DNA from: Ramlibacter sp. WS9
Lineage (GTDB): Bacteria > Pseudomonadota > Gammaproteobacteria > Burkholderiales > Burkholderiaceae_C
Assembly (NCBI RefSeq): GCF_003797765.1
Contig: NZ_RKMB01000004.1
Coordinates: 248,001-312,000 of the forward strand
Direction of reading: 5' to 3'
DNA length: 64,000 nucleotides
A model generated the notes under the pieces. The model was not told the DNA's origin. It did not search any database and saw only the letters and a program-made list of their open reading frames with translations. Position 1 is the first letter of the stretch. Every line of letters starts with the position of its first letter. Shown here piece by piece: positions 1-64,000 of this stretch. A program made the translations under genes and the position numbers.

Positions 1-829
1 CACGCCCGCCCGCCAGCCAGCGTTCGGCAAGAAGCGTATGGCCGGCGTTCAGCAGGAAAAGCTTGAGCCGCTCGTAGCGTTGCAGATCATCTGTGAGCAG
101 GATGTCTTCATGCACGCACGGCAGCATCAGCCGGGGATGGCGCTCGATTGCCCACAGCGCATAGGGCTCGGCGACCGCGCCGACGGGGTGCAGCGCCTGG
201 GACACGATGCGGTCGACCAGCGAATTGGCCCAGACGCAGTGCTCGCCCAGCCAGGCGATGAAGGTTGGGTCGAGCTTCCATTGCGCGGCCAACCCGCACA
301 CGATGCCCCTCAACACATCGCCGTTGCGTTCGATGAGCTCGCACGGAAAGATAGACAGATCGGCAGCCGGCACGGTTTGCCAACGCTGGTGGAGTAGCAC
401 CAGCAGCTTGGCTGGAAAGCCGCGCGGAGCATGCGCCGTTTCATTGACCAGCGCCGGCCCGTCCGTGTTGTCCAGCTGGTAGCCGCGATCCGCCGTGTTC
501 GAGACGATCACCCGCACGCCGCTCTCCATCGCCTCACGCAACGCGGGCCACGAGGCGTCCGCATGCCAGGCCTGCTTCACTGCGCGGCACACCAGATCTT
601 GCTCGACTCGCTTTCCGTTCCGCAAGCCCCGAATTCGCACCGGATAGCCCTCGCCGGCCGCGAGCGCGGTCAGGCGTTCCGCACTCGCCGGGTTACCCGT
701 CGTCTGCACGACGGTGATGCCGCCCAGCGCCTTGCCCGTCGCGCCCCGGTCGAGTGCCTGCGATACGAACAGATCGACATGCGCCTGCAGGAACCGGCTG
801 GTGCCGAACTGGAGGATGGGCTGGGTCAT
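1..829 (-). CDS. uxaB: Tagaturonate reductase-like (mannitol dehydrogenase family), C-terminus cut by window edge
   Basis: My own translation of the minus strand from an ATG at 829 stays open to base 1, giving 276 codons. The N-terminus carries ILQFGTSRFLQAHVD (residues 5-19), the dinucleotide-binding start typical of altronate/mannitol dehydrogenases. Further in, PCELIERNGDVLR and NSLVDRIV match UxaB-type tagaturonate reductases, which reduce D-tagaturonate to D-altronate with NADH. It starts 8 bases after the stop of the zinc dehydrogenase, so the two are co-transcribed. Together they could convert L-galactonate or L-gulonate to an aldonate through a keto-uronate. The choice between tagaturonate, fructuronate and polyol substrates is inference. 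Confidence 0.75.
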   Translation of the reverse strand, partial: MTQPILQFGTSRFLQAHVDLFVSQALDRGATGKALGGITVVQTTGNPASAERLTALAAGEGYPVRIRGLRNGKRVEQDLVCRAVKQAWHADASWPALREAMESGVRVIVSNTADRGYQLDNTDGPALVNETAHAPRGFPAKLLVLLHQRWQTVPAADLSIFPCELIERNGDVLRGIVCGLAAQWKLDPTFIAWLGEHCVWANSLVDRIVSQALHPVGAVAEPYALWAIERHPRLMLPCVHEDILLTDDLQRYERLKLFLLNAGHTLLAERWLAGGR

Positions 830-837
830 TGGACCGC

Positions 838-1848
838 TCAGCACTCCACGATGGCCTTGACGACGCCTCTTGCGGGATCGAGCAGGTGCTTGAAGCCGTC
901 CGGCACGTCGGCCAGCGGCAGGCGATGCGTGTTGAGCGCCGCGTCGGGAATCTGCCCTGCGCGCATCGCCGTGAGCACGGTTTCGAAATCCTCGGTCGTC
1001 GCGTTGCGGCTGGCGAGCAGCGTGGTCTCGCGCTTGTGGAACTCCGGGTCCGCGAAGCTGATCGCAGCGCCGACGATCGAAATCAGCACGTAGCTGCCGC
1101 CGTGAGCGACGAACTTGAAGCCCCGTTCCATCGCTTTCGGATTGCCCGTCGCATCGAACACGACGTCGAAGTACTCACCGCCGGTCAGCGCGGCCAGTTG
1201 CGCTTCATCGTCTTGCGCGACCTGCACGCAGGCCGCGGTTTGAAGGTGTGCTGCGCAAAAGTCGAGGCGGTCGCGGCGCGTTTCGAGCGCTGTCACCTGC
1301 GCGCCTCGCAATTGGCAGAAGATCATCGCCGCCATCCCGATCGGCCCCGCGCCCACGACCAGCACGCGCTGCGCATCGCGCACCCCGGCACGGCGCGCGG
1401 CGTGGGCCCCGATCGCCAGAAACTCCACCATCGCAGCCTGGTCGAGCGACACGCCCTCGGCCTTGTGCACGAAGTGCTGCGGCACGCAGAGATACTCCGT
1501 GAACGCGCCGTCGCGGTGAACGCCCAACACCTGGATGTTGACGCAGCAGTTCGTCTTGCCCTGGCGGCAGGCGACGCATGTGCCGCAGGAGAGGTACGGC
1601 ATCACGTACACCGTGTCGCCGGCCGCCAGGTGGCTGCCCTTCGGCACTTCCTCCACGACGCCGGACAACTCATGGCCCATGACGCGCGGGTAGTTGAGAT
1701 ACGGCTGGTCGCCTGTGAAGATGTGCAGGTCGGTGCCGCAAACGCCCACGCGCCTGACGCGCAGCAGGACTTCATCGTCTCCGCGTACGGGCATCGGGCG
1801 CTCGTGGGCGCGCAGCGTGCCGGGCGTCTCGCAAATCACTGTCAGCAT
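838..1848 (-). CDS. Zinc-dependent alcohol dehydrogenase, L-galactonate/L-gulonate 5-dehydrogenase-like
   Basis: A 336-residue medium-chain zinc dehydrogenase. Catalytic-zinc ligands are C37 (VGVCGTD) and H59-E60 (GHE). Structural-zinc cysteines are C88, C91, C94 and C102. The Rossmann motif VVGAGPIG lies near residues 164-171. The closest family by pattern is the RspB/LgoD group, which oxidises L-galactonate or L-gulonate at C5 to a keto-uronate. The downstream UxaB-like gene would reduce that product, which supports a sugar-acid role. The pair is divergent from a GntR/FCD regulator of the group that controls uronate genes. Exact substrate not proven. Confidence 0.75.
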   Translation of the reverse strand: MLTVICETPGTLRAHERPMPVRGDDEVLLRVRRVGVCGTDLHIFTGDQPYLNYPRVMGHELSGVVEEVPKGSHLAAGDTVYVMPYLSCGTCVACRQGKTNCCVNIQVLGVHRDGAFTEYLCVPQHFVHKAEGVSLDQAAMVEFLAIGAHAARRAGVRDAQRVLVVGAGPIGMAAMIFCQLRGAQVTALETRRDRLDFCAAHLQTAACVQVAQDDEAQLAALTGGEYFDVVFDATGNPKAMERGFKFVAHGGSYVLISIVGAAISFADPEFHKRETTLLASRNATTEDFETVLTAMRAGQIPDAALNTHRLPLADVPDGFKHLLDPARGVVKAIVEC

Positions 1849-1879
1849 GGATTCCTGGTTCCGGTTTTGTTAGCCGTTT

Positions 1880-1919
1880 GGTAAGGCCAATTATGAATTA
1901 TATTCTTATTGGCCTTACC
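1880..1919. promoter_or_regulatory. 12-bp perfect inverted repeat, candidate GntR operator in divergent promoter
   Basis: Bases 1880-1891 (ggtaaggccaat) are the exact reverse complement of 1908-1919, separated by 16 A/T-rich bases that include tatgaattatatt, a plausible -10 region. The left arm also sits inside TTGG-N5-CCAA. The site lies between the sugar-acid dehydrogenase genes and the GntR/FCD gene, where an autoregulated operator would be expected. Confidence 0.6.
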
Positions 1920-1978
1920 GTATTTTCCCTAGCCGGCAAAGTCACCGGCGGTATCATACGAAGCACATCGCACACCTC

Positions 1979-2671
1979 ATGGCCGCCACCAAACCCACAG
2001 AACCGCGCCGCCTCTACCAGGAGATCGCCGACCAGATCAAGGCGCTGATCGCCAAGGGGACCTTCCAGGTTGGAGACCGCTTGCCGGCGGAACGCGAACT
2101 CGCCGTGCTGCTGGGGGTTTCGCGGCCCTCACTGCGCGAAGGGTTGATCGCGCTGGACGTGCAGGGCAACGTCGAGATCCGGGGTGGCTCGGGCGTCTAC
2201 GTCTGCCCGCAGCCCGAACCCCGCGCCGCGAAGGCAACACCCGAATTGGGCGAGAGCCCGCGCGAATTGATGCAGGCGCGCTCCGCGATCGAAAGTGCGG
2301 TGATCATCCTCGCATGCGCGCGCGGCACGCCAGAGCAGCTGAAGCAGTTGCGCACCATCGTCAACCGCATGCGCGCGGAAACCGAGCGCAACCGCATGCC
2401 GCTGGAGCTGGACCGGCGCTTCCACATCACATTGGCGGAGATGGCGGGCAACTCCGTCATGGCACGCATCATCGCCACGCTGTTCGACGAGCGGCATAGC
2501 CCCATATCGGCCAAGCTGTCTTCGAAGTATGAGAACGCCCGCACGTGGAAGAGCGCGCTGAAGGAGCATGAGGCAATCCTCCGCGCACTGGAGGCACGCG
2601 ACCCGATCGCCGCCCAGGCAGCGATGCTTTCGCATCTGCACGCCTCCGAATTGCGCTGGGTCGGGGACTGA
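1979..2671 (+). CDS. FadR-family GntR transcriptional regulator with FCD domain
   Basis: 230 residues. An N-terminal winged helix-turn-helix spans about residues 12-78 ([13 protein letters not shown], then [14 protein letters not shown] and [13 protein letters not shown]), followed by a helical FCD ligand-binding domain at about 95-220. This architecture is shared by UxuR/ExuR, LldR and FadR. It is divergent from the sugar-acid dehydrogenases with a perfect inverted repeat between them, so it probably represses that operon and itself, with a sugar acid as inducer (inference). The start is the ATG at 1979; no strong ribosome-binding site is visible. Confidence 0.85.
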
Positions 2672-2732
2672 GGGTTCGTTTTCCGGTCATGCCGGAGACA
2701 GACAACGGGGCGCGATGCGGGCACCATGCCGC

Positions 2733-3962
2733 ATGGAATTCGCTTACACACCCAAGGTCCAGGAACTGCGCACGCGCCTGCTCGCGTTCATGGATGCGCA
2801 CATTTACCCCAACGAGAAACGCCAGGCCGAGGAAGCGCATGAGTCCTGGCTGAACGCGCAGAAGACCGGCGGCTTGTACACCGGTTTGCCGCTGCTGGAG
2901 GAACTCAAGGCGAAAGCCCGCGCCGCCGGCCTGTGGAACCTGTTCTTGCCCGAGACGACACACGGCGCCGGGCTGACGAACCTGGAATACGCGCCGCTGT
3001 GCGAGATCATGGGCCGGCGCTACTGGAGCGCGGAGGCGTTCAACTGCAGCGCGCCCGACACGGGCAACACGGAAGTGATCGAGCGCTACGGCTCCCCCGA
3101 GCAGAAGGCGCGCTGGCTGCAGCCGCTGCTCGACGGCGAGATTCGGTCCGCCTTCGCGATGACCGAGCCGGCAGTGGCATCTTCAGACGCCACCAACATC
3201 GCGTGCAGCATCCGGCGCGAGGGCGATGAGTACGTCATCAACGGGCGCAAGTGGTACATCACGGGTGCCATGAACGAGCGCTGCAAGCTGTTCATCCTGA
3301 TGGGCAAGACCGACCCGGACAATACCGATCGCCACCGCCAGCAGTCGATGATCATCGTGCCCGCCGACGCCCCCGGCATCACGGTGCTGCGCGACATGGC
3401 GCTGGTCAACCACTACGACGCGCCGTTCGGCCACCCCGAGGTGCTGTTCGAGAACGTGCACGTGCCTGCGGACAACATCCTGCTGGGCGAAGGCCGCGGT
3501 TTCGAGATCGCGCAGGGCCGCCTCGGCCCGGGGCGCATCCACCACTGCATGCGCATGATCGGCATGGCCGAGTCTGCGCTGGAGATGATGTGCCAGCGCG
3601 TCGTCTCGCGCGTGGCTTTTGGAAAGCCGTTAGCGGAACAAGGTGTGTGGCGAGAGCGAATCGCCAAGAGCCGCATGCTCATCGACCAGACGCGCTGGAT
3701 GGTGCTGCACGCCGCGTGGCGCATGGACACCGTGGGCAACAAGGTGGCCGCCAAGGAAATCGCGATGATCAAGGTGATCGCGCCCAACAACTGCATCCAG
3801 GTGATCGACGACGCGATGCAGGCCTTCGGTGCGATGGGCCTCAGCCAGGACACGCTGCTGGTGCACTTCTGGGCCTATGCCCGCCACCTGCGCATGGCCG
3901 ATGGCCCGGACGAAGTGCATCGCAACGCGATTGCCAAGCACGAACTTGCGGGTTATCGGTAG
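2733..3962 (+). CDS. Acyl-CoA dehydrogenase family flavoprotein
   Basis: About 409 residues from the ATG at 2733 ([13 protein letters not shown]). The reading frame is open further upstream and an ATG at 2715 is possible, but 2733 fits the family N-terminus. [15 protein letters not shown] is the FAD/substrate loop of acyl-CoA dehydrogenases, GRKWYITGA the central beta-domain signature, and [12 protein letters not shown] the C-terminal FAD-contact motif. The enzyme should oxidise an acyl-CoA thioester to the enoyl-CoA and pass electrons to ETF. It begins 61 bases after the GntR gene on the same strand but has no clear pathway partner here. Confidence 0.85.
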
Positions 3963-3981
3963 GCCCCAAGGTTAAGTGGCA

Positions 3982-4374
3982 TCAACGTCCCCAGAACGCA
4001 TCTTCCTGTTCAGGATCGCTGGAAAAAAGCCGGGCCTCGACGATCTTGCCGCCTTCGATGCGCAGCAAGTCGATTCCGTGCTGGGACATGGCAGCCCCAT
4101 CCCGCCGGCCTTCGAACTCGATTTCGACGGTCACCCACGAGCCGTTCGCCATATAGCGGTGCGCACGGGTGATGGCGAAGGTTCCGTTGGACACGGCCAT
4201 CATCTCGCCAATCATGGCGCCGACGGCCTGGGCTCCCTTGTGCGTGCCGGAGAACCGGTTTTTTCCAGGCTGGTGCCATACGAGTTCGGGTGACAAGAGG
4301 CCTGCGAGGGCAGCCTGTTCGCCAGCCTGAACGGCTTGGATGTACTGCTGTGCGGTTTCGATTTCGGTCTTCAT
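3982..4374 (-). CDS. SnoaL/NTF2-like (ketosteroid isomerase fold) small protein
   Basis: A 130-residue protein with the pattern of the SnoaL-like domain: an N-terminal helix (YIQAVQAGEQAALAGLLSPE), WHQPGKNRFSGTHKG near residues 32-46, and a C-terminal strand ending HGIDLLRIEGGKIVEA. Members of the cone-shaped NTF2 fold include isomerases, cyclases and binding proteins, so the reaction cannot be assigned. It is convergent with the acyl-CoA dehydrogenase gene (19-base gap) and divergent from the AraC gene at 4483. Confidence 0.75.
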   Translation of the reverse strand: MKTEIETAQQYIQAVQAGEQAALAGLLSPELVWHQPGKNRFSGTHKGAQAVGAMIGEMMAVSNGTFAITRAHRYMANGSWVTVEIEFEGRRDGAAMSQHGIDLLRIEGGKIVEARLFSSDPEQEDAFWGR

Positions 4375-4482
4375 CTGATCCTCTTTGCGGTTAGGGGCTG
4401 ATATTGCGGGGTGGTTGAATTGTTCCTTCCGGAAGGGGCGAAGTCACGGTCGCAAAGTGCCGCGAAATGGTAAAAACAGGAC

Positions 4483-5385
4483 ATGCCATCAACACGCCGA
4501 CCGGCCCGCACAAGTAGCCTGGAGCGCATCGGCTACGGCCCGCCCGCGCCCTATACGCTGGACATCGAAGTCGTTCCTATGCGTGAGCTGCGCACCAGGG
4601 CGCCTTCCGCCGACCTGCGGCGGCCGCACCGCATCGAATTCCACGAACTGATCTTTGTCACGAGCGGATCGTGCACGCATGTGGTTGATTTCGAACCCAT
4701 GCGATGTGCACCCGGTTCGGTGCTGGTCCTCCAGCCGTCTCAGGTCGAGCAATTCGACGTGGCAGCGCCGTGGGACGGCTGGCTGGTCCTGTTCCGTCCA
4801 GAGCAGCTCTTTGCCGCAGCTCGGGACAAGCAGGCCGAACCCAGTCTTGTCGAAGCCGTAGCCGAACTTCCGGCCCGCATGGCGTTGCGGCAGGATGACC
4901 ATCCTGCCTTCCTGAGCTGCGTTGCCCAGATGCACAAAGACGCGCGGACGCACCTGGGCACTTCGGAACTCCAGGCCCTGCTCTCCCACCAGTTGTGCAC
5001 ATTGCTCGTGAGGCTCGTTCTCGCGAATCGGCGGCGTGGCAGTGCACTTGGAACGGACCGATCACAGGTGGATCGCTTCCGCCGCTTCCGCCAGCTCGTG
5101 GACCGGTCCTTCGCCCAGTGGCATACGTTGGCGCCCTACGCCGATGCCATCGGATGCACCGAGCGCACCCTGACACGCGTGGCGCAGGCCGTCGCCGGCA
5201 CCAGTGCAAAGGCCATGGTGACGAACAGGATTGCGCTGGAGGCCAAGCGTCTGTTGGCCCACACGGCCGCCCCAGTGAGCAGCATCGGCGACCAGCTTGG
5301 CTTTGAAGACGCCAGCAACTTCACCAAGTTCTTCCGGCGCGAAACCGGTTGCACGCCTCTGGAATTCCGCTCCGGATACCGGTAG
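4483..5385 (+). CDS. AraC-family transcriptional regulator
   Basis: 300 residues. The N-terminal half has the cupin-like AraC ligand-binding pattern (HELIFVTSGSCTHVVDF, then a CAPGSVLVLQPSQVEQF turn). The C-terminal 100 residues contain two helix-turn-helix units, the second marked by IGDQLGFEDASNFTKFFRR and GCTPLEFR. It is divergent from the SnoaL-like gene with 108 bases between them, so it may control that gene. The effector is unknown. Confidence 0.85.
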   Translation: MPSTRRPARTSSLERIGYGPPAPYTLDIEVVPMRELRTRAPSADLRRPHRIEFHELIFVTSGSCTHVVDFEPMRCAPGSVLVLQPSQVEQFDVAAPWDGWLVLFRPEQLFAAARDKQAEPSLVEAVAELPARMALRQDDHPAFLSCVAQMHKDARTHLGTSELQALLSHQLCTLLVRLVLANRRRGSALGTDRSQVDRFRRFRQLVDRSFAQWHTLAPYADAIGCTERTLTRVAQAVAGTSAKAMVTNRIALEAKRLLAHTAAPVSSIGDQLGFEDASNFTKFFRRETGCTPLEFRSGYR

Positions 5386-5400
5386 GTTGCCGGCGCGTCT

Positions 5401-6063
5401 TCAGGCAAGCGGATCGCCCTTTCCGACCATTTCGCCCCACTGATCCATGGTGATCAGGCCCATGTCGGCTTTGCCTTGATCGCGCTTGGGTAGCACCGCC
5501 TGAATTGCATCGATCCGCTTCCAACCGGGAATTGGCTGCTCGCCGGTCGCCGTGTCGGGAACATATCGAGAGCCTTCAAGGCGTTGCATCCTGGGGATGT
5601 AGCGCGGGCAGTTGGTGATGAGGGCGGTGATGTCCACCTTGACCGCAAACTGTGCCCCGGGCCACAGGCCCACGATGGCCGGGTCGTCAGTCAGCTGCGC
5701 ATCGCCTTGCACGCGCAGGCGGCTCGGTGTGACGAAGTCCATGAACAGCAGCCCAACATGCGAAGTCGATGCGATGTTCCCCATGGAGAAGAACATTCCA
5801 TTGCCGTCGAAGCAGGGAAACACGAGGGTCGTATCGTCGGGCATCCTGACGAATCCTTTGGCTCCCCCTTTGAAGCTGACCGTGGGTGACCCTTTCGGAT
5901 CCACCGATGCCAGCCAGAACATCTCTGCCTGCTCGATGGATGCTCGATCGTTGGGTGAAAGGCTGTTGTGCACGATCACCTGAAGCTCAGCTGCGGCGAG
6001 TGCCTCGGTGTCAAATCGCTTTTGAAGTTCAAGCGCCTTCTCGGTGTAAGCAAAGCTCGTCAT
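5401..6063 (-). CDS. Pyridoxamine 5'-phosphate oxidase-like flavin-binding protein
   Basis: 220 residues from the ATG at 6063 (MTSFAYTEKALELQ); the frame extends upstream but only into the adjacent nitrilase tail. The segment AEMFWLASVDPKGSPTVSFK followed by GFVRMPDDTTLVFP is the split-barrel flavin-binding pattern of the PPOX superfamily. Members include PNP oxidases, general stress proteins and F420/FMN oxidoreductases, so the substrate is open. It starts 19 bases after the nitrilase stop on the same strand and is probably co-transcribed with it. Confidence 0.8.
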   Translation of the reverse strand: MTSFAYTEKALELQKRFDTEALAAAELQVIVHNSLSPNDRASIEQAEMFWLASVDPKGSPTVSFKGGAKGFVRMPDDTTLVFPCFDGNGMFFSMGNIASTSHVGLLFMDFVTPSRLRVQGDAQLTDDPAIVGLWPGAQFAVKVDITALITNCPRYIPRMQRLEGSRYVPDTATGEQPIPGWKRIDAIQAVLPKRDQGKADMGLITMDQWGEMVGKGDPLA

Positions 6064-6082
6064 TTGAGGTTCTTCCAAATTC

Positions 6083-7108
6083 TCAGGAAACGAGCGACGG
6101 CACCGCGGGCTCGCCCATACCGTCATCAGCTACCGTGATGCCCGGCATCACATTCGCCACCACACGATCCCCCGGGGTCTTGTTCAGCAACAGGCGCGTC
6201 ACGTCCGGTCGTGAGTAGTGCCCCGCCGGATCGGCAACCGACTTGGACAAGGAGATCATGCCCAGGTCGATGTCGGCCACCACCAGTCCTTCTTCCTTCT
6301 CGGGCAGCGGCGTACCCAGCGAAGCGCCGTCGGGGCCGTAAATGCGGGCAAAGCCTCCACCTTCCAGCAGCAGCTGACGCTGCAGGTCGTCCGTGCACAG
6401 CATTTCGTGCATTTCCTTGGACACAGTGGCGGTTGGTGCCAGCACAAAGCAACTTCCCTCGGTGGCGTAGACCTGACTGGCCGCGTTGTTCACTTCGGCG
6501 CTCAGCGCGTGCGCCGCCCCGCGGTAAACCGAGAAACTCGGCCACGCGGCAACGTGGATCTGTTCGTTCTGCGCATACATCGCGTACTTGCTCAGCGGCT
6601 GCAGATGCTCCCAGCAGCACAACATTCCGACGTTGCCGATGGCTGTTTCCATCACCGCCAGATCGGTGCCATCGCCCTCACCGAAAACGGAGCGCTCCAC
6701 GTGCGTCGGCTTGAGCTTGCGGCGGGTCTTGACCACGTTGCCTTGGTCGTCGATCAGCGCCTGGCCCATGTAAAGGCTGCTCCCCGACTTCTCGCTGTAG
6801 CCCATCGCCATCCAGATTCCCAGATCGCGCGCCGCGGTGGTGAGCCGCTTGAAGTTGGCGGAGCCGACCACGAGCGAGTTATCGCTGTAGCGCTGAACAT
6901 ATTGCATGCCCATCGCGGGCGAAGTCAGCCAGATCCACCACGGGTATCCGGGAATCCAGGTCTCGGGGAAAGCAATCAGCTTCACGCCTTGCTCGGCGGC
7001 CTCTTTTGCCAGCCGAATCGTCTTGTCGATCGTGGCGTCGATGTCAAGGAAAACCGGGGCGGCTTGAACGGCGGCGACGCGCAACTTTGGATGGATGAGG
7101 GCTGGCAT
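6083..7108 (-). CDS. Nitrilase
   Basis: 341 residues from the ATG at 7108 (MPALIHPKLRVAAVQ). The frame stays open upstream to 7906, but that part is antisense to the regulator gene and is rejected. The catalytic triad of the carbon-nitrogen hydrolase fold is complete: E49 in AFPETW, K131 in RRKLKPTHVER, and C165 in MLCCWEHLQPL. The Cys-Trp-Glu motif and the length are those of true nitrilases, which hydrolyse R-CN to the acid and ammonia, rather than of amidases. A divergent AraC regulator sits next to it, as nitR does beside a nitrilase in Rhodococcus. Aromatic versus aliphatic preference cannot be read from sequence. Confidence 0.9.
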   Translation of the reverse strand: MPALIHPKLRVAAVQAAPVFLDIDATIDKTIRLAKEAAEQGVKLIAFPETWIPGYPWWIWLTSPAMGMQYVQRYSDNSLVVGSANFKRLTTAARDLGIWMAMGYSEKSGSSLYMGQALIDDQGNVVKTRRKLKPTHVERSVFGEGDGTDLAVMETAIGNVGMLCCWEHLQPLSKYAMYAQNEQIHVAAWPSFSVYRGAAHALSAEVNNAASQVYATEGSCFVLAPTATVSKEMHEMLCTDDLQRQLLLEGGGFARIYGPDGASLGTPLPEKEEGLVVADIDLGMISLSKSVADPAGHYSRPDVTRLLLNKTPGDRVVANVMPGITVADDGMGEPAVPSLVS

Positions 7109-7273
7109 ATCGGGGGTCTCCGGGTGGTTTGGGTGGGGAGAGCCGATGGTCCGACTCGCAACCGGCGCCGTCTTGTCCTGGAGTGACGGGCTTGTTGCCC
7201 GGGCTTCTCCAGGGTTTCCAAAGGTTGTTGCTACCCAGGTTCGCATGCACAATCCAGCGATAGGCAGCAATCC

Positions 7274-8230
7274 ATGACTCTTCTGCTGAACACCCATGCC
7301 GTGCCGCCTCGCGAACGCCTGGCGTACTGGACCGACATGATCTGCAACACGTACGTGCAGCTCGAGTGCGACGCGATTGAAAGCGATCGCTTCGCCGGTT
7401 CCATCAACAGCCAGAGCATGCCCGGGCTGGATCTTTCCGTCGTCGCTTCGGGCGCCCAGAAGGTCCTGCGCACGCCCCGACACATCGCGCGGGCCAACGA
7501 CGACTATTTCCTGGTCAGTATTCAGACGCAGGGCAAGGGCGTCTTGCGTCAGGACGGCCGCGATGCACTCCTGAACCCTGGCGACTTCGCGCTGTATGAC
7601 AGCACGCGCGCCTACGAGCTGCATTTCGAGGGCGACTTCCAGCAGATCGTACTGAAGCTGCCCGGTGAGCAACTGCGCAGCGCTGTGCGCGATACGGAGA
7701 AGCTCACGGCGACGACGGTCTCGGGACGCGCAGGGGCAGGACACCTCATGATCGGCATGATCAAGACGCTGTGGGAAGACATCGACGCGCTCGAGCCGGC
7801 ATCGGCCGTGGCAGTGGCGGGCGGCGTGCTCAACATCCTCGTCGCCGGGTTGCAGACGTTGCCCGCCAGCAAACGCCGGGGCGTGTCCACGTTGACCAGC
7901 TACCACCTCACGCGCATCAAAGGCGAGATCGATTCCAGGTTACGCAACCCCGCGCTGACGGTGAGCGATGTGGCCCGCGATCTTGGAATTTCCGTGGGGC
8001 ACATCCATCGGCTCTTTCGGCAGGAGGCCACCAGTCCCGCGCAATACATTTGGTCGCGCCGGCTCGAGATGTGCAGCCGCGACCTCGTGGATCCGCGCTG
8101 TGCCGGGCAGTCGATCAGCGAAATCGCTTTCAGCTGGGGATTCAACGACGCCGCGCACTTCAGCCGTTCGTTCCGCGACCGGTTCGGCGTTCCGCCGCGC
8201 GAGTGGCGCGGCCGCCCCTCGCTGACCTGA
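7274..8230 (+). CDS. AraC-family regulator, likely of the nitrilase operon
   Basis: 318 residues. The N-terminal domain (PPRERLAYWTDMICNTYVQLEC) is the AraC-binding-like type seen in FeaR and NitR. The C-terminal domain carries two helix-turn-helix motifs (LTVSDVARDLGISVGHIHRLF and ISEIAFSWGFNDAAHFSRSF). It is divergent from the nitrilase with a 165-base intergenic region in which I see no obvious dyad. By analogy with NitR it probably activates the nitrilase/PPOX pair in response to a nitrile; this is inference from position and family. Confidence 0.85.
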   Translation: MTLLLNTHAVPPRERLAYWTDMICNTYVQLECDAIESDRFAGSINSQSMPGLDLSVVASGAQKVLRTPRHIARANDDYFLVSIQTQGKGVLRQDGRDALLNPGDFALYDSTRAYELHFEGDFQQIVLKLPGEQLRSAVRDTEKLTATTVSGRAGAGHLMIGMIKTLWEDIDALEPASAVAVAGGVLNILVAGLQTLPASKRRGVSTLTSYHLTRIKGEIDSRLRNPALTVSDVARDLGISVGHIHRLFRQEATSPAQYIWSRRLEMCSRDLVDPRCAGQSISEIAFSWGFNDAAHFSRSFRDRFGVPPREWRGRPSLT

Positions 8231-8261
8231 CCCCGGCGTGGCGCCGACCCGCTCGAAAAAG

Positions 8262-9032
8262 CTAGGCTGCCAAGTTCTCCAGCAACCGCCGCAGCAGCTC
8301 TGAGCGATCCCCAACCTTCAAATGAAGGTACGCGCGCTTGCGGTAAGTGGTGCACGTCTCCGCACTCACACCCAGATCGCGCGCAATTTCTTTCATCGAC
8401 ATCCCATACACAATGCGCGCACACACCTCGCACTCGCGCCGGCTCAACGCCGAGGGAATCGCGGCGAAGCGAGAAGCCAGTTCGTCGACCGAGGAGAACA
8501 ACGCGGACAGCGAAGTGTCGCGGGCCAACAGCTCATGGTGTCTCGCCACACAGGAAATCAGGGTGTCGGCAATCGACTGGATGGCCTGGTTCTCCGACTC
8601 GGAAAAGAAACCTGCCGACTGCTCGCGGAACAGTGACACGCCATAGAGGCCGCTGCCGCGTTCACCCACCAGCATCGCGCGCCCCGCCAGTCCCTGGGTG
8701 TGGAACAGCTCGTGGCGGAACTCGGGATCGTCCACATTCTCGGCCGCGACGCTGGCCACCTCGGATCGGTAGCCTGACAGCTTGCTCTTGAGGCCCTGGT
8801 AGATCGCATCGCGCTTCCAGAAGTCCTTGCGGTAGCGGGCCGAGTTGTTGCCCGCCATCTGCGTGCCATCGGCACTGGCGGAACCCAGCACTTGAAGGTC
8901 GTCTTCCTCGAAGCGAAAGAGCACGCAATGCGCCGCGCCCACGACCACATTCAGGTGTGCCAGCAACTTGGGGGCGAACGCCTTCCGGCCGATCTCGTCG
9001 AGCGCTTGGGGCAGTAAGAAGTCGTCGTCCAT
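8262..9032 (-). CDS. LuxR-family regulator with GAF-like sensor domain
   Basis: 256 residues from the ATG at 9032 (MDDDFLLPQALDEIG). The long upstream continuation of the frame is antisense to other genes. Residues about 20-170 resemble a GAF/autoinducer-type sensor (HLNVVVGAAHCVLFRFEEDD). The C-terminal LuxR helix-turn-helix is clear: LSRRECEVCARIVYGMSMKE and IARDLGVSAETCTTYRKRAY. It is divergent from the operon that starts at 9129 (96 bases apart) and is the obvious candidate regulator. There is no phosphoacceptor domain, so it likely binds a small molecule. Confidence 0.85.
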   Translation of the reverse strand: MDDDFLLPQALDEIGRKAFAPKLLAHLNVVVGAAHCVLFRFEEDDLQVLGSASADGTQMAGNNSARYRKDFWKRDAIYQGLKSKLSGYRSEVASVAAENVDDPEFRHELFHTQGLAGRAMLVGERGSGLYGVSLFREQSAGFFSESENQAIQSIADTLISCVARHHELLARDTSLSALFSSVDELASRFAAIPSALSRRECEVCARIVYGMSMKEIARDLGVSAETCTTYRKRAYLHLKVGDRSELLRRLLENLAA

Positions 9033-9128
9033 GGCACTAGGGGAAAACCCGTCCCCGAACGCAGGGACATCCCTTCGGGGGACAGATGCCGATGATAAGC
9101 ACATGAATCCGATGACGCGACTGTGGAC

Positions 9129-9782
9129 ATGAAACGCCTGACCCTGAGCTTCGACAATGGCCCCTTCGAGGGCGGCACCCAAGCCGTGCTCGAAGCATTG
9201 GCCGAGCGCTCCCTCAAGAGCAGCTTCTTCCTGGTGGGTAAGCAGCTCACATTGCCGGGCGCGAGGGCGCTGGCGCAGCAGGCGAAGGCCGAAGGCCACT
9301 GGATAGGCAACCATACGCTCAGCCACGACGTTCCGCTCGGCCGAGGCGATGCACCCAACGGGCACCACGTGCGCGAGATCGCCGGGATGGACGCGCTGCT
9401 GGGTAACTTGAAAGAGGCCGTGCCGATGTTCCGGCCCTATGCCGGCAAGGGAATCCTGGGCCAGCACGTTTTCTCGCGCTGCGCACTCGAACTCCTGAGG
9501 GATACGGGCCACACGGTGGTGCTGTGGAACAGCGTGCCGCGCGACTGGGAGCAGCCTGCCGACGCCTGGGTCGCCCGCGCGCTGGCGGACATCGACGCGC
9601 AGGACTGGACCGCCGTCGTGCTGCACGACCGGCCGAACGAGGCGATGACCCACCTTCCGCGTTTCCTGGATGAAGTGCTGGCACGCGGGGTCGAGATCCG
9701 CCAGGACTTTCCCGCGGACTGCCTGCCTGTTGTCGGCGGCCAGCAACGCAACGACACATCGGCGCTCACGGGCCGCAACTGA
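9129..9782 (+). CDS. Polysaccharide deacetylase family protein, DNGP variant
   Basis: 217 residues from the ATG at 9129 (a GTG at 9123 is also in frame). The NodB-fold motif 1 reads SFDNGP (D9-N10) instead of the usual TFDDGP, so the metal-binding second Asp is Asn. The His pair is kept in NHTLSH (H62, H66). There is no signal peptide, so the enzyme is cytoplasmic. It may act on a small N-acetyl, formyl or allantoin-like substrate rather than on wall polymer. It is the first gene of the operon, 18 bases before the Bug receptor. Confidence 0.75.
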   Translation: MKRLTLSFDNGPFEGGTQAVLEALAERSLKSSFFLVGKQLTLPGARALAQQAKAEGHWIGNHTLSHDVPLGRGDAPNGHHVREIAGMDALLGNLKEAVPMFRPYAGKGILGQHVFSRCALELLRDTGHTVVLWNSVPRDWEQPADAWVARALADIDAQDWTAVVLHDRPNEAMTHLPRFLDEVLARGVEIRQDFPADCLPVVGGQQRNDTSALTGRN

Positions 9783-9800
9783 ATTCGCAAGGAGACAAAG

Positions 9801-10784
9801 ATGAATACCAAACCACCCACTCGCCGCAGCTTTCTTGCCGCCGGCACCGCCTTGGTGGCCGCGGCCACGGCCTTGCCCGCAGCGGCGCAGATCGGCGGCA
9901 GCGGCATCCGCATGGTCGTGCCCTTCGCGGCCGGGGGTGGCTCCGACGTCATCGCCCGCCTCGTTGCGGACGGGCTGCGCGAGGCGCTGCAGGAAGCCGT
10001 GATCGTGGACAACCGCGCGGGCGCCGGCGGCAACATCGGCACCGCGACGGTGGCGCGTGCCGATGCCGACGGGCGAACACTGCTGTTCACGCCGCAAAGC
10101 CCGATCACCATCGCCCACCTGCTGGAGCCCAAACCGGCGTTCGACGCGCAGAAGGATTTCGTGCCGATCGCGATCGTTGCCCGCACGCCGCTGGTGCTGC
10201 TCGTCAACGCGGCGGTGCCTGCCAAGTCCATGGCCGAACTGGTCGCGCTTTCCAAGGCCAAGCCCGGGTCCCTCTTCTACGGAGCGCCCAGCCCCGAGTT
10301 CGCATTCACGACCGAGCTGCTGGCGCGCGAGTCGGGCCTGGTCATGACCGGCGTTCCCTACAAGGGCAGCGCGCCTGCACTGACCGACCTGATGGGGGGC
10401 CAGATCCACGTGTTGCTGTCGTCGGCCGGTGCCGCCAAAGCGCAGCTCAAAGACGGCAAGGTCAAAGCGTTCGCACTGGTGGGCGGCGCGCGCTCCAACG
10501 ACTTCCCCGGGGTACCGACCACGGAAGAACTCGGGCTGCGCAACTTCAAGGTGTACGGCTGGTTCGGCCTGTTCGCGCCGGCCAAGACCCCCGAGGCCAC
10601 TCTGAAGCGTCTGTCGGCCGCGGCCGTGAGCCTGGGCAGCAACCCGGCGTACCGCGCCAAGCTGGCCCAGGCCGGCTACGAAGCGATGGCCCTGGACCGC
10701 GCGCAGTCCCGCGTCGCCGTGGACGAGCACCGCGAAATCTGGAAGACGGTGGCGCCGCGTGTCAGCGCGAAGTTGATCAACTAA
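9801..10784 (+). CDS. Bug/TctC-family periplasmic substrate-binding receptor
   Basis: 327 residues with a twin-arginine-like export signal (TRRSFLAAG, then an Ala-rich stretch ending at about residue 30). The body shows the Bug pattern: MVVPFAAGGGSDVIARL near the N-terminus, VDNRAGAGGNIGT, GVPYKGSAPALTDLMGGQI in the middle and FPGVPTTEELG. Bug proteins bind carboxylates in the periplasm and often work without a linked TctAB membrane pair; none is seen nearby. It probably captures the substrate of the operon. Confidence 0.9.
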   Translation: MNTKPPTRRSFLAAGTALVAAATALPAAAQIGGSGIRMVVPFAAGGGSDVIARLVADGLREALQEAVIVDNRAGAGGNIGTATVARADADGRTLLFTPQSPITIAHLLEPKPAFDAQKDFVPIAIVARTPLVLLVNAAVPAKSMAELVALSKAKPGSLFYGAPSPEFAFTTELLARESGLVMTGVPYKGSAPALTDLMGGQIHVLLSSAGAAKAQLKDGKVKAFALVGGARSNDFPGVPTTEELGLRNFKVYGWFGLFAPAKTPEATLKRLSAAAVSLGSNPAYRAKLAQAGYEAMALDRAQSRVAVDEHREIWKTVAPRVSAKLIN

Positions 10785-10794
10785 AGGAATCGTC

Positions 10795-11361
10795 ATGCGA
10801 AAGCCCAACCCCCCGCTGGAGCGCCTGCCCCAGCGGATGCACCACCACGCCTTCATCGTCCGTGACCAGGAGGTGAACCGCCAGTTCATCGAGGACCTGC
10901 TGGGCATTCCGCTCACCAGCACCTGGTGCGAAGAAGTCTTCAACAAGACGCTCAACGCGCCGCTGAACCTTTGCCACACGTACTACAGCTTCGGCGACGA
11001 AAGCGCCCTGTCGTTCTTTCAGTTCGCCAACCCCGGCGCGTACGAGACGTTCCGCCCGCCCGTGCTGCCCAACCTGCGCTACGACCACCTGGCCATGAAG
11101 GTCGACCTGGAAATGTACGAAGAGATCGAGCGGCGGCTGAAGGCGGCGGACTACCCGTTCAACGAAACGCACCACGGCTACTGCATGTCGCTGTACGTGA
11201 CTTCGCCGGACGAATTCACGATCGAGTTCGCCTATGACGCGCCCAACACCGCCGAGATCTTCGAAGAGCGCATGCAAGCCGACCCGCACCGCGAACTGCG
11301 CGAATGGCTCGCCGGCAATCGCACCACCAACAACAACTGGAAGCAGCAGAAGCTGCGCTGA
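10795..11361 (+). CDS. VOC-fold (glyoxalase/extradiol dioxygenase superfamily) protein
   Basis: 188 residues. The metal-ligand spacing of the vicinal oxygen chelate fold is visible: His in MHHHAFIVRDQEVNRQFIED, a second His in YDHLAMKVDLEMYEEIERRL, and Glu in FTIEFAYD. Families with this fold include glyoxalases, extradiol dioxygenases and epimerases. The protein is shorter than two-domain extradiol dioxygenases. Its neighbours (SDR, crotonase, FAH) make a catabolic step likely. It starts 10 bases after the receptor stop. Confidence 0.75.
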   Translation: MRKPNPPLERLPQRMHHHAFIVRDQEVNRQFIEDLLGIPLTSTWCEEVFNKTLNAPLNLCHTYYSFGDESALSFFQFANPGAYETFRPPVLPNLRYDHLAMKVDLEMYEEIERRLKAADYPFNETHHGYCMSLYVTSPDEFTIEFAYDAPNTAEIFEERMQADPHRELREWLAGNRTTNNNWKQQKLR

Positions 11362-11381
11362 CCGCTCACAGGAAACTGATC

Positions 11382-12161
11382 ATGGATCTGGGTTTGAACG
11401 GCCGGAAGGCCATCGTCTGCGCGTCGTCGCAAGGGCTGGGGCTGGCGTGTGCCGAATCGCTGGCACGCGAAGGCGCCGTGGTCGTCATCAACGGGCGGCA
11501 TCTCGACAAGCTCAGGGCCGTCGCGGCCGAGCTGGCGCACAAAACAGACGCGCAGGTGATTCCCATCTGCGCCGACATCACGACCGCTGAAGGTCGCCAG
11601 GCCTTGCTCGCCGCCTGCCCGGAGCCGGACATCCTGGTCAACAACAACGCCGGCCCGCCGCCCGGCAAGCTCAATGACTGGACGCCGGAAGCGTGGCACG
11701 ACGCATTGCAGGCCAACATGCTGAGCCCGATCTATCTGATCCAGTCCGTCATCGAAGGCATGCGGCAGCGCAAGTTCGGCCGCATCGTCAGCATCACGTC
11801 GGCCATGGTGAAGACGCCCAGGCCGCACATGGCGCTGTCCAGTGCGTCGCGCACGGGCCTGACCGCCTTCACCAAGGCCCTGTCGCTCGACGCGGCCCGC
11901 GACAACGTCACCTTGAACCAGCTGCTGCCGGAGCGCATCGACAGCCCGCGCCAGGTGGCAATGACGGAACGGATGATGGCCCAGGAGAAGCTGACCTGGG
12001 ACGAAGCGCGCACGCGCATCACGGACAACGTGGCGGCGCGGCGCTTCGGCACCCTGCGCGAGTTCGGCGACGCCTGCGCCTACCTGTGCAGCGTGCAGGC
12101 CTCATTCATCTCGGGACAAAACCTGCAGCTCGACGGGGGCTCGTACCCCGCATTGATGTGA
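11382..12161 (+). CDS. Short-chain dehydrogenase/reductase fold protein lacking the YxxxK catalytic pair
   Basis: 259 residues from the ATG at 11382 (MDLGLNGRKAIV). The cofactor loop ASSQGLGLACAESLAREG and the NNNAGPPPG motif are present. The usual active-site Tyr-x-x-x-Lys is missing: the region after ITSAMVKTPRPHMALS continues SSASRTGLTAF, with Ser and Arg where Tyr and Lys are expected. A subgroup of SDRs has this MALSxxxRxGL pattern, so the change is probably old and not decay. It may use different chemistry. It lies in the operon, 20 bases after the VOC gene. Confidence 0.85.
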   Translation: MDLGLNGRKAIVCASSQGLGLACAESLAREGAVVVINGRHLDKLRAVAAELAHKTDAQVIPICADITTAEGRQALLAACPEPDILVNNNAGPPPGKLNDWTPEAWHDALQANMLSPIYLIQSVIEGMRQRKFGRIVSITSAMVKTPRPHMALSSASRTGLTAFTKALSLDAARDNVTLNQLLPERIDSPRQVAMTERMMAQEKLTWDEARTRITDNVAARRFGTLREFGDACAYLCSVQASFISGQNLQLDGGSYPALM

Positions 12162-12169
12162 GCAAAACC

Positions 12170-12964
12170 ATGAACGAAGCGATCCTGCTCGACATCGACG
12201 GACCCGTCGCCGTCATTACGCTCAACACCCCGGCCACGCGCAACGCATTGGCCACCCAGGCGCAATACGCTGCCATCGAGAACGCCTGCGCCACCATCTC
12301 GGCCGACCGGCGCATCCGCGCCGCCATCGTCACGGGGGCCGGCAGTGCGTTCTGCGCCGGCGGCGACATCAAGCAGATGCTGGAGCGCATCGACGACCCG
12401 AAGCTCGAAGCCGTCGATGACCGCTATCACTACAAGGAAGGTATTCACCGCATCCCGCTGGCGCTGTACCAGCTGGAGGTTCCCACCATCGCCGCCGTGA
12501 ACGGGCCGGCCATCGGCGCCGGGTTGGACCTGGCTTGCATGTGCGACATCCGCGTCGCGGCGACGCAGGCACGGTTCGCGGAGAGCTTCGTCAAGCTGGG
12601 CATCATCCCCGGCGATGGCGGTGCTTTCCTGCTGCAGCGCATCGTCGGGCCGTCCAAGGCCGCGGAGATGACGTTCACCGGCGAGGCCATCGACGCGCAG
12701 GAGGCGCTCGCCTGCGGACTCGTATCGGCGGTGGTACCGCAGGCCGAGTTGATGGCGCATGCGATGCAACTCGCGCACCGCATCGCGGCGAACGCGCCGC
12801 ACGCGCTGCGGATGGCCAAGCGGCTGATCCGCGAGGCGCAGCACGCACGGCTGGAGTCTGTTCTCGAGCTGTCGGCGGCTTTCCAGGCGATCGCGCACAA
12901 CACCCGCGACCATGCCGAGCGCATCACAGAGGCCGTCGGGCGCTTGCGTTTCGCCGCGGCGTGA
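12170..12964 (+). CDS. Enoyl-CoA hydratase/isomerase (crotonase) family protein
   Basis: 264 residues from the ATG at 12170; the open frame upstream lies over the SDR gene. The crotonase CoA and oxyanion-hole motifs are present (FCAGGDIKQM at 61-70, NGPAIGAGLDLA at 111-122). The two catalytic glutamates of classic hydratases are not kept: the first is D120, the second position holds F140. The protein is therefore more likely an isomerase, hydrolase or lyase of the superfamily than a simple hydratase. It starts 8 bases after the SDR gene. Confidence 0.85.
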   Translation: MNEAILLDIDGPVAVITLNTPATRNALATQAQYAAIENACATISADRRIRAAIVTGAGSAFCAGGDIKQMLERIDDPKLEAVDDRYHYKEGIHRIPLALYQLEVPTIAAVNGPAIGAGLDLACMCDIRVAATQARFAESFVKLGIIPGDGGAFLLQRIVGPSKAAEMTFTGEAIDAQEALACGLVSAVVPQAELMAHAMQLAHRIAANAPHALRMAKRLIREAQHARLESVLELSAAFQAIAHNTRDHAERITEAVGRLRFAAA

Positions 12965-12983
12965 ACCCGAACGGCCGACACCC

Positions 12984-13571
12984 ATGAAACCCAAGCTCCA
13001 CACACTGATCTGCAGCACCCGTCCCGGCCGCGTCGGGCCGGCGATTGCCCGATGGGCGCATGACACCGCCACGGCCCACGGCAAGTTCGACACCCGGCTG
13101 GTGGATCTGACCAGCTTCAACCTCCCGGTCTACGACGAGCCCGCACATCCGCGCTTGCAGACCTACAACCACGCGCACACGCGAGAGTGGAGCGCCTCGG
13201 TCAGCGCAGCCGACGCATTTCTCTTCGTCATGCCGGAATACAACTACGGCCCGCCCCCTGCCCTGCTCAACGCCATGACCTACCTGGTGCGGGAGTGGCA
13301 GTACAAGCCCATGGCGTTCGTCAGCTACGGCGGCATGTCGGGAGGTGTGCGGGCGGTGCAGGTGACCAAGCAGTTGCTGACGACGTTCAAGATGGTGCCG
13401 CTGCTGGAAGCAGTGGCGATCCCGAATGTCACTGAGCATGTGAGCGGTGACCGCTTCACGCCCAACGAAATCATTTCCCGATCCGCCGCAACGATGCTCG
13501 ACGAGCTGCACAAGTGGACCGGTGCATTGCTGGCATTGAGCCGGCCTTCCCCGACAGAGAAACCCGAATGA
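12984..13571 (+). CDS. NADPH-dependent FMN reductase family flavodoxin-like protein
   Basis: 195 residues from the ATG at 12984. The FMN phosphate loop is ICSTRPGRVGPAIARW (residues 9-24) and the isoalloxazine loop MPEYNYGPPPALLNAM. This fold covers azo-, chromate- and quinone-reductases and FMN reductases that feed two-component monooxygenases. No monooxygenase is present in the operon, so a direct reductase role is more likely. The stop overlaps the start of the FAH gene (ATGA at 13568-13571), indicating translational coupling. Confidence 0.85.
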   Translation: MKPKLHTLICSTRPGRVGPAIARWAHDTATAHGKFDTRLVDLTSFNLPVYDEPAHPRLQTYNHAHTREWSASVSAADAFLFVMPEYNYGPPPALLNAMTYLVREWQYKPMAFVSYGGMSGGVRAVQVTKQLLTTFKMVPLLEAVAIPNVTEHVSGDRFTPNEIISRSAATMLDELHKWTGALLALSRPSPTEKPE

Positions 13572-14434
13572 AATACATCAGCTTCATCCACCGTGACAGA
13601 CCTTCGTACGGCGCCCTGTTGGGCGATCGGATCGTCGACCTCGGGGCCTTCTTCGGCGGCCGCGCGCCCGACCTGAAGGCCCTGATCTCGAACGACCGGC
13701 TTGAACAAGGATCGAACGCCGCAGCCATCCAGCCGGCAACGCTGGCGCTGGCGGACGTGACCCTGTTGCCCGTGATCCCCAACCCCGGCCAGATCATCTG
13801 CGTGGGACTGAATTACGCCGACCACGTGCAGGAAACCGGCCGCGTGATCACGGAGGCACCGACGCTGTTCCTGCGGGTTCCCCAATCACAGGTAGCGCAC
13901 GGCCAGGAGATCATTCTCCCGCCCGAGTCAACGCGCCTGGACTACGAAGGCGAGATTGCCGTGATCATTGGCAAGGGCGGCCGCCGCATCAGCGAAGACG
14001 AGGCCTGGAACCACATCGCCGGTTATGCCTGCTACAACGACGGCAGCGTCCGCGACTGGCAGAGCGCCACGTCGCAGTTCACGGCCGGCAAGAACTTCTG
14101 GCGCACCGGCGGCTTCGGCCCCTGGATGGTGCCGGCGAACGAGATCGCCCCGGGCCAGACGATGACGCTGACGACGCGCCTGAACGGTGTCGAGCTGCAG
14201 CGCGCGACCACCGACATGATGCTGCACAGCATCCCGCGACAGATCGCCTACATCTCGACCTTCACGCCCCTGGAGCCCGGCGACGTCATCGTGACCGGTA
14301 CGCCGGGCGGTGTCGGCGCCAAGCGAACACCCCCGCTGTTCATGAAGGCGGGCGACGTGGTCGAGGTCGAGGTTGACGTCATCGGGACCTTGCGCAACCC
14401 GATCGCCGCGGAGAGCTGCGCACCCATTCACTAG
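13568..14434 (+). CDS. Fumarylacetoacetate hydrolase (FAH) family protein
   Basis: 288 residues. The metal-binding ExE pair (E127, E129 in LDYEGEIAVIIGKGG) follows ICVGLNYADHVQETG and precedes CYNDGSVRDWQ, all diagnostic of the FAH fold. PLEPGDVIVTGTPGGVG is the C-terminal signature. FAH proteins cleave C-C bonds in acylpyruvates or decarboxylate/tautomerise oxalocrotonate-like acids with Mg2+. Here it should act late in the unknown pathway of this operon. It differs from the fumarylpyruvate hydrolase at 61161, which sits with the salicylate genes. Confidence 0.9.
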   Translation: MKYISFIHRDRPSYGALLGDRIVDLGAFFGGRAPDLKALISNDRLEQGSNAAAIQPATLALADVTLLPVIPNPGQIICVGLNYADHVQETGRVITEAPTLFLRVPQSQVAHGQEIILPPESTRLDYEGEIAVIIGKGGRRISEDEAWNHIAGYACYNDGSVRDWQSATSQFTAGKNFWRTGGFGPWMVPANEIAPGQTMTLTTRLNGVELQRATTDMMLHSIPRQIAYISTFTPLEPGDVIVTGTPGGVGAKRTPPLFMKAGDVVEVEVDVIGTLRNPIAAESCAPIH

Positions 14435-14456
14435 CAACAACACACTGGAGACAATC

Positions 14457-15584
14457 ATGAACGACAAACGTGCAAGCCATGGCTTTCGACTCACGCTCGC
14501 GATGCTGGCCTGCGTCGGCGCGGCGACACTCGCGGGCTGCAACGGCGGCGGCGATGCGCACGCCCAAGGGCGCAAGGGCGGCGAGGCCACGGCCTGGGGG
14601 CTGCCCTATTTCAACATGCCCGACATCGTGCCGCCCAACGTGCGGCAGGACGCGTACACCCCGCTGACCGATGCGCAAGCAGGCCCGCCGATCGATCCGA
14701 TCAAGGGCTACCGCACGGAAGACCTGGGCGGCGGTGTCTACATGGTGGGCGACGGCATCTACAACACCATGTTCGTCGTATCGGATGCTGGCGTCATCCT
14801 GGTCGACGCGCCTCCTTCCATGGGCGAGAAGACGCTCAACGCGATCCAGCAGGTCGCACCGGGTTCGAAGATCGTAGCGCTGATCTACAGCCACGCGCAC
14901 ATCGACCACATCGGATTCGCGGCCGGCGTGGTCAAGGCCTTTCCTGGCATTCCGATTTACGCGCACGAGGAAACCCGCAAGGCGCTCGCCCAGGCGAACG
15001 ACCCGAATCGCCCGGTGCCCACCAACACCTTCAACACGCTCGACGTGGACTTTCCGGTGGTGGTGGGCAACCAGAAGCTCGTGCTGCGGTATCCGGGGCC
15101 CAATCACGACCCGGGCAATATCGGCATCTATCACCCGGGCCAGAAGGTGCTGATGCTGGTGGACGTGGTCTACCCGGGCTGGATGATGTGGCGGCGCCTG
15201 GGGTTGGCCACCAATATCCCCGGCTACTTCGGGCTGGTCAAGAGCATGAATGCACGATGGGACTTCGACAAGCTGATCGCGGGGCACTTCCAGCCCGGGA
15301 CGAAGGCCGACGTCGAGACTCAGCTCGAATTCATGACGGACATGCACAACGCCTTGACCGAGGCGATCAGCACTATCCCCTATTCGGACGGCCGCCTGAA
15401 CGCGGCGGACACGAAGAACTCCTGGGCCGCCACGCGCGACTGGACCGACCGCCTGACGAATCATTGTGTCAACAAGGTCACGCCGAAGTGGTCTACCCGG
15501 CTCGCGTCCTTCGACGTGTGGATCTACGAGCAGTGCATGGCGCTGGAACAGAGTATCCGCATCGACGGGCCGAGTCTGCGTTAG
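14457..15584 (+). CDS. Lipoprotein metallo-beta-lactamase fold hydrolase
   Basis: 375 residues from the ATG at 14457, preceded by ggag. A lipoprotein signal ends at ATLAGC with lipidation Cys28, so the enzyme is probably anchored in the periplasm. The zinc motif HAHIDH is at residues 146-151, with later ligands in GPNHDPGNIG and AGHFQPG. Substrates of this superfamily are diverse; antibiotic resistance is not implied. It closes the operon that starts at 9129. Confidence 0.85.
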   Translation: MNDKRASHGFRLTLAMLACVGAATLAGCNGGGDAHAQGRKGGEATAWGLPYFNMPDIVPPNVRQDAYTPLTDAQAGPPIDPIKGYRTEDLGGGVYMVGDGIYNTMFVVSDAGVILVDAPPSMGEKTLNAIQQVAPGSKIVALIYSHAHIDHIGFAAGVVKAFPGIPIYAHEETRKALAQANDPNRPVPTNTFNTLDVDFPVVVGNQKLVLRYPGPNHDPGNIGIYHPGQKVLMLVDVVYPGWMMWRRLGLATNIPGYFGLVKSMNARWDFDKLIAGHFQPGTKADVETQLEFMTDMHNALTEAISTIPYSDGRLNAADTKNSWAATRDWTDRLTNHCVNKVTPKWSTRLASFDVWIYEQCMALEQSIRIDGPSLR

Positions 15585-15596
15585 GCGCGAGGCAAA

Positions 15597-15887
15597 TTGC
15601 AAGGCAGGTCTGGCGCGGTCAACCTGGCGCGCATCGACCTCACGTCGATCCGCCTGGTGGTGCTTTGTGCCGAAACCGGTTCGCTCTCGGCGGCCGCCAG
15701 GCTCGCGCACCTCTCCATTTCAGGCGCGAGCCACAGGCTGAGCTTTCTCGAAGAGTCACTGGGCACGACACTGTTCGAGCGCCACCGGCGAGGGCTGCGG
15801 CCTACGCGCGGTGGGCAGATGGTCGCAAGCGACGGCCGGCTCATGCTCACCCTGCTGGAGAATTTGGTCAATAGCCTGATTGAATAG
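15597..15887 (+). pseudogene. LysR-type regulator stub: DNA-binding domain only
   Basis: 96 codons from a TTG at 15597. The sequence is a recognisable LysR winged helix (IDLTSIRLVVLCAETGSLSA, SISGASHRLSFLEESLGTTL, FERHRRGLRPTRGG) plus the linker helix, then a stop. A complete LysR protein is about 300 residues, and nothing after 15887 resembles the effector domain in any frame. It is probably the remnant of a deleted regulator. A small functional DNA-binding protein is the alternative. Confidence 0.6.
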
Positions 15888-16166
15888 CTCCCGGCCGCGC
15901 GTCCCCTGCCTCTTTATTGAGCGCCGCCCGCCAGCCCAATGCTGGCGCGGGTTTCGCGGGTTGTCCCTTGACCTATCCACAGCCTCACCCACACCTGCCG
16001 TGGGTAACTTCCATGCCTGCGCGGGAAACGGCCCCGCAAATGGTTTCTAATACGGGTCCGCAACGGACCCTCGCGTGTTTCGAGGGGCAGCGCCAGCCGC
16101 TGTTCGTGCCACTCATTGCCAACCCCCACAAAGATTTGAAGCGCCCATCGGCGCGAAGGAATTTTT
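15888..16166. other. Gene-free spacer with two perfect hairpins
   Basis: 279 bases with no credible gene. Two perfect stems occur: cgccagc/gctggcg at 15929-15935 and 15941-15947 (5-base loop), and gggtccg/cggaccc at 16054-16060 and 16064-16070 (loop CAA). Neither is followed by a clear T tract, so they are weak terminator candidates. A good ribosome-binding sequence (aagga) lies just before the TTG at 16167. Confidence 0.5.
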
Positions 16167-16826
16167 TTGCGCTGGAACATCGACAGTTCAAGGCTCGTCC
16201 GCTTGCTGAGCGGCTGGGCACCCCTGGACGCGCATGCGCCCGGGATGGACATTGCCGAGCGGCTGGGCCTGTGGGTGAGCGCGTTCGACGCCATCGGCTT
16301 GCAGGCGGCACAGCAGTCGATCATGACCTTGACACGTGCTGCGCCGGCCAGTCCACCGAGACCTGTCCAGGCATGCGCCAAATCCGTCGCGGAAGATCTT
16401 GTGCGCGTGCGCACGACCCTGGCCCATCTCATCGCCAAGGAAGCTGACTCGCTCACTGCGGACGACACAAGCTACGCCCTCTATCACCAGCTTCATCTGA
16501 GGCTGCAGCGTGAAATGGAACAGGCGATCGCATCGCTGCGTGACCGCGTCCGCCAGACCCTGAGTCGAATCTCGCCGCGCCTGCGGCAGCTCGCCGCGCT
16601 CGATGCGGTGCTCGAGCAGGTGATTGCCCCACGCGAACAAGCGCTGCTGCCCACGACATCCACGCTGATGGCGAGACGCTACGAGCAACTGCGCGCTACC
16701 GAGGGTGGGCTCGATGGCTTTGCCAACGAGTGGCGCCAGGCGTTGCTGTCGGAGCTCGACCTGCGGCTGGAGCCCGTGACGGGCCTTGTCGACGCGCTGC
16801 GCAACGAGCCAATGAATCCACAATGA
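16167..16826 (+). CDS. DUF3348-like protein, first gene of the stator-like cluster
   Basis: 219 residues from a TTG at 16167, chosen because aagga ends 7 bases upstream and because the family begins with a short arm then SSRLVRLLSGW. The protein is soluble and mainly helical, with heptad-like stretches at about residues 85-150 (YHQLHLRLQREMEQAIASLR). I recognise it as DUF3348, a family of unknown function that in betaproteobacteria travels with DUF802, OmpA and DUF2894 genes, as here. Its stop overlaps the next start (ATGA), so the four genes form one translationally coupled unit. It may be a cytoplasmic adaptor for the membrane complex (inference). Confidence 0.8.
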   Translation: MRWNIDSSRLVRLLSGWAPLDAHAPGMDIAERLGLWVSAFDAIGLQAAQQSIMTLTRAAPASPPRPVQACAKSVAEDLVRVRTTLAHLIAKEADSLTADDTSYALYHQLHLRLQREMEQAIASLRDRVRQTLSRISPRLRQLAALDAVLEQVIAPREQALLPTTSTLMARRYEQLRATEGGLDGFANEWRQALLSELDLRLEPVTGLVDALRNEPMNPQ

Positions 16827-18739
16827 ACAAGCATTTCTTTTCGGCGGCGTTTGCCGCGGGGCTGGCGGCCGTGGGCTGGGTCGGCTGGGGCTTTGTGGGC
16901 TCGAGCTGGCTCGCACTGTTGATGACCGCGGTGATCGGCGGCGTCTACCTGCTCGGCGCGTTCGAGCTGAGGCAGTTCCGCGCGGCAACAGCGGCGTTGG
17001 CATCGGCGATGTCCAACATTCCCCAGCCGATGGCCGGCCTCGGCCAGTGGCTCGACAAGGTACCCGCAACCCTGCGCAACGCCGTGCGCCTGCGCGTCGA
17101 AGGCGAACGCAGCAGCCTGCCCGGGCCGGCGCTCACGCCTTACCTGGTGGGCTTGCTGGTGATGCTCGGCATGCTGGGCACTTTCCTCGGCATGGTCGTC
17201 ACCTTCAAGGGCGCCGTGTTCGCACTTGAAGGCTCGACCGATCTGCAGGCCATCCGCTCGGCGCTGGCCGCGCCCATCAAGGGGCTGGGCCTGTCGTTCG
17301 GCGCATCGGTGGCCGGGGTGGCGGCTTCGGCCATGCTGGGTTTGATGTCGGCCATCAGCCGACGTGAACGGCTGGAAGTTGCGCGCCAACTGGACGGCCT
17401 GATCGCGGGCGACTTGCGGCCGTTCTCGCTTGTTCATCAGCGTGAAGAGACGTTCAAGGCCCTTCAGGTGCAAGCGCGCGCATTGCCCGAGGTGCTCGAC
17501 CGGCTCGACGCGATGACGGAGCGCATCGAACGGCGCAGCCAGCAACTGGACGAGCAACTGCTGGAGCGGCAGGCCCAATTCCAGCGCGAAGTGACGATTG
17601 CTTTCACGGACTTGGCCCACAGCGTGGGCGCCTCGCTCAAGGACAGCCTGGAAGCCAGCGCCAGGACGGCCGCGGAGAGCATCCGGCCCGTGGCCGAGTC
17701 GACACTGACGCAGATTGCGCAGGAATCGCGGCACATGCAGGAACGCCTGGGCGATGTAGCGAAAGCGCAGGTCGACGCCTTGTCGCAGCAGTTCAATGCG
17801 CTGCTGGCGTCTGTCGATGACAGCCTCGCCCGCACGCAATCCGACCATGCCCTGGCGCAGCAACGGATGCTGCAGGCCTGGGCCGACAACACCAGCGAAC
17901 AGACGACCCGCACGGCACGGCTGCTGGGCGAATCGACTGAACTGGTTCGATCGCGCGCCGAAGTCGAGGCCCGCTGGATCGAGCAGCACGGCCTGCGCAT
18001 GGACCAGCTGTCGGGCCTGTGGCGCTCGGAACTGGCCGCGCTGCGGCATGACGAAGACGTTCGAGGCCAAGCCGCGGTCGACAGATTGGGTGAATTGCAA
18101 GCCGCCGTCGCGCGGCACCTCGCAACGCTGGGTGCCGCGTTGGAAGAACCCCTGAGCCGGCTGCTGCAGACCGCCTCCGAGGTTCCCCAAGCGGCCTCCG
18201 GCGTGATCGCGCAGCTGCGGCAGGAAATGAGCCGCCTGGCCGAACGCGACAACCTCGCACTGCAGGAGCGCACGGTCTTGCTCGAACAGCTGGGCGTGCT
18301 GCTGCAGACGGTCAACCAGGCCGCCGGCGAGCAACGCGGGGCCATCGAAGCGATGCTGGCCTCGGCCTCCTCGGTGATGAACCAGGCCGGCACGCAGTTT
18401 TCGCAGGCATTGGATACGCACTCGGGCAAGGCGGCCGAGATGGCGGCGCACATCAGCGGCAGCGCACAGGAGCTTTCGGGTCTGGCCGGGGCCTTCGGCC
18501 AAAGCGTGCAGCTGTTCCAGGCGAGCAACGAGAAGCTCACGGAGAGCCTGCGGCACATCGAAGCGTCCATCAACCGTTCCACGGCGCGCAGCGACGAGCA
18601 ACTGGCCTATTACGTCGCACAAGCCCGCGAAGTCATCGACTTGAGCATTTCCTCGCAGCAGGGCCTGTTCGAAAACCTGCGCCAGTTGCAAGGCCGCCAG
18701 GGCAAGGCTGTCGCGTTGGCCGCAGAGGAGCGTGAATGA
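16823..18739 (+). CDS. DUF802-like membrane protein: MotA/ExbB-type core with a very long helical tail
   Basis: 638 residues from the ATG at 16823. Four hydrophobic segments lie at about 5-25, 28-46, 104-128 and 155-178. The third contains LVMLGMLGTFLGMVVTFKG, close to the GLLGTxxGM hallmark of ExbB/TolQ/MotA stators. The fourth (GLSFGASVAGVAASAMLGL) has their small-residue pattern. Residues about 180-638 form a long Gln/Glu/Ala/Arg-rich helical tail in the cytoplasm. A stator core plus long cytoplasmic tail is the architecture of ZorA in Zorya defence systems. The MotB-like partner is encoded next (ATGA overlap). It is likely an ion-driven inner-membrane motor; its function is unknown. Confidence 0.8.
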   Translation: MNKHFFSAAFAAGLAAVGWVGWGFVGSSWLALLMTAVIGGVYLLGAFELRQFRAATAALASAMSNIPQPMAGLGQWLDKVPATLRNAVRLRVEGERSSLPGPALTPYLVGLLVMLGMLGTFLGMVVTFKGAVFALEGSTDLQAIRSALAAPIKGLGLSFGASVAGVAASAMLGLMSAISRRERLEVARQLDGLIAGDLRPFSLVHQREETFKALQVQARALPEVLDRLDAMTERIERRSQQLDEQLLERQAQFQREVTIAFTDLAHSVGASLKDSLEASARTAAESIRPVAESTLTQIAQESRHMQERLGDVAKAQVDALSQQFNALLASVDDSLARTQSDHALAQQRMLQAWADNTSEQTTRTARLLGESTELVRSRAEVEARWIEQHGLRMDQLSGLWRSELAALRHDEDVRGQAAVDRLGELQAAVARHLATLGAALEEPLSRLLQTASEVPQAASGVIAQLRQEMSRLAERDNLALQERTVLLEQLGVLLQTVNQAAGEQRGAIEAMLASASSVMNQAGTQFSQALDTHSGKAAEMAAHISGSAQELSGLAGAFGQSVQLFQASNEKLTESLRHIEASINRSTARSDEQLAYYVAQAREVIDLSISSQQGLFENLRQLQGRQGKAVALAAEERE

Positions 18740-19401
18740 TCGAGGACGGCGACGCCGACGCCGCACAGTCCGCGCCGATCTGGGCAGTGTTCGGCGACCT
18801 CATGTCGGGCCTGCTCGGCGCGTTCGTGCTGATTTTGGTGGGCGTGCTGGTGGTGCAGATGGACCTGGTGGCCACGTTGAATGCCGAGGTCGAGAAGCGC
18901 CGGGTCGAAGAGCAGCGGCGCATGGCTTTGGAAAAGGCGCTGGCCATTCCGCTTGCGTCCGGCCGCGTGACGCTGAACAACGGCCGCATCGGCATCAGCG
19001 GCAGCGTGCTGTTCCCGGTGAACTCGGACCAGTTGCGGCCCGAGGGGCGGTTGCTGCTCCAGAGCCTGGTTCACCCGCTTCGTGTGTACTTGAGCGAGCG
19101 GGGCGAGATGCTGATGGTCAGCGGCTTTACCGATGACAAGCAGATCCACGAAGGCAACCGCCGGTTCGCGGACAACCTGGAGCTGTCGGCCCAGCGAGCG
19201 CTCACGGTGACTCGCGCGTTGATCGAGGAAGGCATGCCCTCCGCGCAGGTCTTCGCCGCGGCGTTCGGTGCCGAACAGCCGGTTGCGCCCAACGCGAGTG
19301 AAGACGGCCGCGCGCTGAATCGTCGTGTGGAGATGGCGCCTGTCCCCAAGTCGGCCGGCGCCAATGGTTCCGTCACTTCATCGCGCCCCGCCACGCCATG
19401 A
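18736..19401 (+). CDS. MotB/ZorB-like OmpA-domain protein, stator partner
   Basis: 221 residues. A single N-terminal membrane segment at about 15-37 is preceded by the motif WAVFGDLMSGLLGAF, whose Asp21 sits where MotB/ExbD/ZorB carry the essential ion-binding Asp. A short helical linker follows, then an OmpA peptidoglycan-binding domain at about 85-205 (ISGSVLFPVNSDQL, MVSGFTDDKQ, NRRVEM). The domain would anchor the complex in the wall. Start and stop both overlap neighbouring genes (ATGA at 18736-18739 and at 19398-19401). With the upstream protein this forms a complete MotAB-type pair. Confidence 0.85.
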   Translation: MIEDGDADAAQSAPIWAVFGDLMSGLLGAFVLILVGVLVVQMDLVATLNAEVEKRRVEEQRRMALEKALAIPLASGRVTLNNGRIGISGSVLFPVNSDQLRPEGRLLLQSLVHPLRVYLSERGEMLMVSGFTDDKQIHEGNRRFADNLELSAQRALTVTRALIEEGMPSAQVFAAAFGAEQPVAPNASEDGRALNRRVEMAPVPKSAGANGSVTSSRPATP

Positions 19402-19817
19402 GTGAGAGCAGGCAGTTCCAAGCGGGCAGCTCGCCGCTGGCGCAGCTGAACCATTACATCCGCTCTGCCAGGGCGGCGGCCCACGAGAAGACGCCGCTGC
19501 TGGATGAGACGCTGGACGAGCGCGAGCTCTTGAGCGCACGGCGCTTCCGGCAAGCGTGGGAAGCTTGCCGAACGCACGATGATGTGGAAGAAGCGATTGC
19601 AAGAAAGCCCGCCAACGCCGGCCCGCTCAACTCGCACGTGTTGGTGCTGCAGGCCCTGGGCATGATGCAAACGCTGTCGCCTGAGTACCTGCGGCGCTTC
19701 CTGGCGCATGTGGAGGCGCTGCAGTGGCTGGAGCTGGCGCGTGACAAATACCCGCGTCCGCAGGCGGCACAGGCCAAGGCCGCGAAGCCAGCGCGGCGGA
19801 GCCGGCAGAAAAAGTAA
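19398..19817 (+). CDS. DUF2894-like small cytoplasmic protein
   Basis: 139 residues, soluble and helical. The N-terminal part (SPLAQLNHYIRSARAAAHE) is followed by ELLSARRFRQAWEACRTHDD and a central segment ending SPEYLRRFLAHVEALQWLEL. The last 25 residues are Lys/Ala/Arg-rich, suggesting nucleic-acid or membrane-surface contact. I recognise it as DUF2894, function unknown, the usual last member of the DUF3348/DUF802/OmpA unit. It overlaps the OmpA gene by ATGA and must be made with it. Confidence 0.8.
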   Translation: MSESRQFQAGSSPLAQLNHYIRSARAAAHEKTPLLDETLDERELLSARRFRQAWEACRTHDDVEEAIARKPANAGPLNSHVLVLQALGMMQTLSPEYLRRFLAHVEALQWLELARDKYPRPQAAQAKAAKPARRSRQKK

Positions 19818-19878
19818 GAAGAATGACGCAAATAACGGCGCAAATGGCGCCGGGTAGCGCATTTCTCCGAAGTGAAGT

Positions 19879-19892
19879 ATGATGGACATCAT
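19879..19892. promoter_or_regulatory. Palindrome atgatggacatcat, candidate TetR operator over its own start
   Basis: Six-base arms ATGATG and CATCAT are separated by two bases. The site overlaps the first start codon of the TetR gene. It matches 11 of 14 bases with the site at 20530-20543 before the hydrolase gene, which suggests one protein binds both. Confidence 0.5.
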
Positions 19893-20490
19893 GCGGAATA
19901 CGAAGCCCCAGACCAAACACAACGCCCGAACGGCAGCCAAGGAAGCCTCTCACGAGCGCATCGTGTCCGTCGCTGCGCGGGCGATCCGCCGCAGCGGGTA
20001 CGACGGCACGGGTGTCGCCGACATCATGAAAGAGGCTGGCCTCACCCACGGCGCCTTCTATGCCCATTTCGAATCGCGCGAGGCCATGCTGGCGGAAGCG
20101 GCGACCCGGGCATGCGCCGAGTCGGCTGCCGCGGTGGCGGGCGTCGTTGCCAGCGTGCCGCCGGAGAAGGCGCTGGCGTCCATCCTCCGCGCCTACCTTT
20201 CTCCGCAGCACCTGCAGCAGATCGAATCCGGCTGCCCCCTGGCCGCGCTGGGCTCGGAGACAGTGCGCCAAACGCCCGAAGTCCGCCGGGCGACCACACG
20301 GCACATCAAGGAAACGATCGATCTGATCGCCCGCCAGTCGCCGGACTGGGGGCAGCCGGCCGCGCACGAACGAGCGCTCGTCACCATCGCTGCCATGGTG
20401 GGCACCCTGCTCCTGGCGCGTGCCGTCGACGAGCCCGCCCTGTCGCGCAGCCTGTGCGAGGCCACCATGAAGTACCTGGCCCCCGCCTGA
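19879..20490 (+). CDS. TetR/AcrR-family transcriptional repressor
   Basis: 203 residues if the ATG at 19879 is used; an in-frame ATG at 19891 gives 199 and may be correct, because a palindromic candidate operator covers 19879-19892. The N-terminal TetR helix-turn-helix is clear (SHERIVSVAARAIRRSGYDG, VADIMKEAGLTHGAFYAHF, residues about 24-70). The C-terminal domain binds the ligand. A near copy of the palindrome lies in front of the next gene, so it should repress itself and the alpha/beta hydrolase. Confidence 0.88.
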   Translation: MMDIMRNTKPQTKHNARTAAKEASHERIVSVAARAIRRSGYDGTGVADIMKEAGLTHGAFYAHFESREAMLAEAATRACAESAAAVAGVVASVPPEKALASILRAYLSPQHLQQIESGCPLAALGSETVRQTPEVRRATTRHIKETIDLIARQSPDWGQPAAHERALVTIAAMVGTLLLARAVDEPALSRSLCEATMKYLAPA

Positions 20491-20529
20491 AATCACCAAA
20501 CCCGTCGCCTTTTTCGTTCGTCACGATAT

Positions 20530-20543
20530 ATGACGATCATCAT
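20530..20543. promoter_or_regulatory. Palindrome-like atgacgatcatcat, second candidate TetR operator
   Basis: Located 27 bases upstream of the alpha/beta hydrolase ATG in the 80-base gap after tetR. ATGA and TCAT arms flank six bases. The sequence shares 11 of 14 positions with the palindrome at the tetR start. Confidence 0.5.
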
Positions 20544-20570
20544 GTGACAAACCCCAACCCAGGAAAATCC

Positions 20571-21455
20571 ATGACCACGAGCACACCCCAAGCAACGGCC
20601 GCCACTTGGAAAGATGTTCCAACGCGGACGGTCCCCGGCCACGGCGTGAGGTTCGCCTACCGCGAACTGGGCACGGAAAACCCCGGCCCGCCGGTCGTGT
20701 TCCTCATCCACCTGGCCGCCGTCCTGGACAACTGGGACCCTCGGGTCGTCGACGGCTTCGCGAAGAAGCACCGCGTGATCACATTCGACAACCGGGGTGT
20801 CGGCGCCTCCAGCGGAACCCCTTCGGCGTCGATCGAGGAGATGGCCCGTGACGCCATCGCTTTCATCAAGGCCATGGGCCTTGGCCAGGTCGACCTGTTC
20901 GGGTTTTCGATGGGCGGGATGGTCGCGCAGGCGATGGTGCAGATGGAACCGCAACTCGTGCGCAAGATGATCATCACGGGGACAGGCCCCGCCGGCGGCG
21001 AAGGCATCAGCCAGGTGGCACGTGTGACCTACTTCGACATGTTGCGCGGCTGGCTCACGTTCCAGGATCCGAAGCAGTTCCTGTTCTTCACGCGGACGCC
21101 CTCAGGTATCCGCGCGGGCAAGGAGTTTCTGCAGCGATTGAAAGAACGCTCAGGTGACCGCGACAAGGCAATCACCCTGGCCGCGCTGCAGGCCCAGCTG
21201 AAAGCGCTGCGCCGCTGGGGCGAACAAGAACCGGCGGACCTGTCGAAGATTCATCACCCCGTCCTCGTCGCGAACGGCGACAGCGATCGCATGGTTCCCA
21301 GCAAGAACACGCACGATCTGGCGCAACGCCTTCCGAACAGCGAACTCGTCATCTATCCCGATTCCGGGCATGGCGCGGTGTTCCAGTTTCACGCCGACTT
21401 CGTGCCCAGGGCGCTGGAATTCCTGGCACGGCGAGTTAGTAGTTCACCCGGTTGA
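20571..21455 (+). CDS. Alpha/beta hydrolase
   Basis: 294 residues from the ATG at 20571, preceded by aggaaa. The nucleophile elbow is GFSMGG with Ser113. The acid is in NGDSDRMVP and the catalytic His in DSGHGAVFQF. The oxyanion region reads IHLAAVLDNWDPRVV. Many such hydrolases, often paired with a TetR regulator, act on esters or lactones, but the substrate is unknown. Its last 20 bases overlap the convergent FG-GAP gene. Confidence 0.88.
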   Translation: MTTSTPQATAATWKDVPTRTVPGHGVRFAYRELGTENPGPPVVFLIHLAAVLDNWDPRVVDGFAKKHRVITFDNRGVGASSGTPSASIEEMARDAIAFIKAMGLGQVDLFGFSMGGMVAQAMVQMEPQLVRKMIITGTGPAGGEGISQVARVTYFDMLRGWLTFQDPKQFLFFTRTPSGIRAGKEFLQRLKERSGDRDKAITLAALQAQLKALRRWGEQEPADLSKIHHPVLVANGDSDRMVPSKNTHDLAQRLPNSELVIYPDSGHGAVFQFHADFVPRALEFLARRVSSSPG

Positions 21456-23976
21456 TCCCCGCCCAGATCCCGTTGCCCAGATAGAAATCGGCAGGCTGAA
21501 CCGTGGCCCAGACGTCGGACATCATGCCCTGCGGCGGAAAGCTCAACAGCAGGCCGTCGCCGGTGGCGATGGCGTACGCGTAGGGCTCTCCACCCGTCGA
21601 CGTGGTCCAGCCCGCCCAGCCCGGCGTGTCAGCCCAGCGCGCCCCGACCAGATGCGAGTCGCTGGTCTGCTGGTAGTAGATGGTGTAGGCAGCCGGTATC
21701 ACCACCGCATAGAACTGGATGCGGTTGCCGGCTTGCGTGGCGGCCGCCATGTCCGTGGCTACGTCGTCGGTGGAACTGCCCGGCGTAGGCCATGCCCAGC
21801 CTTGCTGGGCCAGCGAGGCCACCATGCCGGCCTTGACGAAATCGCCTGCGATCTGGTTTTGCCCCAGCGCATTGAGTTGCGAGACATTGCCGAATAGCAT
21901 GTCGATGATGCCTTGCACGCCGGTATAGGCCACCTGCGGCGCCCCGTACTGGTCATTCACCAGCAGTGCTTGCGCGGTCAACGCCAGGCCCGAGCCCTTC
22001 GCTGAACTGGCGGTGGCAAGCGCCGGAACGCCGGAGGCCAGCGCCGACATGAGGTTCTGCCACGAGAAGCTCACCTGCGGCGCGTCGCTGGAAGGAGCGA
22101 CCATGCCGATCACGTACGCGAGATCGGCATCCATCTGCGTGTCGATCGCCGCCGCCACCGTGAGGAGGTTCGCGTACAGGCCATAGACGCCGGCCAGGTT
22201 CTGCAGCTCGGCGATCAGGTCTTGCTGCATCGCCTGCCAGATGGCCTGCGCGGCTTCCATCGTTCCGGGGAGCGTGCCTGGCGGGAGCAGCGCGCTCAAG
22301 TCCATGTTCTGGACCTCCTGGATCCAGCGCTGCGCATCCCCCACGGCATTCGTCTTTGTGTACAACGAGCGAATGTCGCCGTCTTCGCAGCCGTTCATCT
22401 CGTTGCTGGCGGCGGCATAGATCTGTGCCTGCAACGAACCGGACGTGCCGGAAAACGGCGGGTAGGCACACTGCGGCCCCGACGCGACAAGCGAAAGCCC
22501 CCAGCCGGGAAAGGCCGGGGGACCGTTGGAGCCGGCCTGCCAGGCGCAGGTGGCGTTGCCGTTGGCGTCGAACGCGAGCAGGCCGCAACTGCCATAGCCC
22601 GCCTTGTACGCGAGCAGCTGCTGCTGCCCCAAGCCGGGCCCGGCCACCACCATGTACTGGTCGTCTTCGGTGTTCCACGATGACACGCCGCCCGCACCGG
22701 GAAACGACGAGCCCTGTGCCACCCACTCGACGATCAGCTGCGAGCTGTCCCAGCTCACGGCCGCGATGGAACCCGGTTGTGCGAACAGCACCGAGGGCGG
22801 CCCGATTTGCAGGGATGCCAACACCAGCGTGTCGCCGCTGGTCAGCGGCAGGTCGGTGCCGCCCGGGTTCGGAATGGCCTGGTCGCCGGTCCAGAGCACC
22901 TGCAGTTGGGGCGAGACAGGGTCGTTGTTGAACTGCGCCACCGCGACGATGCAGTCGTCGGTATTGAACAGCACCAGCGAATCCGCGTAGTACGCACCGA
23001 CCGCAAGTTGGGCCGGCGCGAGCTGGTCGGAGGCCTGCAGGGGCCAGGCGCCACTCCCCTGCTGGTTCAGCAGCTCGTCGGAGACAGACCAGACCAGCGA
23101 CGGCGCGTTGGCATCGGAGTCCCATTGCACCAGGCCCAGGGCCTGGCCGGGGCGCGAGACCAGGATGGAATCGAAGCCCTGGCCGACCACGTCCATCGTC
23201 CACCACGCGTCGCCCGTCTCCAGGGTCCAGCCGGCTGCGCCGCCGGCGCCGGGCACTTCCGCGGTGCCCGCGCTCCACACGGCGTTGAAGCCGTCGCCGG
23301 CCCAGGCCAGCACGGCCAACCCATACGGGCTCGACGCGAACATCGACAGCTGGCCACTGGCGGTGCCCAGCCCGAACTGCACCGGCAGGTAGCTGTCGCC
23401 GTCGTCGGGCCACCACGTACTGGCGCTTCCGGTGCCGGTGGCGCCGGAAGCGCTCCACCACACATACAAAGCGTCGCCGTTCCACTTGAACACGCCGATC
23501 CGCGCGTTCTGCGAGGCGAAGATCTCGTCCACGCCGTCGCCGTCCACGTCCGCCGCGTAGTACTTGTCGGTGCCGGAGACAGTCCACGCCTGCGTGCCGG
23601 GGAACCCGCCGGCCGAGACGGGCATGGGCTGTATCGAGCTGGTGGTGTTCCAGATCAACACCGGTACCTGGGCGCCCTCGTTCAACCCGGACCACTGCGG
23701 GCTGAGAGTGTCCCAACCGCACATCTGGACCAGGCCGAGCAATGTTTGCCCCGCGTTCTGCACCAGCATGCACGGCGTCGAGCGCGCGAGGTCCACGGTT
23801 GCCAGAACGACGTCCAGCCCCTGCATCGGCCAGGCAACGGTGGCCGGCAGGCCCTGGAAGTCGGGTCCGACGAAAGTGGGATCCGACGATAAGGCCGTGG
23901 CTGCGGTGGCAGCGTCACTGGCGCCGGGCTTGGCGCGAGGACGCCGGACGCGCGACTGCGCCGGGTTGTGTGGCAT
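21436..23976 (-). CDS. Large orphan protein with FG-GAP/VCBS-like repeats, no signal peptide
   Basis: 846 residues from the ATG at 23976, with a strong gggagga site before it. The first 30 residues are basic and Ala-rich, with no hydrophobic signal. From about 45 to 540 the protein is built of repeated blades ending in short W/G/D-rich strands (VLIWNTTSS, FKWNGDALYVWW, VLAWAGDGFNAVW, LVQWDSD, VSWDSSQLIVEW). One Ca-binding type loop, ADVDGDGVDEI, is at about 142-152. This suggests a beta-propeller related to FG-GAP/VCBS repeats. The last 280 residues look helical, then return to strand. I do not recognise a named family, and it has no co-transcribed neighbour. Confidence 0.75.
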   Translation of the reverse strand: MPHNPAQSRVRRPRAKPGASDAATAATALSSDPTFVGPDFQGLPATVAWPMQGLDVVLATVDLARSTPCMLVQNAGQTLLGLVQMCGWDTLSPQWSGLNEGAQVPVLIWNTTSSIQPMPVSAGGFPGTQAWTVSGTDKYYAADVDGDGVDEIFASQNARIGVFKWNGDALYVWWSASGATGTGSASTWWPDDGDSYLPVQFGLGTASGQLSMFASSPYGLAVLAWAGDGFNAVWSAGTAEVPGAGGAAGWTLETGDAWWTMDVVGQGFDSILVSRPGQALGLVQWDSDANAPSLVWSVSDELLNQQGSGAWPLQASDQLAPAQLAVGAYYADSLVLFNTDDCIVAVAQFNNDPVSPQLQVLWTGDQAIPNPGGTDLPLTSGDTLVLASLQIGPPSVLFAQPGSIAAVSWDSSQLIVEWVAQGSSFPGAGGVSSWNTEDDQYMVVAGPGLGQQQLLAYKAGYGSCGLLAFDANGNATCAWQAGSNGPPAFPGWGLSLVASGPQCAYPPFSGTSGSLQAQIYAAASNEMNGCEDGDIRSLYTKTNAVGDAQRWIQEVQNMDLSALLPPGTLPGTMEAAQAIWQAMQQDLIAELQNLAGVYGLYANLLTVAAAIDTQMDADLAYVIGMVAPSSDAPQVSFSWQNLMSALASGVPALATASSAKGSGLALTAQALLVNDQYGAPQVAYTGVQGIIDMLFGNVSQLNALGQNQIAGDFVKAGMVASLAQQGWAWPTPGSSTDDVATDMAAATQAGNRIQFYAVVIPAAYTIYYQQTSDSHLVGARWADTPGWAGWTTSTGGEPYAYAIATGDGLLLSFPPQGMMSDVWATVQPADFYLGNGIWAGINRVNY

Positions 23977-24092
23977 GGCGGCTCCTCCCTGGGGAACTGG
24001 AATTGATCCGGGACCTTAGCTTCGGCCAGCACGGGCGTCAATACACACCCCTGAAGCCAGAACTCCTGGAGCCCCGGCGGATTAGCCCACGG

Positions 24093-25253
24093 CTACTTCC
24101 GCAGATTGCCCTCGGAGTTGACGATGGTCAGTTCCACGCCGCCCCAGCCCTTCTTGCGCGCAGGCATGTAGTTCACGTACACGCCCCCCAGGTTGTATTC
24201 ACCCATGCTGCGCAAGGAGGCCAGCAATCGCTCCCGGTTGACAACGGCGCCCGAGCGGCGAACCGCTTCGGCCGCGATCCTTGCGCCCAGATAGCCCTCC
24301 AGGCTGGAAAAGGAGAGCGGCTCCGCCGGCGCGTATTGCTTCATCGCCTTCTGGTACTCGCCGATGACGGGTGCCGACTGCGTGAAGGGGTAGGGAATGA
24401 CCTGGCTGAGCACGATGCCCCTGGCCTTGTCGGCGCCGATGGCCTTGACCAGTTCTTCATGAAGCAGAACCGACAGGCCGTAGATCTGCGCGGCACCGGC
24501 CGGCGTTGCGCGCACGGCCTTGGCGAATTCCGTCGCGGGCTTTCCCGCCGCCAGCAGCAAGATGGCTTTCGGCTGCGAAGCCGAGACGGCCCGCACCGCG
24601 GCGGTGACGCTCGCCGCCATGTTGTCCGGATTGGCGTCCAGCACGGAGTGAGAAACGATCCGAAGTCCCATCTCCCCGGATTGCTTCTGGGCCAATTCAG
24701 CCAGCACCGGGCCGAACGCCACATTCATGTTGACGATCGCGATTGTTTCTTTGCCCCAGCTCTTGGCTTCCCGCATCAAGGCACTGACCTCATCCGCGAA
24801 ACCGCTGCGCAGGGGAAACACGTTGTCGGCATCGACCACAGTGCGGTCGCCCTGCAGGGGAGCGATGAGGGCGATTCCTCCCTTGCCGAATGCATTGGCC
24901 TTGGCCAGCGTGGTGACCCCGCCCGTGTTGAGATAGGAGAGCAACCCGACGATGGAGGCGTCGTTGACAAGCTCCTGGGTCAACTCGACCATTTTGGGAG
25001 CCTGCAGGCCGTCATCCCTGGTTTCCAGCCTGAGCTTGTGCCCGTTGATGCCACCTTTGGCGTTGATCGTCTCGAAGCACGCCGATATGCCGGCGACCAA
25101 CCCCCGGGCATTGGAAGCCGAGGTCGGATTGCTCAGCGAGGCCACTTGCCCGAACACGAGCTCCGCCGCTTGGGCGGCTATCGGCCAGGTGTTTGCCGCG
25201 ATGGCAAGGACGGCAAACAAGAACGCGCGGAAAGACAGGCGGGTCGTTTTCAC
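24093..25253 (-). CDS. Periplasmic ABC-type (LivK-like) ligand-binding protein
   Basis: 386 residues from a GTG at 25253, chosen because aaggag lies 6 bases upstream and the signal peptide then starts correctly (RLSFRAFLFAVLAIAANTWP to AQA at about 28). The body begins LVFGQVASLSNPTSASNARG, the type-I periplasmic binding fold of branched-chain amino acid and aromatic-acid binding proteins. No ABC permease or ATPase is adjacent. Its promoter shares a 44-bp element with the TRAP operon at 32856-32899, so it likely belongs to the same aromatic-acid regulon. Confidence 0.85.
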   Translation of the reverse strand: MKTTRLSFRAFLFAVLAIAANTWPIAAQAAELVFGQVASLSNPTSASNARGLVAGISACFETINAKGGINGHKLRLETRDDGLQAPKMVELTQELVNDASIVGLLSYLNTGGVTTLAKANAFGKGGIALIAPLQGDRTVVDADNVFPLRSGFADEVSALMREAKSWGKETIAIVNMNVAFGPVLAELAQKQSGEMGLRIVSHSVLDANPDNMAASVTAAVRAVSASQPKAILLLAAGKPATEFAKAVRATPAGAAQIYGLSVLLHEELVKAIGADKARGIVLSQVIPYPFTQSAPVIGEYQKAMKQYAPAEPLSFSSLEGYLGARIAAEAVRRSGAVVNRERLLASLRSMGEYNLGGVYVNYMPARKKGWGGVELTIVNSEGNLRK

Positions 25254-25301
25254 TTCAGTCTCCTTGGTACCGCGTTCATGGTCGCGGCCCCTGCGGGCTG
25301 A

Positions 25302-25345
25302 GTCCAACAACTTCTGCGCATGTCCTCTATTCGATTCACGAATTC
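25302..25345 (-). promoter_or_regulatory. 44-bp promoter element shared with the TRAP operon (copy 1)
   Basis: Read on the minus strand the blocks are GAATT, 10 bases, ATAG, 3 bases, ACAT, 2 bases, then GCAGAAGTTGTTGGAC. All blocks and all spacings are repeated at 32856-32899 (32 of 44 positions identical, the last 16 in a row). It ends 48 bases before the GTG start of the binding-protein gene. ATAG could be part of a -10 box and the 16-base block an initiator or operator. Confidence 0.6.
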
Positions 25346-25375
25346 GGGACCCGGACGGCCTGAAAAAACGAGCCC

Positions 25376-25915
25376 TCAGCTGCCCTTGTCCAGGGTTTCG
25401 ATGTTGCTGTAGATGCGGCGCAGCATGTCGCGCAGCAGATCGACTTGTGTCGCGCTGATACCTGAGAGTGCAACCCGGTCATACAGTTGGGCCAGGGGAA
25501 TGATGCGTTGGGCCAGCGCATCCCCCTCTGGCGTCAAGCTGAGCGCCAACGCCCGCGCGTCGTCCCCCGATCTGTCCCGGATCAGCAGGCCGCGCTGCAG
25601 CAGCCCTTCCACCGTCCGCGAGAGCGTCGAGGGTTCGGCCGACGTGTGCGTCGCCAGTTCCGCGAGTCGCTGGTGCGGCTTGTGATGAAGGGCGGCGCAG
25701 ACCCGCCACTCGGTGAGCGTCAAACCGAAGGGTTTCAGTTCCTTGCTGAAAGCCTGCCCCATGCGAATACCTGCGCGCGCAACCAGATAGGGAATGGCTC
25801 GCTCAAGATCGTGGTCAATGAAAACACTTGCTTCTGCAGCATGTTTTTCATTGCGCTTGCGATCCACTGCCTGCGGCCGAGGTGACCGTGCGATTGCCGT
25901 TCCTGCCTTCTTCAT
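25376..25915 (-). CDS. MarR-family transcriptional regulator
   Basis: 179 residues. The MarR winged helix spans about residues 60-140: LTLTEWRVCAALHHKPHQRL, TSAEPSTLSRTVEGLLQRGL and the wing RDRSGDDARALALSLTPEG. It is divergent from the resorcinol-hydroxylase-like genes with an A/T-rich dyad between them. The gamma-resorcylate cluster of Rhizobium sp. MTP-10005 is also controlled by a MarR-type protein, GraR, so an equivalent role is likely. The 30-residue basic N-terminal extension is unusual. Confidence 0.87.
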   Translation of the reverse strand: MKKAGTAIARSPRPQAVDRKRNEKHAAEASVFIDHDLERAIPYLVARAGIRMGQAFSKELKPFGLTLTEWRVCAALHHKPHQRLAELATHTSAEPSTLSRTVEGLLQRGLLIRDRSGDDARALALSLTPEGDALAQRIIPLAQLYDRVALSGISATQVDLLRDMLRRIYSNIETLDKGS

Positions 25916-25966
25916 TCAGCCATGATATCAGCCAGGCCACGGGCTGGGCCCGGGAAAATACCTAGC

Positions 25967-25993
25967 TTTAATTATTTGCATTTGCAAATTAAA
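25967..25993. promoter_or_regulatory. A/T-rich dyad, candidate MarR operator
   Basis: Seven-base arms TTTAATT (25967-25973) and AATTAAA (25987-25993) enclose atttgcatttgca. Inside is a perfect 10-base palindrome atttgcaaat at 25980-25989. The site lies between the divergent MarR and hydroxylase genes, in a strongly A/T-rich patch that stands out in this G/C-rich window. Confidence 0.55.
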
Positions 25994-26045
25994 TATTCTC
26001 TAATTCGCTTCCGTTTAGAAGTTTCTTGAAGACCCTGGAGGCAAC

Positions 26046-27299
26046 ATGAACCCATTGGCAAACGCAGATTCGCTCCCTCTACAAGCGCCCGGCCGTATCA
26101 GCCCGGTGCACGGGGCGGCGCCACTGAAAAGAATCGTCGGGGCCGCGCAAGAGCTTGTGCCTGTGCTGCGGGAGAAGGCGCAGGCCACCGAGCAATCGCG
26201 GCGGGTTTCGGGTGAGGTGACCGAACTCTTCCACGCGGCGGGATTCTTCAAGCTGATGCAGCCGGCGCGGTTCGGCGGCTACGAATATGGCTTTACCGCC
26301 TTCATCGACGTCATCAGCGAGCTCGGCAGAGGGTGCACGTCCTCGGCCTGGGGCTGCTCCCTCGGAGCCATCCACCAGTGGCTGCTCGGAACGTTTCCCG
26401 AGCAGGCGCAAAACGATGTGTGGGGCACAAATCCCAGCGCCATCCTTTGCGGCTCTTACGCTCCAGCGACCACCGCGCAACGCGTAGACGGCGGATACCT
26501 CGTGAGCGGCCAATGGAAGTTCGCTTCCAACGTGGACAACTCGCAGTGGGCCTTGCTGGGGGTCCACTTCCCCGCCGAAGAAAAAGGGAGCCCCCCGAGC
26601 GCGGGCTTCCTGCTTGCGCCCCGTTCGGACTGGTCCATCGAGGACAACTGGCATGTGGCCGGCCAGGCCGGAACCGGCTCCAAGACGGTGGTCATCGAAA
26701 AGCCTACGTTCATTCCGGCACACAGGCGTCTCACATTCGCCGAGGCGTCTTCCAATTCCCCGCCCGGCAGCGAAGTCAACAAGAACCCCATCTATCGCAT
26801 CCCGTTCCTGTCCGCCGTGCCGGTCTGCCTGGTGTCGCCCCTGCTTGGAACCGCACAGGGCGCAGTCGACGCCTTTGTCGACCTGTGCGGGACGCGGGTG
26901 ACCCGCGGCGCGGTCGCCGGCGGCGGCAACCATCTCAGCCAGTTCTTCCCCGTGCAGTCACGCCTCGCGGAAGCCGCGGCCTCGGTCGACGCGGCCAGGC
27001 TGCTGCTGTACCGGGATACCGCGGAGGTGGAGCAGATCGCGGCCCAAGGGGAGGTGATCAGCGTCGAAAAGCGGATCCGCAATCGCCGCGACCATGCATT
27101 CGCGGCGCGCCTGTCGCATGGCGCGGTGGAAGCGCTCTTCGCCAGTGTGGGCGGAGCAGGACTTGCGCTGGATCAGCCTATCCAGCGCATGTGGCGCGAC
27201 GCCAATGCCATTGCCAGGCACATCAGCCTGAACTGGGACGCGGTGTCGTCCATGGTCGGACAGCACATGCTGGGGCTCGAGCCCAAAGGCCAATACTGA
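26046..27299 (+). CDS. graD: Flavin-dependent monooxygenase, resorcinol hydroxylase-like oxygenase component
   Basis: 417 residues with a clear ggagg site. The protein has the acyl-CoA dehydrogenase fold used by group D monooxygenases (HpaB/HsaA/DszC type): FHAAGFFKLMQPARFGGYEY, TSSAWGCSLGAIHQWLLG and a C-terminal GGAGLALDQPIQRMWRDANA. The flavin reductase follows 19 bases later, completing a two-component system. With gamma-resorcylate decarboxylase and a MarR regulator beside it, the likely reaction is resorcinol to hydroxyquinol. Family is firm; substrate is inferred from context. Confidence 0.75.
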   Translation: MNPLANADSLPLQAPGRISPVHGAAPLKRIVGAAQELVPVLREKAQATEQSRRVSGEVTELFHAAGFFKLMQPARFGGYEYGFTAFIDVISELGRGCTSSAWGCSLGAIHQWLLGTFPEQAQNDVWGTNPSAILCGSYAPATTAQRVDGGYLVSGQWKFASNVDNSQWALLGVHFPAEEKGSPPSAGFLLAPRSDWSIEDNWHVAGQAGTGSKTVVIEKPTFIPAHRRLTFAEASSNSPPGSEVNKNPIYRIPFLSAVPVCLVSPLLGTAQGAVDAFVDLCGTRVTRGAVAGGGNHLSQFFPVQSRLAEAAASVDAARLLLYRDTAEVEQIAAQGEVISVEKRIRNRRDHAFAARLSHGAVEALFASVGGAGLALDQPIQRMWRDANAIARHISLNWDAVSSMVGQHMLGLEPKGQY

Positions 27300-27318
27300 G
27301 CAACACCGAGGTGCCGCC

Positions 27319-27864
27319 ATGTATTCCTGGAGCTACATCACCGGAGACGTTCCGCTCAGCGTGGACGCCAGCCGCTTCCGCCGTGCCTTGGGCTCATTCC
27401 CGACGGGAGTCTGCCTGGTCACCACGGTAGGGCCCGACGGAAAACGCGAGGGGATGACCATCAACTCCTTCGCCTCGGTTTCCCTCACCCCGCCCCTCGT
27501 GCTGTGGAGCATTCGCGACGACACGCGCAGCGCCGAGGCGTTCCTGACCAGCCGCAGCTACATCATCAGCATCCTGGCGAGCGACCAGAAAGAAATGGCG
27601 TCGCACTTCGCCAAGCCCGCCCTCGACAAGTTCGCGGCATACGAAGACGCGTTCACCCTGGGCATAGGCGGTTGCCCCAAGCTGCGCCACAGCGCAGCCA
27701 CCTTCGAATGCTCGTCCTATTCCCGCTACCAGGAGGGTGACCACACCATCCTCGTCGGCAGGGTCGACGCGTTCACGAACTCCGAGTCGACACCGCTGCT
27801 GTTCCATTCCGGGCAAATGGGTTCCGTCTGGGAAGTGGCGGAAAAGATTCCGCATCAGGCTTGA
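27319..27864 (+). CDS. graA: Flavin reductase component of the two-component monooxygenase
   Basis: 181 residues with the split-barrel flavin reductase pattern: FRRALGSFPTGVCLVTTVGP, MTINSFASVSLTPPLVLWSI, then the late motif GDHTILVGRVDAF. This is the HpaC/HsaB type that supplies reduced FMN or FAD to the oxygenase. It is directly downstream of the oxygenase gene and certainly its partner. The start at 27319 is preceded by a short weak ribosome-binding sequence. Confidence 0.82.
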   Translation: MYSWSYITGDVPLSVDASRFRRALGSFPTGVCLVTTVGPDGKREGMTINSFASVSLTPPLVLWSIRDDTRSAEAFLTSRSYIISILASDQKEMASHFAKPALDKFAAYEDAFTLGIGGCPKLRHSAATFECSSYSRYQEGDHTILVGRVDAFTNSESTPLLFHSGQMGSVWEVAEKIPHQA

Positions 27865-27890
27865 ATCGAACGAAAAATCAGGAGACCTTG

Positions 27891-28886
27891 ATGAACATCA
27901 ACACTGTCGACTTGAACCTGTTTCTTGTCTTCCAGGCCGTCTACACGACTCGCAGTGTCACGCTCGCCGGCGATCGAATCGGCATGACGCAGTCGGCCAC
28001 GAGCAGCGCACTCAAGCGCTTGCGCGAGCGATTCGGCGATCCCCTTTTTGTCAGGACGGCCGAGGGGATGGTTCCCACGCCCCTGGCCGAACGGCTCATC
28101 GGCGCAGTCGAGGCAGGCCTGGGCAAGTTCGCGCAGGCCATCGATCAAGGGCGCCAGTTCGATCCGTCAACCTCCGATCGCACCTTCCGGATCGCCATCA
28201 ATGACATCGGCCAACTGGTCATGATGCCGCAGCTGCTGGCGGCAGCCCAGAAAGAGGCGCCGTCTGTTCGCTTCGAAACAGTGGACGCGTCGATGTCGGA
28301 TGCAAGGCAGGGAATGATGCACGGGCAGATCGATCTTGCCGTGGGCAGCTGGAAAGCCATGGGCCAGACGTTCTACGAGCAAAGGATCTTCGACGAGACC
28401 TTCGTGGTGCTGATGGGCCGCAGCAATCCGCTGGCGGCGGGCGAGATGCTGTTCGAGGACTACATGTCCGCCAAACACATCGCCTACCGTCCCAGCGGCG
28501 CCACCGATACCGAACTGCAGAGCACCTTGAATCGCGCCGGAGTGCTCGGCCAGCGCAATGTGGTGCTGACAGCGGCGCATTCCCTCGGCTTGTCCGCGAT
28601 AGTCGCTTCTTCCAATCTGCTGCTCACCGCGCCCAGTCGCCTGGCGCAGGCGATGATGTCGACCCGCACCGACCTGAAGATGTGTCCCACACCTTTCGAG
28701 GTGCCACCGTTTGCCATCCGCCAGCAGTGGCACGAGAGATTTCAGCTCGACAGCGGCAATCAGTGGCTGAGAACCCGCTTCTTCTCCCTGTTTCACGAGC
28801 CGTCGGTGTACCAGGTGGTGGCCATGGCATTCGAGCGGAGCCAACGCGCCCTGCTGGAAGACGAAAACGTCTATCCCACCCGCTGA
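27891..28886 (+). CDS. LysR-type transcriptional regulator
   Basis: 331 residues from the ATG at 27891 (MNINTVDLNLFLVFQAV), preceded by caggaga; an in-frame start at 27861 has no such site. The DNA-binding domain is VTLAGDRIGMTQSATSSALK followed by LRERFGDPLFVRT. The effector domain has the NahR/NodD-like length with a 30-residue C-terminal extension. It follows the hydroxylase genes by 26 bases on the same strand, so it may be co-transcribed with them. It is a second potential regulator of the gamma-resorcylate island. Confidence 0.87.
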   Translation: MNINTVDLNLFLVFQAVYTTRSVTLAGDRIGMTQSATSSALKRLRERFGDPLFVRTAEGMVPTPLAERLIGAVEAGLGKFAQAIDQGRQFDPSTSDRTFRIAINDIGQLVMMPQLLAAAQKEAPSVRFETVDASMSDARQGMMHGQIDLAVGSWKAMGQTFYEQRIFDETFVVLMGRSNPLAAGEMLFEDYMSAKHIAYRPSGATDTELQSTLNRAGVLGQRNVVLTAAHSLGLSAIVASSNLLLTAPSRLAQAMMSTRTDLKMCPTPFEVPPFAIRQQWHERFQLDSGNQWLRTRFFSLFHEPSVYQVVAMAFERSQRALLEDENVYPTR

Positions 28887-28921
28887 ACTGCCCGGCGATG
28901 CCGCGAGCGATCGTGGCTTCG

Positions 28922-29902
28922 TCAGATCGCCAGCTTGAACAGGTTCACCGCGTTGGTCCGGCCGATCTTCACGCGGTCCGCTTCGCTGATGGAGGCACTG
29001 TTGAACCAGTTGGACGCGTGGTCGACGTTCTCGAACGGCCAGTCGGTGGAGAAAAGGATCCGGTCGGAGCCGACTTCGAGCATGGCGTCGATCAGGGTCT
29101 GCGTCCGGAAATTGCCGGAGGTCGTCAGGTGGAAGTTCTGCTGGAAGTATTCCGCGAAGGTCTTCTTGGCCGGATAGGCCTTCGGAAGCTTCACCCACGC
29201 GTTGCGATTGTCGATTCGCCACATGCTGTACGGCAGCCCTTCGCCCATGTGACCCAACACGATCTGCAGCTTCGGGTGGCGGTCGAACAGCCCGCTCGCC
29301 ATGAGCCGCAACGCGTGCACGGCGGTTTCCTGCCCGAATGCCCACGTCGGCCCCATGAGCCAGGGGTGACCATCGTAGATCTGGGCCCAGGAGGCGATGG
29401 GATTGCGCGGATGCAGATAGAAAGGCGCGTCGAGCGCCTCGGACCTGGCCCAGAAATCCGCGTACTGCGGCGCGTCGTAGTAGACGACGTTTTCCGGCGT
29501 CCCCACTTGGGAAAAGCCATTGACCAGCGCGCCCTTGAAGCCCAACTCCTTCATGCAGCGCTCGAGTTCGCGTGTCGCGGCGTCCGGGTCTTGCATGGGC
29601 AAGGCGGCAAATGCCTGAAAGCGGTCGGGGCGTTTGGCGACCTGTTCCGCCAGGTAGTCGTTGGCCCGGATCGCAATCTCGATCGCCTTGGCCGTTTCAG
29701 GAATGGCCTGTACCGCCGGCGCGTTGAGCGAGAGGATCATCATCTCCATGCCGTTCTGATCCATCTCGCGCAGCCGGCCATCGTGGATATCGGTCAGCCG
29801 TTTGCTGAGCTCCTTCCAGTAGTCGCCTGGCACGAAGCCGGCCGAGTCTTGAAGAGTCTCCGCGATCGCGAAGTGCTCTTCCAGTCCAATTTTCCCGTTC
29901 AT
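28922..29902 (-). CDS. graF: Gamma-resorcylate (2,6-dihydroxybenzoate) decarboxylase
   Basis: 326 residues of the amidohydrolase/ACMSD family. The metal ligands E8 and H10 (GLEEHF), H164 (FYLHPRNP) and D287 (FSTDWPFEN), plus catalytic H218 (LGHMGEGLPY), fall at the positions known for gamma-resorcylate decarboxylase. QDSAGFVPGDYWKEL and TTSGNFRTQTLID are also diagnostic. The enzyme removes CO2 from 2,6-dihydroxybenzoate to give resorcinol, without a cofactor beyond the metal. It is the last gene of the TRAP operon, with a good aggag site before the ATG, and is convergent with the LysR gene. Confidence 0.88.
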   Translation of the reverse strand: MNGKIGLEEHFAIAETLQDSAGFVPGDYWKELSKRLTDIHDGRLREMDQNGMEMMILSLNAPAVQAIPETAKAIEIAIRANDYLAEQVAKRPDRFQAFAALPMQDPDAATRELERCMKELGFKGALVNGFSQVGTPENVVYYDAPQYADFWARSEALDAPFYLHPRNPIASWAQIYDGHPWLMGPTWAFGQETAVHALRLMASGLFDRHPKLQIVLGHMGEGLPYSMWRIDNRNAWVKLPKAYPAKKTFAEYFQQNFHLTTSGNFRTQTLIDAMLEVGSDRILFSTDWPFENVDHASNWFNSASISEADRVKIGRTNAVNLFKLAI

Positions 29903-29944
29903 TCGATACTCCTGTGGGGTGGGTGGCTGGCGCGATGCCTCGCG

Positions 29945-30961
29945 CTAAGCCTTGTATTTCTGGCAGGCTTTGGCGTAGCGTTCGAACTCCGCCAGCAGGG
30001 CGGGCTTTTCGCGCAGGATCGCCATGGCCGATTCGTTGACCGTCTTGGAAAAAGACGCCGCATCGCTGGCATTCATGGCCACCAGCTGGCCACCGTTTTT
30101 CGTCCACACCTCTTGAGCCGACAGGATGTCCTTGGCTCCAAATTCATTGGTGGACGCCTCGATGCGCGAAGCTTCCTCGGTCACGACGGCACGCAGATCG
30201 ACGGGCAGTTTCGCCAGCCAGTTCTTGTTGCAAGCGGCGACCACGATGACGGGCCACTGCGACAACGCGGTCTGGTACTTCGCAGCGTCGTAGAACTTGA
30301 GCGCGGAAAAGACGGTGCTCGCCGCGATGAAGCCGTCAATCGCTCCGTTCTGGAGCGCCGGCATGACTTCGGACAAGGGCATGGGAACGGGCGTGGCGCC
30401 CAGCTTCTTCAAGGGCTCGATCTGCATGGGCGTGCTCAGCACCCGGATCTTCTGCCCTGAGAAATCCGCGATGGTGCGGATGGGACGCCGCGAAACCACG
30501 TTCTGCGGACTGTGCATGAAGACGGAGATGCTCTGCAGCCCCTTGCCGCCGCCCATTGCAAACAGCTGCTGGCGGACCTCCGGATCCGAGAAGATCCGCT
30601 GCGCATGGGCGGTGTCCGCTATCAATCCCGCGACATCCAGCACTTCGAACCGGGCGTCCAGGCTGGTCAGAAAGCTGGAAGCGGTGACGAAGCACTCGAT
30701 GGTGCCCAGCGCGGCGCCCTCCACCATCCGGGGAATGGCGCCCAGCTGGCTCGCCGGATAAAGTTCGACCTTGATGCGGCCGGCGCTCCTGGCCTCGACC
30801 GCGGCCTTGAAGGTTTTCATCCAATGATGAATGACGTCGTTGATGGTGGCCGAGGTCACCTTCATGACAATCGGGTTCTGCTGCGCGAAAAGAACCTGGG
30901 GCGCTGCCAATGCCGCGGCAACGGCACCGGTCATGGCGCGACGGGAAAGCAATGCACTCAT
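29945..30961 (-). CDS. TRAP transporter solute-binding protein (DctP family)
   Basis: 338 residues from the ATG at 30961 with ggagac before it; the upstream open frame overlaps the permease and is rejected. An export signal with a twin Arg (LSRRAMTGAVAAALAAP) ends near residue 26. PASQLGAIPRMVEGAALGTI and the late PMPLSEVMPALQNGAIDGFI are the DctP ligand-cleft motifs, the latter near the conserved Arg-carboxylate contact. With the downstream decarboxylase it should bind 2,6-dihydroxybenzoate or a related hydroxybenzoate in the periplasm. Confidence 0.88.
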   Translation of the reverse strand: MSALLSRRAMTGAVAAALAAPQVLFAQQNPIVMKVTSATINDVIHHWMKTFKAAVEARSAGRIKVELYPASQLGAIPRMVEGAALGTIECFVTASSFLTSLDARFEVLDVAGLIADTAHAQRIFSDPEVRQQLFAMGGGKGLQSISVFMHSPQNVVSRRPIRTIADFSGQKIRVLSTPMQIEPLKKLGATPVPMPLSEVMPALQNGAIDGFIAASTVFSALKFYDAAKYQTALSQWPVIVVAACNKNWLAKLPVDLRAVVTEEASRIEASTNEFGAKDILSAQEVWTKNGGQLVAMNASDAASFSKTVNESAMAILREKPALLAEFERYAKACQKYKA

Positions 30962-30981
30962 TTTTGTGTCTCCTCGGTAGT

Positions 30982-32259
30982 TCAATAGATCAATCGGACC
31001 AGTGCCATCGACAGCCAGGGCACGTACGTGATCAGGGCCAGGGCCAGCAAGTACAGGTAGAGGAAGGGAACGATGCCCTTGTAGATCACCTGCAGCGGGA
31101 ACTTGAACAACGACTGGGTCACGAAGATGTTCAGCCCGAACGGAGGATGGAACATGCCTATGGCCAGGTTCGTGGTGATCACGATCCCGAAGTGAACCGG
31201 ATCGATCCCCGCGGCCTTGACCAGAGGCATGAGCAGTGGCGTGAGCACCAGAATGGCCGACAGCGGATCGATGAAGCAGCCCACCACCAGGAACACGATG
31301 TTCAGGACCAGAAGAATGGTCCACGGAGACAGCTGCCATCCCTGCACCAGCTCGACCAGCGCCAACGGAATCTGGTGCACGGTCAATATCCAGCCGAACA
31401 CATTGGCGCAGGCCACGATCAGCAGGATCTGCGCTGTCAGGGTGACGGTTCGTGTGGCGCAGTCGATGATGTCGACCCAGCTCAGCTCGCGGTAGATGAA
31501 TCGCGTGACGAACGCCGCATAGACGCAGGCCAGCGCCGCGGATTCGGTAGGAGACACGAAGCCGCCGTAGATTCCGCCCAGGATGATGACGGGGGCGCCC
31601 AGGGCCCAGAGCCCACGCCGGAACGAAGCCAGCAGGAATCGCAGCGAGAAAGACTGTCCGTCGGAGATATTCCTTCGCCTGGCGTACCACAGCACGTAGA
31701 CAGCCAGGATGGCGGCAATGAGCAGCCCGGGAACGACGCCCGCCGCGTAGAGCTTGGGCACCGACTCGGACGCGGCGGCCGCATAGATGATCAAGGGCAC
31801 CGACGGCGGAATGATGATGTCGATGGCGCCGACGGCGGTGATCAGGCCCGCCCTGAAATCATCCGGATAGCCTCGCTCCTTCAAGGGCGGCAGCATCAGT
31901 TGCCCGACGGTCGCGACCGTGGCGGCGCTCGCGCCCGACATCGCCCCGAACACGGCCGACGTTCCCACTGTCGCCAGGGGCAGGCTGCCTTTGAGGTGTC
32001 CCGTCGACGCCCGCATGATGTCGACGATGCGCGCCGCCACACTGCCCCGGCCCATCAGCTCACCCGCGAAGATGAAGAACGGCACGGAAAGCAATGCGAA
32101 GCTGTCCAGTGCGCCGAACATCGTCTGGTGAAGCACCGCGATCGGCACGTTCATCACGAACAGCACCGTCACCGCCGACGCCGTGAGAAGCACCAGGAAA
32201 ATCGGCACGCCGGCCAGGAGCAGCACGACGGGGACGAAGGCCAGGGTGACGGCGGTCAT
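30982..32259 (-). CDS. TRAP transporter large permease (DctM family)
   Basis: 425 residues from the ATG at 32259. About 11-12 hydrophobic segments are visible. DctM signatures include LLSVPFFIFAGELMGRGSVA, GAMSGASAATVATVGQLMLP and GAIDIIIPPSVPLIIYA. It uses a sodium or proton gradient to move the acid delivered by the binding protein. The start overlaps the stop of the small permease gene (ATGA), and the binding-protein gene follows after 20 bases. Confidence 0.9.
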   Translation of the reverse strand: MTAVTLAFVPVVLLLAGVPIFLVLLTASAVTVLFVMNVPIAVLHQTMFGALDSFALLSVPFFIFAGELMGRGSVAARIVDIMRASTGHLKGSLPLATVGTSAVFGAMSGASAATVATVGQLMLPPLKERGYPDDFRAGLITAVGAIDIIIPPSVPLIIYAAAASESVPKLYAAGVVPGLLIAAILAVYVLWYARRRNISDGQSFSLRFLLASFRRGLWALGAPVIILGGIYGGFVSPTESAALACVYAAFVTRFIYRELSWVDIIDCATRTVTLTAQILLIVACANVFGWILTVHQIPLALVELVQGWQLSPWTILLVLNIVFLVVGCFIDPLSAILVLTPLLMPLVKAAGIDPVHFGIVITTNLAIGMFHPPFGLNIFVTQSLFKFPLQVIYKGIVPFLYLYLLALALITYVPWLSMALVRLIY

Positions 32260-32825
32260 GGGGCTTCTCCGCTTTCGCTTGCCGCGCCTGCCGCGGGCCT
32301 GTCGAGCCCCAATCGGACCAAATCCCAGCCGGAGGCCAGCGCCAAGCCGAGGAAGCCCGCCGCCGGGGCGGCATGCACCAGCCACATCGGAATGCCGGCG
32401 CCGTCGCTGCTCTGCCCCATGGTCATCATCTCGCCGGCAAAGTTGATGGAAACCCAGGTCATGAGAACGCAGACCGCGAGCGAGAGCACGGCCTCGAGGA
32501 GCCCGCGCCACCAGCCGAGCCGCGGACCCAGCCTCTGCACAAACACGTCCATCCGCAGGTGCATGTGGCGAGCACCGGCGACGGCCGCCCCCAGGAAGAT
32601 GAGCCAGACCATCAGGTAGACCTGGACCTCGTCGGCCCCCACCAGCGCCCGTCCGCCCGCGTACCGCAGCGCCGCGCTGGCGAAGTTCAACAGAACGACG
32701 GCGCAAAACACGAGGCCGAACAGGCGCTCGATCCACTTCGCGAAGCTGGTGATCCCGCGCGCAGAAGTTGGGCGCGGGGAAGTTGGGACATCGACTCTGT
32801 CCTGGATGGCGGTTGCTTTGGTCAC
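32256..32825 (-). CDS. TRAP transporter small permease (DctQ family)
   Basis: 189 residues from a GTG at 32825. An in-frame TTG at 32864 would lie inside the conserved promoter element at 32856-32899, so it is disfavoured. Four membrane segments are seen (LFGLVFCAVVLLNFASAAL, VYLMVWLIFLGAAVAGA, LLEAVLSLAVCVLMTWVS, LVHAAPAAGFLGLALAS), with the DctQ loop RHMHLRMDVFVQRL between segments 2 and 3. It completes the DctQ-DctM-DctP set and is the first gene of the operon that ends with the decarboxylase. The exact start is uncertain. Confidence 0.82.
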   Translation of the reverse strand: MTKATAIQDRVDVPTSPRPTSARGITSFAKWIERLFGLVFCAVVLLNFASAALRYAGGRALVGADEVQVYLMVWLIFLGAAVAGARHMHLRMDVFVQRLGPRLGWWRGLLEAVLSLAVCVLMTWVSINFAGEMMTMGQSSDGAGIPMWLVHAAPAAGFLGLALASGWDLVRLGLDRPAAGAASESGEAP

Positions 32826-32855
32826 GCCCGCATTTTTTACGCTCGGCGCCCCGCC

Positions 32856-32899
32856 GTCCAACAACTTCTGCCGATGTGGACTATGCGGCAGCCCAATTC
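32856..32899 (-). promoter_or_regulatory. 44-bp promoter element shared with the binding-protein gene (copy 2)
   Basis: Same blocks and spacings as 25302-25345, including the identical 16 bases GCAGAAGTTGTTGGAC. It ends 30 bases before the proposed GTG of the small permease. A near-perfect palindrome centred on gttaac (cctggg/cccagg, 32903-32919) lies just upstream and could be an operator. Confidence 0.6.
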
Positions 32900-32960
32900 A
32901 TACCTGGGTTAACCCCAGGCTAGGGCCCGACCTGAGAGCCTGAGGAAAACATCATGGACG

Positions 32961-33848
32961 TCACTTCATCGCCGAGCGCACGGCGGCGACGAACGGCTTG
33001 ATCAGTGGGCTGTCCAGGTCACGCCGCCAGCAAACCGCAACTTCCATCCCTTCGTTTTCGCCTTCGAGCGGCCGGAACACCAGGCCAGGTGGACTGCCGA
33101 CCGCCGCGCAGGCCGGCACGATGGCAAAGCCTTCGCCGGCCAGCACCAGGGCCAGGGCCGAATGAACGGTCTCGACGCGCTGGACGATCTGCACGCTGAC
33201 CTGGTTGCGCCTGAGCAGCGCCGCGACGGGTGAGGCACCCGCCGTGTTCTCGGTGTTCAGGCTCGGCAACCCGATGAGCTTGATCCCTTGCAGCTTCGCC
33301 ATCGGTACCGCGGCGAGGCGTGCCACGGCGGCGCGGGTGGGCACGGCCAGCACGAGCGGCTGGTTGCCGACCGGCGCCGACACGATTCCTTCGCGCAGCA
33401 GCGGCGGCATGCACAGCCCGACCGTGACCTTGAAATCACTGATCAAGCTTTCATACGTGTGCACGCTCATCTCCACGAACTGCAGCTCGACGTCGGGAAG
33501 CGTGCGCCGCAGCTCCGGTACCAGACGAGGCAGCACGGCGTAGCCTAGCGCGAACATGTAGCCCACGGTCAGCCGGCCGCGCCGCCCTGCGGCCACCGCC
33601 CTGGCCGCTTCGAATCCGTCGTCTGCGAGCGCAAGCGCCTCCTTCGCGCGAGAGAACAGCGCCCTGCCCGCCTCGGTCAGCTGCATGCCGTCCGACTCGC
33701 GGCGAAACAGCGCGGTGCCCAGGCGCGCTTCCAGGTTGCGTATCTGCACGGACAGCGGAGGCTGCGCCATGTGCAAGCGCAATGCCGCCTTTCCGACGCT
33801 GCGGGCTTCGGCCACCGCGACGAAATAGCGAAGGCTTTTCAGATCCAT
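32961..33848 (-). CDS. LysR-type transcriptional regulator
   Basis: 295 residues from the ATG at 33848 (MDLKSLRYFVAVAEARSVG); an ATG three codons upstream at 33857 overlaps the presumed operator. The helix-turn-helix is AALRLHMAQPPLSVQIRNLE, followed by LGTALFRRESDGMQLTEAG, the CatR/BenM-like group. It is divergent from the amidase operon with a T-N11-A box between them, so it should control that operon. The effector is probably an aromatic or carboxylic acid. Confidence 0.88.
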   Translation of the reverse strand: MDLKSLRYFVAVAEARSVGKAALRLHMAQPPLSVQIRNLEARLGTALFRRESDGMQLTEAGRALFSRAKEALALADDGFEAARAVAAGRRGRLTVGYMFALGYAVLPRLVPELRRTLPDVELQFVEMSVHTYESLISDFKVTVGLCMPPLLREGIVSAPVGNQPLVLAVPTRAAVARLAAVPMAKLQGIKLIGLPSLNTENTAGASPVAALLRRNQVSVQIVQRVETVHSALALVLAGEGFAIVPACAAVGSPPGLVFRPLEGENEGMEVAVCWRRDLDSPLIKPFVAAVRSAMK

Positions 33849-33854
33849 GCCGGC

Positions 33855-33871
33855 CATACTAATCTCGTATG
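33855..33871. promoter_or_regulatory. LysR box: CATAC-N7-GTATG
   Basis: A perfect five-base inverted repeat with a seven-base spacer, containing the T-N11-A pattern of LysR sites. A second small repeat, GTTT-N5-AAAC, follows at 33873-33885. Both lie in the 82-base gap between the divergent LysR and amidase genes. Confidence 0.6.
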
Positions 33872-33930
33872 GGTTTGTCGTAAACCAGTATTGGACGCCC
33901 AGGGCGTCGCGTGCCAATCTGCGGACACAT

Positions 33931-35361
33931 ATGAGCGATGAACTTTGCCTGATGACCGCCACCGTGCTGCGCGAACGGATTGCGCGGCGCGATGTGTCCC
34001 CCGTGGAAGTGACGGCAGCGGTGCTGGGCCGTGCGCAGCGGCTGCAGCCTGAGCTCAACTGCTTCATCACCATCTGCGGCGAAGAGGCCATGCAAGAAGC
34101 ACGTGCCGCCGAACGCGCTGTGATGCGCGGAGAGCCGCTGGGGCTGCTGCACGGCGTTCCGTACACCTGCAAGGACCTGGTCAACACGTGCGGGGTGCGA
34201 ACCACCTTCGGGTCCCTCTTCCACAAGAACAACGTCCCTTCGCAAGACGCTGAAGCCGTGGCGCGCCTGCGCCGCCACGGCGCCATTCTCATCGGGAAAA
34301 CGACCACGTCCGAGTTCGGGGCGAAGTGCCTGACCGACGCACCGCTGTTCGGCCGCACGCGCAACGCCTGGAGCGCCGCGCACACCAGCGGGGGCTCCAG
34401 CGGCGGTGCCGCCGTGGCCGTGGCGGCCGGCATCGCGCCCATCGGCATCGCCACCGATGGCGGCGGCTCGACACGCATTCCGGCGGCGTGCAATGGCGTG
34501 GTCGGTCTCAAGCAGAGCATGGGCGTCGTCCCGCACAGCCAGGTGGACGATGCCTTCGGCAATCTCACGTACGTGACGCCGATGACGCGCACCGTCGCCG
34601 ACACGGCGCTCATGCTGCAGGCGCTGGCCGGCGCCGATCCTTCGGATCCGTGGTCGATGGACGTACCGGTGCCCGACTACGCCAAGGCAGCGGGTGCGAC
34701 AGGTGACCTGCGCGGCAAGCGCATCCTGTATGCCAAGGCGCCCAAGGGCCGCCCCGTCGCGCAGGAAGTCGCCTCCGCATTCGAATCCGCGCTGGGCCAT
34801 TTGCGCGATCTGGGTGCGGAGCTCGCGGAAATGCCGGACACCGGGGACTTCGACATCGAGCCGCTGTGGCGGACCATCAACCACACTGTCTGGCTCACCC
34901 GGTTCAGCGCCATGGCACGCGAGCGCCCCGGCGATATGAGCCCTTCCCTGCTCCAGCAACTGGAACTGGCAACCCACGTGAGCGGCGTCGACTACCAGCA
35001 GGCGATGTTCGACCGCACGCGGTTGTTCCGGCACGTCCAGTCGCTGCTGCGCGAGAACGACCTGCTGGCAATGCCTACGCTGTCGCGCACCGCGCTTGCC
35101 ATCGACCAGGACCTGTTCGGCACGCTCGAGATCGACGGGCAAGAGTTCCCCGAAGTCCGTGCGAACTGGTTCCCCTGGACGATGCCGTTCAACCTGACGG
35201 GCCATCCCGCCGTGACGCTGCCTTGCGGATTCGGCGCCGGCGGGCTTCCCATCGGCATTCAACTGGTCGGCCGCTTCCGGGGCGAAGCGGACCTCCTGCA
35301 CGCCGCTGCGCGCCTGGAAGCGGCGCAAGCACTTCTTTCCCATAGACCTGACTTGAGGTGA
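33931..35361 (+). CDS. Amidase (amidase-signature family)
   Basis: 476 residues from the ATG at 33931 (MSDELCLMTATVLRERI); an earlier in-frame start at 33847 would enter the operator and the LysR gene. The Ser-cisSer-Lys triad is complete: K81 (YTCKDLVNT), S156 in SGGSSGG and S180 in DGGGSTRIP. Such enzymes hydrolyse amide bonds, and some members act on aryl amides, carbamates or allophanate. The following genes encode two Bug receptors and a class II aldolase-like protein, pointing to use of an imported amide as carbon or nitrogen source. Confidence 0.88.
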   Translation: MSDELCLMTATVLRERIARRDVSPVEVTAAVLGRAQRLQPELNCFITICGEEAMQEARAAERAVMRGEPLGLLHGVPYTCKDLVNTCGVRTTFGSLFHKNNVPSQDAEAVARLRRHGAILIGKTTTSEFGAKCLTDAPLFGRTRNAWSAAHTSGGSSGGAAVAVAAGIAPIGIATDGGGSTRIPAACNGVVGLKQSMGVVPHSQVDDAFGNLTYVTPMTRTVADTALMLQALAGADPSDPWSMDVPVPDYAKAAGATGDLRGKRILYAKAPKGRPVAQEVASAFESALGHLRDLGAELAEMPDTGDFDIEPLWRTINHTVWLTRFSAMARERPGDMSPSLLQQLELATHVSGVDYQQAMFDRTRLFRHVQSLLRENDLLAMPTLSRTALAIDQDLFGTLEIDGQEFPEVRANWFPWTMPFNLTGHPAVTLPCGFGAGGLPIGIQLVGRFRGEADLLHAAARLEAAQALLSHRPDLR

Positions 35362-35364
35362 GCC

Positions 35365-36375
35365 ATGAAGACCGTACCGAAGAAGATCGTCCGGGCAGCC
35401 ACAGCGGTTGCCGTCTTGCTGGGCCTGGCACACACGCCATTGCAGGCCCAGGCGCCGGCAGCGAGCGCGACGGACACGAAGGCGCCGATGAAGCTGATCG
35501 TCGGTTTCCCGCCAGGTGGACCGCTGGATACCCTGGCGCGCGCCGTTGCGGAGCAGCTGCGCACGACAATGGGCGAGACGGTGCTGGTCGAGAACCGCCC
35601 TGGCGCCTCGACCCGCATCTCCATCGATCTTGCGAAGCGCGCCCCTGCCGACGGCAAGACGGTGCTGCTCGCTTCGAGCGCCCCGTTCATCATTTTCCCG
35701 ATGACCTACAAACGGCTCGACTACGACGTCGAACGCGACTTCGTTCCCGTGGCGCATCTCGTGGATGTCCCGACGGTCGTCTCGACCGGCGCGAGCAGCC
35801 CGTATCAGAACATCGGCCAGTACGTCGCCTGGGTGCGCGCCCACCCGGACCGCGGCGGGGTCGGGCTGACTTCGCTCGGCGGCCTCCTGCACTTCTCGAT
35901 TCTCGCCATGTCCAAGACGATTGGCGTGCCGCTGAATCCGGTTTCCTACAAGGGCGGTGCGCCGTTGGCGACGGATCTCGTCGGGGGCCACGTTCCGATC
36001 GGCACCGACGCGTTGGCGAGCCAGCTGGAACTGCACCGCGCCGGCAGGGTTCGCATCCTTGGAGTCTCAGGTACGAGCCGGAATCGGGCGCTGCCCGACG
36101 TGCCCACCCTGAAGGAAGCCGGGATCGATGGGTTCGACCACGCGAACGCCTGGTACGGCGCCTATGTTCCCGCCGGCACGCCACCGGCGGTGGTCCAGCG
36201 TCTTGAGCGCGCCCTCATCGCGGCCGTCAGCCAACCGCACGTCCAGGCGCAACTCGTGCGCGTGGGTCTCGAGCCGACCGGCCTCGACGGCGCAACGGCG
36301 GCGAAGGTGCTGCGTGCCGAGCGCACGTTCTGGCGCCCCATCGTCGCGGCATCCGGATTCAAGAGCGAAGAGTGA
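35365..36375 (+). CDS. Bug/TctC-family periplasmic receptor (amidase operon, first copy)
   Basis: 336 residues with a Sec signal peptide ending at LQAQA near residue 30. The motifs are LIVGFPPGGPLDTLARAV, VENRPGAS, PVSYKGGAPLATDLVGGHVP and LPDVPTLKEAGI. Here the second motif is followed by TRISIDLAKRAPADGK, the usual Bug order. It starts 3 bases after the amidase stop, so the two are coupled. The substrate is unknown. Confidence 0.9.
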   Translation: MKTVPKKIVRAATAVAVLLGLAHTPLQAQAPAASATDTKAPMKLIVGFPPGGPLDTLARAVAEQLRTTMGETVLVENRPGASTRISIDLAKRAPADGKTVLLASSAPFIIFPMTYKRLDYDVERDFVPVAHLVDVPTVVSTGASSPYQNIGQYVAWVRAHPDRGGVGLTSLGGLLHFSILAMSKTIGVPLNPVSYKGGAPLATDLVGGHVPIGTDALASQLELHRAGRVRILGVSGTSRNRALPDVPTLKEAGIDGFDHANAWYGAYVPAGTPPAVVQRLERALIAAVSQPHVQAQLVRVGLEPTGLDGATAAKVLRAERTFWRPIVAASGFKSEE

Positions 36376-36413
36376 AAGACCTGCCGGCCCTTCGGCAAAC
36401 AAGGAGAGACACC

Positions 36414-37439
36414 ATGGTCCATCCAAACACCGTTGCAGCGCCGCGCGGTCATCGCCTTGCCGCCTTGCTGTCCCTTGCCGCGCTTGCGTTCCTTGCGAAC
36501 GCGAATGCGCCGGCGCACGCAGCCTATCCGGATCGGCCCGTCACGGTCGTCGTTGCCTTCCCTCCCGGGGGCATCGTCGACATCATCGCCCGGCGCCTGG
36601 CGCAGCGATTCTCCGATCGCTTCAAGCAGAACTTTATTGTCGACAACAAGACCGGTGCCGCCGGCAGCATCGGCTATGCGGCGGCGGCCCGCGCCCCGGC
36701 GGACGGCTACACGCTCGTGCTTGCCAGCGGCCCCACGACGATGCTGGCTTCCACCGAAGGGCCACCACCGTGGAACCCGATGACCGCGTTCAGCGCGATC
36801 GGGATGATAGGGACCATTCCGCAGGCCGTCGTGACCGGCAACGCCATGCCGGCGCGCACCCTGGCCGAGTTCGTCGACTACGCCCGCGCCCGGCCGGGGC
36901 AGGTCAACTACGGATCGGCCGGCGTCGGGACCACCCCCTTCTTCACCATGGAGCTGTTCAAGGCACAACAGAAGATCAACCTGACGCACGTGCCTTACCG
37001 CGGCCAGCCCGAAGTGATGACGGACATCATGCGCGGCGAGCTTGGCATCACCTCCGTGACCGTGCCTCTTGCGCTGGCCAACGTACAGGCGGGCAAGATG
37101 AAGGCACTGGCCGTGACCTCGGGCTCCCGGCTGCCGATGCTGCCGGCAGTGCCGACGGTGCAGGAACTCGGCATGCCGGAACTCGCGATTTCGAACTGGT
37201 TCGCATTGCTGGCTCCCGCCGGCCTCCCGGCCGACATCACCGCCACCCTGGCCGCGGCATTGAATGAAGCGCTGGCCGCGCCGGAGTTGAAGGCCAGCCT
37301 CGCCGAGATCGGCCTCCTGGTGGAAAGCGCTCCCCCCGCGCAGACGCTCGGCTTCGTGAAAGCCGACCTCGCGCGCTGGACCGCGATGTCGAAGGCGCTG
37401 GCCACTGCAAGTCCCCGCGCCGCTGGAGCATCCAATTGA
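36414..37439 (+). CDS. Bug/TctC-family periplasmic receptor (amidase operon, second copy)
   Basis: 341 residues from the ATG at 36414 with aaggagag before it. The signal peptide ends at APAHA near residue 36. The body has YPDRPVTVVVAFPPGGIVD, VDNKTGAAGSIGYAAAARAP and HVPYRGQPEVMTDIMRG. It is divergent in sequence from the preceding Bug gene, so this is not a recent tandem duplication. Two different receptors in one operon suggest two related ligands or two affinities. Confidence 0.9.
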   Translation: MVHPNTVAAPRGHRLAALLSLAALAFLANANAPAHAAYPDRPVTVVVAFPPGGIVDIIARRLAQRFSDRFKQNFIVDNKTGAAGSIGYAAAARAPADGYTLVLASGPTTMLASTEGPPPWNPMTAFSAIGMIGTIPQAVVTGNAMPARTLAEFVDYARARPGQVNYGSAGVGTTPFFTMELFKAQQKINLTHVPYRGQPEVMTDIMRGELGITSVTVPLALANVQAGKMKALAVTSGSRLPMLPAVPTVQELGMPELAISNWFALLAPAGLPADITATLAAALNEALAAPELKASLAEIGLLVESAPPAQTLGFVKADLARWTAMSKALATASPRAAGASN

Positions 37440-38233
37440 ACGACGAAACACGACACATCCACATGGCCACGACCCCTCCCGAAGGAATGGCCTCGCAGGA
37501 ATGGCAGCTCCGATGCGACCTCGCCGCCTGCTTCCAACTCACCGACCTGTACGGCATGTCCGATATGGCATCCACGCACATCTCGGTGATCCTTCCCGGA
37601 CCGCAGCATCACTTCCTGGTCAATCCGCTGGGTGTGCTGTTCGACGAGATGACGGCGACCAGCCTGCTCAAGGTCGACATGCACGGCAAGGTGATCGAAG
37701 GCGATCCGTCCCTGCTGAATCCCGCGGGGTTCATCATCCACAGCGCGGTGCACATGTCCAAGTCCGACATCGTCTGCGTCATGCATTCGCACACGCGCGC
37801 GAACAACGCGGTGGCGATGCAGGCCCAGGGGCTGCGGCCGCTGAGCCAGAAGGCCGCCGTGATGCTGGACTTCCTCGGATACCACGACTACGAAGGCGCG
37901 GCGCTGGACGAGGACGAACGCATCCGCCTCGTTCGCGACCTTGGGGACGGCAGGGTCCTGATTCTTCGCAACCACGGCGCTCTCACAGTGGGACGCAGCG
38001 TCGGCGAGGCGTTCTGCTGGATGCACCGGCTCGACACCGCCTGCAAGTACCAGATTGACGGCCAGGCCGGCGGCGTGGAACTGAACGAACTGTCCCAAGC
38101 CACGATTGACCACACCCGCGGGCAGGGACGGAAGATGCTGGGCCGAGGCGGCTTCCTCGAAGTCGGCCGCGTGGAATGGCCTGGGCTCATTCGCAAGCTG
38201 GAGCGCGAGCGGGGGAACTCCTACAAGACTTGA
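37436..38233 (+). CDS. Class II aldolase/adducin family protein
   Basis: 265 residues from a TTG at 37436 that overlaps the preceding stop (TTGA) and has ggag 7 bases upstream. The ATG at 37463 (MATTPPEG) is the alternative start. Zinc-ligand histidines are H117 and H119 (MHSHTRANN) and H180 (RNHGALTVG). The family includes fuculose-phosphate aldolase and ribulose-phosphate epimerases. However, many members next to Bug and amidase genes are of unassigned function, perhaps decarboxylases or aldolases of hydroxy acids. It is the last gene of the amidase operon. Confidence 0.82.
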   Translation: MNDETRHIHMATTPPEGMASQEWQLRCDLAACFQLTDLYGMSDMASTHISVILPGPQHHFLVNPLGVLFDEMTATSLLKVDMHGKVIEGDPSLLNPAGFIIHSAVHMSKSDIVCVMHSHTRANNAVAMQAQGLRPLSQKAAVMLDFLGYHDYEGAALDEDERIRLVRDLGDGRVLILRNHGALTVGRSVGEAFCWMHRLDTACKYQIDGQAGGVELNELSQATIDHTRGQGRKMLGRGGFLEVGRVEWPGLIRKLERERGNSYKT

Positions 38234-38324
38234 TCGCGCCCTCGAAGGCTGTCATTGCGGGCTTGACCCACTGCTGCCCGAAGTCTGATCTCATCGAAGC
38301 GCTGCACAGCGACCGTGTGCGCAG

Positions 38325-38421
38325 CCATGGACGCCGGGTGGCCGATGCAGCGAATGTCCCCCGTCGGCCTCCGGCCTTCCTCCTCCTTTATTTCGCCGCA
38401 TCGGCCACCCGGCATCCATGG
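38325..38421. repeat. Long stem-loop 1 (28-bp arms, 26 matches)
   Basis: Arm 38325-38352 starts ccatggacgccgggtggc. Its reverse complement is at 38394-38421, with two mismatches. The 41-base loop runs from gtccccc to cctcctcctttattt and is conserved, in inverted orientation, in stem-loop 2. Confidence 0.75.
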
Positions 38422-38465
38422 GGGACCCAGTTGGCGCGCAACGGCCGAATACCGACAACCTTCCC

Positions 38466-38569
38466 GGATCGGGGTGGTGGGGCGCTCTGCGCAGCGAAAT
38501 AAAGGAGGAGGAAGCGGCTTGCCGCGACGGGGGACATTCGCAGCGCAGAGTGCCCCGCCGCCCCGATCC
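38466..38569. repeat. Long stem-loop 2 (33-bp arms, 29 matches), inverted relative of stem-loop 1
   Basis: Arm 38466-38498 (ggatcggggtggtggggc...) pairs with 38537-38569 with four mismatches. The loop (aaaggaggaggaag ... cgggggaca) is the reverse complement of the loop of stem-loop 1 apart from its middle. The arms of the two elements differ from each other except close to the loop. Confidence 0.75.
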
Positions 38570-38575
38570 CGCCCT

Positions 38576-38620
38576 GCCATGCCATGCCATGCCCTGCCAT
38601 GTCATGCCATGCCATGCCAT
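38576..38620. repeat. Pentanucleotide tandem repeat (gccat)9, imperfect
   Basis: Nine consecutive five-base units from 38576 to 38620; seven are exactly gccat, one is gccct and one gtcat. It directly follows stem-loop 2 and lies downstream of both flanking convergent genes, so it is not placed to switch either promoter. Confidence 0.85.
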
Positions 38621-38712
38621 GTCGATACAGATTTCCCGAAGACTCGCCCACCTTTTCATCTGCATCAACAGCTTGGCCGCTGAGTAAGAGTTCCTCTCCG
38701 GACAGTAGCGGG

Positions 38713-40059
38713 TCAAGCCTGCTCGTCAAGCGCCTCGCCGAGTGCATTGACGACCGAATCGATCTCCGCGGGCGTCGTCGCGAACGGCGGCGCGAACTGC
38801 AGTGTGTCCCCGCCGCAGCGAACATAGAAACCTCGCTCCCACATGCGCAGCGCGACTTCGAACGGCCTGCGCGCCGGTTCGCCGGGCGCCGACGCGATCG
38901 TGATCCCCGCGGCAAGGCCGAAGTTGCGGATGTCGGTCACGTGCCGCGCCGTGCGCAGCGCATGCACCTTCTCTTCGAAGACCGGCGCGATCTCGCGCAC
39001 GCGCTGTGGCGCATCCTCCCGCTCGAGCAGCTCCAGTGTCGCCAGGCCCGCCGCGCATGCCAGGGGATGGGCCGAGTAGGTGTAGCCGTGCGGGAATTCG
39101 ACCGCGTAGTCCGGGCCGCCCGCCGCCATGAACACGTCGTGGATTTCCGATGTCGCCACGACGCCACCCATCGGCACGGCGCCGTTGGTAACCTGTTTCG
39201 CGAAGGTGAGGATGTCGGGCTTGACGCCGAACGCCTCCGCGCCCGTCCACGCACCGGCACGGCCGAACCCTGTGATGACTTCGTCGAAGATGAGGAGGAT
39301 GCCATGCTCGTCGCAGATGCGGCGCAGTTTCTGGAGGTATCCCACCGGGGGCACGATCACACCGGCGGAGCCGGCGAACGGCTCCACGATCACGGCGGCG
39401 ATGTTCGACGCGTCATGCAGCGCGATGAGTTCGAGCAGTTCGTCGGCCAGGTGCGCACCCTGCCCCGGCTGGCCGCGGCTGAACGCGTTGGCGGCCAGCA
39501 GCGTGTGGGGCAGGTGGTCCGCGGCGATGCCTTCGCCATACAGCTTGCGGTTGCCGGCGATGCCGCCCACGCTGATGCCGCCGAAGTTCACGCCGTGATA
39601 GCCCTTGGCACGGCCGATGAGGCGCGTCTTGGACGGCTGGCCTTTCTGCCGCCAGTAGGCACGCGCCATCTTCAGCGCCGTGTCCGCCGCCTCCGACCCG
39701 GAGCCGACAAAGAACACCCGGTCGAGGCCGGCCGGCATCTTCTGGACGATGCGCTCGGCCAGACGAAACGACAGCGGATGGCCGAACTGGAACGCCGGCG
39801 CGTAGTCGAGCGTGGCAGCCTGTGCCGCGATCGCCTGCACGATCTCGTCTCGGCCGTGGCCCAGGCCGCAAGTCCACAGGCCCGAGAGGCCGTCGAAGAC
39901 CTGGCGGCCGTCAGCCGAGAGGTAGTGGCGGCCCTGAGCCGAGACCACCATGCGCGGCGCGGATTTGAACTGGCGGTTGCCGGTGAAGGGCATCCAGTGC
40001 GCATCGAGCTGGGCGCGGGTCAGCGTGGTGTCGGCCAATGGCAAGTCGGAGAGATTCAT
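38713..40059 (-). CDS. Class III omega-aminotransferase, beta-alanine:pyruvate transaminase-like
   Basis: 448 residues. The N-terminal LDAHWMPFTGNRQFKSAPR and the DGLSGLWTCGLGHGR segment are typical of beta-alanine:pyruvate aminotransferase. The PLP lysine is K288 (TFAKQVTNGAVPMGG), with the FDEVITGFGR motif upstream. It moves the amino group of beta-alanine or another omega-amino acid to pyruvate, giving malonate semialdehyde in the beta-alanine case. A divergent LysR gene lies 101 bases away with an inverted repeat between them. The usual partner, methylmalonate-semialdehyde dehydrogenase, is not adjacent. Confidence 0.85.
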   Translation of the reverse strand: MNLSDLPLADTTLTRAQLDAHWMPFTGNRQFKSAPRMVVSAQGRHYLSADGRQVFDGLSGLWTCGLGHGRDEIVQAIAAQAATLDYAPAFQFGHPLSFRLAERIVQKMPAGLDRVFFVGSGSEAADTALKMARAYWRQKGQPSKTRLIGRAKGYHGVNFGGISVGGIAGNRKLYGEGIAADHLPHTLLAANAFSRGQPGQGAHLADELLELIALHDASNIAAVIVEPFAGSAGVIVPPVGYLQKLRRICDEHGILLIFDEVITGFGRAGAWTGAEAFGVKPDILTFAKQVTNGAVPMGGVVATSEIHDVFMAAGGPDYAVEFPHGYTYSAHPLACAAGLATLELLEREDAPQRVREIAPVFEEKVHALRTARHVTDIRNFGLAAGITIASAPGEPARRPFEVALRMWERGFYVRCGGDTLQFAPPFATTPAEIDSVVNALGEALDEQA

Positions 40060-40116
40060 GGTCAGGCAATGGTGGGTGGGTGTTGGGCCATTGTTCCCGC
40101 GCGGACGCAGAAGATA

Positions 40117-40136
40117 AACTGCAACGAATCACAGTT
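40117..40136. promoter_or_regulatory. Candidate LysR site: AACTG-N10-CAGTT
   Basis: A perfect five-base inverted repeat separated by ten bases, in the gap between the divergent aminotransferase and LysR genes and 24 bases before the LysR start. Confidence 0.45.
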
Positions 40137-40160
40137 CACGCGCATAGGATTGAAACAATC

Positions 40161-41099
40161 ATGGTTCGCAAGGCGCTGATCGGCGAAATCGCCGACGTTG
40201 ACATCCGGCTCTTGCGAATCTTCAAGGCCGTCGTCGACGCGGGCGGCCTGTCTGCCGCCGAACTCGAACTGAACATCGGGCGCTCGACCGTCAGCCGGCA
40301 TGTCGCCGACCTCGAAGAACGGCTGGGCTTCGTGCTGTGCACCCGCGGCCGTGGCGGCTTCGCGCTCACGCCCGAGGGCGTCCAGGTATATGAGGCCGCG
40401 CAGCGGCTGCTCGCTTCGGTGGAGTCGTTCAGGAATGACGTGCGCGAGATGCAGTCGGAACTGAGCGGATCGCTCCAGCTCGCCTTGTTCGACAAGACCG
40501 CCACCAATCCTGAAGCCCGCATCGACGACGCCGTGCGCGAGTTCCGGAAAACTGCACCCGCCGTCGCCATCGACGTCACGATCGACACGGCCGCCGCGAT
40601 CGAGTCGGGGGTGCTGGACGGCCGCTTCCATCTGGGCATCATCCCCGACCACCGGCGCTCCGACGCGCTGCGCTACCTGCCGCTGTTCACGGAGCGCATG
40701 GAGCTGTATTGCGGACGCCGGCACCCGCTGTTCGATGCCGCCGAAGCGGCTGTGACGCTGGATGACCTGGGCGGCTGCGACTACGCGGGCCTCGGCTTCC
40801 ATTCGCCCAACATGGAGGCGACACACCGATTCGGTTTGCGCAGGCGTGCCTCGGTCACGGACCAGGAAGCGGTTGCCACCCTGGTTCTTTCCGGCTGCTA
40901 CATCGGGTTCCTGCCCGATCACTATGCCGCCGGGTTCATCGCGCAGGGGCTCATGAAGAAGGTGCCCGTGCCGGACTGCCGGTACGACGTTCTCTTCGTG
41001 GCCGTGATGCCGCGTTCGCCGGCGCCGTCGCGCCTGGGCCGGGCATTTCTCGGCGCCTTGTGCAAGGCGCAGGGGATCTTGCCGCCCGAGGATGGCTGA
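40161..41099 (+). CDS. LysR-type regulator, probably of the omega-aminotransferase
   Basis: 312 residues from the ATG at 40161 (MVRKALIGEIADVDIRLLRI). The DNA-binding domain is GGLSAAELELNIGRSTVSRH followed by VADLEERLGFVLCTRGRGGF. The effector domain is intact to the end. It has an eight-residue N-terminal arm before the first helix. It is divergent from the aminotransferase, so local activation by an omega-amino acid is a reasonable guess. Confidence 0.87.
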   Translation: MVRKALIGEIADVDIRLLRIFKAVVDAGGLSAAELELNIGRSTVSRHVADLEERLGFVLCTRGRGGFALTPEGVQVYEAAQRLLASVESFRNDVREMQSELSGSLQLALFDKTATNPEARIDDAVREFRKTAPAVAIDVTIDTAAAIESGVLDGRFHLGIIPDHRRSDALRYLPLFTERMELYCGRRHPLFDAAEAAVTLDDLGGCDYAGLGFHSPNMEATHRFGLRRRASVTDQEAVATLVLSGCYIGFLPDHYAAGFIAQGLMKKVPVPDCRYDVLFVAVMPRSPAPSRLGRAFLGALCKAQGILPPEDG

Positions 41100-41118
41100 C
41101 GATCCCGAATGGGCCGCG

Positions 41119-41805
41119 CTACAGAATCGAATAGGACAGTGAATTCGCCACCGCGGCGCGAATGTGCTGGATGCGCTCGCGGTTGATCTGCTCCGCCGCG
41201 GCGGCGTCCCCGCGCGAGATCGCCTGAAGCAGCTTCTCGTGCTCCTCGATGGAGGCTTCCATGCGCCCGGGAATCGCCGCCGTGCGGCTGCCCGTCAGTC
41301 GCAGGCGATTCTCGATGCTGAGCACCTGGTCGGCCAAGGTTTCGCTCTGGCAGCATTCGATCAGCGCGCGCCGAAACGCCAGCGCGTGCTCCAGATAGTT
41401 GGGCACATCGCCCTTTCTTGCACAGGCAGCCAGCAGTTGCTGTGTCTTCTTCAGGCGCTGCAGATGAACAGCATCCATGTGCTGCGTGGCCAGCCGCGCC
41501 ACAAGACCCTCCAGCACTTCGCGGATATCGAGCAGCTCGATCAATTCCTTCGGCGTCAGCTGCCTGACCGTCACACCGACGAATCGCGTGCGCACGACCA
41601 GGCGCTCGACTTCCAGCTGGCGAATCGCTTCACGCACCGGCGTGCGGCTGACCTCGAATTCAGCCGCGAGGTCCTGCTCCGTCAGCTTCTCGCCGGGTTT
41701 CAAGTCGCCCCGCAGGATCGCCGCACGAATGCGGTCGCAGACCTGCTCGGCAGACAACGCTTGGGGGACCCGTTTGGCGAGGGCGCCGGATTTCGCTGAA
41801 GACAT
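41119..41805 (-). CDS. GntR-family regulator with FCD domain
   Basis: 228 residues from the ATG at 41805 (MSSAKSGALAKRVPQ). The winged helix is AILRGDLKPGEKLTEQDLAA then FEVSRTPVREAIRQLEVERL, and the FCD domain starts near LLDIREVLEGLVARLA. It is the last gene of the sulfatase operon, 28 bases after the Bug receptor, so it probably controls its own operon and the divergent CoA-transferase pair. A TTGTATGCAA site at 46783-46792 is the best operator candidate. Confidence 0.88.
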   Translation of the reverse strand: MSSAKSGALAKRVPQALSAEQVCDRIRAAILRGDLKPGEKLTEQDLAAEFEVSRTPVREAIRQLEVERLVVRTRFVGVTVRQLTPKELIELLDIREVLEGLVARLATQHMDAVHLQRLKKTQQLLAACARKGDVPNYLEHALAFRRALIECCQSETLADQVLSIENRLRLTGSRTAAIPGRMEASIEEHEKLLQAISRGDAAAAEQINRERIQHIRAAVANSLSYSIL

Positions 41806-41833
41806 GTTGTTCTTATACAGGATGCGGCTTGCC

Positions 41834-42799
41834 TCATTCCAGCTTGGCCCCGGAGGCTTTGACGATTGCGGACCAATGAGCAATTTCCTTCTGGACGAAC
41901 GCCTTGAATTCGGATGCCGGGAGCGTGCGCGGCCGGCCTCCCATGGCCACGATGCGCTGCGAGAAATCCGGCGAACGCACGATCTTGACCAACTCCTCGC
42001 TCGCCTTGTCGATCACCGCTTTCGGTGTGCCGGCAGGCGCGAGCAGGCCGACCCATGGAACCATGTCGAAGTCGTCCAGGCCGCTTTCCGCGACCGTCGG
42101 CACCGAGGGCATCACCTGCACTCGCTCGCGTGAACTCACCGCGATCGCGCGGACCTTACCGCCCGCGAGGAAAGGCTGCGCGGCAGCTACTGCGTCGAAC
42201 GAGACTTGCACCTGCCCGGCCGCCAGGTCAGTCAGCGACTTGGCCGCGCCCTGGTAGGGCACGTGCGTCATCTCGATGCCGGTGCGGCGCATGAGCTCCG
42301 TCATTGCGAGATGCGATACCGAACCGTTGCCGGGCGAGGAGTAGTTGACCTTCCCCGCGTTCGCCTTGGCGTACGCCACGAACTCCTTGAACGACTGGAT
42401 CGGCAGCGCGCTGTTGACCAGCAGCAGCAGTGGCGCATCGTAGATCAGGCCGATCGGCTCGAAGTCCTTCTGGCTGTCGTAGCGCACGTTGCGGTACAGG
42501 AACGGATTGCCCGCGATCGCCGCCGACGCTGACAGCGTCATGATGCTGCCGTCGGCCGGCATCTTGGCCACGGCTGCCAAGGCGACGCTGCCGGCCTGCC
42601 CGGGCATGTTCTCCACGATCAGGTTGCGGCCCATCGCCGGGCCGAGGCGGCCCGCCAGCAGGCGCCCCACGACGTCCACCGATTGCCCCGGTGGATAGCC
42701 GATGATGAGCTTGCCGCTGTCAGCCTGCGCGAAGCAGGGGCTGCTGGCCAGCAATGCCACGGCCATGACCGCCTTCAGAACACTTTGCATGGTCTTCAT
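41834..42799 (-). CDS. Bug/TctC-family periplasmic receptor (sulfatase operon)
   Basis: 321 residues with aaggag upstream of the ATG at 42799; MQSVLK at codon 4 is an alternative start. The Sec signal ends at CFAQA near residue 25. Motifs are LIIGYPPGQSVDVVGRLLAG, VENMPGQAGSVALAAVAKMP and HVPYQGAAKSLTDLAAGQVQ. It should capture the substrate of the sulfatase/aldehyde dehydrogenase operon. No TctAB pair is adjacent. Confidence 0.9.
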   Translation of the reverse strand: MKTMQSVLKAVMAVALLASSPCFAQADSGKLIIGYPPGQSVDVVGRLLAGRLGPAMGRNLIVENMPGQAGSVALAAVAKMPADGSIMTLSASAAIAGNPFLYRNVRYDSQKDFEPIGLIYDAPLLLLVNSALPIQSFKEFVAYAKANAGKVNYSSPGNGSVSHLAMTELMRRTGIEMTHVPYQGAAKSLTDLAAGQVQVSFDAVAAAQPFLAGGKVRAIAVSSRERVQVMPSVPTVAESGLDDFDMVPWVGLLAPAGTPKAVIDKASEELVKIVRSPDFSQRIVAMGGRPRTLPASEFKAFVQKEIAHWSAIVKASGAKLE

Positions 42800-42817
42800 G
42801 ATCTTGTCTCCTTATGT

Positions 42818-43693
42818 TCATTTGCCGAGCATTTGGATGATCGAGGAAAAGTCCAGGCGGCCTCGGCCCGCGGCGCAGTGCATGGCATAGACAGAACTCG
42901 CCGCGGCGCCAAGCAAGGCGGGCGAGCCGCTTGCGATGGCCGCCTGCTCGGCCAGGCGCAAGTCCTTCAGCATCAGCTCCGACGCGAAGCCGCCTTCGTA
43001 GCCGCGGTTGGACGGCGCACTCGGCACCAGGCCCGGTTCCGGTGAATAGCTGGTCAGTGCCCAGCACTGACCGGACGACGTCGAGGCGATCTCGAAGAAC
43101 TTGCGGGTATCGAGACCCAGGCGCTTCGCGAGGTGAAGCGCCTCGGACACGGCCAGCATCGAGATGCCGGCCAGCATGTTGTTGCAGATCTTCGCGGCCT
43201 GGCCGGCGCCGGCGGGCCCGGCGTGGATCAGGTTCTTGCCCATCGCTTGCAGGATGGGCTGGGCACGCTCGAAAGCGGTTTCGCTGCCACCGACCATGAA
43301 CGTGAGCGTACCCGCCGCGGCGCCGCCGACGCCGCCGGAGACGGGTGCATCGAGCGTCGCGAGGCCCCGCTCCTGCAGGGTCTTGTGAAACACCGCGCAG
43401 GATGCGATGTCGATCGTCGAGCAGTCGATCACCAGCGCATCCGCCCGGATCGGCAGCGGCTCGCTCGCAAGGACCTTGATGACATGGCTGCCGCTGGGCA
43501 GCATCGTGACGACGAAGTCCGCGTCCTGCACGGTCTGGGCGACCGAACCTCGCGGCGACATGCCTTCCGCTGCGGCGCGCTCCAGCGCATTGGCGCTGGT
43601 GTCGAAGCAGCGCACATCGTGCCCCGCCTGCCTGAGCCGGGAGGCCATGGGGAAACCCATGTTTCCCAGGCCGATGAAACCGATGACAGCCAT
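42818..43693 (-). CDS. Beta-hydroxyacid dehydrogenase (3-hydroxyisobutyrate/tartronate-semialdehyde reductase family)
   Basis: 291 residues. The NAD(P) motif is IGFIGLGNMGFPMASRL (4-20), the substrate motif DAPVSGGVGGAAAGTL (115-130), and the catalytic Lys is K168 (AAKICNNML). These enzymes interconvert a beta-hydroxy acid and its semialdehyde. An aldehyde dehydrogenase gene precedes it by 11 bases, so the two may act in sequence on one carbon skeleton. The substrate is not assigned. Confidence 0.87.
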   Translation of the reverse strand: MAVIGFIGLGNMGFPMASRLRQAGHDVRCFDTSANALERAAAEGMSPRGSVAQTVQDADFVVTMLPSGSHVIKVLASEPLPIRADALVIDCSTIDIASCAVFHKTLQERGLATLDAPVSGGVGGAAAGTLTFMVGGSETAFERAQPILQAMGKNLIHAGPAGAGQAAKICNNMLAGISMLAVSEALHLAKRLGLDTRKFFEIASTSSGQCWALTSYSPEPGLVPSAPSNRGYEGGFASELMLKDLRLAEQAAIASGSPALLGAAASSVYAMHCAAGRGRLDFSSIIQMLGK

Positions 43694-43704
43694 GGATGTC
43701 TCCT

Positions 43705-45204
43705 TCAGGTCATGTTGAAGATGATGGTTTTCTTGTGCGTGAAATGGTCGAGCATCGCCTCGAGCGAAGCCTCACGGCCCAGGCCCGACTGCTTGACGCC
43801 GCCGTAGGACAGGCCCGGCTGCACCACGATGTTCTGGTTGACCTGCACGAAGCCCGCTTGCAGGCGCCGCGTGGCGTCCAGCGCCGTCTTCAGGTTCTGC
43901 GTCCAGATGGTCGCGGCCAGACCGAAGACGCTGTCGTTGGCCATGGCCAATGCTTCCTCGTAGTTCGAGAAGCGGATCACGCAGGTGACGGGACCGAAGA
44001 TCTCCTCGCGGGCCAGGCGGCTCGTGTTGTCGAGGCCGGTGAAGATCACCGGCCGCACGAACAGGCCCTTGCGAAGTGTCTCGTCGTCCGGAAGCTGCGA
44101 GCATTCCAGCGCTTTGGCGCCCGGTACGCTCCGCCCGGCTTCGATGTAGCCGAGGACCTTGTCCAGTTGCCCGCGCGAGATGATGGTGCCGATGTCCGTT
44201 GCCTCGTCGAGCGGGTCGCCCATCTTCATGGCGTCGACCTTGGCCTTGAGGGCCGCGACGAATTCGTCGTGCACCTTCTCGTGCACGAGGATGCGGCTGG
44301 CTGCCGTGCAGCTCTGTCCCTGGCGCGTGAAGCGCATGCCGCTCACCGCGCCGGCGACGGCCTTCGGTATGTCGGCGTCGTCCATCACGATCATCGGGCT
44401 CTTGCCGCCGAGTTCCAGCGTCACCGGAATCAGCTTCTCGCCGGCCGTGCGGGCCACGATCCTGCCGGTTTCCACCGAGCCGGTGAAGGTCACCTTTCCG
44501 ACTGAAGGATGAGCAACCAGCGGGGCTCCGCATTCGGGACCGAACCCCGACACGATGTTGAGCACGCCGGGTGGAAGTTTCTGGTTGAGGATCTGGCAGA
44601 CCCGCAGCACGGCCAGCGGCGCTTCCTCGGCCGACTTCACGACGACGGTGTTGCCCGCGACCAGCGCCGGCGCGATCTTCAGCGCCATCAGCATCATGGG
44701 TGCGTTCCACGGAATGATGACGCCGACCACCCCGATCGGTTCGCGCTGCGTCAGCGTCAGCATGTCGGGGTTGAAGGGAACGGTTTCGCCTTTCAGCTCC
44801 GACGCCAGCCCGCCATAGAACTGCAGCGCATCGGCGACGACCGAGGCTTCGACCCGGCTCTCGGTGCGCAGCGCTTTGCCGGTCTCCAGGGCCACCAAGC
44901 GGCCAAGCTCCTCCACGTGGTCGGAGAGCAGTCGTGAGCATTCCGCGATCAAGGCGCCGCGCTTGCGCGCCGGCATCGCCGCCCATGCAGGCTGGGCACG
45001 GGCAGCCGCTTCAACCGCGCGCTCGACGTCGCGCGCATCGCTCTCGGCGGCATGGCCGATCTCTCGCCCGGTCGCCGGGTTCACGACCGGAAAGCTCTTT
45101 CCCGAGATCGAATTGGTGAGTGCGCCATCAACGAGGTTGAGGCCGCTGAGGGACCGCGCCAGGCGGTGCGGGTCGGTGTCGGGTAACAGGCTCTGCTCGC
45201 TCAT
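43705..45204 (-). CDS. NAD(P)-dependent aldehyde dehydrogenase
   Basis: 499 residues from the ATG at 45204; the longer open frame overlaps the sulfatase. Catalytic Glu264 (TLELGGKSP) and Cys299 (RQGQSCTAASR) are both present, with IPWNAPMMLMALKIAPAL and TFTGSVETGR as cofactor motifs. It oxidises an aldehyde to an acid. Beside a choline-sulfatase-like gene a betaine-aldehyde role comes to mind, but the usual bet partners (choline dehydrogenase, BetI) are absent, so this is not assigned. Confidence 0.87.
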   Translation of the reverse strand: MSEQSLLPDTDPHRLARSLSGLNLVDGALTNSISGKSFPVVNPATGREIGHAAESDARDVERAVEAAARAQPAWAAMPARKRGALIAECSRLLSDHVEELGRLVALETGKALRTESRVEASVVADALQFYGGLASELKGETVPFNPDMLTLTQREPIGVVGVIIPWNAPMMLMALKIAPALVAGNTVVVKSAEEAPLAVLRVCQILNQKLPPGVLNIVSGFGPECGAPLVAHPSVGKVTFTGSVETGRIVARTAGEKLIPVTLELGGKSPMIVMDDADIPKAVAGAVSGMRFTRQGQSCTAASRILVHEKVHDEFVAALKAKVDAMKMGDPLDEATDIGTIISRGQLDKVLGYIEAGRSVPGAKALECSQLPDDETLRKGLFVRPVIFTGLDNTSRLAREEIFGPVTCVIRFSNYEEALAMANDSVFGLAATIWTQNLKTALDATRRLQAGFVQVNQNIVVQPGLSYGGVKQSGLGREASLEAMLDHFTHKKTIIFNMT

Positions 45205-45218
45205 TTGTGCTGCTCCTT

Positions 45219-46748
45219 TCATTTCACCGTGGACGGCGATGCCACAGGCGGCCAACGCTTCTTGACCTTGATCACGCGGGCGCTGCCGCGCCGCACGAAG
45301 CGGCGCGTGTCGTCGACAGTTGCCTGGTAGTCCCATACGGGTTGCAGCGCATCCGGCAACGCGTTGATGAACTTGCGCCGGGCCTGGCTCTTGATCACCT
45401 CGGTCTTGATGGTCTCCGGATCCCAGCGCGCGAGCACGCGAGCCTTGAGATCGTCGAGCACCTGTGGCTGCTGCTTCGCGATGTTGACCAGCTCGTTCGG
45501 GTCTTCCTGCATGTCGAACAGCTGGTCCGGGTGCCCGTGCGTGTACACGTACTTGTAGCGACCTCGGCGCAGCATGCAACAAGGCCCCGTTACCCCTTCG
45601 GCCGTGTATTCGGCAAACGCCTCCGGCTGGCCGGGTTCGTCGCCGGTGGCGATCAGCGGCGCCAGGCTTCGGCCATCGATGGGCTCCACCCATTGCGGGG
45701 GCGAACCGCCGGTGGCGAAGTCGACGAGAGTCGGCAGCAGGTCCACGTGCGAAACCGGTTGGGCGATACGGCGCTGCTTTTCCTGTTGCGGGTGGTGGAT
45801 CAAGAGCGGCACCTTGCACGACCAGTCGAAGAACACGCGCTTGAACCACATGCCCCGCTCGCCGAGCATGTCGCCGTGGTCAGAAGTGAACACGACGATG
45901 GTGTTGTCGTCGAAGCCGGTGCGCTTCAACGTCTCGAGCAGGTGACCGACCTTGTCGTCGATGTAGCTGACCATGGCGTAGTACGCGTGGCGGGCGCGCC
46001 GGATTTGCTCGTCGGTGGCACCCTGCTTGTCCAGGCCGTGCGAGTACTGCACCCACTGGCTCAGCTTGTCGCGCTCTTCCATCGGCATGTCGCCCACGAT
46101 GGGCAGGTTGATCTCTTCCGGCGAATAGCGGTCCAGGTACTCGGGCGGGATGTGATACGGCGGATGCGGATGCGTGTACGAGACGCACATGAAGAACGGC
46201 TGCTCGTCTTCACGCGCGAGGTCATAGAGGCGCTGGATGGCCTTGGCTTCGACTTCCTCATCGAAGTCGAGCTGCAGGCTGCGGAAGCACGACCCGCTCT
46301 CGTCCACGGTGCTCAGGTTGTGGCCCGGCGAGTAGAAGCTGAACTCGCCCTCCGCCCAGTCCGCCACCCAGCCGAAGTCGGCCGGGTAGATGTCGGTGGT
46401 GAGCCGCTCTTCGAATCCGTGCTTCTGGTCCGGCCCGACGAAGTGCATCTTGCCGCTGAGGATGGTCTTGTAGCCCTGCTGCGCGAGGTAGTACGGCAGC
46501 GTCGGCGTGGCCGCCTGGAATTCGCAGGCGTTGTCGAACGCGCCGATGCGTGTCGCGAACTGGCCGGCGAGCAGCGAGAAACGCGCGGGCGCGCACAACG
46601 GGAAGTTGCAGTACGCGTTGTCGAAGACGGCCGATCGCTCGGCGAGCGCCTGGAGGTGCGGCGCCTTCAGCGCGGGGTTGCCGTGGAACGGCAGCACCGG
46701 CGCCGAGAGCTGGTCCGCCATGATGAAAAGGATGTTGGGTTTCCGCAT
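45219..46748 (-). CDS. betC: Type I sulfatase, choline-sulfatase-like
   Basis: 509 residues from the ATG at 46748 (MRKPNILFIMADQ), preceded by aaggag; a start six codons upstream is less likely. The sulfatase signature CAPAR (C52 to R56) supplies the Cys that is converted to formylglycine. Metal ligands are in FIMADQ and TSDHGDMLGERG. The C-terminal region (ALQPVWDYQATVDDTRRFVR) resembles choline sulfatases, which release sulfate and choline from choline-O-sulfate. There is no signal peptide, fitting cytoplasmic choline sulfatase. The partners differ from a standard bet operon, so another sulfate ester is possible. Confidence 0.8.
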   Translation of the reverse strand: MRKPNILFIMADQLSAPVLPFHGNPALKAPHLQALAERSAVFDNAYCNFPLCAPARFSLLAGQFATRIGAFDNACEFQAATPTLPYYLAQQGYKTILSGKMHFVGPDQKHGFEERLTTDIYPADFGWVADWAEGEFSFYSPGHNLSTVDESGSCFRSLQLDFDEEVEAKAIQRLYDLAREDEQPFFMCVSYTHPHPPYHIPPEYLDRYSPEEINLPIVGDMPMEERDKLSQWVQYSHGLDKQGATDEQIRRARHAYYAMVSYIDDKVGHLLETLKRTGFDDNTIVVFTSDHGDMLGERGMWFKRVFFDWSCKVPLLIHHPQQEKQRRIAQPVSHVDLLPTLVDFATGGSPPQWVEPIDGRSLAPLIATGDEPGQPEAFAEYTAEGVTGPCCMLRRGRYKYVYTHGHPDQLFDMQEDPNELVNIAKQQPQVLDDLKARVLARWDPETIKTEVIKSQARRKFINALPDALQPVWDYQATVDDTRRFVRRGSARVIKVKKRWPPVASPSTVK

Positions 46749-46782
46749 GTGGCTCCTTGATTGCACAATGGTTGCATTTCCG

Positions 46783-46792
46783 TTGTATGCAA
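46783..46792. promoter_or_regulatory. TTGTATGCAA, candidate GntR/FCD operator
   Basis: A near palindrome of the TTGTATACAA type used by many FCD-domain GntR regulators. It lies between the divergent sulfatase and CoA-transferase operons, in a stretch with further TTGCA copies at 46761-46765 and 46772-46776. Confidence 0.45.
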
Positions 46793-46842
46793 TATAGACT
46801 GCGATCCTGCGTTTGGCAAGCCGTCCCCAGGAGAACCCCTAG

Positions 46843-48063
46843 ATGAACCCCGAAACCCTGCCGCTCGCCGGCATCCGCGTTCTGGACCTCACCCGCGCCC
46901 TGGCCGGGCCCTTCTGCACCATGATCCTGGGCGACCTCGGCGCCGATGTGATCAAGGTCGAGCCGACGGGGGGCGACATGATCCGCCAGTGGGGCCCGTT
47001 CGATCGCGGAACGAGCGCCTATTACCTCAGCGGCAACCGCAACAAGCGCGGCATTGCCGTGAACTTCCGCGACCCGCGTGCGCTCGACATGCTGAGAAGC
47101 CTGGCTGTGCAGTGCGATGTCGTCGCAGAAAACTTCCGGCCGGGCGCAGTGGAGGCCATGGGTCTCGGCTATGAGGCATTGGCCGAGTTGAACCCGCGGC
47201 TCATCTATGCAAGCGTCACCGGCTTCGGGCGAACCGGCCCTGCGGGCGAACGTCCCGGCTTCGACCAGATCGCGCAGGGCTATTCAGGCTTGATGAGCGT
47301 CACAGGAACGCCCGAATCGGGACCGGTGCGGGTGGGAGTTGCCATCGGCGACCAGACTGCCGGCATGTGGTGCGCCATTGGTGTGCTGGCCGCGGTTGCG
47401 CAGCGCAACGCGAGCGGCAAGGGGCGGCGGGTCGAGACCTCGCTGCTGTCCTCCCTCGTCGGGCTCATGAGCGTGCAGGCCCAGCGCTACCTGAGCCTGG
47501 ACGAAGTGCCGGGCCTTGCGGGGAATACGCACCCCGTCATCTCTCCTTATGGTGTCTTCCAGACCGCCGACGGGCCTTTGAACATTGCGCCGGCCACCAC
47601 CGAAATGTGGAAGCGCTTGTGCGATGTGCTGGGGCTTGCAGGCCTGGTCGAAGATGCGCGCTATGCGACGAACGCACTGCGGATCGAGCGGCGGGCGGAG
47701 TTGAAGGAAATCCTCGAAGCGCGCCTGCGAGAACGCACACGCCGCGAGTGGACCGGGTTGTTCCTGGCCGCGGACATCCCGGCGGGGCCGATCAACACAC
47801 TGGCCGACGTGTTTGCCGATGAGCAGGTCATCCACTGCAAACTGGTCGAGGAAGCCGAGCACGCCGAGCTCGGCCGCATCCGCCAGGTGGGGTCTCCCAT
47901 CTCCTTCGACGGCGTCCAAGGCGAATCCATTCGCCGCGCGCCCCCGGTGCTGGGTGAACACACCTTCGAGGTGCTGCGTGAACTCGGCTTCTCCGACTCG
48001 GACCTGAAGGCGCTTGCTCGCGACGGCGTCATCGTGCAGCACCGCCGCGAACAGCAGCCATGA
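46843..48063 (+). CDS. CaiB/BaiF family (class III) CoA-transferase
   Basis: 406 residues from the ATG at 46843 with caggaga upstream. The family pattern is complete: GIRVLDLTRALAGPFCTMIL at the start, LGADVIKVEPTGGD, RNKRGIAVNFRDP, and the catalytic Asp170 in VGVAIGDQTAG. It moves CoA between carboxylic acids, for example from succinyl- or acetyl-CoA. Its gene overlaps the crotonase gene (ATGA), so an acid is likely activated and then acted on by the crotonase. Confidence 0.9.
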   Translation: MNPETLPLAGIRVLDLTRALAGPFCTMILGDLGADVIKVEPTGGDMIRQWGPFDRGTSAYYLSGNRNKRGIAVNFRDPRALDMLRSLAVQCDVVAENFRPGAVEAMGLGYEALAELNPRLIYASVTGFGRTGPAGERPGFDQIAQGYSGLMSVTGTPESGPVRVGVAIGDQTAGMWCAIGVLAAVAQRNASGKGRRVETSLLSSLVGLMSVQAQRYLSLDEVPGLAGNTHPVISPYGVFQTADGPLNIAPATTEMWKRLCDVLGLAGLVEDARYATNALRIERRAELKEILEARLRERTRREWTGLFLAADIPAGPINTLADVFADEQVIHCKLVEEAEHAELGRIRQVGSPISFDGVQGESIRRAPPVLGEHTFEVLRELGFSDSDLKALARDGVIVQHRREQQP

Positions 48064-48794
48064 ATTCCGGATCCAGCCCGACCCTGGAAGTCGCCGACCA
48101 GGTGGCGACCGTCACGCTGCGACGCCCCCACCATCACAACCGGATCGATCCCGACGACCCGGCCGTGCTGTTGCGCCACATCGAGACGGTGAGAAGCGAC
48201 GCTTCCATCCGGCTCCTCGTGATCACCGGCGAAGGCGAGAGAACCTTCTGCTCCGGCTACACGCTCGCCCGGATCGGCACGCACCTGGACCGAACGCTCG
48301 AGGACATGCTCGACGCGCTGGAATCGCTTGAGATCCCCACGTTGTGCGCCATGAATGGCAGCGCGTACGGCGGCGGCACCGACTTCGCGCTCGCCTGCGA
48401 CTTTCGCATCGGGGTGCGCGGCTGCAAGCTGTTCATGCCGGCCGCGCGGTTCGGGCTGCACTACTACCCGGGGGGCCTGCGGCGATTCGTCTCACGGCTG
48501 GGTTCCACCACGGCCAAGAAGATCTTCCTGACATCCATGACACTGGAAAGCGATGAGTTGCTTCGGATCGGCTTTCTTACCGACCTGGTCGAGCGCGAGG
48601 GGATGCAAGCCAGGATAGCTGCCTACCGGGAGGGCCTTTTGCGCTGCGAGCCCAAGGCCGTGAGTTCAATGAAGCGGCACATCGACGCCATCGTGGCCGG
48701 CGGCTGGACCGAGGAGATGGGCCGCGCGGCGTACGAAGCCTCGCTGCAGTCGCCGGAGACCTCGCAGCGGCTGGCGGAGCTGGTCGCGAAGTAG
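48060..48794 (+). CDS. Crotonase-superfamily protein lacking both classic catalytic glutamates
   Basis: 244 residues. CoA/oxyanion motifs are FCSGYTLARIG (63-73) and MNGSAYGGGTDFALACD (98-114). The positions of the two catalytic glutamates of enoyl-CoA hydratase hold D108 and A129, so a simple hydratase is unlikely. Dehalogenase, isomerase, hydrolase or decarboxylase chemistry is possible. It is translationally coupled to the CoA-transferase. Confidence 0.8.
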   Translation: MNSGSSPTLEVADQVATVTLRRPHHHNRIDPDDPAVLLRHIETVRSDASIRLLVITGEGERTFCSGYTLARIGTHLDRTLEDMLDALESLEIPTLCAMNGSAYGGGTDFALACDFRIGVRGCKLFMPAARFGLHYYPGGLRRFVSRLGSTTAKKIFLTSMTLESDELLRIGFLTDLVEREGMQARIAAYREGLLRCEPKAVSSMKRHIDAIVAGGWTEEMGRAAYEASLQSPETSQRLAELVAK

Positions 48795-48898
48795 CGCCGG
48801 CGCGCCCCCCGTAAGCAAAACGCCTAAGCCGGATAAGCAGATTTCGCAAAGTCGGGCGATCCTGCGATGATTTCATTGGCCCAGACTTCCTGGCCCCG

Positions 48899-54352
<5,454 letters not shown>

Positions 54353-54364
54353 CAGGGCGAAGGA

Positions 54365-55078
<714 letters not shown>

Positions 55079-55088
55079 TTGTCCTTTC

Positions 55089-55835
55089 TCACAGCGCTTC
55101 TTCGCCCAGGTACACGGCGCGCACCTCGGGGTGGTTGCGGATCTCGTCGGGCGTACCGGTGAACATCACCTTCCCGTAGACCAGCACGCTGATGCGGTCG
55201 GCCAATGCGAACACGGCGTCCATATCGTGTTCCACGAGCAGGATGGTGTAGCGGCCCTTCAGCCCCTTGAGCAGAGCGATGACTGCCGCCGACTCTTGCG
55301 CGCTCATGCCCGCCATCGGCTCGTCGAGCAGCAGGAAGGCGGGCTGCGCGGCCAATGCCATCGCCAGTTCCAGCTGGCGCCGCTCGCCGTAGCCCAGCTC
55401 GCCCGCCGGGACATGCGCGCGATGCGCGAGTCCCGCTGCGCTCAGCGCTTCGTCGGCTGCGGTTCGCGCTTTGGCGTTGCCGAGCATCGGCTGCCAGAAG
55501 CGCCAGGCATGCTGGCGTGCGCCCAGCGCGGCGAGTGCGGCGTTTTCGAGCACGCTGAAATCCTCGAAAATCGAGGTGATCTGGTAGGAGCGCAAGAGAC
55601 CCTGCCGCGCGCGTTCGTGCACGGGCAAAGCCGTGACGTCGGCGCCGCCGAAGCGGATCGTTCCTGCGTCGGAAGCGAGCTCGCCGCTCAGCTGATTGAT
55701 GAGGGTGGTTTTGCCCGCACCGTTGGGCCCGATGACGGCATGCAGTTCGCCACGCGCGATGTCGAGCGAGACGTTGTCGGTGACAAGCAGGCCGCCGTAG
55801 CGTTTGACGAGGTTGTGCGTTTTCAGGGGGGTCAT
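55089..55835 (-). CDS. livG: Branched-chain-type ABC transporter ATPase LivG
   Basis: 248 residues from the ATG at 55835. Walker A is canonical (IGPNGAGKTT), the signature is LGYGERRQLELAMAL and Walker B FLLLDEPMAGM; the switch His is in LVEHDMD. The first codons overlap the stop of LivM. It is the intact ATPase of the LivF/LivG pair and probably provides the main hydrolysis site. Confidence 0.9.
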   Translation of the reverse strand: MTPLKTHNLVKRYGGLLVTDNVSLDIARGELHAVIGPNGAGKTTLINQLSGELASDAGTIRFGGADVTALPVHERARQGLLRSYQITSIFEDFSVLENAALAALGARQHAWRFWQPMLGNAKARTAADEALSAAGLAHRAHVPAGELGYGERRQLELAMALAAQPAFLLLDEPMAGMSAQESAAVIALLKGLKGRYTILLVEHDMDAVFALADRISVLVYGKVMFTGTPDEIRNHPEVRAVYLGEEAL

Positions 55836-56884
55836 GGTATTGCTCCCTCCCCCGCTGGGGGAGGGTCTCCGGGGTCCCCAAGAAAAGGCTTCGACCTTTT
55901 CTTGGGGTGGAAGTGGGGCTGGGGGCTGGTGGCGCGCTTGGGAAATGCGACATCCAGGAGCCCGGCCAGACCGCGCTTCCCCGCCAACGCCATCAGCACG
56001 ATCAGCGGCCCGAACACCACCATCCAATGCTCCGTGAATCCCTTCAGGACTTCCTCCAGCCCCAGGAAGACGAGCGCGCCCAGCAACGGCCCGAACACCG
56101 TGCCGATGCCGCCCAGCACCACCATCACGATCAGCTCGCCCGACACCGCCCAGGCCAGCGTGCTGGGCGACGCGAAGGCGTTGAGATTGGCCAGCAGCAT
56201 CCCGGCCACCCCGCAGACCATGCCGGAGACCGTGTAGGCCACGAGCTGGTAGCGCCGCGCCGGCAAACCGATGGCGTTGACGCGGCGAGCATTCTGCTGC
56301 GCACCACGCAGGGCCATGCCAAAGGGCGCGACACGCAAACGGGCCATCCACCAGGTGACCAGCAACAGCACCACGAATGACGCGCCGTACACCGCCAGCG
56401 GCGAACCCAGGTTCAGCGGCCCGAAGCGGCTGGTGTGGCCCACGGGCAGACCGTCGTCACCGCCGAAGTTCTTCAGGCTCACGAAGAGGAAGTAGCCCAT
56501 CTGCGCGAAGGCCAGCGTGATCATGATGAAGGCGATGCCCGAGGTGCGCAGGCTGATCATGCCGGTCAACAGCGCCGCCGCGCCGCTCGCGGCCAGGCAC
56601 AGCGCGAGGTGGAGCCAGCCGTTGCCGATCTCGAAGAACGAAGGCAGTGCCACGGCATAAGCGCCGATACCGAGGAACAGGGCGTGGCCGAAGCTCACCA
56701 GGCCGCCGTAACCCAGCACGAGATTGAGGGCACTGGCCGCGATGGCGTAGATGATGATGCGCGCGAAAAACGCGATCCAGAACGGCTGCCCCACCGCCGT
56801 CGCGATGAGCGGCACGAGCGCCAGACCCGCCAACAGCAGCAGCGGCACCAGCGTGGCCGGTCGCAGGAGATTGGATGTCGTCAT
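55832..56884 (-). CDS. livM: Branched-chain-type ABC transporter permease LivM with repeat-encoded tail
   Basis: 350 residues from the ATG at 56884, with ggtga 5 bases upstream; a GTG at 56893 overlapping the livH stop is the alternative. About nine to ten membrane segments; LVLGYGGLVSFGHALFLGIG and VMVVLGGIGTVFGPLLGAL are LivM signatures. After the last membrane segment the final 30 or so residues (HFHPKKRSKPFLGDPGDPPP) are encoded by a hairpin repeat, so the natural stop was probably lost and replaced. Such a tail is unlikely to be part of the transporter mechanism. Confidence 0.88.
   Translation of the reverse strand: MTTSNLLRPATLVPLLLLAGLALVPLIATAVGQPFWIAFFARIIIYAIAASALNLVLGYGGLVSFGHALFLGIGAYAVALPSFFEIGNGWLHLALCLAASGAAALLTGMISLRTSGIAFIMITLAFAQMGYFLFVSLKNFGGDDGLPVGHTSRFGPLNLGSPLAVYGASFVVLLLVTWWMARLRVAPFGMALRGAQQNARRVNAIGLPARRYQLVAYTVSGMVCGVAGMLLANLNAFASPSTLAWAVSGELIVMVVLGGIGTVFGPLLGALVFLGLEEVLKGFTEHWMVVFGPLIVLMALAGKRGLAGLLDVAFPKRATSPQPHFHPKKRSKPFLGDPGDPPPAGEGAIP
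55845..55907. repeat. Double hairpin inside the livM 3' end
   Basis: Two perfect stems follow each other: a 9-bp stem ccctccccc/ggggaggg-type at 55845-55853 and 55857-55865 (loop gct), and a 13-bp stem ccccaagaaaagg at 55876-55888 pairing with 55895-55907 (6-base loop). They encode the odd Pro-rich C-terminal tail of LivM. Similar G/C hairpins are common in Comamonadaceae intergenic DNA, so this looks like an inserted repeat. Confidence 0.7.
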
Positions 56885-56889
56885 TGGGC

Positions 56890-57810
56890 TCACCCCCGCT
56901 TCGCGGGAAACAGGCCCTGTGGCCGGCAGGCCAGCACCACGGCCATCAACAGGTACACGCTCATCGACGCCAGAGCAGGCCCGGCGGCATCCGCCACCGA
57001 GCGCTCCGCCATCTGGCGCAGCAGCATGGGCAGGAATGCGCGGCCCAACGTGTCGACCAGGCCCACGATCAGCGCGGCGTAGAAGGCGCCGCTCACCGAA
57101 CCAATGCCACCGATGACGATGACCACCAGGGTGGTGATCAGCACCGGCTCGCCCATGCCGGACTGCACGGAGAGAATCGGCGCCGCGATGGCACCGGCCA
57201 GCCCCGCCAGCATCGCGCCCACCGCGAACAGCATCGCGTTGAGCAGGCGAATGTTCACGCCCAGCGCCGCCACCATCTGCGGGTTCTGCGCGCCGGCGCG
57301 GATCAGCATGCCGATGCGCGTCTTGTGGATCAGCAGGTACGACCCCACGGCCACCAGCAGCCCCGCCCCGATGATCGCGAAACGGTACGACGGGTAGTTG
57401 AAACCGAGCAGGTTGACCGTGCCGGACAGCGCTTCGGGCACCTGCACGAAGTAAGGCTGCGGGCCCCAGACAATGCGGACCAGTTCGTTGAAGAACAGCA
57501 CCAGCCCGAAGGTGGCGAGCACATGGTCCAGGTGGTCGCGCCGGTAGAGCCGCGACACAACGACGACTTCGAGTGCGAGGCCGAGGACCAGCGCCGCGGC
57601 CGCCGCTGCCAGCAGCGCGAGCGCGAACGAACCCGTGGCAGCGTAGGCAATGGCTGCCGCGTAAGCGCCCATCATGTACAGCGAGCCGTGCGCCAGGTTC
57701 ACGAAACTCATGATGCCGAACACCAGCGTCAGGCCCGCCGCCAGCAGGAACAGCAGCACGCCGTACTGAAGTCCGTTGAGCAATTGGGCGAACAAGAGTG
57801 TCATGCTCAT
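56890..57810 (-). CDS. livH: Branched-chain-type ABC transporter permease LivH
   Basis: 306 residues. The eight or so membrane segments and the motifs LLNGLQYGVLLFLLAAGLTL, GIMSFVNLAHGSLYMMGAY and VIVIGGIGSVSGAFYAALIV are those of LivH permeases. It starts at 57810 (or the second Met at 57804) after a 97-base repeat-containing gap from the binding-protein gene. With LivM it forms the membrane pore. Confidence 0.9.
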   Translation of the reverse strand: MSMTLLFAQLLNGLQYGVLLFLLAAGLTLVFGIMSFVNLAHGSLYMMGAYAAAIAYAATGSFALALLAAAAAALVLGLALEVVVVSRLYRRDHLDHVLATFGLVLFFNELVRIVWGPQPYFVQVPEALSGTVNLLGFNYPSYRFAIIGAGLLVAVGSYLLIHKTRIGMLIRAGAQNPQMVAALGVNIRLLNAMLFAVGAMLAGLAGAIAAPILSVQSGMGEPVLITTLVVIVIGGIGSVSGAFYAALIVGLVDTLGRAFLPMLLRQMAERSVADAAGPALASMSVYLLMAVVLACRPQGLFPAKRG

Positions 57811-57840
57811 GGTGCTGACCTTTCGGGGGACACCGCGGAA

Positions 57841-57895
57841 CCGGCTTTGCCGGGCCGCTGGTGTCGCCCCCTTGAGGGGGAGGCGCCGAAGGCGC
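57841..57895. repeat. Cluster of three small hairpins between binding-protein and livH genes
   Basis: Stems ccggc/gccgg (57841-57853), ccccc/ggggg (57867-57880) and gcgcc/ggcgc (57883-57895) follow one another. They fill the 97-base gap inside the salicylate operon. They could stabilise the upstream mRNA, raising binding-protein levels over permease, a common role for such stems (inference). Confidence 0.6.
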
Positions 57896-57907
57896 TTCGG
57901 GGGTGGG

Positions 57908-59059
57908 TCATCTCAGCGCACATTGCGCGTGGTACGCGTCGCTGTGGTCCTTGAGCGGTGTCGCCACGTGCTTGATCGTCACGTTGGCGCCCTGCTTTAC
58001 CGCTTCGAACGCGTAGTAGTTCTGCACCGGCAGGTTGTTGTTGTTGAAGCGGAACGGGCCACGCACCGACTTGAACTCGCCGCCGGCTGTCTTCACCGCG
58101 GCCGCGAGCTTGCCGGCATCGCCGCCGGTCTTGCGCAGCGCCGCGTCGAGCAGGTTGGCGGCGTCAAAGCCGGTGGCCGCGTACTCGCTCGGCGTGCGCT
58201 TGTACTTTGCCTCGAAGGCGGCAACGAACTTGCGGTTCTCCGGCGTGTCGAGCGCGGCGTCCCACATCGCGCCGCTGATGGTGCCCGCTGCCGCGTCCCG
58301 CAGCGACGGCAGCGTGGTGCCGTCGACGGTGAACACGGAGTACAGCGGCAGCTTGGGCAGCAACCCGGCCTGGTTCATCTGCTTGACGAAATTCACGCCC
58401 ATGCCGCCGGGGTAGAAAGCGAACACCGCATCGGGCTTGGCTTGCTGCAGTTGTGCCAGCTCGGCCGAGTAGTCCGGCTGGTTGACCTGCGTATAGACCT
58501 CATCGACCACCGTGCCCTTGAAGAAACGCTTGAAGCCGGTGACCATGTCCTTGCCGGCCTGGTAGTTGGGCGCCATCAGGTACACACGCTTGACGCCTTT
58601 GTCTTGCGCCAACTTGCCCATCGCTTCCGCCGCGCCGTCGTTCTGCCACGCGACGGAGAACACGTTGGCCTTGCACGACGCGCCCGCGATAGGCGACGGC
58701 CCCGCGTTGGTGGCGATGGCGACGACGCCGGACTCCGCCAGCCGCGGCAGGCTGCCCATCAGCACGTTCGAAAAACTCAGGCCGACGATGACGTCGACCT
58801 TGTCCTTGTCGATGAATTTGCGCACGGCCTGCTGGCCGATCTCGGGCTTGAGCTGGTCGTCTTCCTTCAGCACCGTGGTGGCTTGGCCGCCCAGCTTGCC
58901 GCCGAGTTGTTCCAACGCGAGCATGAATCCATCGACCTGGTCCTGGCCGACCAGGGCCTGGGGGCCGGAGAGCGGTGCCATCAGGCCGATGGTGGTGGCG
59001 TGGGCGGAAAGCGTGGCGCAGAGAGCCGCGCCCACCGCAAGGCGTGAGAGTTTGAACAT
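57908..59059 (-). CDS. ABC transporter periplasmic binding protein (LivK/aromatic-acid type)
   Basis: 383 residues from the ATG at 59059. A short Sec signal ends at SAHA near residue 19. TIGLMAPLSGPQALVGQDQV begins the type-I periplasmic binding fold, and DKVDVIVGLSFSNVLMG and YAATGFDAANLLDAALRK are typical later motifs. Encoded between the salicylate hydroxylase and LivHMGF genes, it should bind salicylate or a related aromatic acid rather than branched-chain amino acids (inference). Confidence 0.87.
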   Translation of the reverse strand: MFKLSRLAVGAALCATLSAHATTIGLMAPLSGPQALVGQDQVDGFMLALEQLGGKLGGQATTVLKEDDQLKPEIGQQAVRKFIDKDKVDVIVGLSFSNVLMGSLPRLAESGVVAIATNAGPSPIAGASCKANVFSVAWQNDGAAEAMGKLAQDKGVKRVYLMAPNYQAGKDMVTGFKRFFKGTVVDEVYTQVNQPDYSAELAQLQQAKPDAVFAFYPGGMGVNFVKQMNQAGLLPKLPLYSVFTVDGTTLPSLRDAAAGTISGAMWDAALDTPENRKFVAAFEAKYKRTPSEYAATGFDAANLLDAALRKTGGDAGKLAAAVKTAGGEFKSVRGPFRFNNNNLPVQNYYAFEAVKQGANVTIKHVATPLKDHSDAYHAQCALR

Positions 59060-59082
59060 GGTTTGTCTCCTGGAAGTTTCTG

Positions 59083-59394
59083 TCAGTCGATCTGCACGAA
59101 GACACGGCTGCCTTCGATCTTCACGGGGTAGCTGCGCAGGGCTTCGGTCACCGGGTCGCACGTCGGCCGGCCGTCGCGCACGTCGAACTTGCCCTGGTGC
59201 AGCGGGCATTCGATCTCGTGGCCATCGAGAAAGCCATCGCACAGGCGGGCCTGGCCATGGGTGCAAGTGTTGTCGGTGGCGTAGACCGCATCGCCAACGG
59301 TGTAGACGGCGATGTCGCGGCCTGCCACGGCGAGGCCGATCACATCGTCGGAAGGCAGGTCATCTGCCGCCAGGGCGTCAATCCATGAGGTCAT
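59083..59394 (-). CDS. nagAb: Rieske [2Fe-2S] ferredoxin of the salicylate 5-hydroxylase
   Basis: 103 residues from the ATG at 59394. The Rieske ligands are C44, H46 (CTHG) and C63, H66 (CPLHQGKF). It carries electrons from the reductase to the oxygenase, as NagAb does in Ralstonia sp. U2. The start overlaps no gene but lies 2 bases from the small-subunit stop. The weak ribosome-binding sequence suggests translational coupling. Confidence 0.87.
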   Translation of the reverse strand: MTSWIDALAADDLPSDDVIGLAVAGRDIAVYTVGDAVYATDNTCTHGQARLCDGFLDGHEIECPLHQGKFDVRDGRPTCDPVTEALRSYPVKIEGSRVFVQID

Positions 59395-59396
59395 GA

Positions 59397-59882
59397 TCAG
59401 ATGGGGTAGATGATGGAGTTGGGGATCATTTCGCTGTCGTAGATGCACTGGCGCGAGGCGAACTTCAGCCCCGCGTCCGTGCGCACGACGACATCGATGT
59501 AGCGGCCGGTGTTGAACACGGTGGATGCATCCGACAGCTTGGTGCGAAACACCGCGTAGTTGGCCTCGCACTCAAAGCGACCGGCCTCGGCCTTGCGGAT
59601 CGCCGGGCTGCCCACCACGTGCCGCTGGTAGTACGGGTCGTGGAACAGCGTCTCCTGGATGCCGTAAACGCGGTCCTTCAACATGCCCTTGCTGGTGAAG
59701 GCCAGCGTGGCGAGCGGAAAACCCCGCTCGAAGTTCTCACGCGGCTGCAAGCGGTAGATGCAGTCGTCGATGAAGAACTCCGGCCACAGGTCCCAGTTGC
59801 CGCTGTCGACAGCGATGGCGTAGTCGGCGTAGAGCTGGGTCAGCGCCAGGTAGTCTTCGAAGTTGATCGTTGCGCTGCTCAT
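59397..59882 (-). CDS. nagH: Salicylate 5-hydroxylase small subunit
   Basis: 161 residues from the ATG at 59882, 2 bases after the large-subunit stop. The ring-hydroxylating dioxygenase beta-subunit fold is evident: [40 protein letters not shown] and the C-terminal [20 protein letters not shown]. It has a structural role in the alpha3beta3 complex. The match to NagH of the naphthalene/salicylate pathway follows from the adjacent NagG-like gene. Confidence 0.85.
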
Positions 59883-59884
59883 GG

Positions 59885-61135
59885 TCAGGCTTCCATCACT
59901 TCGCGCCAGTAGCGGTACATGCCGCGTATGAGCGTCTCGGTGACCATGTGATCGGTGTTGCCCACCTCGCGCCCGCCCAACTCCGCCAAAGTGCGGTGGA
60001 AGGGCTTGCTCTCGAAGGCCTGTTGCGAGAACTCGATCACCTCGCCGTCGTCGGCAGAGACGAAACCGGCGGGGCCGAACAGATTGGCCTGCCGCAGCCG
60101 GCGCTGCGTCATCTCCTCGGTGTCGTCGTCGAAACCGAAGTGGGTCCAGACGAAATCGAAGGAGCCGGTGCCATTCGGCTGGATGTGGCGCGTCGACACG
60201 CTGTTGACCTGCTGCTGCAGGATCACGCTCGGGAAAATGGTCGTCATCACCGCCGTCGGCCCGCCCCACCAGGGCTCGGGCACGATGTCCAGGAAGCTCG
60301 GGTCGTTCAGCTGCATGCTCTCCTTGAAGCTGGACACCTGCGTCGCCTCGCCGGCCTTGCCGGCATTGCCGCGCGTGGAAATCATGGCGGCGTGGCGGTG
60401 CTTGTCGTCCATCTTCAGCTCGGACTTGTTGTCGGCGCGCCAGAGGCCGAAGGTCACGAACCAGGTGTGCAGCAGGCCCGGGTGGTACGGGTCCTTGATG
60501 TTCTCCTGCATCAGCTTCCAGTTGCCCGGGATGCGCTGGCGGTTGTAGCCGAGGATCTTCAGCTTGCGCCCGTTGAACAGGCGGTCGAAGTAACCCAGGA
60601 TGTCCGGGCCCAGGAACTCTTCGAGGGATTCAACGTCGGGATCGAAGGAAGCGAACACGACGCCGCCGCGGCTGGCGACCTTCAGCTTGGTCAGGCCATG
60701 TTCCTTGGTGTCGAAGTCGGCCGGCATGCCGCCCATCACCTTGCCCTCTTGCTTGACGCCACGGCGGAACGGCACGCCCTGCAGGTCGCCCTTGAGCGTG
60801 TAGCTCCACTGGTGGTACGGGCAGACGAAGTCCTTGCGATTGCCATGCCGCTCGCGGCAAAACCGCATGCCGCGATGGGCGCAGACGTTCTCGATGACGT
60901 TCACCGAACCGTCGGCGTCGCGCACCATGATCACCGAGCGCTCACCAATCACCGTGCGCTTGAAATCACCCGCGTTCGGGATCTCGGCCTCCAGGCCGAC
61001 ATAGCACCAGTGGCCTTTGTAGAAGAATCGCTCCAGCTCGCGCTGGTACAGCTCGTCGCTGGTGTAGGCGAGAAACGGGATGCGGCTGGTGCCGGGAAGC
61101 TCCCAGCGCGGCTCGGTGGGGAACATGTCGCTCAT
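59885..61135 (-). CDS. nagG: Salicylate 5-hydroxylase large (catalytic) subunit
   Basis: 416 residues. The Rieske ligands are C85, H87, C105 and H108 (CAHRG, CPYHQW). The mononuclear iron site is H218 and H223 ([11 protein letters not shown]) with bridging Asp215 and a late Asp near 362. The sequence [20 protein letters not shown] and [20 protein letters not shown] is very close to NagG of Ralstonia sp. U2 as I remember it. It adds one oxygen to salicylate at C5, giving gentisate. Related anthranilate and terephthalate hydroxylases are less similar. Confidence 0.87.
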
Positions 61136-61160
61136 GAAAGTCTCCTCGTTGTCCGCGGAT

Positions 61161-61856
61161 TCAGGCGGTCACGGTCACGACGATCTCGCCCAGGCCGTGA
61201 ATGGCGCCGCGCATCTCGTCGCCCGTGACGACCGCGTTCACGCCTTCAGGCGTGCCGGTCATGATCAGGTCGCCCGGTTCCAGCGTCTCGTACTCCGACA
61301 GATGCGCGATGCATTCCGACACCGACCAGATCAGCTTGGCGATGTCCGACGCCTGGCGCGGCTGGCCGTTGACCGTGAGGCTGATGGCGGCTTCGGAGGG
61401 ATGGCCGATGTCTTGTGCGCGATGCACCGTTCCGACAGGTGCCGACAGCGCGAAGGACTTGCCGAATTCCCACGGCCGGCCTTTGTCGCGTGCTTCCAGC
61501 TGCAGGTCGCGGCGCGTCATGTCCAGGCCGACGGCATAGCCGTAGACATGTTCGAGCGCGCCATCCACCGGGATGTCGCGCCCACCCTTGCCGATCGCCA
61601 CCACCAGTTCGATCTCATGGTGGTAGTTGGCGGTCTTGGGCGGGTAAGGCACGGTGGCCTTTTGCGTCGCGTCGACGGCGGCGTTGGCCGGTTTCATGAA
61701 GAAGAACGGCGGATCCCGGTCCGGGTCTTTTCCCATCTCGCGCGCATGGGCAGCATAGTTGCGGCCCACGCAGAAGATGCGGTTGACCGGGAAGCGCTCG
61801 TCGCGGCCGGCGACACTGAGCGTGGGGAGTTGGGGTGGGGGAACGGCGTATTGCAT
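61161..61856 (-). CDS. nagK: Fumarylpyruvate hydrolase
   Basis: 231 residues from the ATG at 61856; the frame is open upstream but lies over the reductase. The metal-binding pair is E81 and E83 (HHEIELVVAIGKGG), with D112. The N-terminal part RIFCVGRNYAAHAREMGKDP and the PFFFMKPANAAVD segment match NagK. It splits fumarylpyruvate into fumarate and pyruvate, the final step of the gentisate pathway. Gentisate dioxygenase (nagI) and maleylpyruvate isomerase (nagL) are not in this window. Confidence 0.85.
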   Translation of the reverse strand: MQYAVPPPQLPTLSVAGRDERFPVNRIFCVGRNYAAHAREMGKDPDRDPPFFFMKPANAAVDATQKATVPYPPKTANYHHEIELVVAIGKGGRDIPVDGALEHVYGYAVGLDMTRRDLQLEARDKGRPWEFGKSFALSAPVGTVHRAQDIGHPSEAAISLTVNGQPRQASDIAKLIWSVSECIAHLSEYETLEPGDLIMTGTPEGVNAVVTGDEMRGAIHGLGEIVVTVTA

Positions 61857-61900
61857 ATGGGTTCTCTGGAGATTTCCGATCGAAAGCGTTGCTTGCGGCT

Positions 61901-62890
61901 TCAGCTCGCGCTGGCGTAGAAGGCGTCTGCGTAGATCTGCTCGGGCGCCAGCTTTTTCTGCTGCGCGAGCAGCGTCGTCGCCTCGACCATGGGCGGCGAG
62001 CCGCACAGGTAGGCGCGCCAACCGCTCAGGTCGCCCCAGTCCTTGGCGATGGCGTCGGTGACCAGGCCGTTGCGCTGGCCGGGCAGTTGGTCGCCGGCCG
62101 TCACCACCACGTGCGGCTGCAGTTGCGGATAGCGCTCGCGCAGCTCGTGCAGCCACGGCAGGCCGTACACGTCGCGCGCCGACCGCACACCGAAGTACAG
62201 GTGGATCGCGTTGCTCATGCCCGCCTGCGCGGCGCCGCGGATGATGGAGAGAATCGGTGCGAGCCCGGTGCCGCCGGCCACGCACAGAACGGGGCCCGTG
62301 TGCTTGCGGCGCAGGTAGGCCGAGCCCATCGGGCCGCTGACGCGCACGCTGTCGCCGACCTTCAGGGTGTTGGCGATGTAGCCGGTGACGCGCCCACCGG
62401 GCACCAGCCGCACGTGGAACTCGAGCAGCTCGTCGCTGCAGAGGCCCGCCATCGAATACGGACGGACATGTTCGGGCGTGAACTGCAGCTGCGCGTATTG
62501 GCCGGGCGAGAACTCCAGCGGTTTGGCCGGCTTGAGTTGCAGGCGCTTGATGTCGTGCGTCATGCTCTCGATCGCCACGACAGTGGCCTTGAGGATGCGC
62601 GCCGGGTGGACCACCACTTCGTCGGGTTCAGGAATCTCGATCGTGCAAGGCTCGGTGACGAAGGTCTGGCAGGCCAGCACGTAGCGCTCTTGCTGCACGC
62701 CCTGCGGCCGGGCCGAGTCATGGCCCGATTCGAGAACCTCGCCTTCGATCACCTTGCACCGGCAGGTGCCGCAGCGGCCCGCGGTGCAGCTGTACGACAC
62801 CGGCACCTGGTTCTCGCGCAGGGCTTCGAGCAAGTTCACTCCCGGCTTGACGGTCAGGGTGCGCTGCAGAGGCTGGACAAGGATTTCCAT
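61901..62890 (-). CDS. nagAa: Ferredoxin reductase of the salicylate 5-hydroxylase
   Basis: 329 residues. The N-terminal plant-type [2Fe-2S] domain has C35, C40, C43 and C74 ([12 protein letters not shown]). The FAD domain motif is RPYSMAG and the NAD domain has [13 protein letters not shown]. It passes electrons from NADH to the Rieske ferredoxin. It is the first gene of the operon, as nagAa is in Ralstonia sp. U2, with the putative regulator divergent from it. Confidence 0.88.
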
Positions 62891-62934
62891 TGGGTTACGG
62901 TGAGGTGTTGACGGATGATCGGCCGCTTCGACCC

Positions 62935-62964
62935 ATTCGCCAATAGAATCCGATGAATAGCGAA
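62935..62964. promoter_or_regulatory. Candidate NagR/LysR operator between nagAa and nagR
   Basis: TTCGC at 62936-62940 pairs with GCGAA at 62960-62964. Inside, ATTC-N7-GAAT (62935-62949) contains a T-N11-A pattern, the core of LysR sites. The dyad lies in the 95-base gap between the divergent reductase and LysR genes. Confidence 0.55.
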
Positions 62965-62985
62965 CATCACTGCCATGAATAAACT

Positions 62986-63897
62986 ATGGAACTCGAAGAG
63001 ATCGACCTGAACCTGCTGGTGGTGTTCAAGCAATTGCTGGCGCAGCGCAGCGTCTCGCGCGCAGCCGAAGCTCTGGGCCTCTCGCAGCCTGCCGTGAGCA
63101 ATGCGCTGGCGCGCCTGCGCAAGCTGCTGGGCGATGAGCTGTTCCTGCGCACGCCGTCCGGCATGGAGCCCACGCCTTTCGCGGAGCAGCTGTCGGAGTC
63201 GATCAACTACGGCCTGGGCATGATCCACAGCGCGCTGAACCAACGGTCCAGCTTCGAGCCGGTGGCGAGCGATCGTTCTTTCGTCCTGGGCATGACGGAC
63301 ATCGGCGAAATCTACTTTCTGCCGAAACTCATGGAGCGGCTGCGCCGCGACGCGCCCGGCGTCACGGTGAGCACCGTGCGCAACACGGCGGCCAACCTGC
63401 GCGACGACATGGAAGCCGGCAAGGTCGACCTGGCGATCGGGCTGCTGCCGCAGCTGAAAGCCGGTTTCTTTCAGCGGCGGCTGTTTCGCCAGCGCTATGT
63501 GTGCATGTTCCGCAAAGGCCACAAGCTGGACAAGCGCAAGGTGTCACTCGCCGAGTTCGGTGCCGCCGAGCACCTGCTGATCGTCTCTGAGGGCACGGGC
63601 CACGGGAAAGTGGATGAAGTGCTCAAGCGCAGCGGCGTCGAGCGCCGCGTCAGCCTGACGGTGCCGCACTTCGTTGCCATCGGCCACATCCTGCAGGCAA
63701 CCGACATGGTGGCAACCGTGCCGGAACGCCTTGCCGAGCGCATGACGGAGCCTTTCGGCCTGGCCTACGTCACGCACCCGGCCACCCTGCCCGAGGTCGC
63801 CATCAACGTCTTCTGGCACGCGAAGTTCCACAAGGCGCCGGCGAACCAGTGGCTGCGCAGTCTGGTGTTCGATTTGTTCTCGGACCAGAAGGTCTAA
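62986..63897 (+). CDS. nagR: NagR/NahR-like LysR-type regulator of salicylate genes
   Basis: 303 residues from the ATG at 62986 (MELEEIDLNLLVVFKQLL). SVSRAAEALGLSQPAVSNAL and LFLRTPSGMEPTPFAEQL are the NahR/NagR/DntR-type DNA-binding domain, which these proteins share almost word for word. NahR-type proteins activate salicylate operons when salicylate binds. The divergent position beside nagAa is the same arrangement as in Ralstonia sp. U2. The stop overlaps the convergent gene at 63894 by four bases. Confidence 0.85.
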   Translation: MELEEIDLNLLVVFKQLLAQRSVSRAAEALGLSQPAVSNALARLRKLLGDELFLRTPSGMEPTPFAEQLSESINYGLGMIHSALNQRSSFEPVASDRSFVLGMTDIGEIYFLPKLMERLRRDAPGVTVSTVRNTAANLRDDMEAGKVDLAIGLLPQLKAGFFQRRLFRQRYVCMFRKGHKLDKRKVSLAEFGAAEHLLIVSEGTGHGKVDEVLKRSGVERRVSLTVPHFVAIGHILQATDMVATVPERLAERMTEPFGLAYVTHPATLPEVAINVFWHAKFHKAPANQWLRSLVFDLFSDQKV

Positions 63898-64000
63898 GCC
63901 ACGGAAACCAGCGCGTCCACCAGCGCCGACGGATTCGACACGAACGGCGAATGGCTGGTCGCCAAGGTCTTTTGCACGAACGCATTGCCGGGTGTGAAAG
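63894..64000 (-). CDS. C-terminal end of an alpha/beta hydrolase-like protein (cut by window edge)
   Basis: My own minus-strand translation gives about 35 residues ending in a TAG at 63896-63894: FTPGNAFVQKTLATSHSPFV and then SNPSALVDALVSVA. The TSHSPFVSNP segment resembles the catalytic-His region at the C-terminus of EstA-type alpha/beta hydrolases. Only the tail is visible, so the assignment is tentative. Confidence 0.45.
   Translation of the reverse strand, partial: FTPGNAFVQKTLATSHSPFVSNPSALVDALVSVA

Follow-up and report, generated by a model that had tools for sequence, protein, structure and literature searches.

The window, a stretch of 64,000 nucleotides from Ramlibacter sp. WS9, carries four genes at 16167–19817 on the forward strand. 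The first (16167..16826, +) codes for a DUF3348 protein of 219 residues (Pfam PF11828, 4.6e-43; PADLOC ZorG3, 5.9e-52) and begins with a TTG codon, upstream of which direct reading of the sequence finds AAGGA, a site resembling a ribosome-binding site (16156..16160, +). It is followed by zorA type III (16823..18739, +; PADLOC ZorA3, 2.8e-234), whose 638-residue product has a stator membrane core and a long cytoplasmic tail, by zorB type III (18736..19401, +; PADLOC ZorB3, 9.4e-109), which specifies a protein of 221 residues with one membrane helix and an OmpA-like peptidoglycan domain, and by a gene for a DUF2894 protein of 139 residues (19398..19817, +; Pfam PF11445, 2e-29; PADLOC ZorF3, 9.7e-36). 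An earlier note on this DNA had described the four genes as overlapping in series by ATGA, and all three junctions, read from the sequence, are indeed 4-base ATGA overlaps. The order DUF3348-ZorA-ZorB-DUF2894 is kept in 60 of 60 relatives' loci, which were picked from DUF3348 matches and in which start codons were chosen by script (DUF2894 is visible by tblastn only in L074 and is interrupted by a run of N in L064); because the order is the same throughout, the arrangement is not a matter of chance.

The stator core of ZorA includes the segment GMLGTFLGM (residues 116-124; 17168..17194, +), within which T120 is found in 48/48 rows of the ZorA alignment (A5, built from 48 of the 61 available sequences). 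T127, S162, a hydroxyl residue of the core (17306..17308, +), and S169 are likewise invariant in the 48 rows. About 450 residues lie C-terminal to the putative membrane core, and both the core and the tail are thus present as the earlier note had them. The ZorA family profile matches the solved type I ZorA, 8vvn_C (E 8.4e-10), in an alignment that takes in the stator core as well as stretches of the tail. Unlike the flagellar MotAB/PomAB stators, the window ZorA has a long cytoplasmic tail, and its Pfam MotA_ExbB match is not significant (E 0.19; 11.9 bits against a cut-off of 22.9). The name DUF802, used for this protein in the note, holds as a label in the annotation of relatives, from which it is taken, but the window protein itself has no DUF802 match in the Pfam copy searched.

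Near the end of the tail lies a motif of 20 residues, RSDEQLAYYVAQAREVIDLS (residues 589-608; 18587..18646, +), which is identical in 36 of the 48 ZorA proteins and occurs as close variants in the other 12. The tail ahead of it measures from 262 to 775 residues across the same 48 proteins, and the conservation of the motif equals that of the membrane core despite this variation in length. The type III tail-end sequence differs from that of types I and II, and the motif was not found in 10 ZorA1-like frames examined, some of which share a gene. We found no published mention of RSDEQLAYYVAQAREVIDLS or of its pieces, although Hu et al. (Nature 2025) may mention it; in part of its text PMC11890865 uses no word starting with "tip". 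We propose that the tail-end motif is a dock for DUF3348 and/or DUF2894.

The ZorA partner was expected to combine a membrane Asp with an OmpA domain, and it does. D21 of ZorB (18796..18798, +), the predicted ion-binding Asp, is invariant in 50/50 rows (alignment A4, 50 of 61 available sequences), and in types I and II the corresponding Asp is packed against a ring of ZorA Ser/Thr residues (PMC11890865, cited here and below from part of its text). The OmpA domain spans residues 92-196 (Pfam, 8.6e-17) and, among solved sequences, comes closest to the MotB-like domains, in which it resembles the flagellar stators. Moreover, ZorB matches NCBIfam PRK09040 (3.4e-107), and its profile matches 8vvn_B across profile positions 8-207 (2.7e-8).

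The DUF3348 protein is the ZorF of Payne 2021 and the ZorG3 of PADLOC-DB, and the DUF2894 protein corresponds to ZorG in the former and to ZorF3 in the latter. Alignment A1 comprises 114 rows from the best 120 of 469 matches, and alignment A2 comprises 99 rows from the best 120 of 280. A four-helix bundle is predicted for the DUF3348 protein (AlphaFold2, pLDDT 79.8, pTM 0.75). The operon differs from the published Zorya type III in its DUF2894 protein, a short form that aligns with positions 73-182 of 185 of PF11445 only; in 50 of the 58 relatives measured the protein has at least 160 residues, as against 139 here. In profile and structure searches neither DUF3348 nor DUF2894 had a significant match to any known enzyme or solved fold, which may leave room for an enzyme in type III.

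By their matches to the PADLOC Zorya type III models, obtained for all four proteins, the four genes make up an operon of Zorya type III, an anti-phage system already in print, and the layout is not new. The ZorA3 and ZorB3 genes are adjacent, with their ATGA overlap at 18736; the DUF3348 and DUF2894 genes flank them, as both Pfam and PADLOC indicate; and the alignments show that ZorB has a membrane Asp and that Ser/Thr residues are conserved in the core of ZorA. The same four families, clustered in one operon, make up the combination (ZorA, ZorB, DUF3348 and DUF2894) described as anti-phage by Payne et al. 2021 (PMC8565338, cited throughout from part of its text). A ZorA/ZorB layout with ZorC/D/E replaced by two soluble proteins had been read correctly from the sequence; what that reading missed is the existing description of the combination as Zorya type III, and since this type is in print, the published function of the DUF802 cluster that the earlier note had named as refuting its proposal exists. 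With Zorya type I (ZorABCD) and type II (ZorABE) the operon has in common the stator core, the membrane Asp, the OmpA domain and the long ZorA tail, whereas ZorC, ZorD and ZorE were not found in the window. The operon proteins matched only the PADLOC models for ZorA, ZorB, ZorF and ZorG, in addition to a weak LeoB match (0.022), and the 51 flanking genes match 22 PADLOC families at 1e-10, which include neither ZorC/ZorD (type I) nor ZorE (type II); because the genes were called by script, one may have been missed.

A cloned type III system, a relative from Stenotrophomonas nitritireducens, significantly reduced plaquing for one or more of the phages tried in E. coli BL21-AI and averted the collapse of cultures by PVP-SE1 at MOI <0.1 (PMC8565338). 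For the window operon itself defence is predicted from its sequence, the published protection against phage being that of this relative. In B. cenocepacia, the changes upon infection were confined, in Zorya I and Zorya III, to the first gene or the first two, and the authors do not list Zorya among the systems that were transcriptionally active.

We consider it probable that the operon, as a Zorya type III system, acts in anti-phage defence as an ion-driven motor. Five ZorA and two ZorB subunits would form a rotary motor in the inner membrane. By analogy with what is published for types I and II, in which defence requires both the ZorA tail and the peptidoglycan domain (PMC11890865), phage entry would disturb the envelope, the OmpA domains of ZorB would grip the peptidoglycan, ions would pass at D21, and the ZorA ring would turn together with its tail. 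DUF3348 and/or DUF2894 might be held at the end of the tail, serve there as adaptor and effector, replacing ZorC/D/E, and halt the infection near the site of entry. Of this scheme, the parts that the sequence shows are the family identity, the operon structure, the invariance of D21 of ZorB and of T120/T127/S162/S169 of ZorA, the OmpA domain and the conserved tail-end motif. Besides the PADLOC and structural matches and the protection reported for type III, the joint occurrence of DUF3348 and DUF2894, the patchy and positionally variable presence in the host genus and the conserved motif speak for it. Against it count the lack of a defence island in the window, the limited response of Zorya in B. 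cenocepacia, the short DUF2894 form, and the fixed place in some genera and high conservation in Ralstonia solanacearum, both of which a housekeeping role would equally produce. Alternatively, an activated ZorAB could leak ions and in this way bring the infected cell to death or to a standstill; DUF3348 and DUF2894 would then be gates and not effectors. The lack of a recognised enzyme fold in either soluble protein is in keeping with this, as is the proposal of Payne et al. that ZorF and ZorG are regulators of ZorAB, their discussion recalling the idea of abortive infection through a proton channel (PMC8565338); types I and II, however, require every component and pair ZorAB with a nuclease or nickase (PMC11890865), and we regard defence by the motor alone as unlikely. 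More tentatively, and with some doubt, Zorya type III could be free of nucleases altogether, a wall-anchored motor with a rotating tail of any length presenting an invariant 20-residue tip to two helical adaptors, so that force or ion flow itself, and not the cutting of DNA, would stop the phage. The operon is an ordinary member of the published type III, a system that protects against phage and in which we recognised no nuclease, and it offers one testable lead: the ZorA tail, very variable in length, keeps a near-invariant motif close to its end, which raises a sharp question, and work on the motif would tell whether the tail acts as a lever that carries a docking head, and at what point the effector does its work.

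The distribution of the operon bears on a different reading, a housekeeping role in the envelope, towards which the earlier note leaned. In this reading a machine comparable to Tol-Pal or ExbBD would manage the cell wall by means of ion flow, and the protection seen in E. coli would be a side effect of overexpression. The presence of DUF3348 in the host genus is patchy (27 of 45 genomes of good quality), and the operon was found in 134 of 388 good-quality genomes in the family sample and in 8 of 370 in the class sample; DUF3348 and DUF2894 co-occur in 134 of 397 family genomes, neither being found alone above the cut-off. Within the host genus a neighbouring gene is common to 16 of 153 genome pairs at the Zorya locus as against 153 of 153 at pgk in the same 18 genomes (pgk loci L122 and L133, which lie near contig starts, and Zorya loci L061, L067 and L073 were omitted). 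Because presence is patchy and position variable against this core-gene control, the housekeeping lean is unsupported in the host genus. It fares better in other genera, where the operon occupies a fixed place, flanking genes being common to 15/15 locus pairs in one genus and 3/3 in another (counts based on gene calls that still include some antisense frames), so that the operon may have a core-like role in some lineages. In Ralstonia solanacearum, type III Zorya has also been cited to exemplify a highly conserved system, and the window has no defence island; yet protection against phage has been reported directly (PMC8565338), and as an account of the operon a housekeeping machine seems to us unlikely. 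The identities of ZorA+ZorB and of pgk across 20 genomes correlate with a Spearman coefficient of 0.03, reached by 804 of 2000 permutations, but this comparison is uninformative on horizontal transfer, since core genes compared with one another (pgk included) give 0.14-0.72.

A defence island around the operon, also considered, is unsupported: 2 of the 51 flanking genes scanned in the window reach 1e-10 or better against PADLOC models, and the flanks consist for the most part of catabolic and regulatory genes. The two matching proteins, one of 1817 residues, which matches through a kinase-like domain, and an adjoining one of 237 residues, lie about 30 kb from the operon; 20 of the 22 families match the former and two (mad3 and mad8) the latter, and a gene-by-gene PADLOC rescan that took in 38 of the 51 flanking genes accounted for all 22. 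ZorB had no match at 1e-20 among 50,697 phage records. A 36-residue query around the ZorA tail-end motif matched 27 plasmid records at full length, and similar DNA is present in 42 plasmid records, none of which covers more than 80% of the query. Many of the 42 are very large replicons from Burkholderia-type hosts, and 28 are predicted to be non-mobilizable, 8 mobilizable and 6 conjugative.

The operon at 16167-19817 (+) is an ordinary member of the known Zorya type III system. It consists of a DUF3348 gene (16167-16826, +), with AAGGA six bases upstream of its TTG start, the genes for a stator-like membrane protein of 638 residues (ZorA; 16823-18739, +) and a MotB/OmpA protein of 221 residues (ZorB; 18736-19401, +), and a DUF2894 gene (19398-19817, +). 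The overlapping series of four genes described in the earlier note is borne out by these coordinates and by the junctions read from the sequence, every one a 4-base ATGA overlap. With PADLOC, the ZorA3 model matches the stator protein at 2.8e-234 and ZorB3 the MotB/OmpA protein at 9.4e-109, while type III models match the DUF3348 and DUF2894 proteins at 5.9e-52 and 9.7e-36. Pfam assigns DUF3348, OmpA and DUF2894 to three of the proteins and gives the stator protein a weak MotA_ExbB match only; NCBIfam places ZorB in PRK09040, a hypothetical-protein family, yields weak ZorA matches for the stator protein (7.7e-4 and worse, far below cut-off) and has no match for the DUF3348 and DUF2894 proteins. 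The host assembly holds one DUF3348 match. The gene order is the same in 60/60 chosen relatives' loci, counting L074, where DUF2894 was detected by tblastn only, and L064, where it is interrupted by N. The name type III goes back to a report of 6,401 gene pairs with two DUF neighbours (Payne et al., 2021; PMC8565338), whose text prints the pairs as 'zorBC', zorAB seemingly being meant. As described there, a Stenotrophomonas nitritireducens system cloned in E. coli BL21-AI lowered plaquing of at least one phage, with no culture collapse at MOI <0.1. A later structural paper covers types I and II and names Zorya III in its introduction and distribution parts (PMC11890865). Nomenclature is swapped between sources: DUF3348 is ZorF and DUF2894 ZorG as given in Payne 2021 and Mariano 2025, but ZorG3 and ZorF3, respectively, in PADLOC-DB 2.0.0.

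The earlier note had favoured a housekeeping envelope role over defence. This reading is weakened by the situation in the host genus, where DUF3348 is patchy (32/60 genomes; 27/45 of good quality) and its position variable: within 20-kb stretches, with genes called by a custom codon-composition script, a flank gene is common to 16/153 genome pairs at the Zorya locus versus 153/153 at the core-gene control pgk in the same 18 genomes. The operon thus shows accessory behaviour in this genus; across all 24 genus loci, 27/276 pairs have a flank gene in common. What still speaks for housekeeping is that the position is fixed in some other genera, common flank genes being found in 15/15 locus pairs in one and 3/3 in another (further genera gave 6/15, 1/10 and 1/6), and that high conservation is exemplified by type III Zorya of R. 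solanacearum in one source (PMC13064858). DUF3348 occurs in 135/397 genomes of the family sample (134/388 of good quality) and in 8/370 of the class sample, two of these from the host's own family. Its presence looks uneven across genera, with any match in only 46/126; three genera (g29, g63 and g65) have six matching genomes each in the family survey, as match counts and not rates. During infection of B. cenocepacia, the change reported for the Zorya I and III operons is limited to their first one or two genes (PMC12584637).

The stator likeness proposed for the first membrane protein is upheld by a profile of 48 type III ZorA sequences, which retrieves type I ZorA (8vvn_C, 8.4e-10) as the one solved stator among 32 PDB matches at E <=1. 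The alignment spans the stator core (profile 107-172) and portions of the tail; the remaining matches are mostly helical or repetitive proteins. The ZorB profile matches 8vvn_B over positions 8-207 (2.7e-8), as well as many MotB-like OmpA domains. Both GMLGTFLGM, at ZorA residues 116-124, and ZorB D21 lie where the earlier note placed them; D21 is invariant in 50/50 ZorB rows of the alignment, and T120, T127, S162 and S169 in 48/48 ZorA rows. In types I and II the Asp corresponding to D21 is described as packing against a Ser/Thr ring, and defence as requiring the tail and the peptidoglycan domain (PMC11890865). A hypothesis for type I, as reviewed, holds that phage entry moves peptidoglycan nearer to the inner membrane, that ZorB binds it, that ions flow and that the motor recruits effectors (PMC12904381). 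By analogy, the steps in type III may be the same as far as the ZorA tail.

Tail length, taken as the distance between the conserved P222 and R589 columns, varies from 262 to 775 residues (367 in the window). Close to the tail end, followed by 18-35 residues, stands RSDEQLAYYVAQAREVIDLS, identical in 36/48 rows and nearly identical in the other 12; its conservation equals that of the membrane core (3.16 bits against 3.0-3.6 per 20-residue block). A 36-residue query spanning this motif matched 27 plasmid records, every one at full length, from Burkholderia, Caballeronia, Paraburkholderia, Cupriavidus, Aquabacterium, Variovorax and Azoarcus; in all nine with a listed gene, this was a 'DUF802 domain-containing protein'. 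In type I ZorA (five rows), in contrast, conservation rises less at the tail end and the sequence differs, and the type III motif was absent from 10 ZorA1-like frames checked, some from the same genes. The motif, which our literature searches did not find in print, may be the head on which DUF3348 and/or DUF2894 dock, and represents one testable element of an otherwise known system.

DUF3348 and DUF2894 each exceed the cut-off in 134/397 family genomes, the identical 134; the two discordant genomes are sub-cut-off matches. In the control genome of Corynebacterium glutamicum, DUF2894 is over its cut-off and DUF3348 is not, which argues against the two being strictly linked beyond the family. 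DUF3348 is predicted to be a four-helix bundle (pLDDT 79.8, pTM 0.75). In the long form of DUF2894, an N-terminal helical bundle is predicted with confidence and the C-terminal part, likewise helical, with middling confidence; the C-terminal part contains the invariant loop A159-G-P-L-N-S-H165 (P0133 numbering). Neither model has a significant match in the PDB. The window DUF2894 is a short form, its match beginning at profile position 73, and DUF2894 is also below 160 aa in 8/58 measured relatives (start codons script-chosen). The protein thus seems able to do without its N-terminal domain but not without the conserved C-terminal part. In the database, the eight homologues closest to the window protein are 138-139 aa long.

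We found no defence island in the window, PADLOC matches at 1e-10 occurring in 2/51 flanking genes. An 1817-aa protein (48899-54352, +) carries in its first ~330 residues a kinase-like domain matched by kinase-type PADLOC models (best PD-T4-6, 1.5e-32), and probably forms a signalling pair with the adjoining 237-aa protein (54365-55078, -; mad3 3.4e-21, mad8 1e-12). An 846-aa protein (21436-23976, -) has no Pfam match at 1e-4 and no PADLOC match at 1e-10. The commonest Pfam families around the operon are transport, catabolic and LysR-type, and directly before it lies a 96-aa frame (15597-15887) with a LysR-type helix-turn-helix domain only, possibly a remnant regulator.
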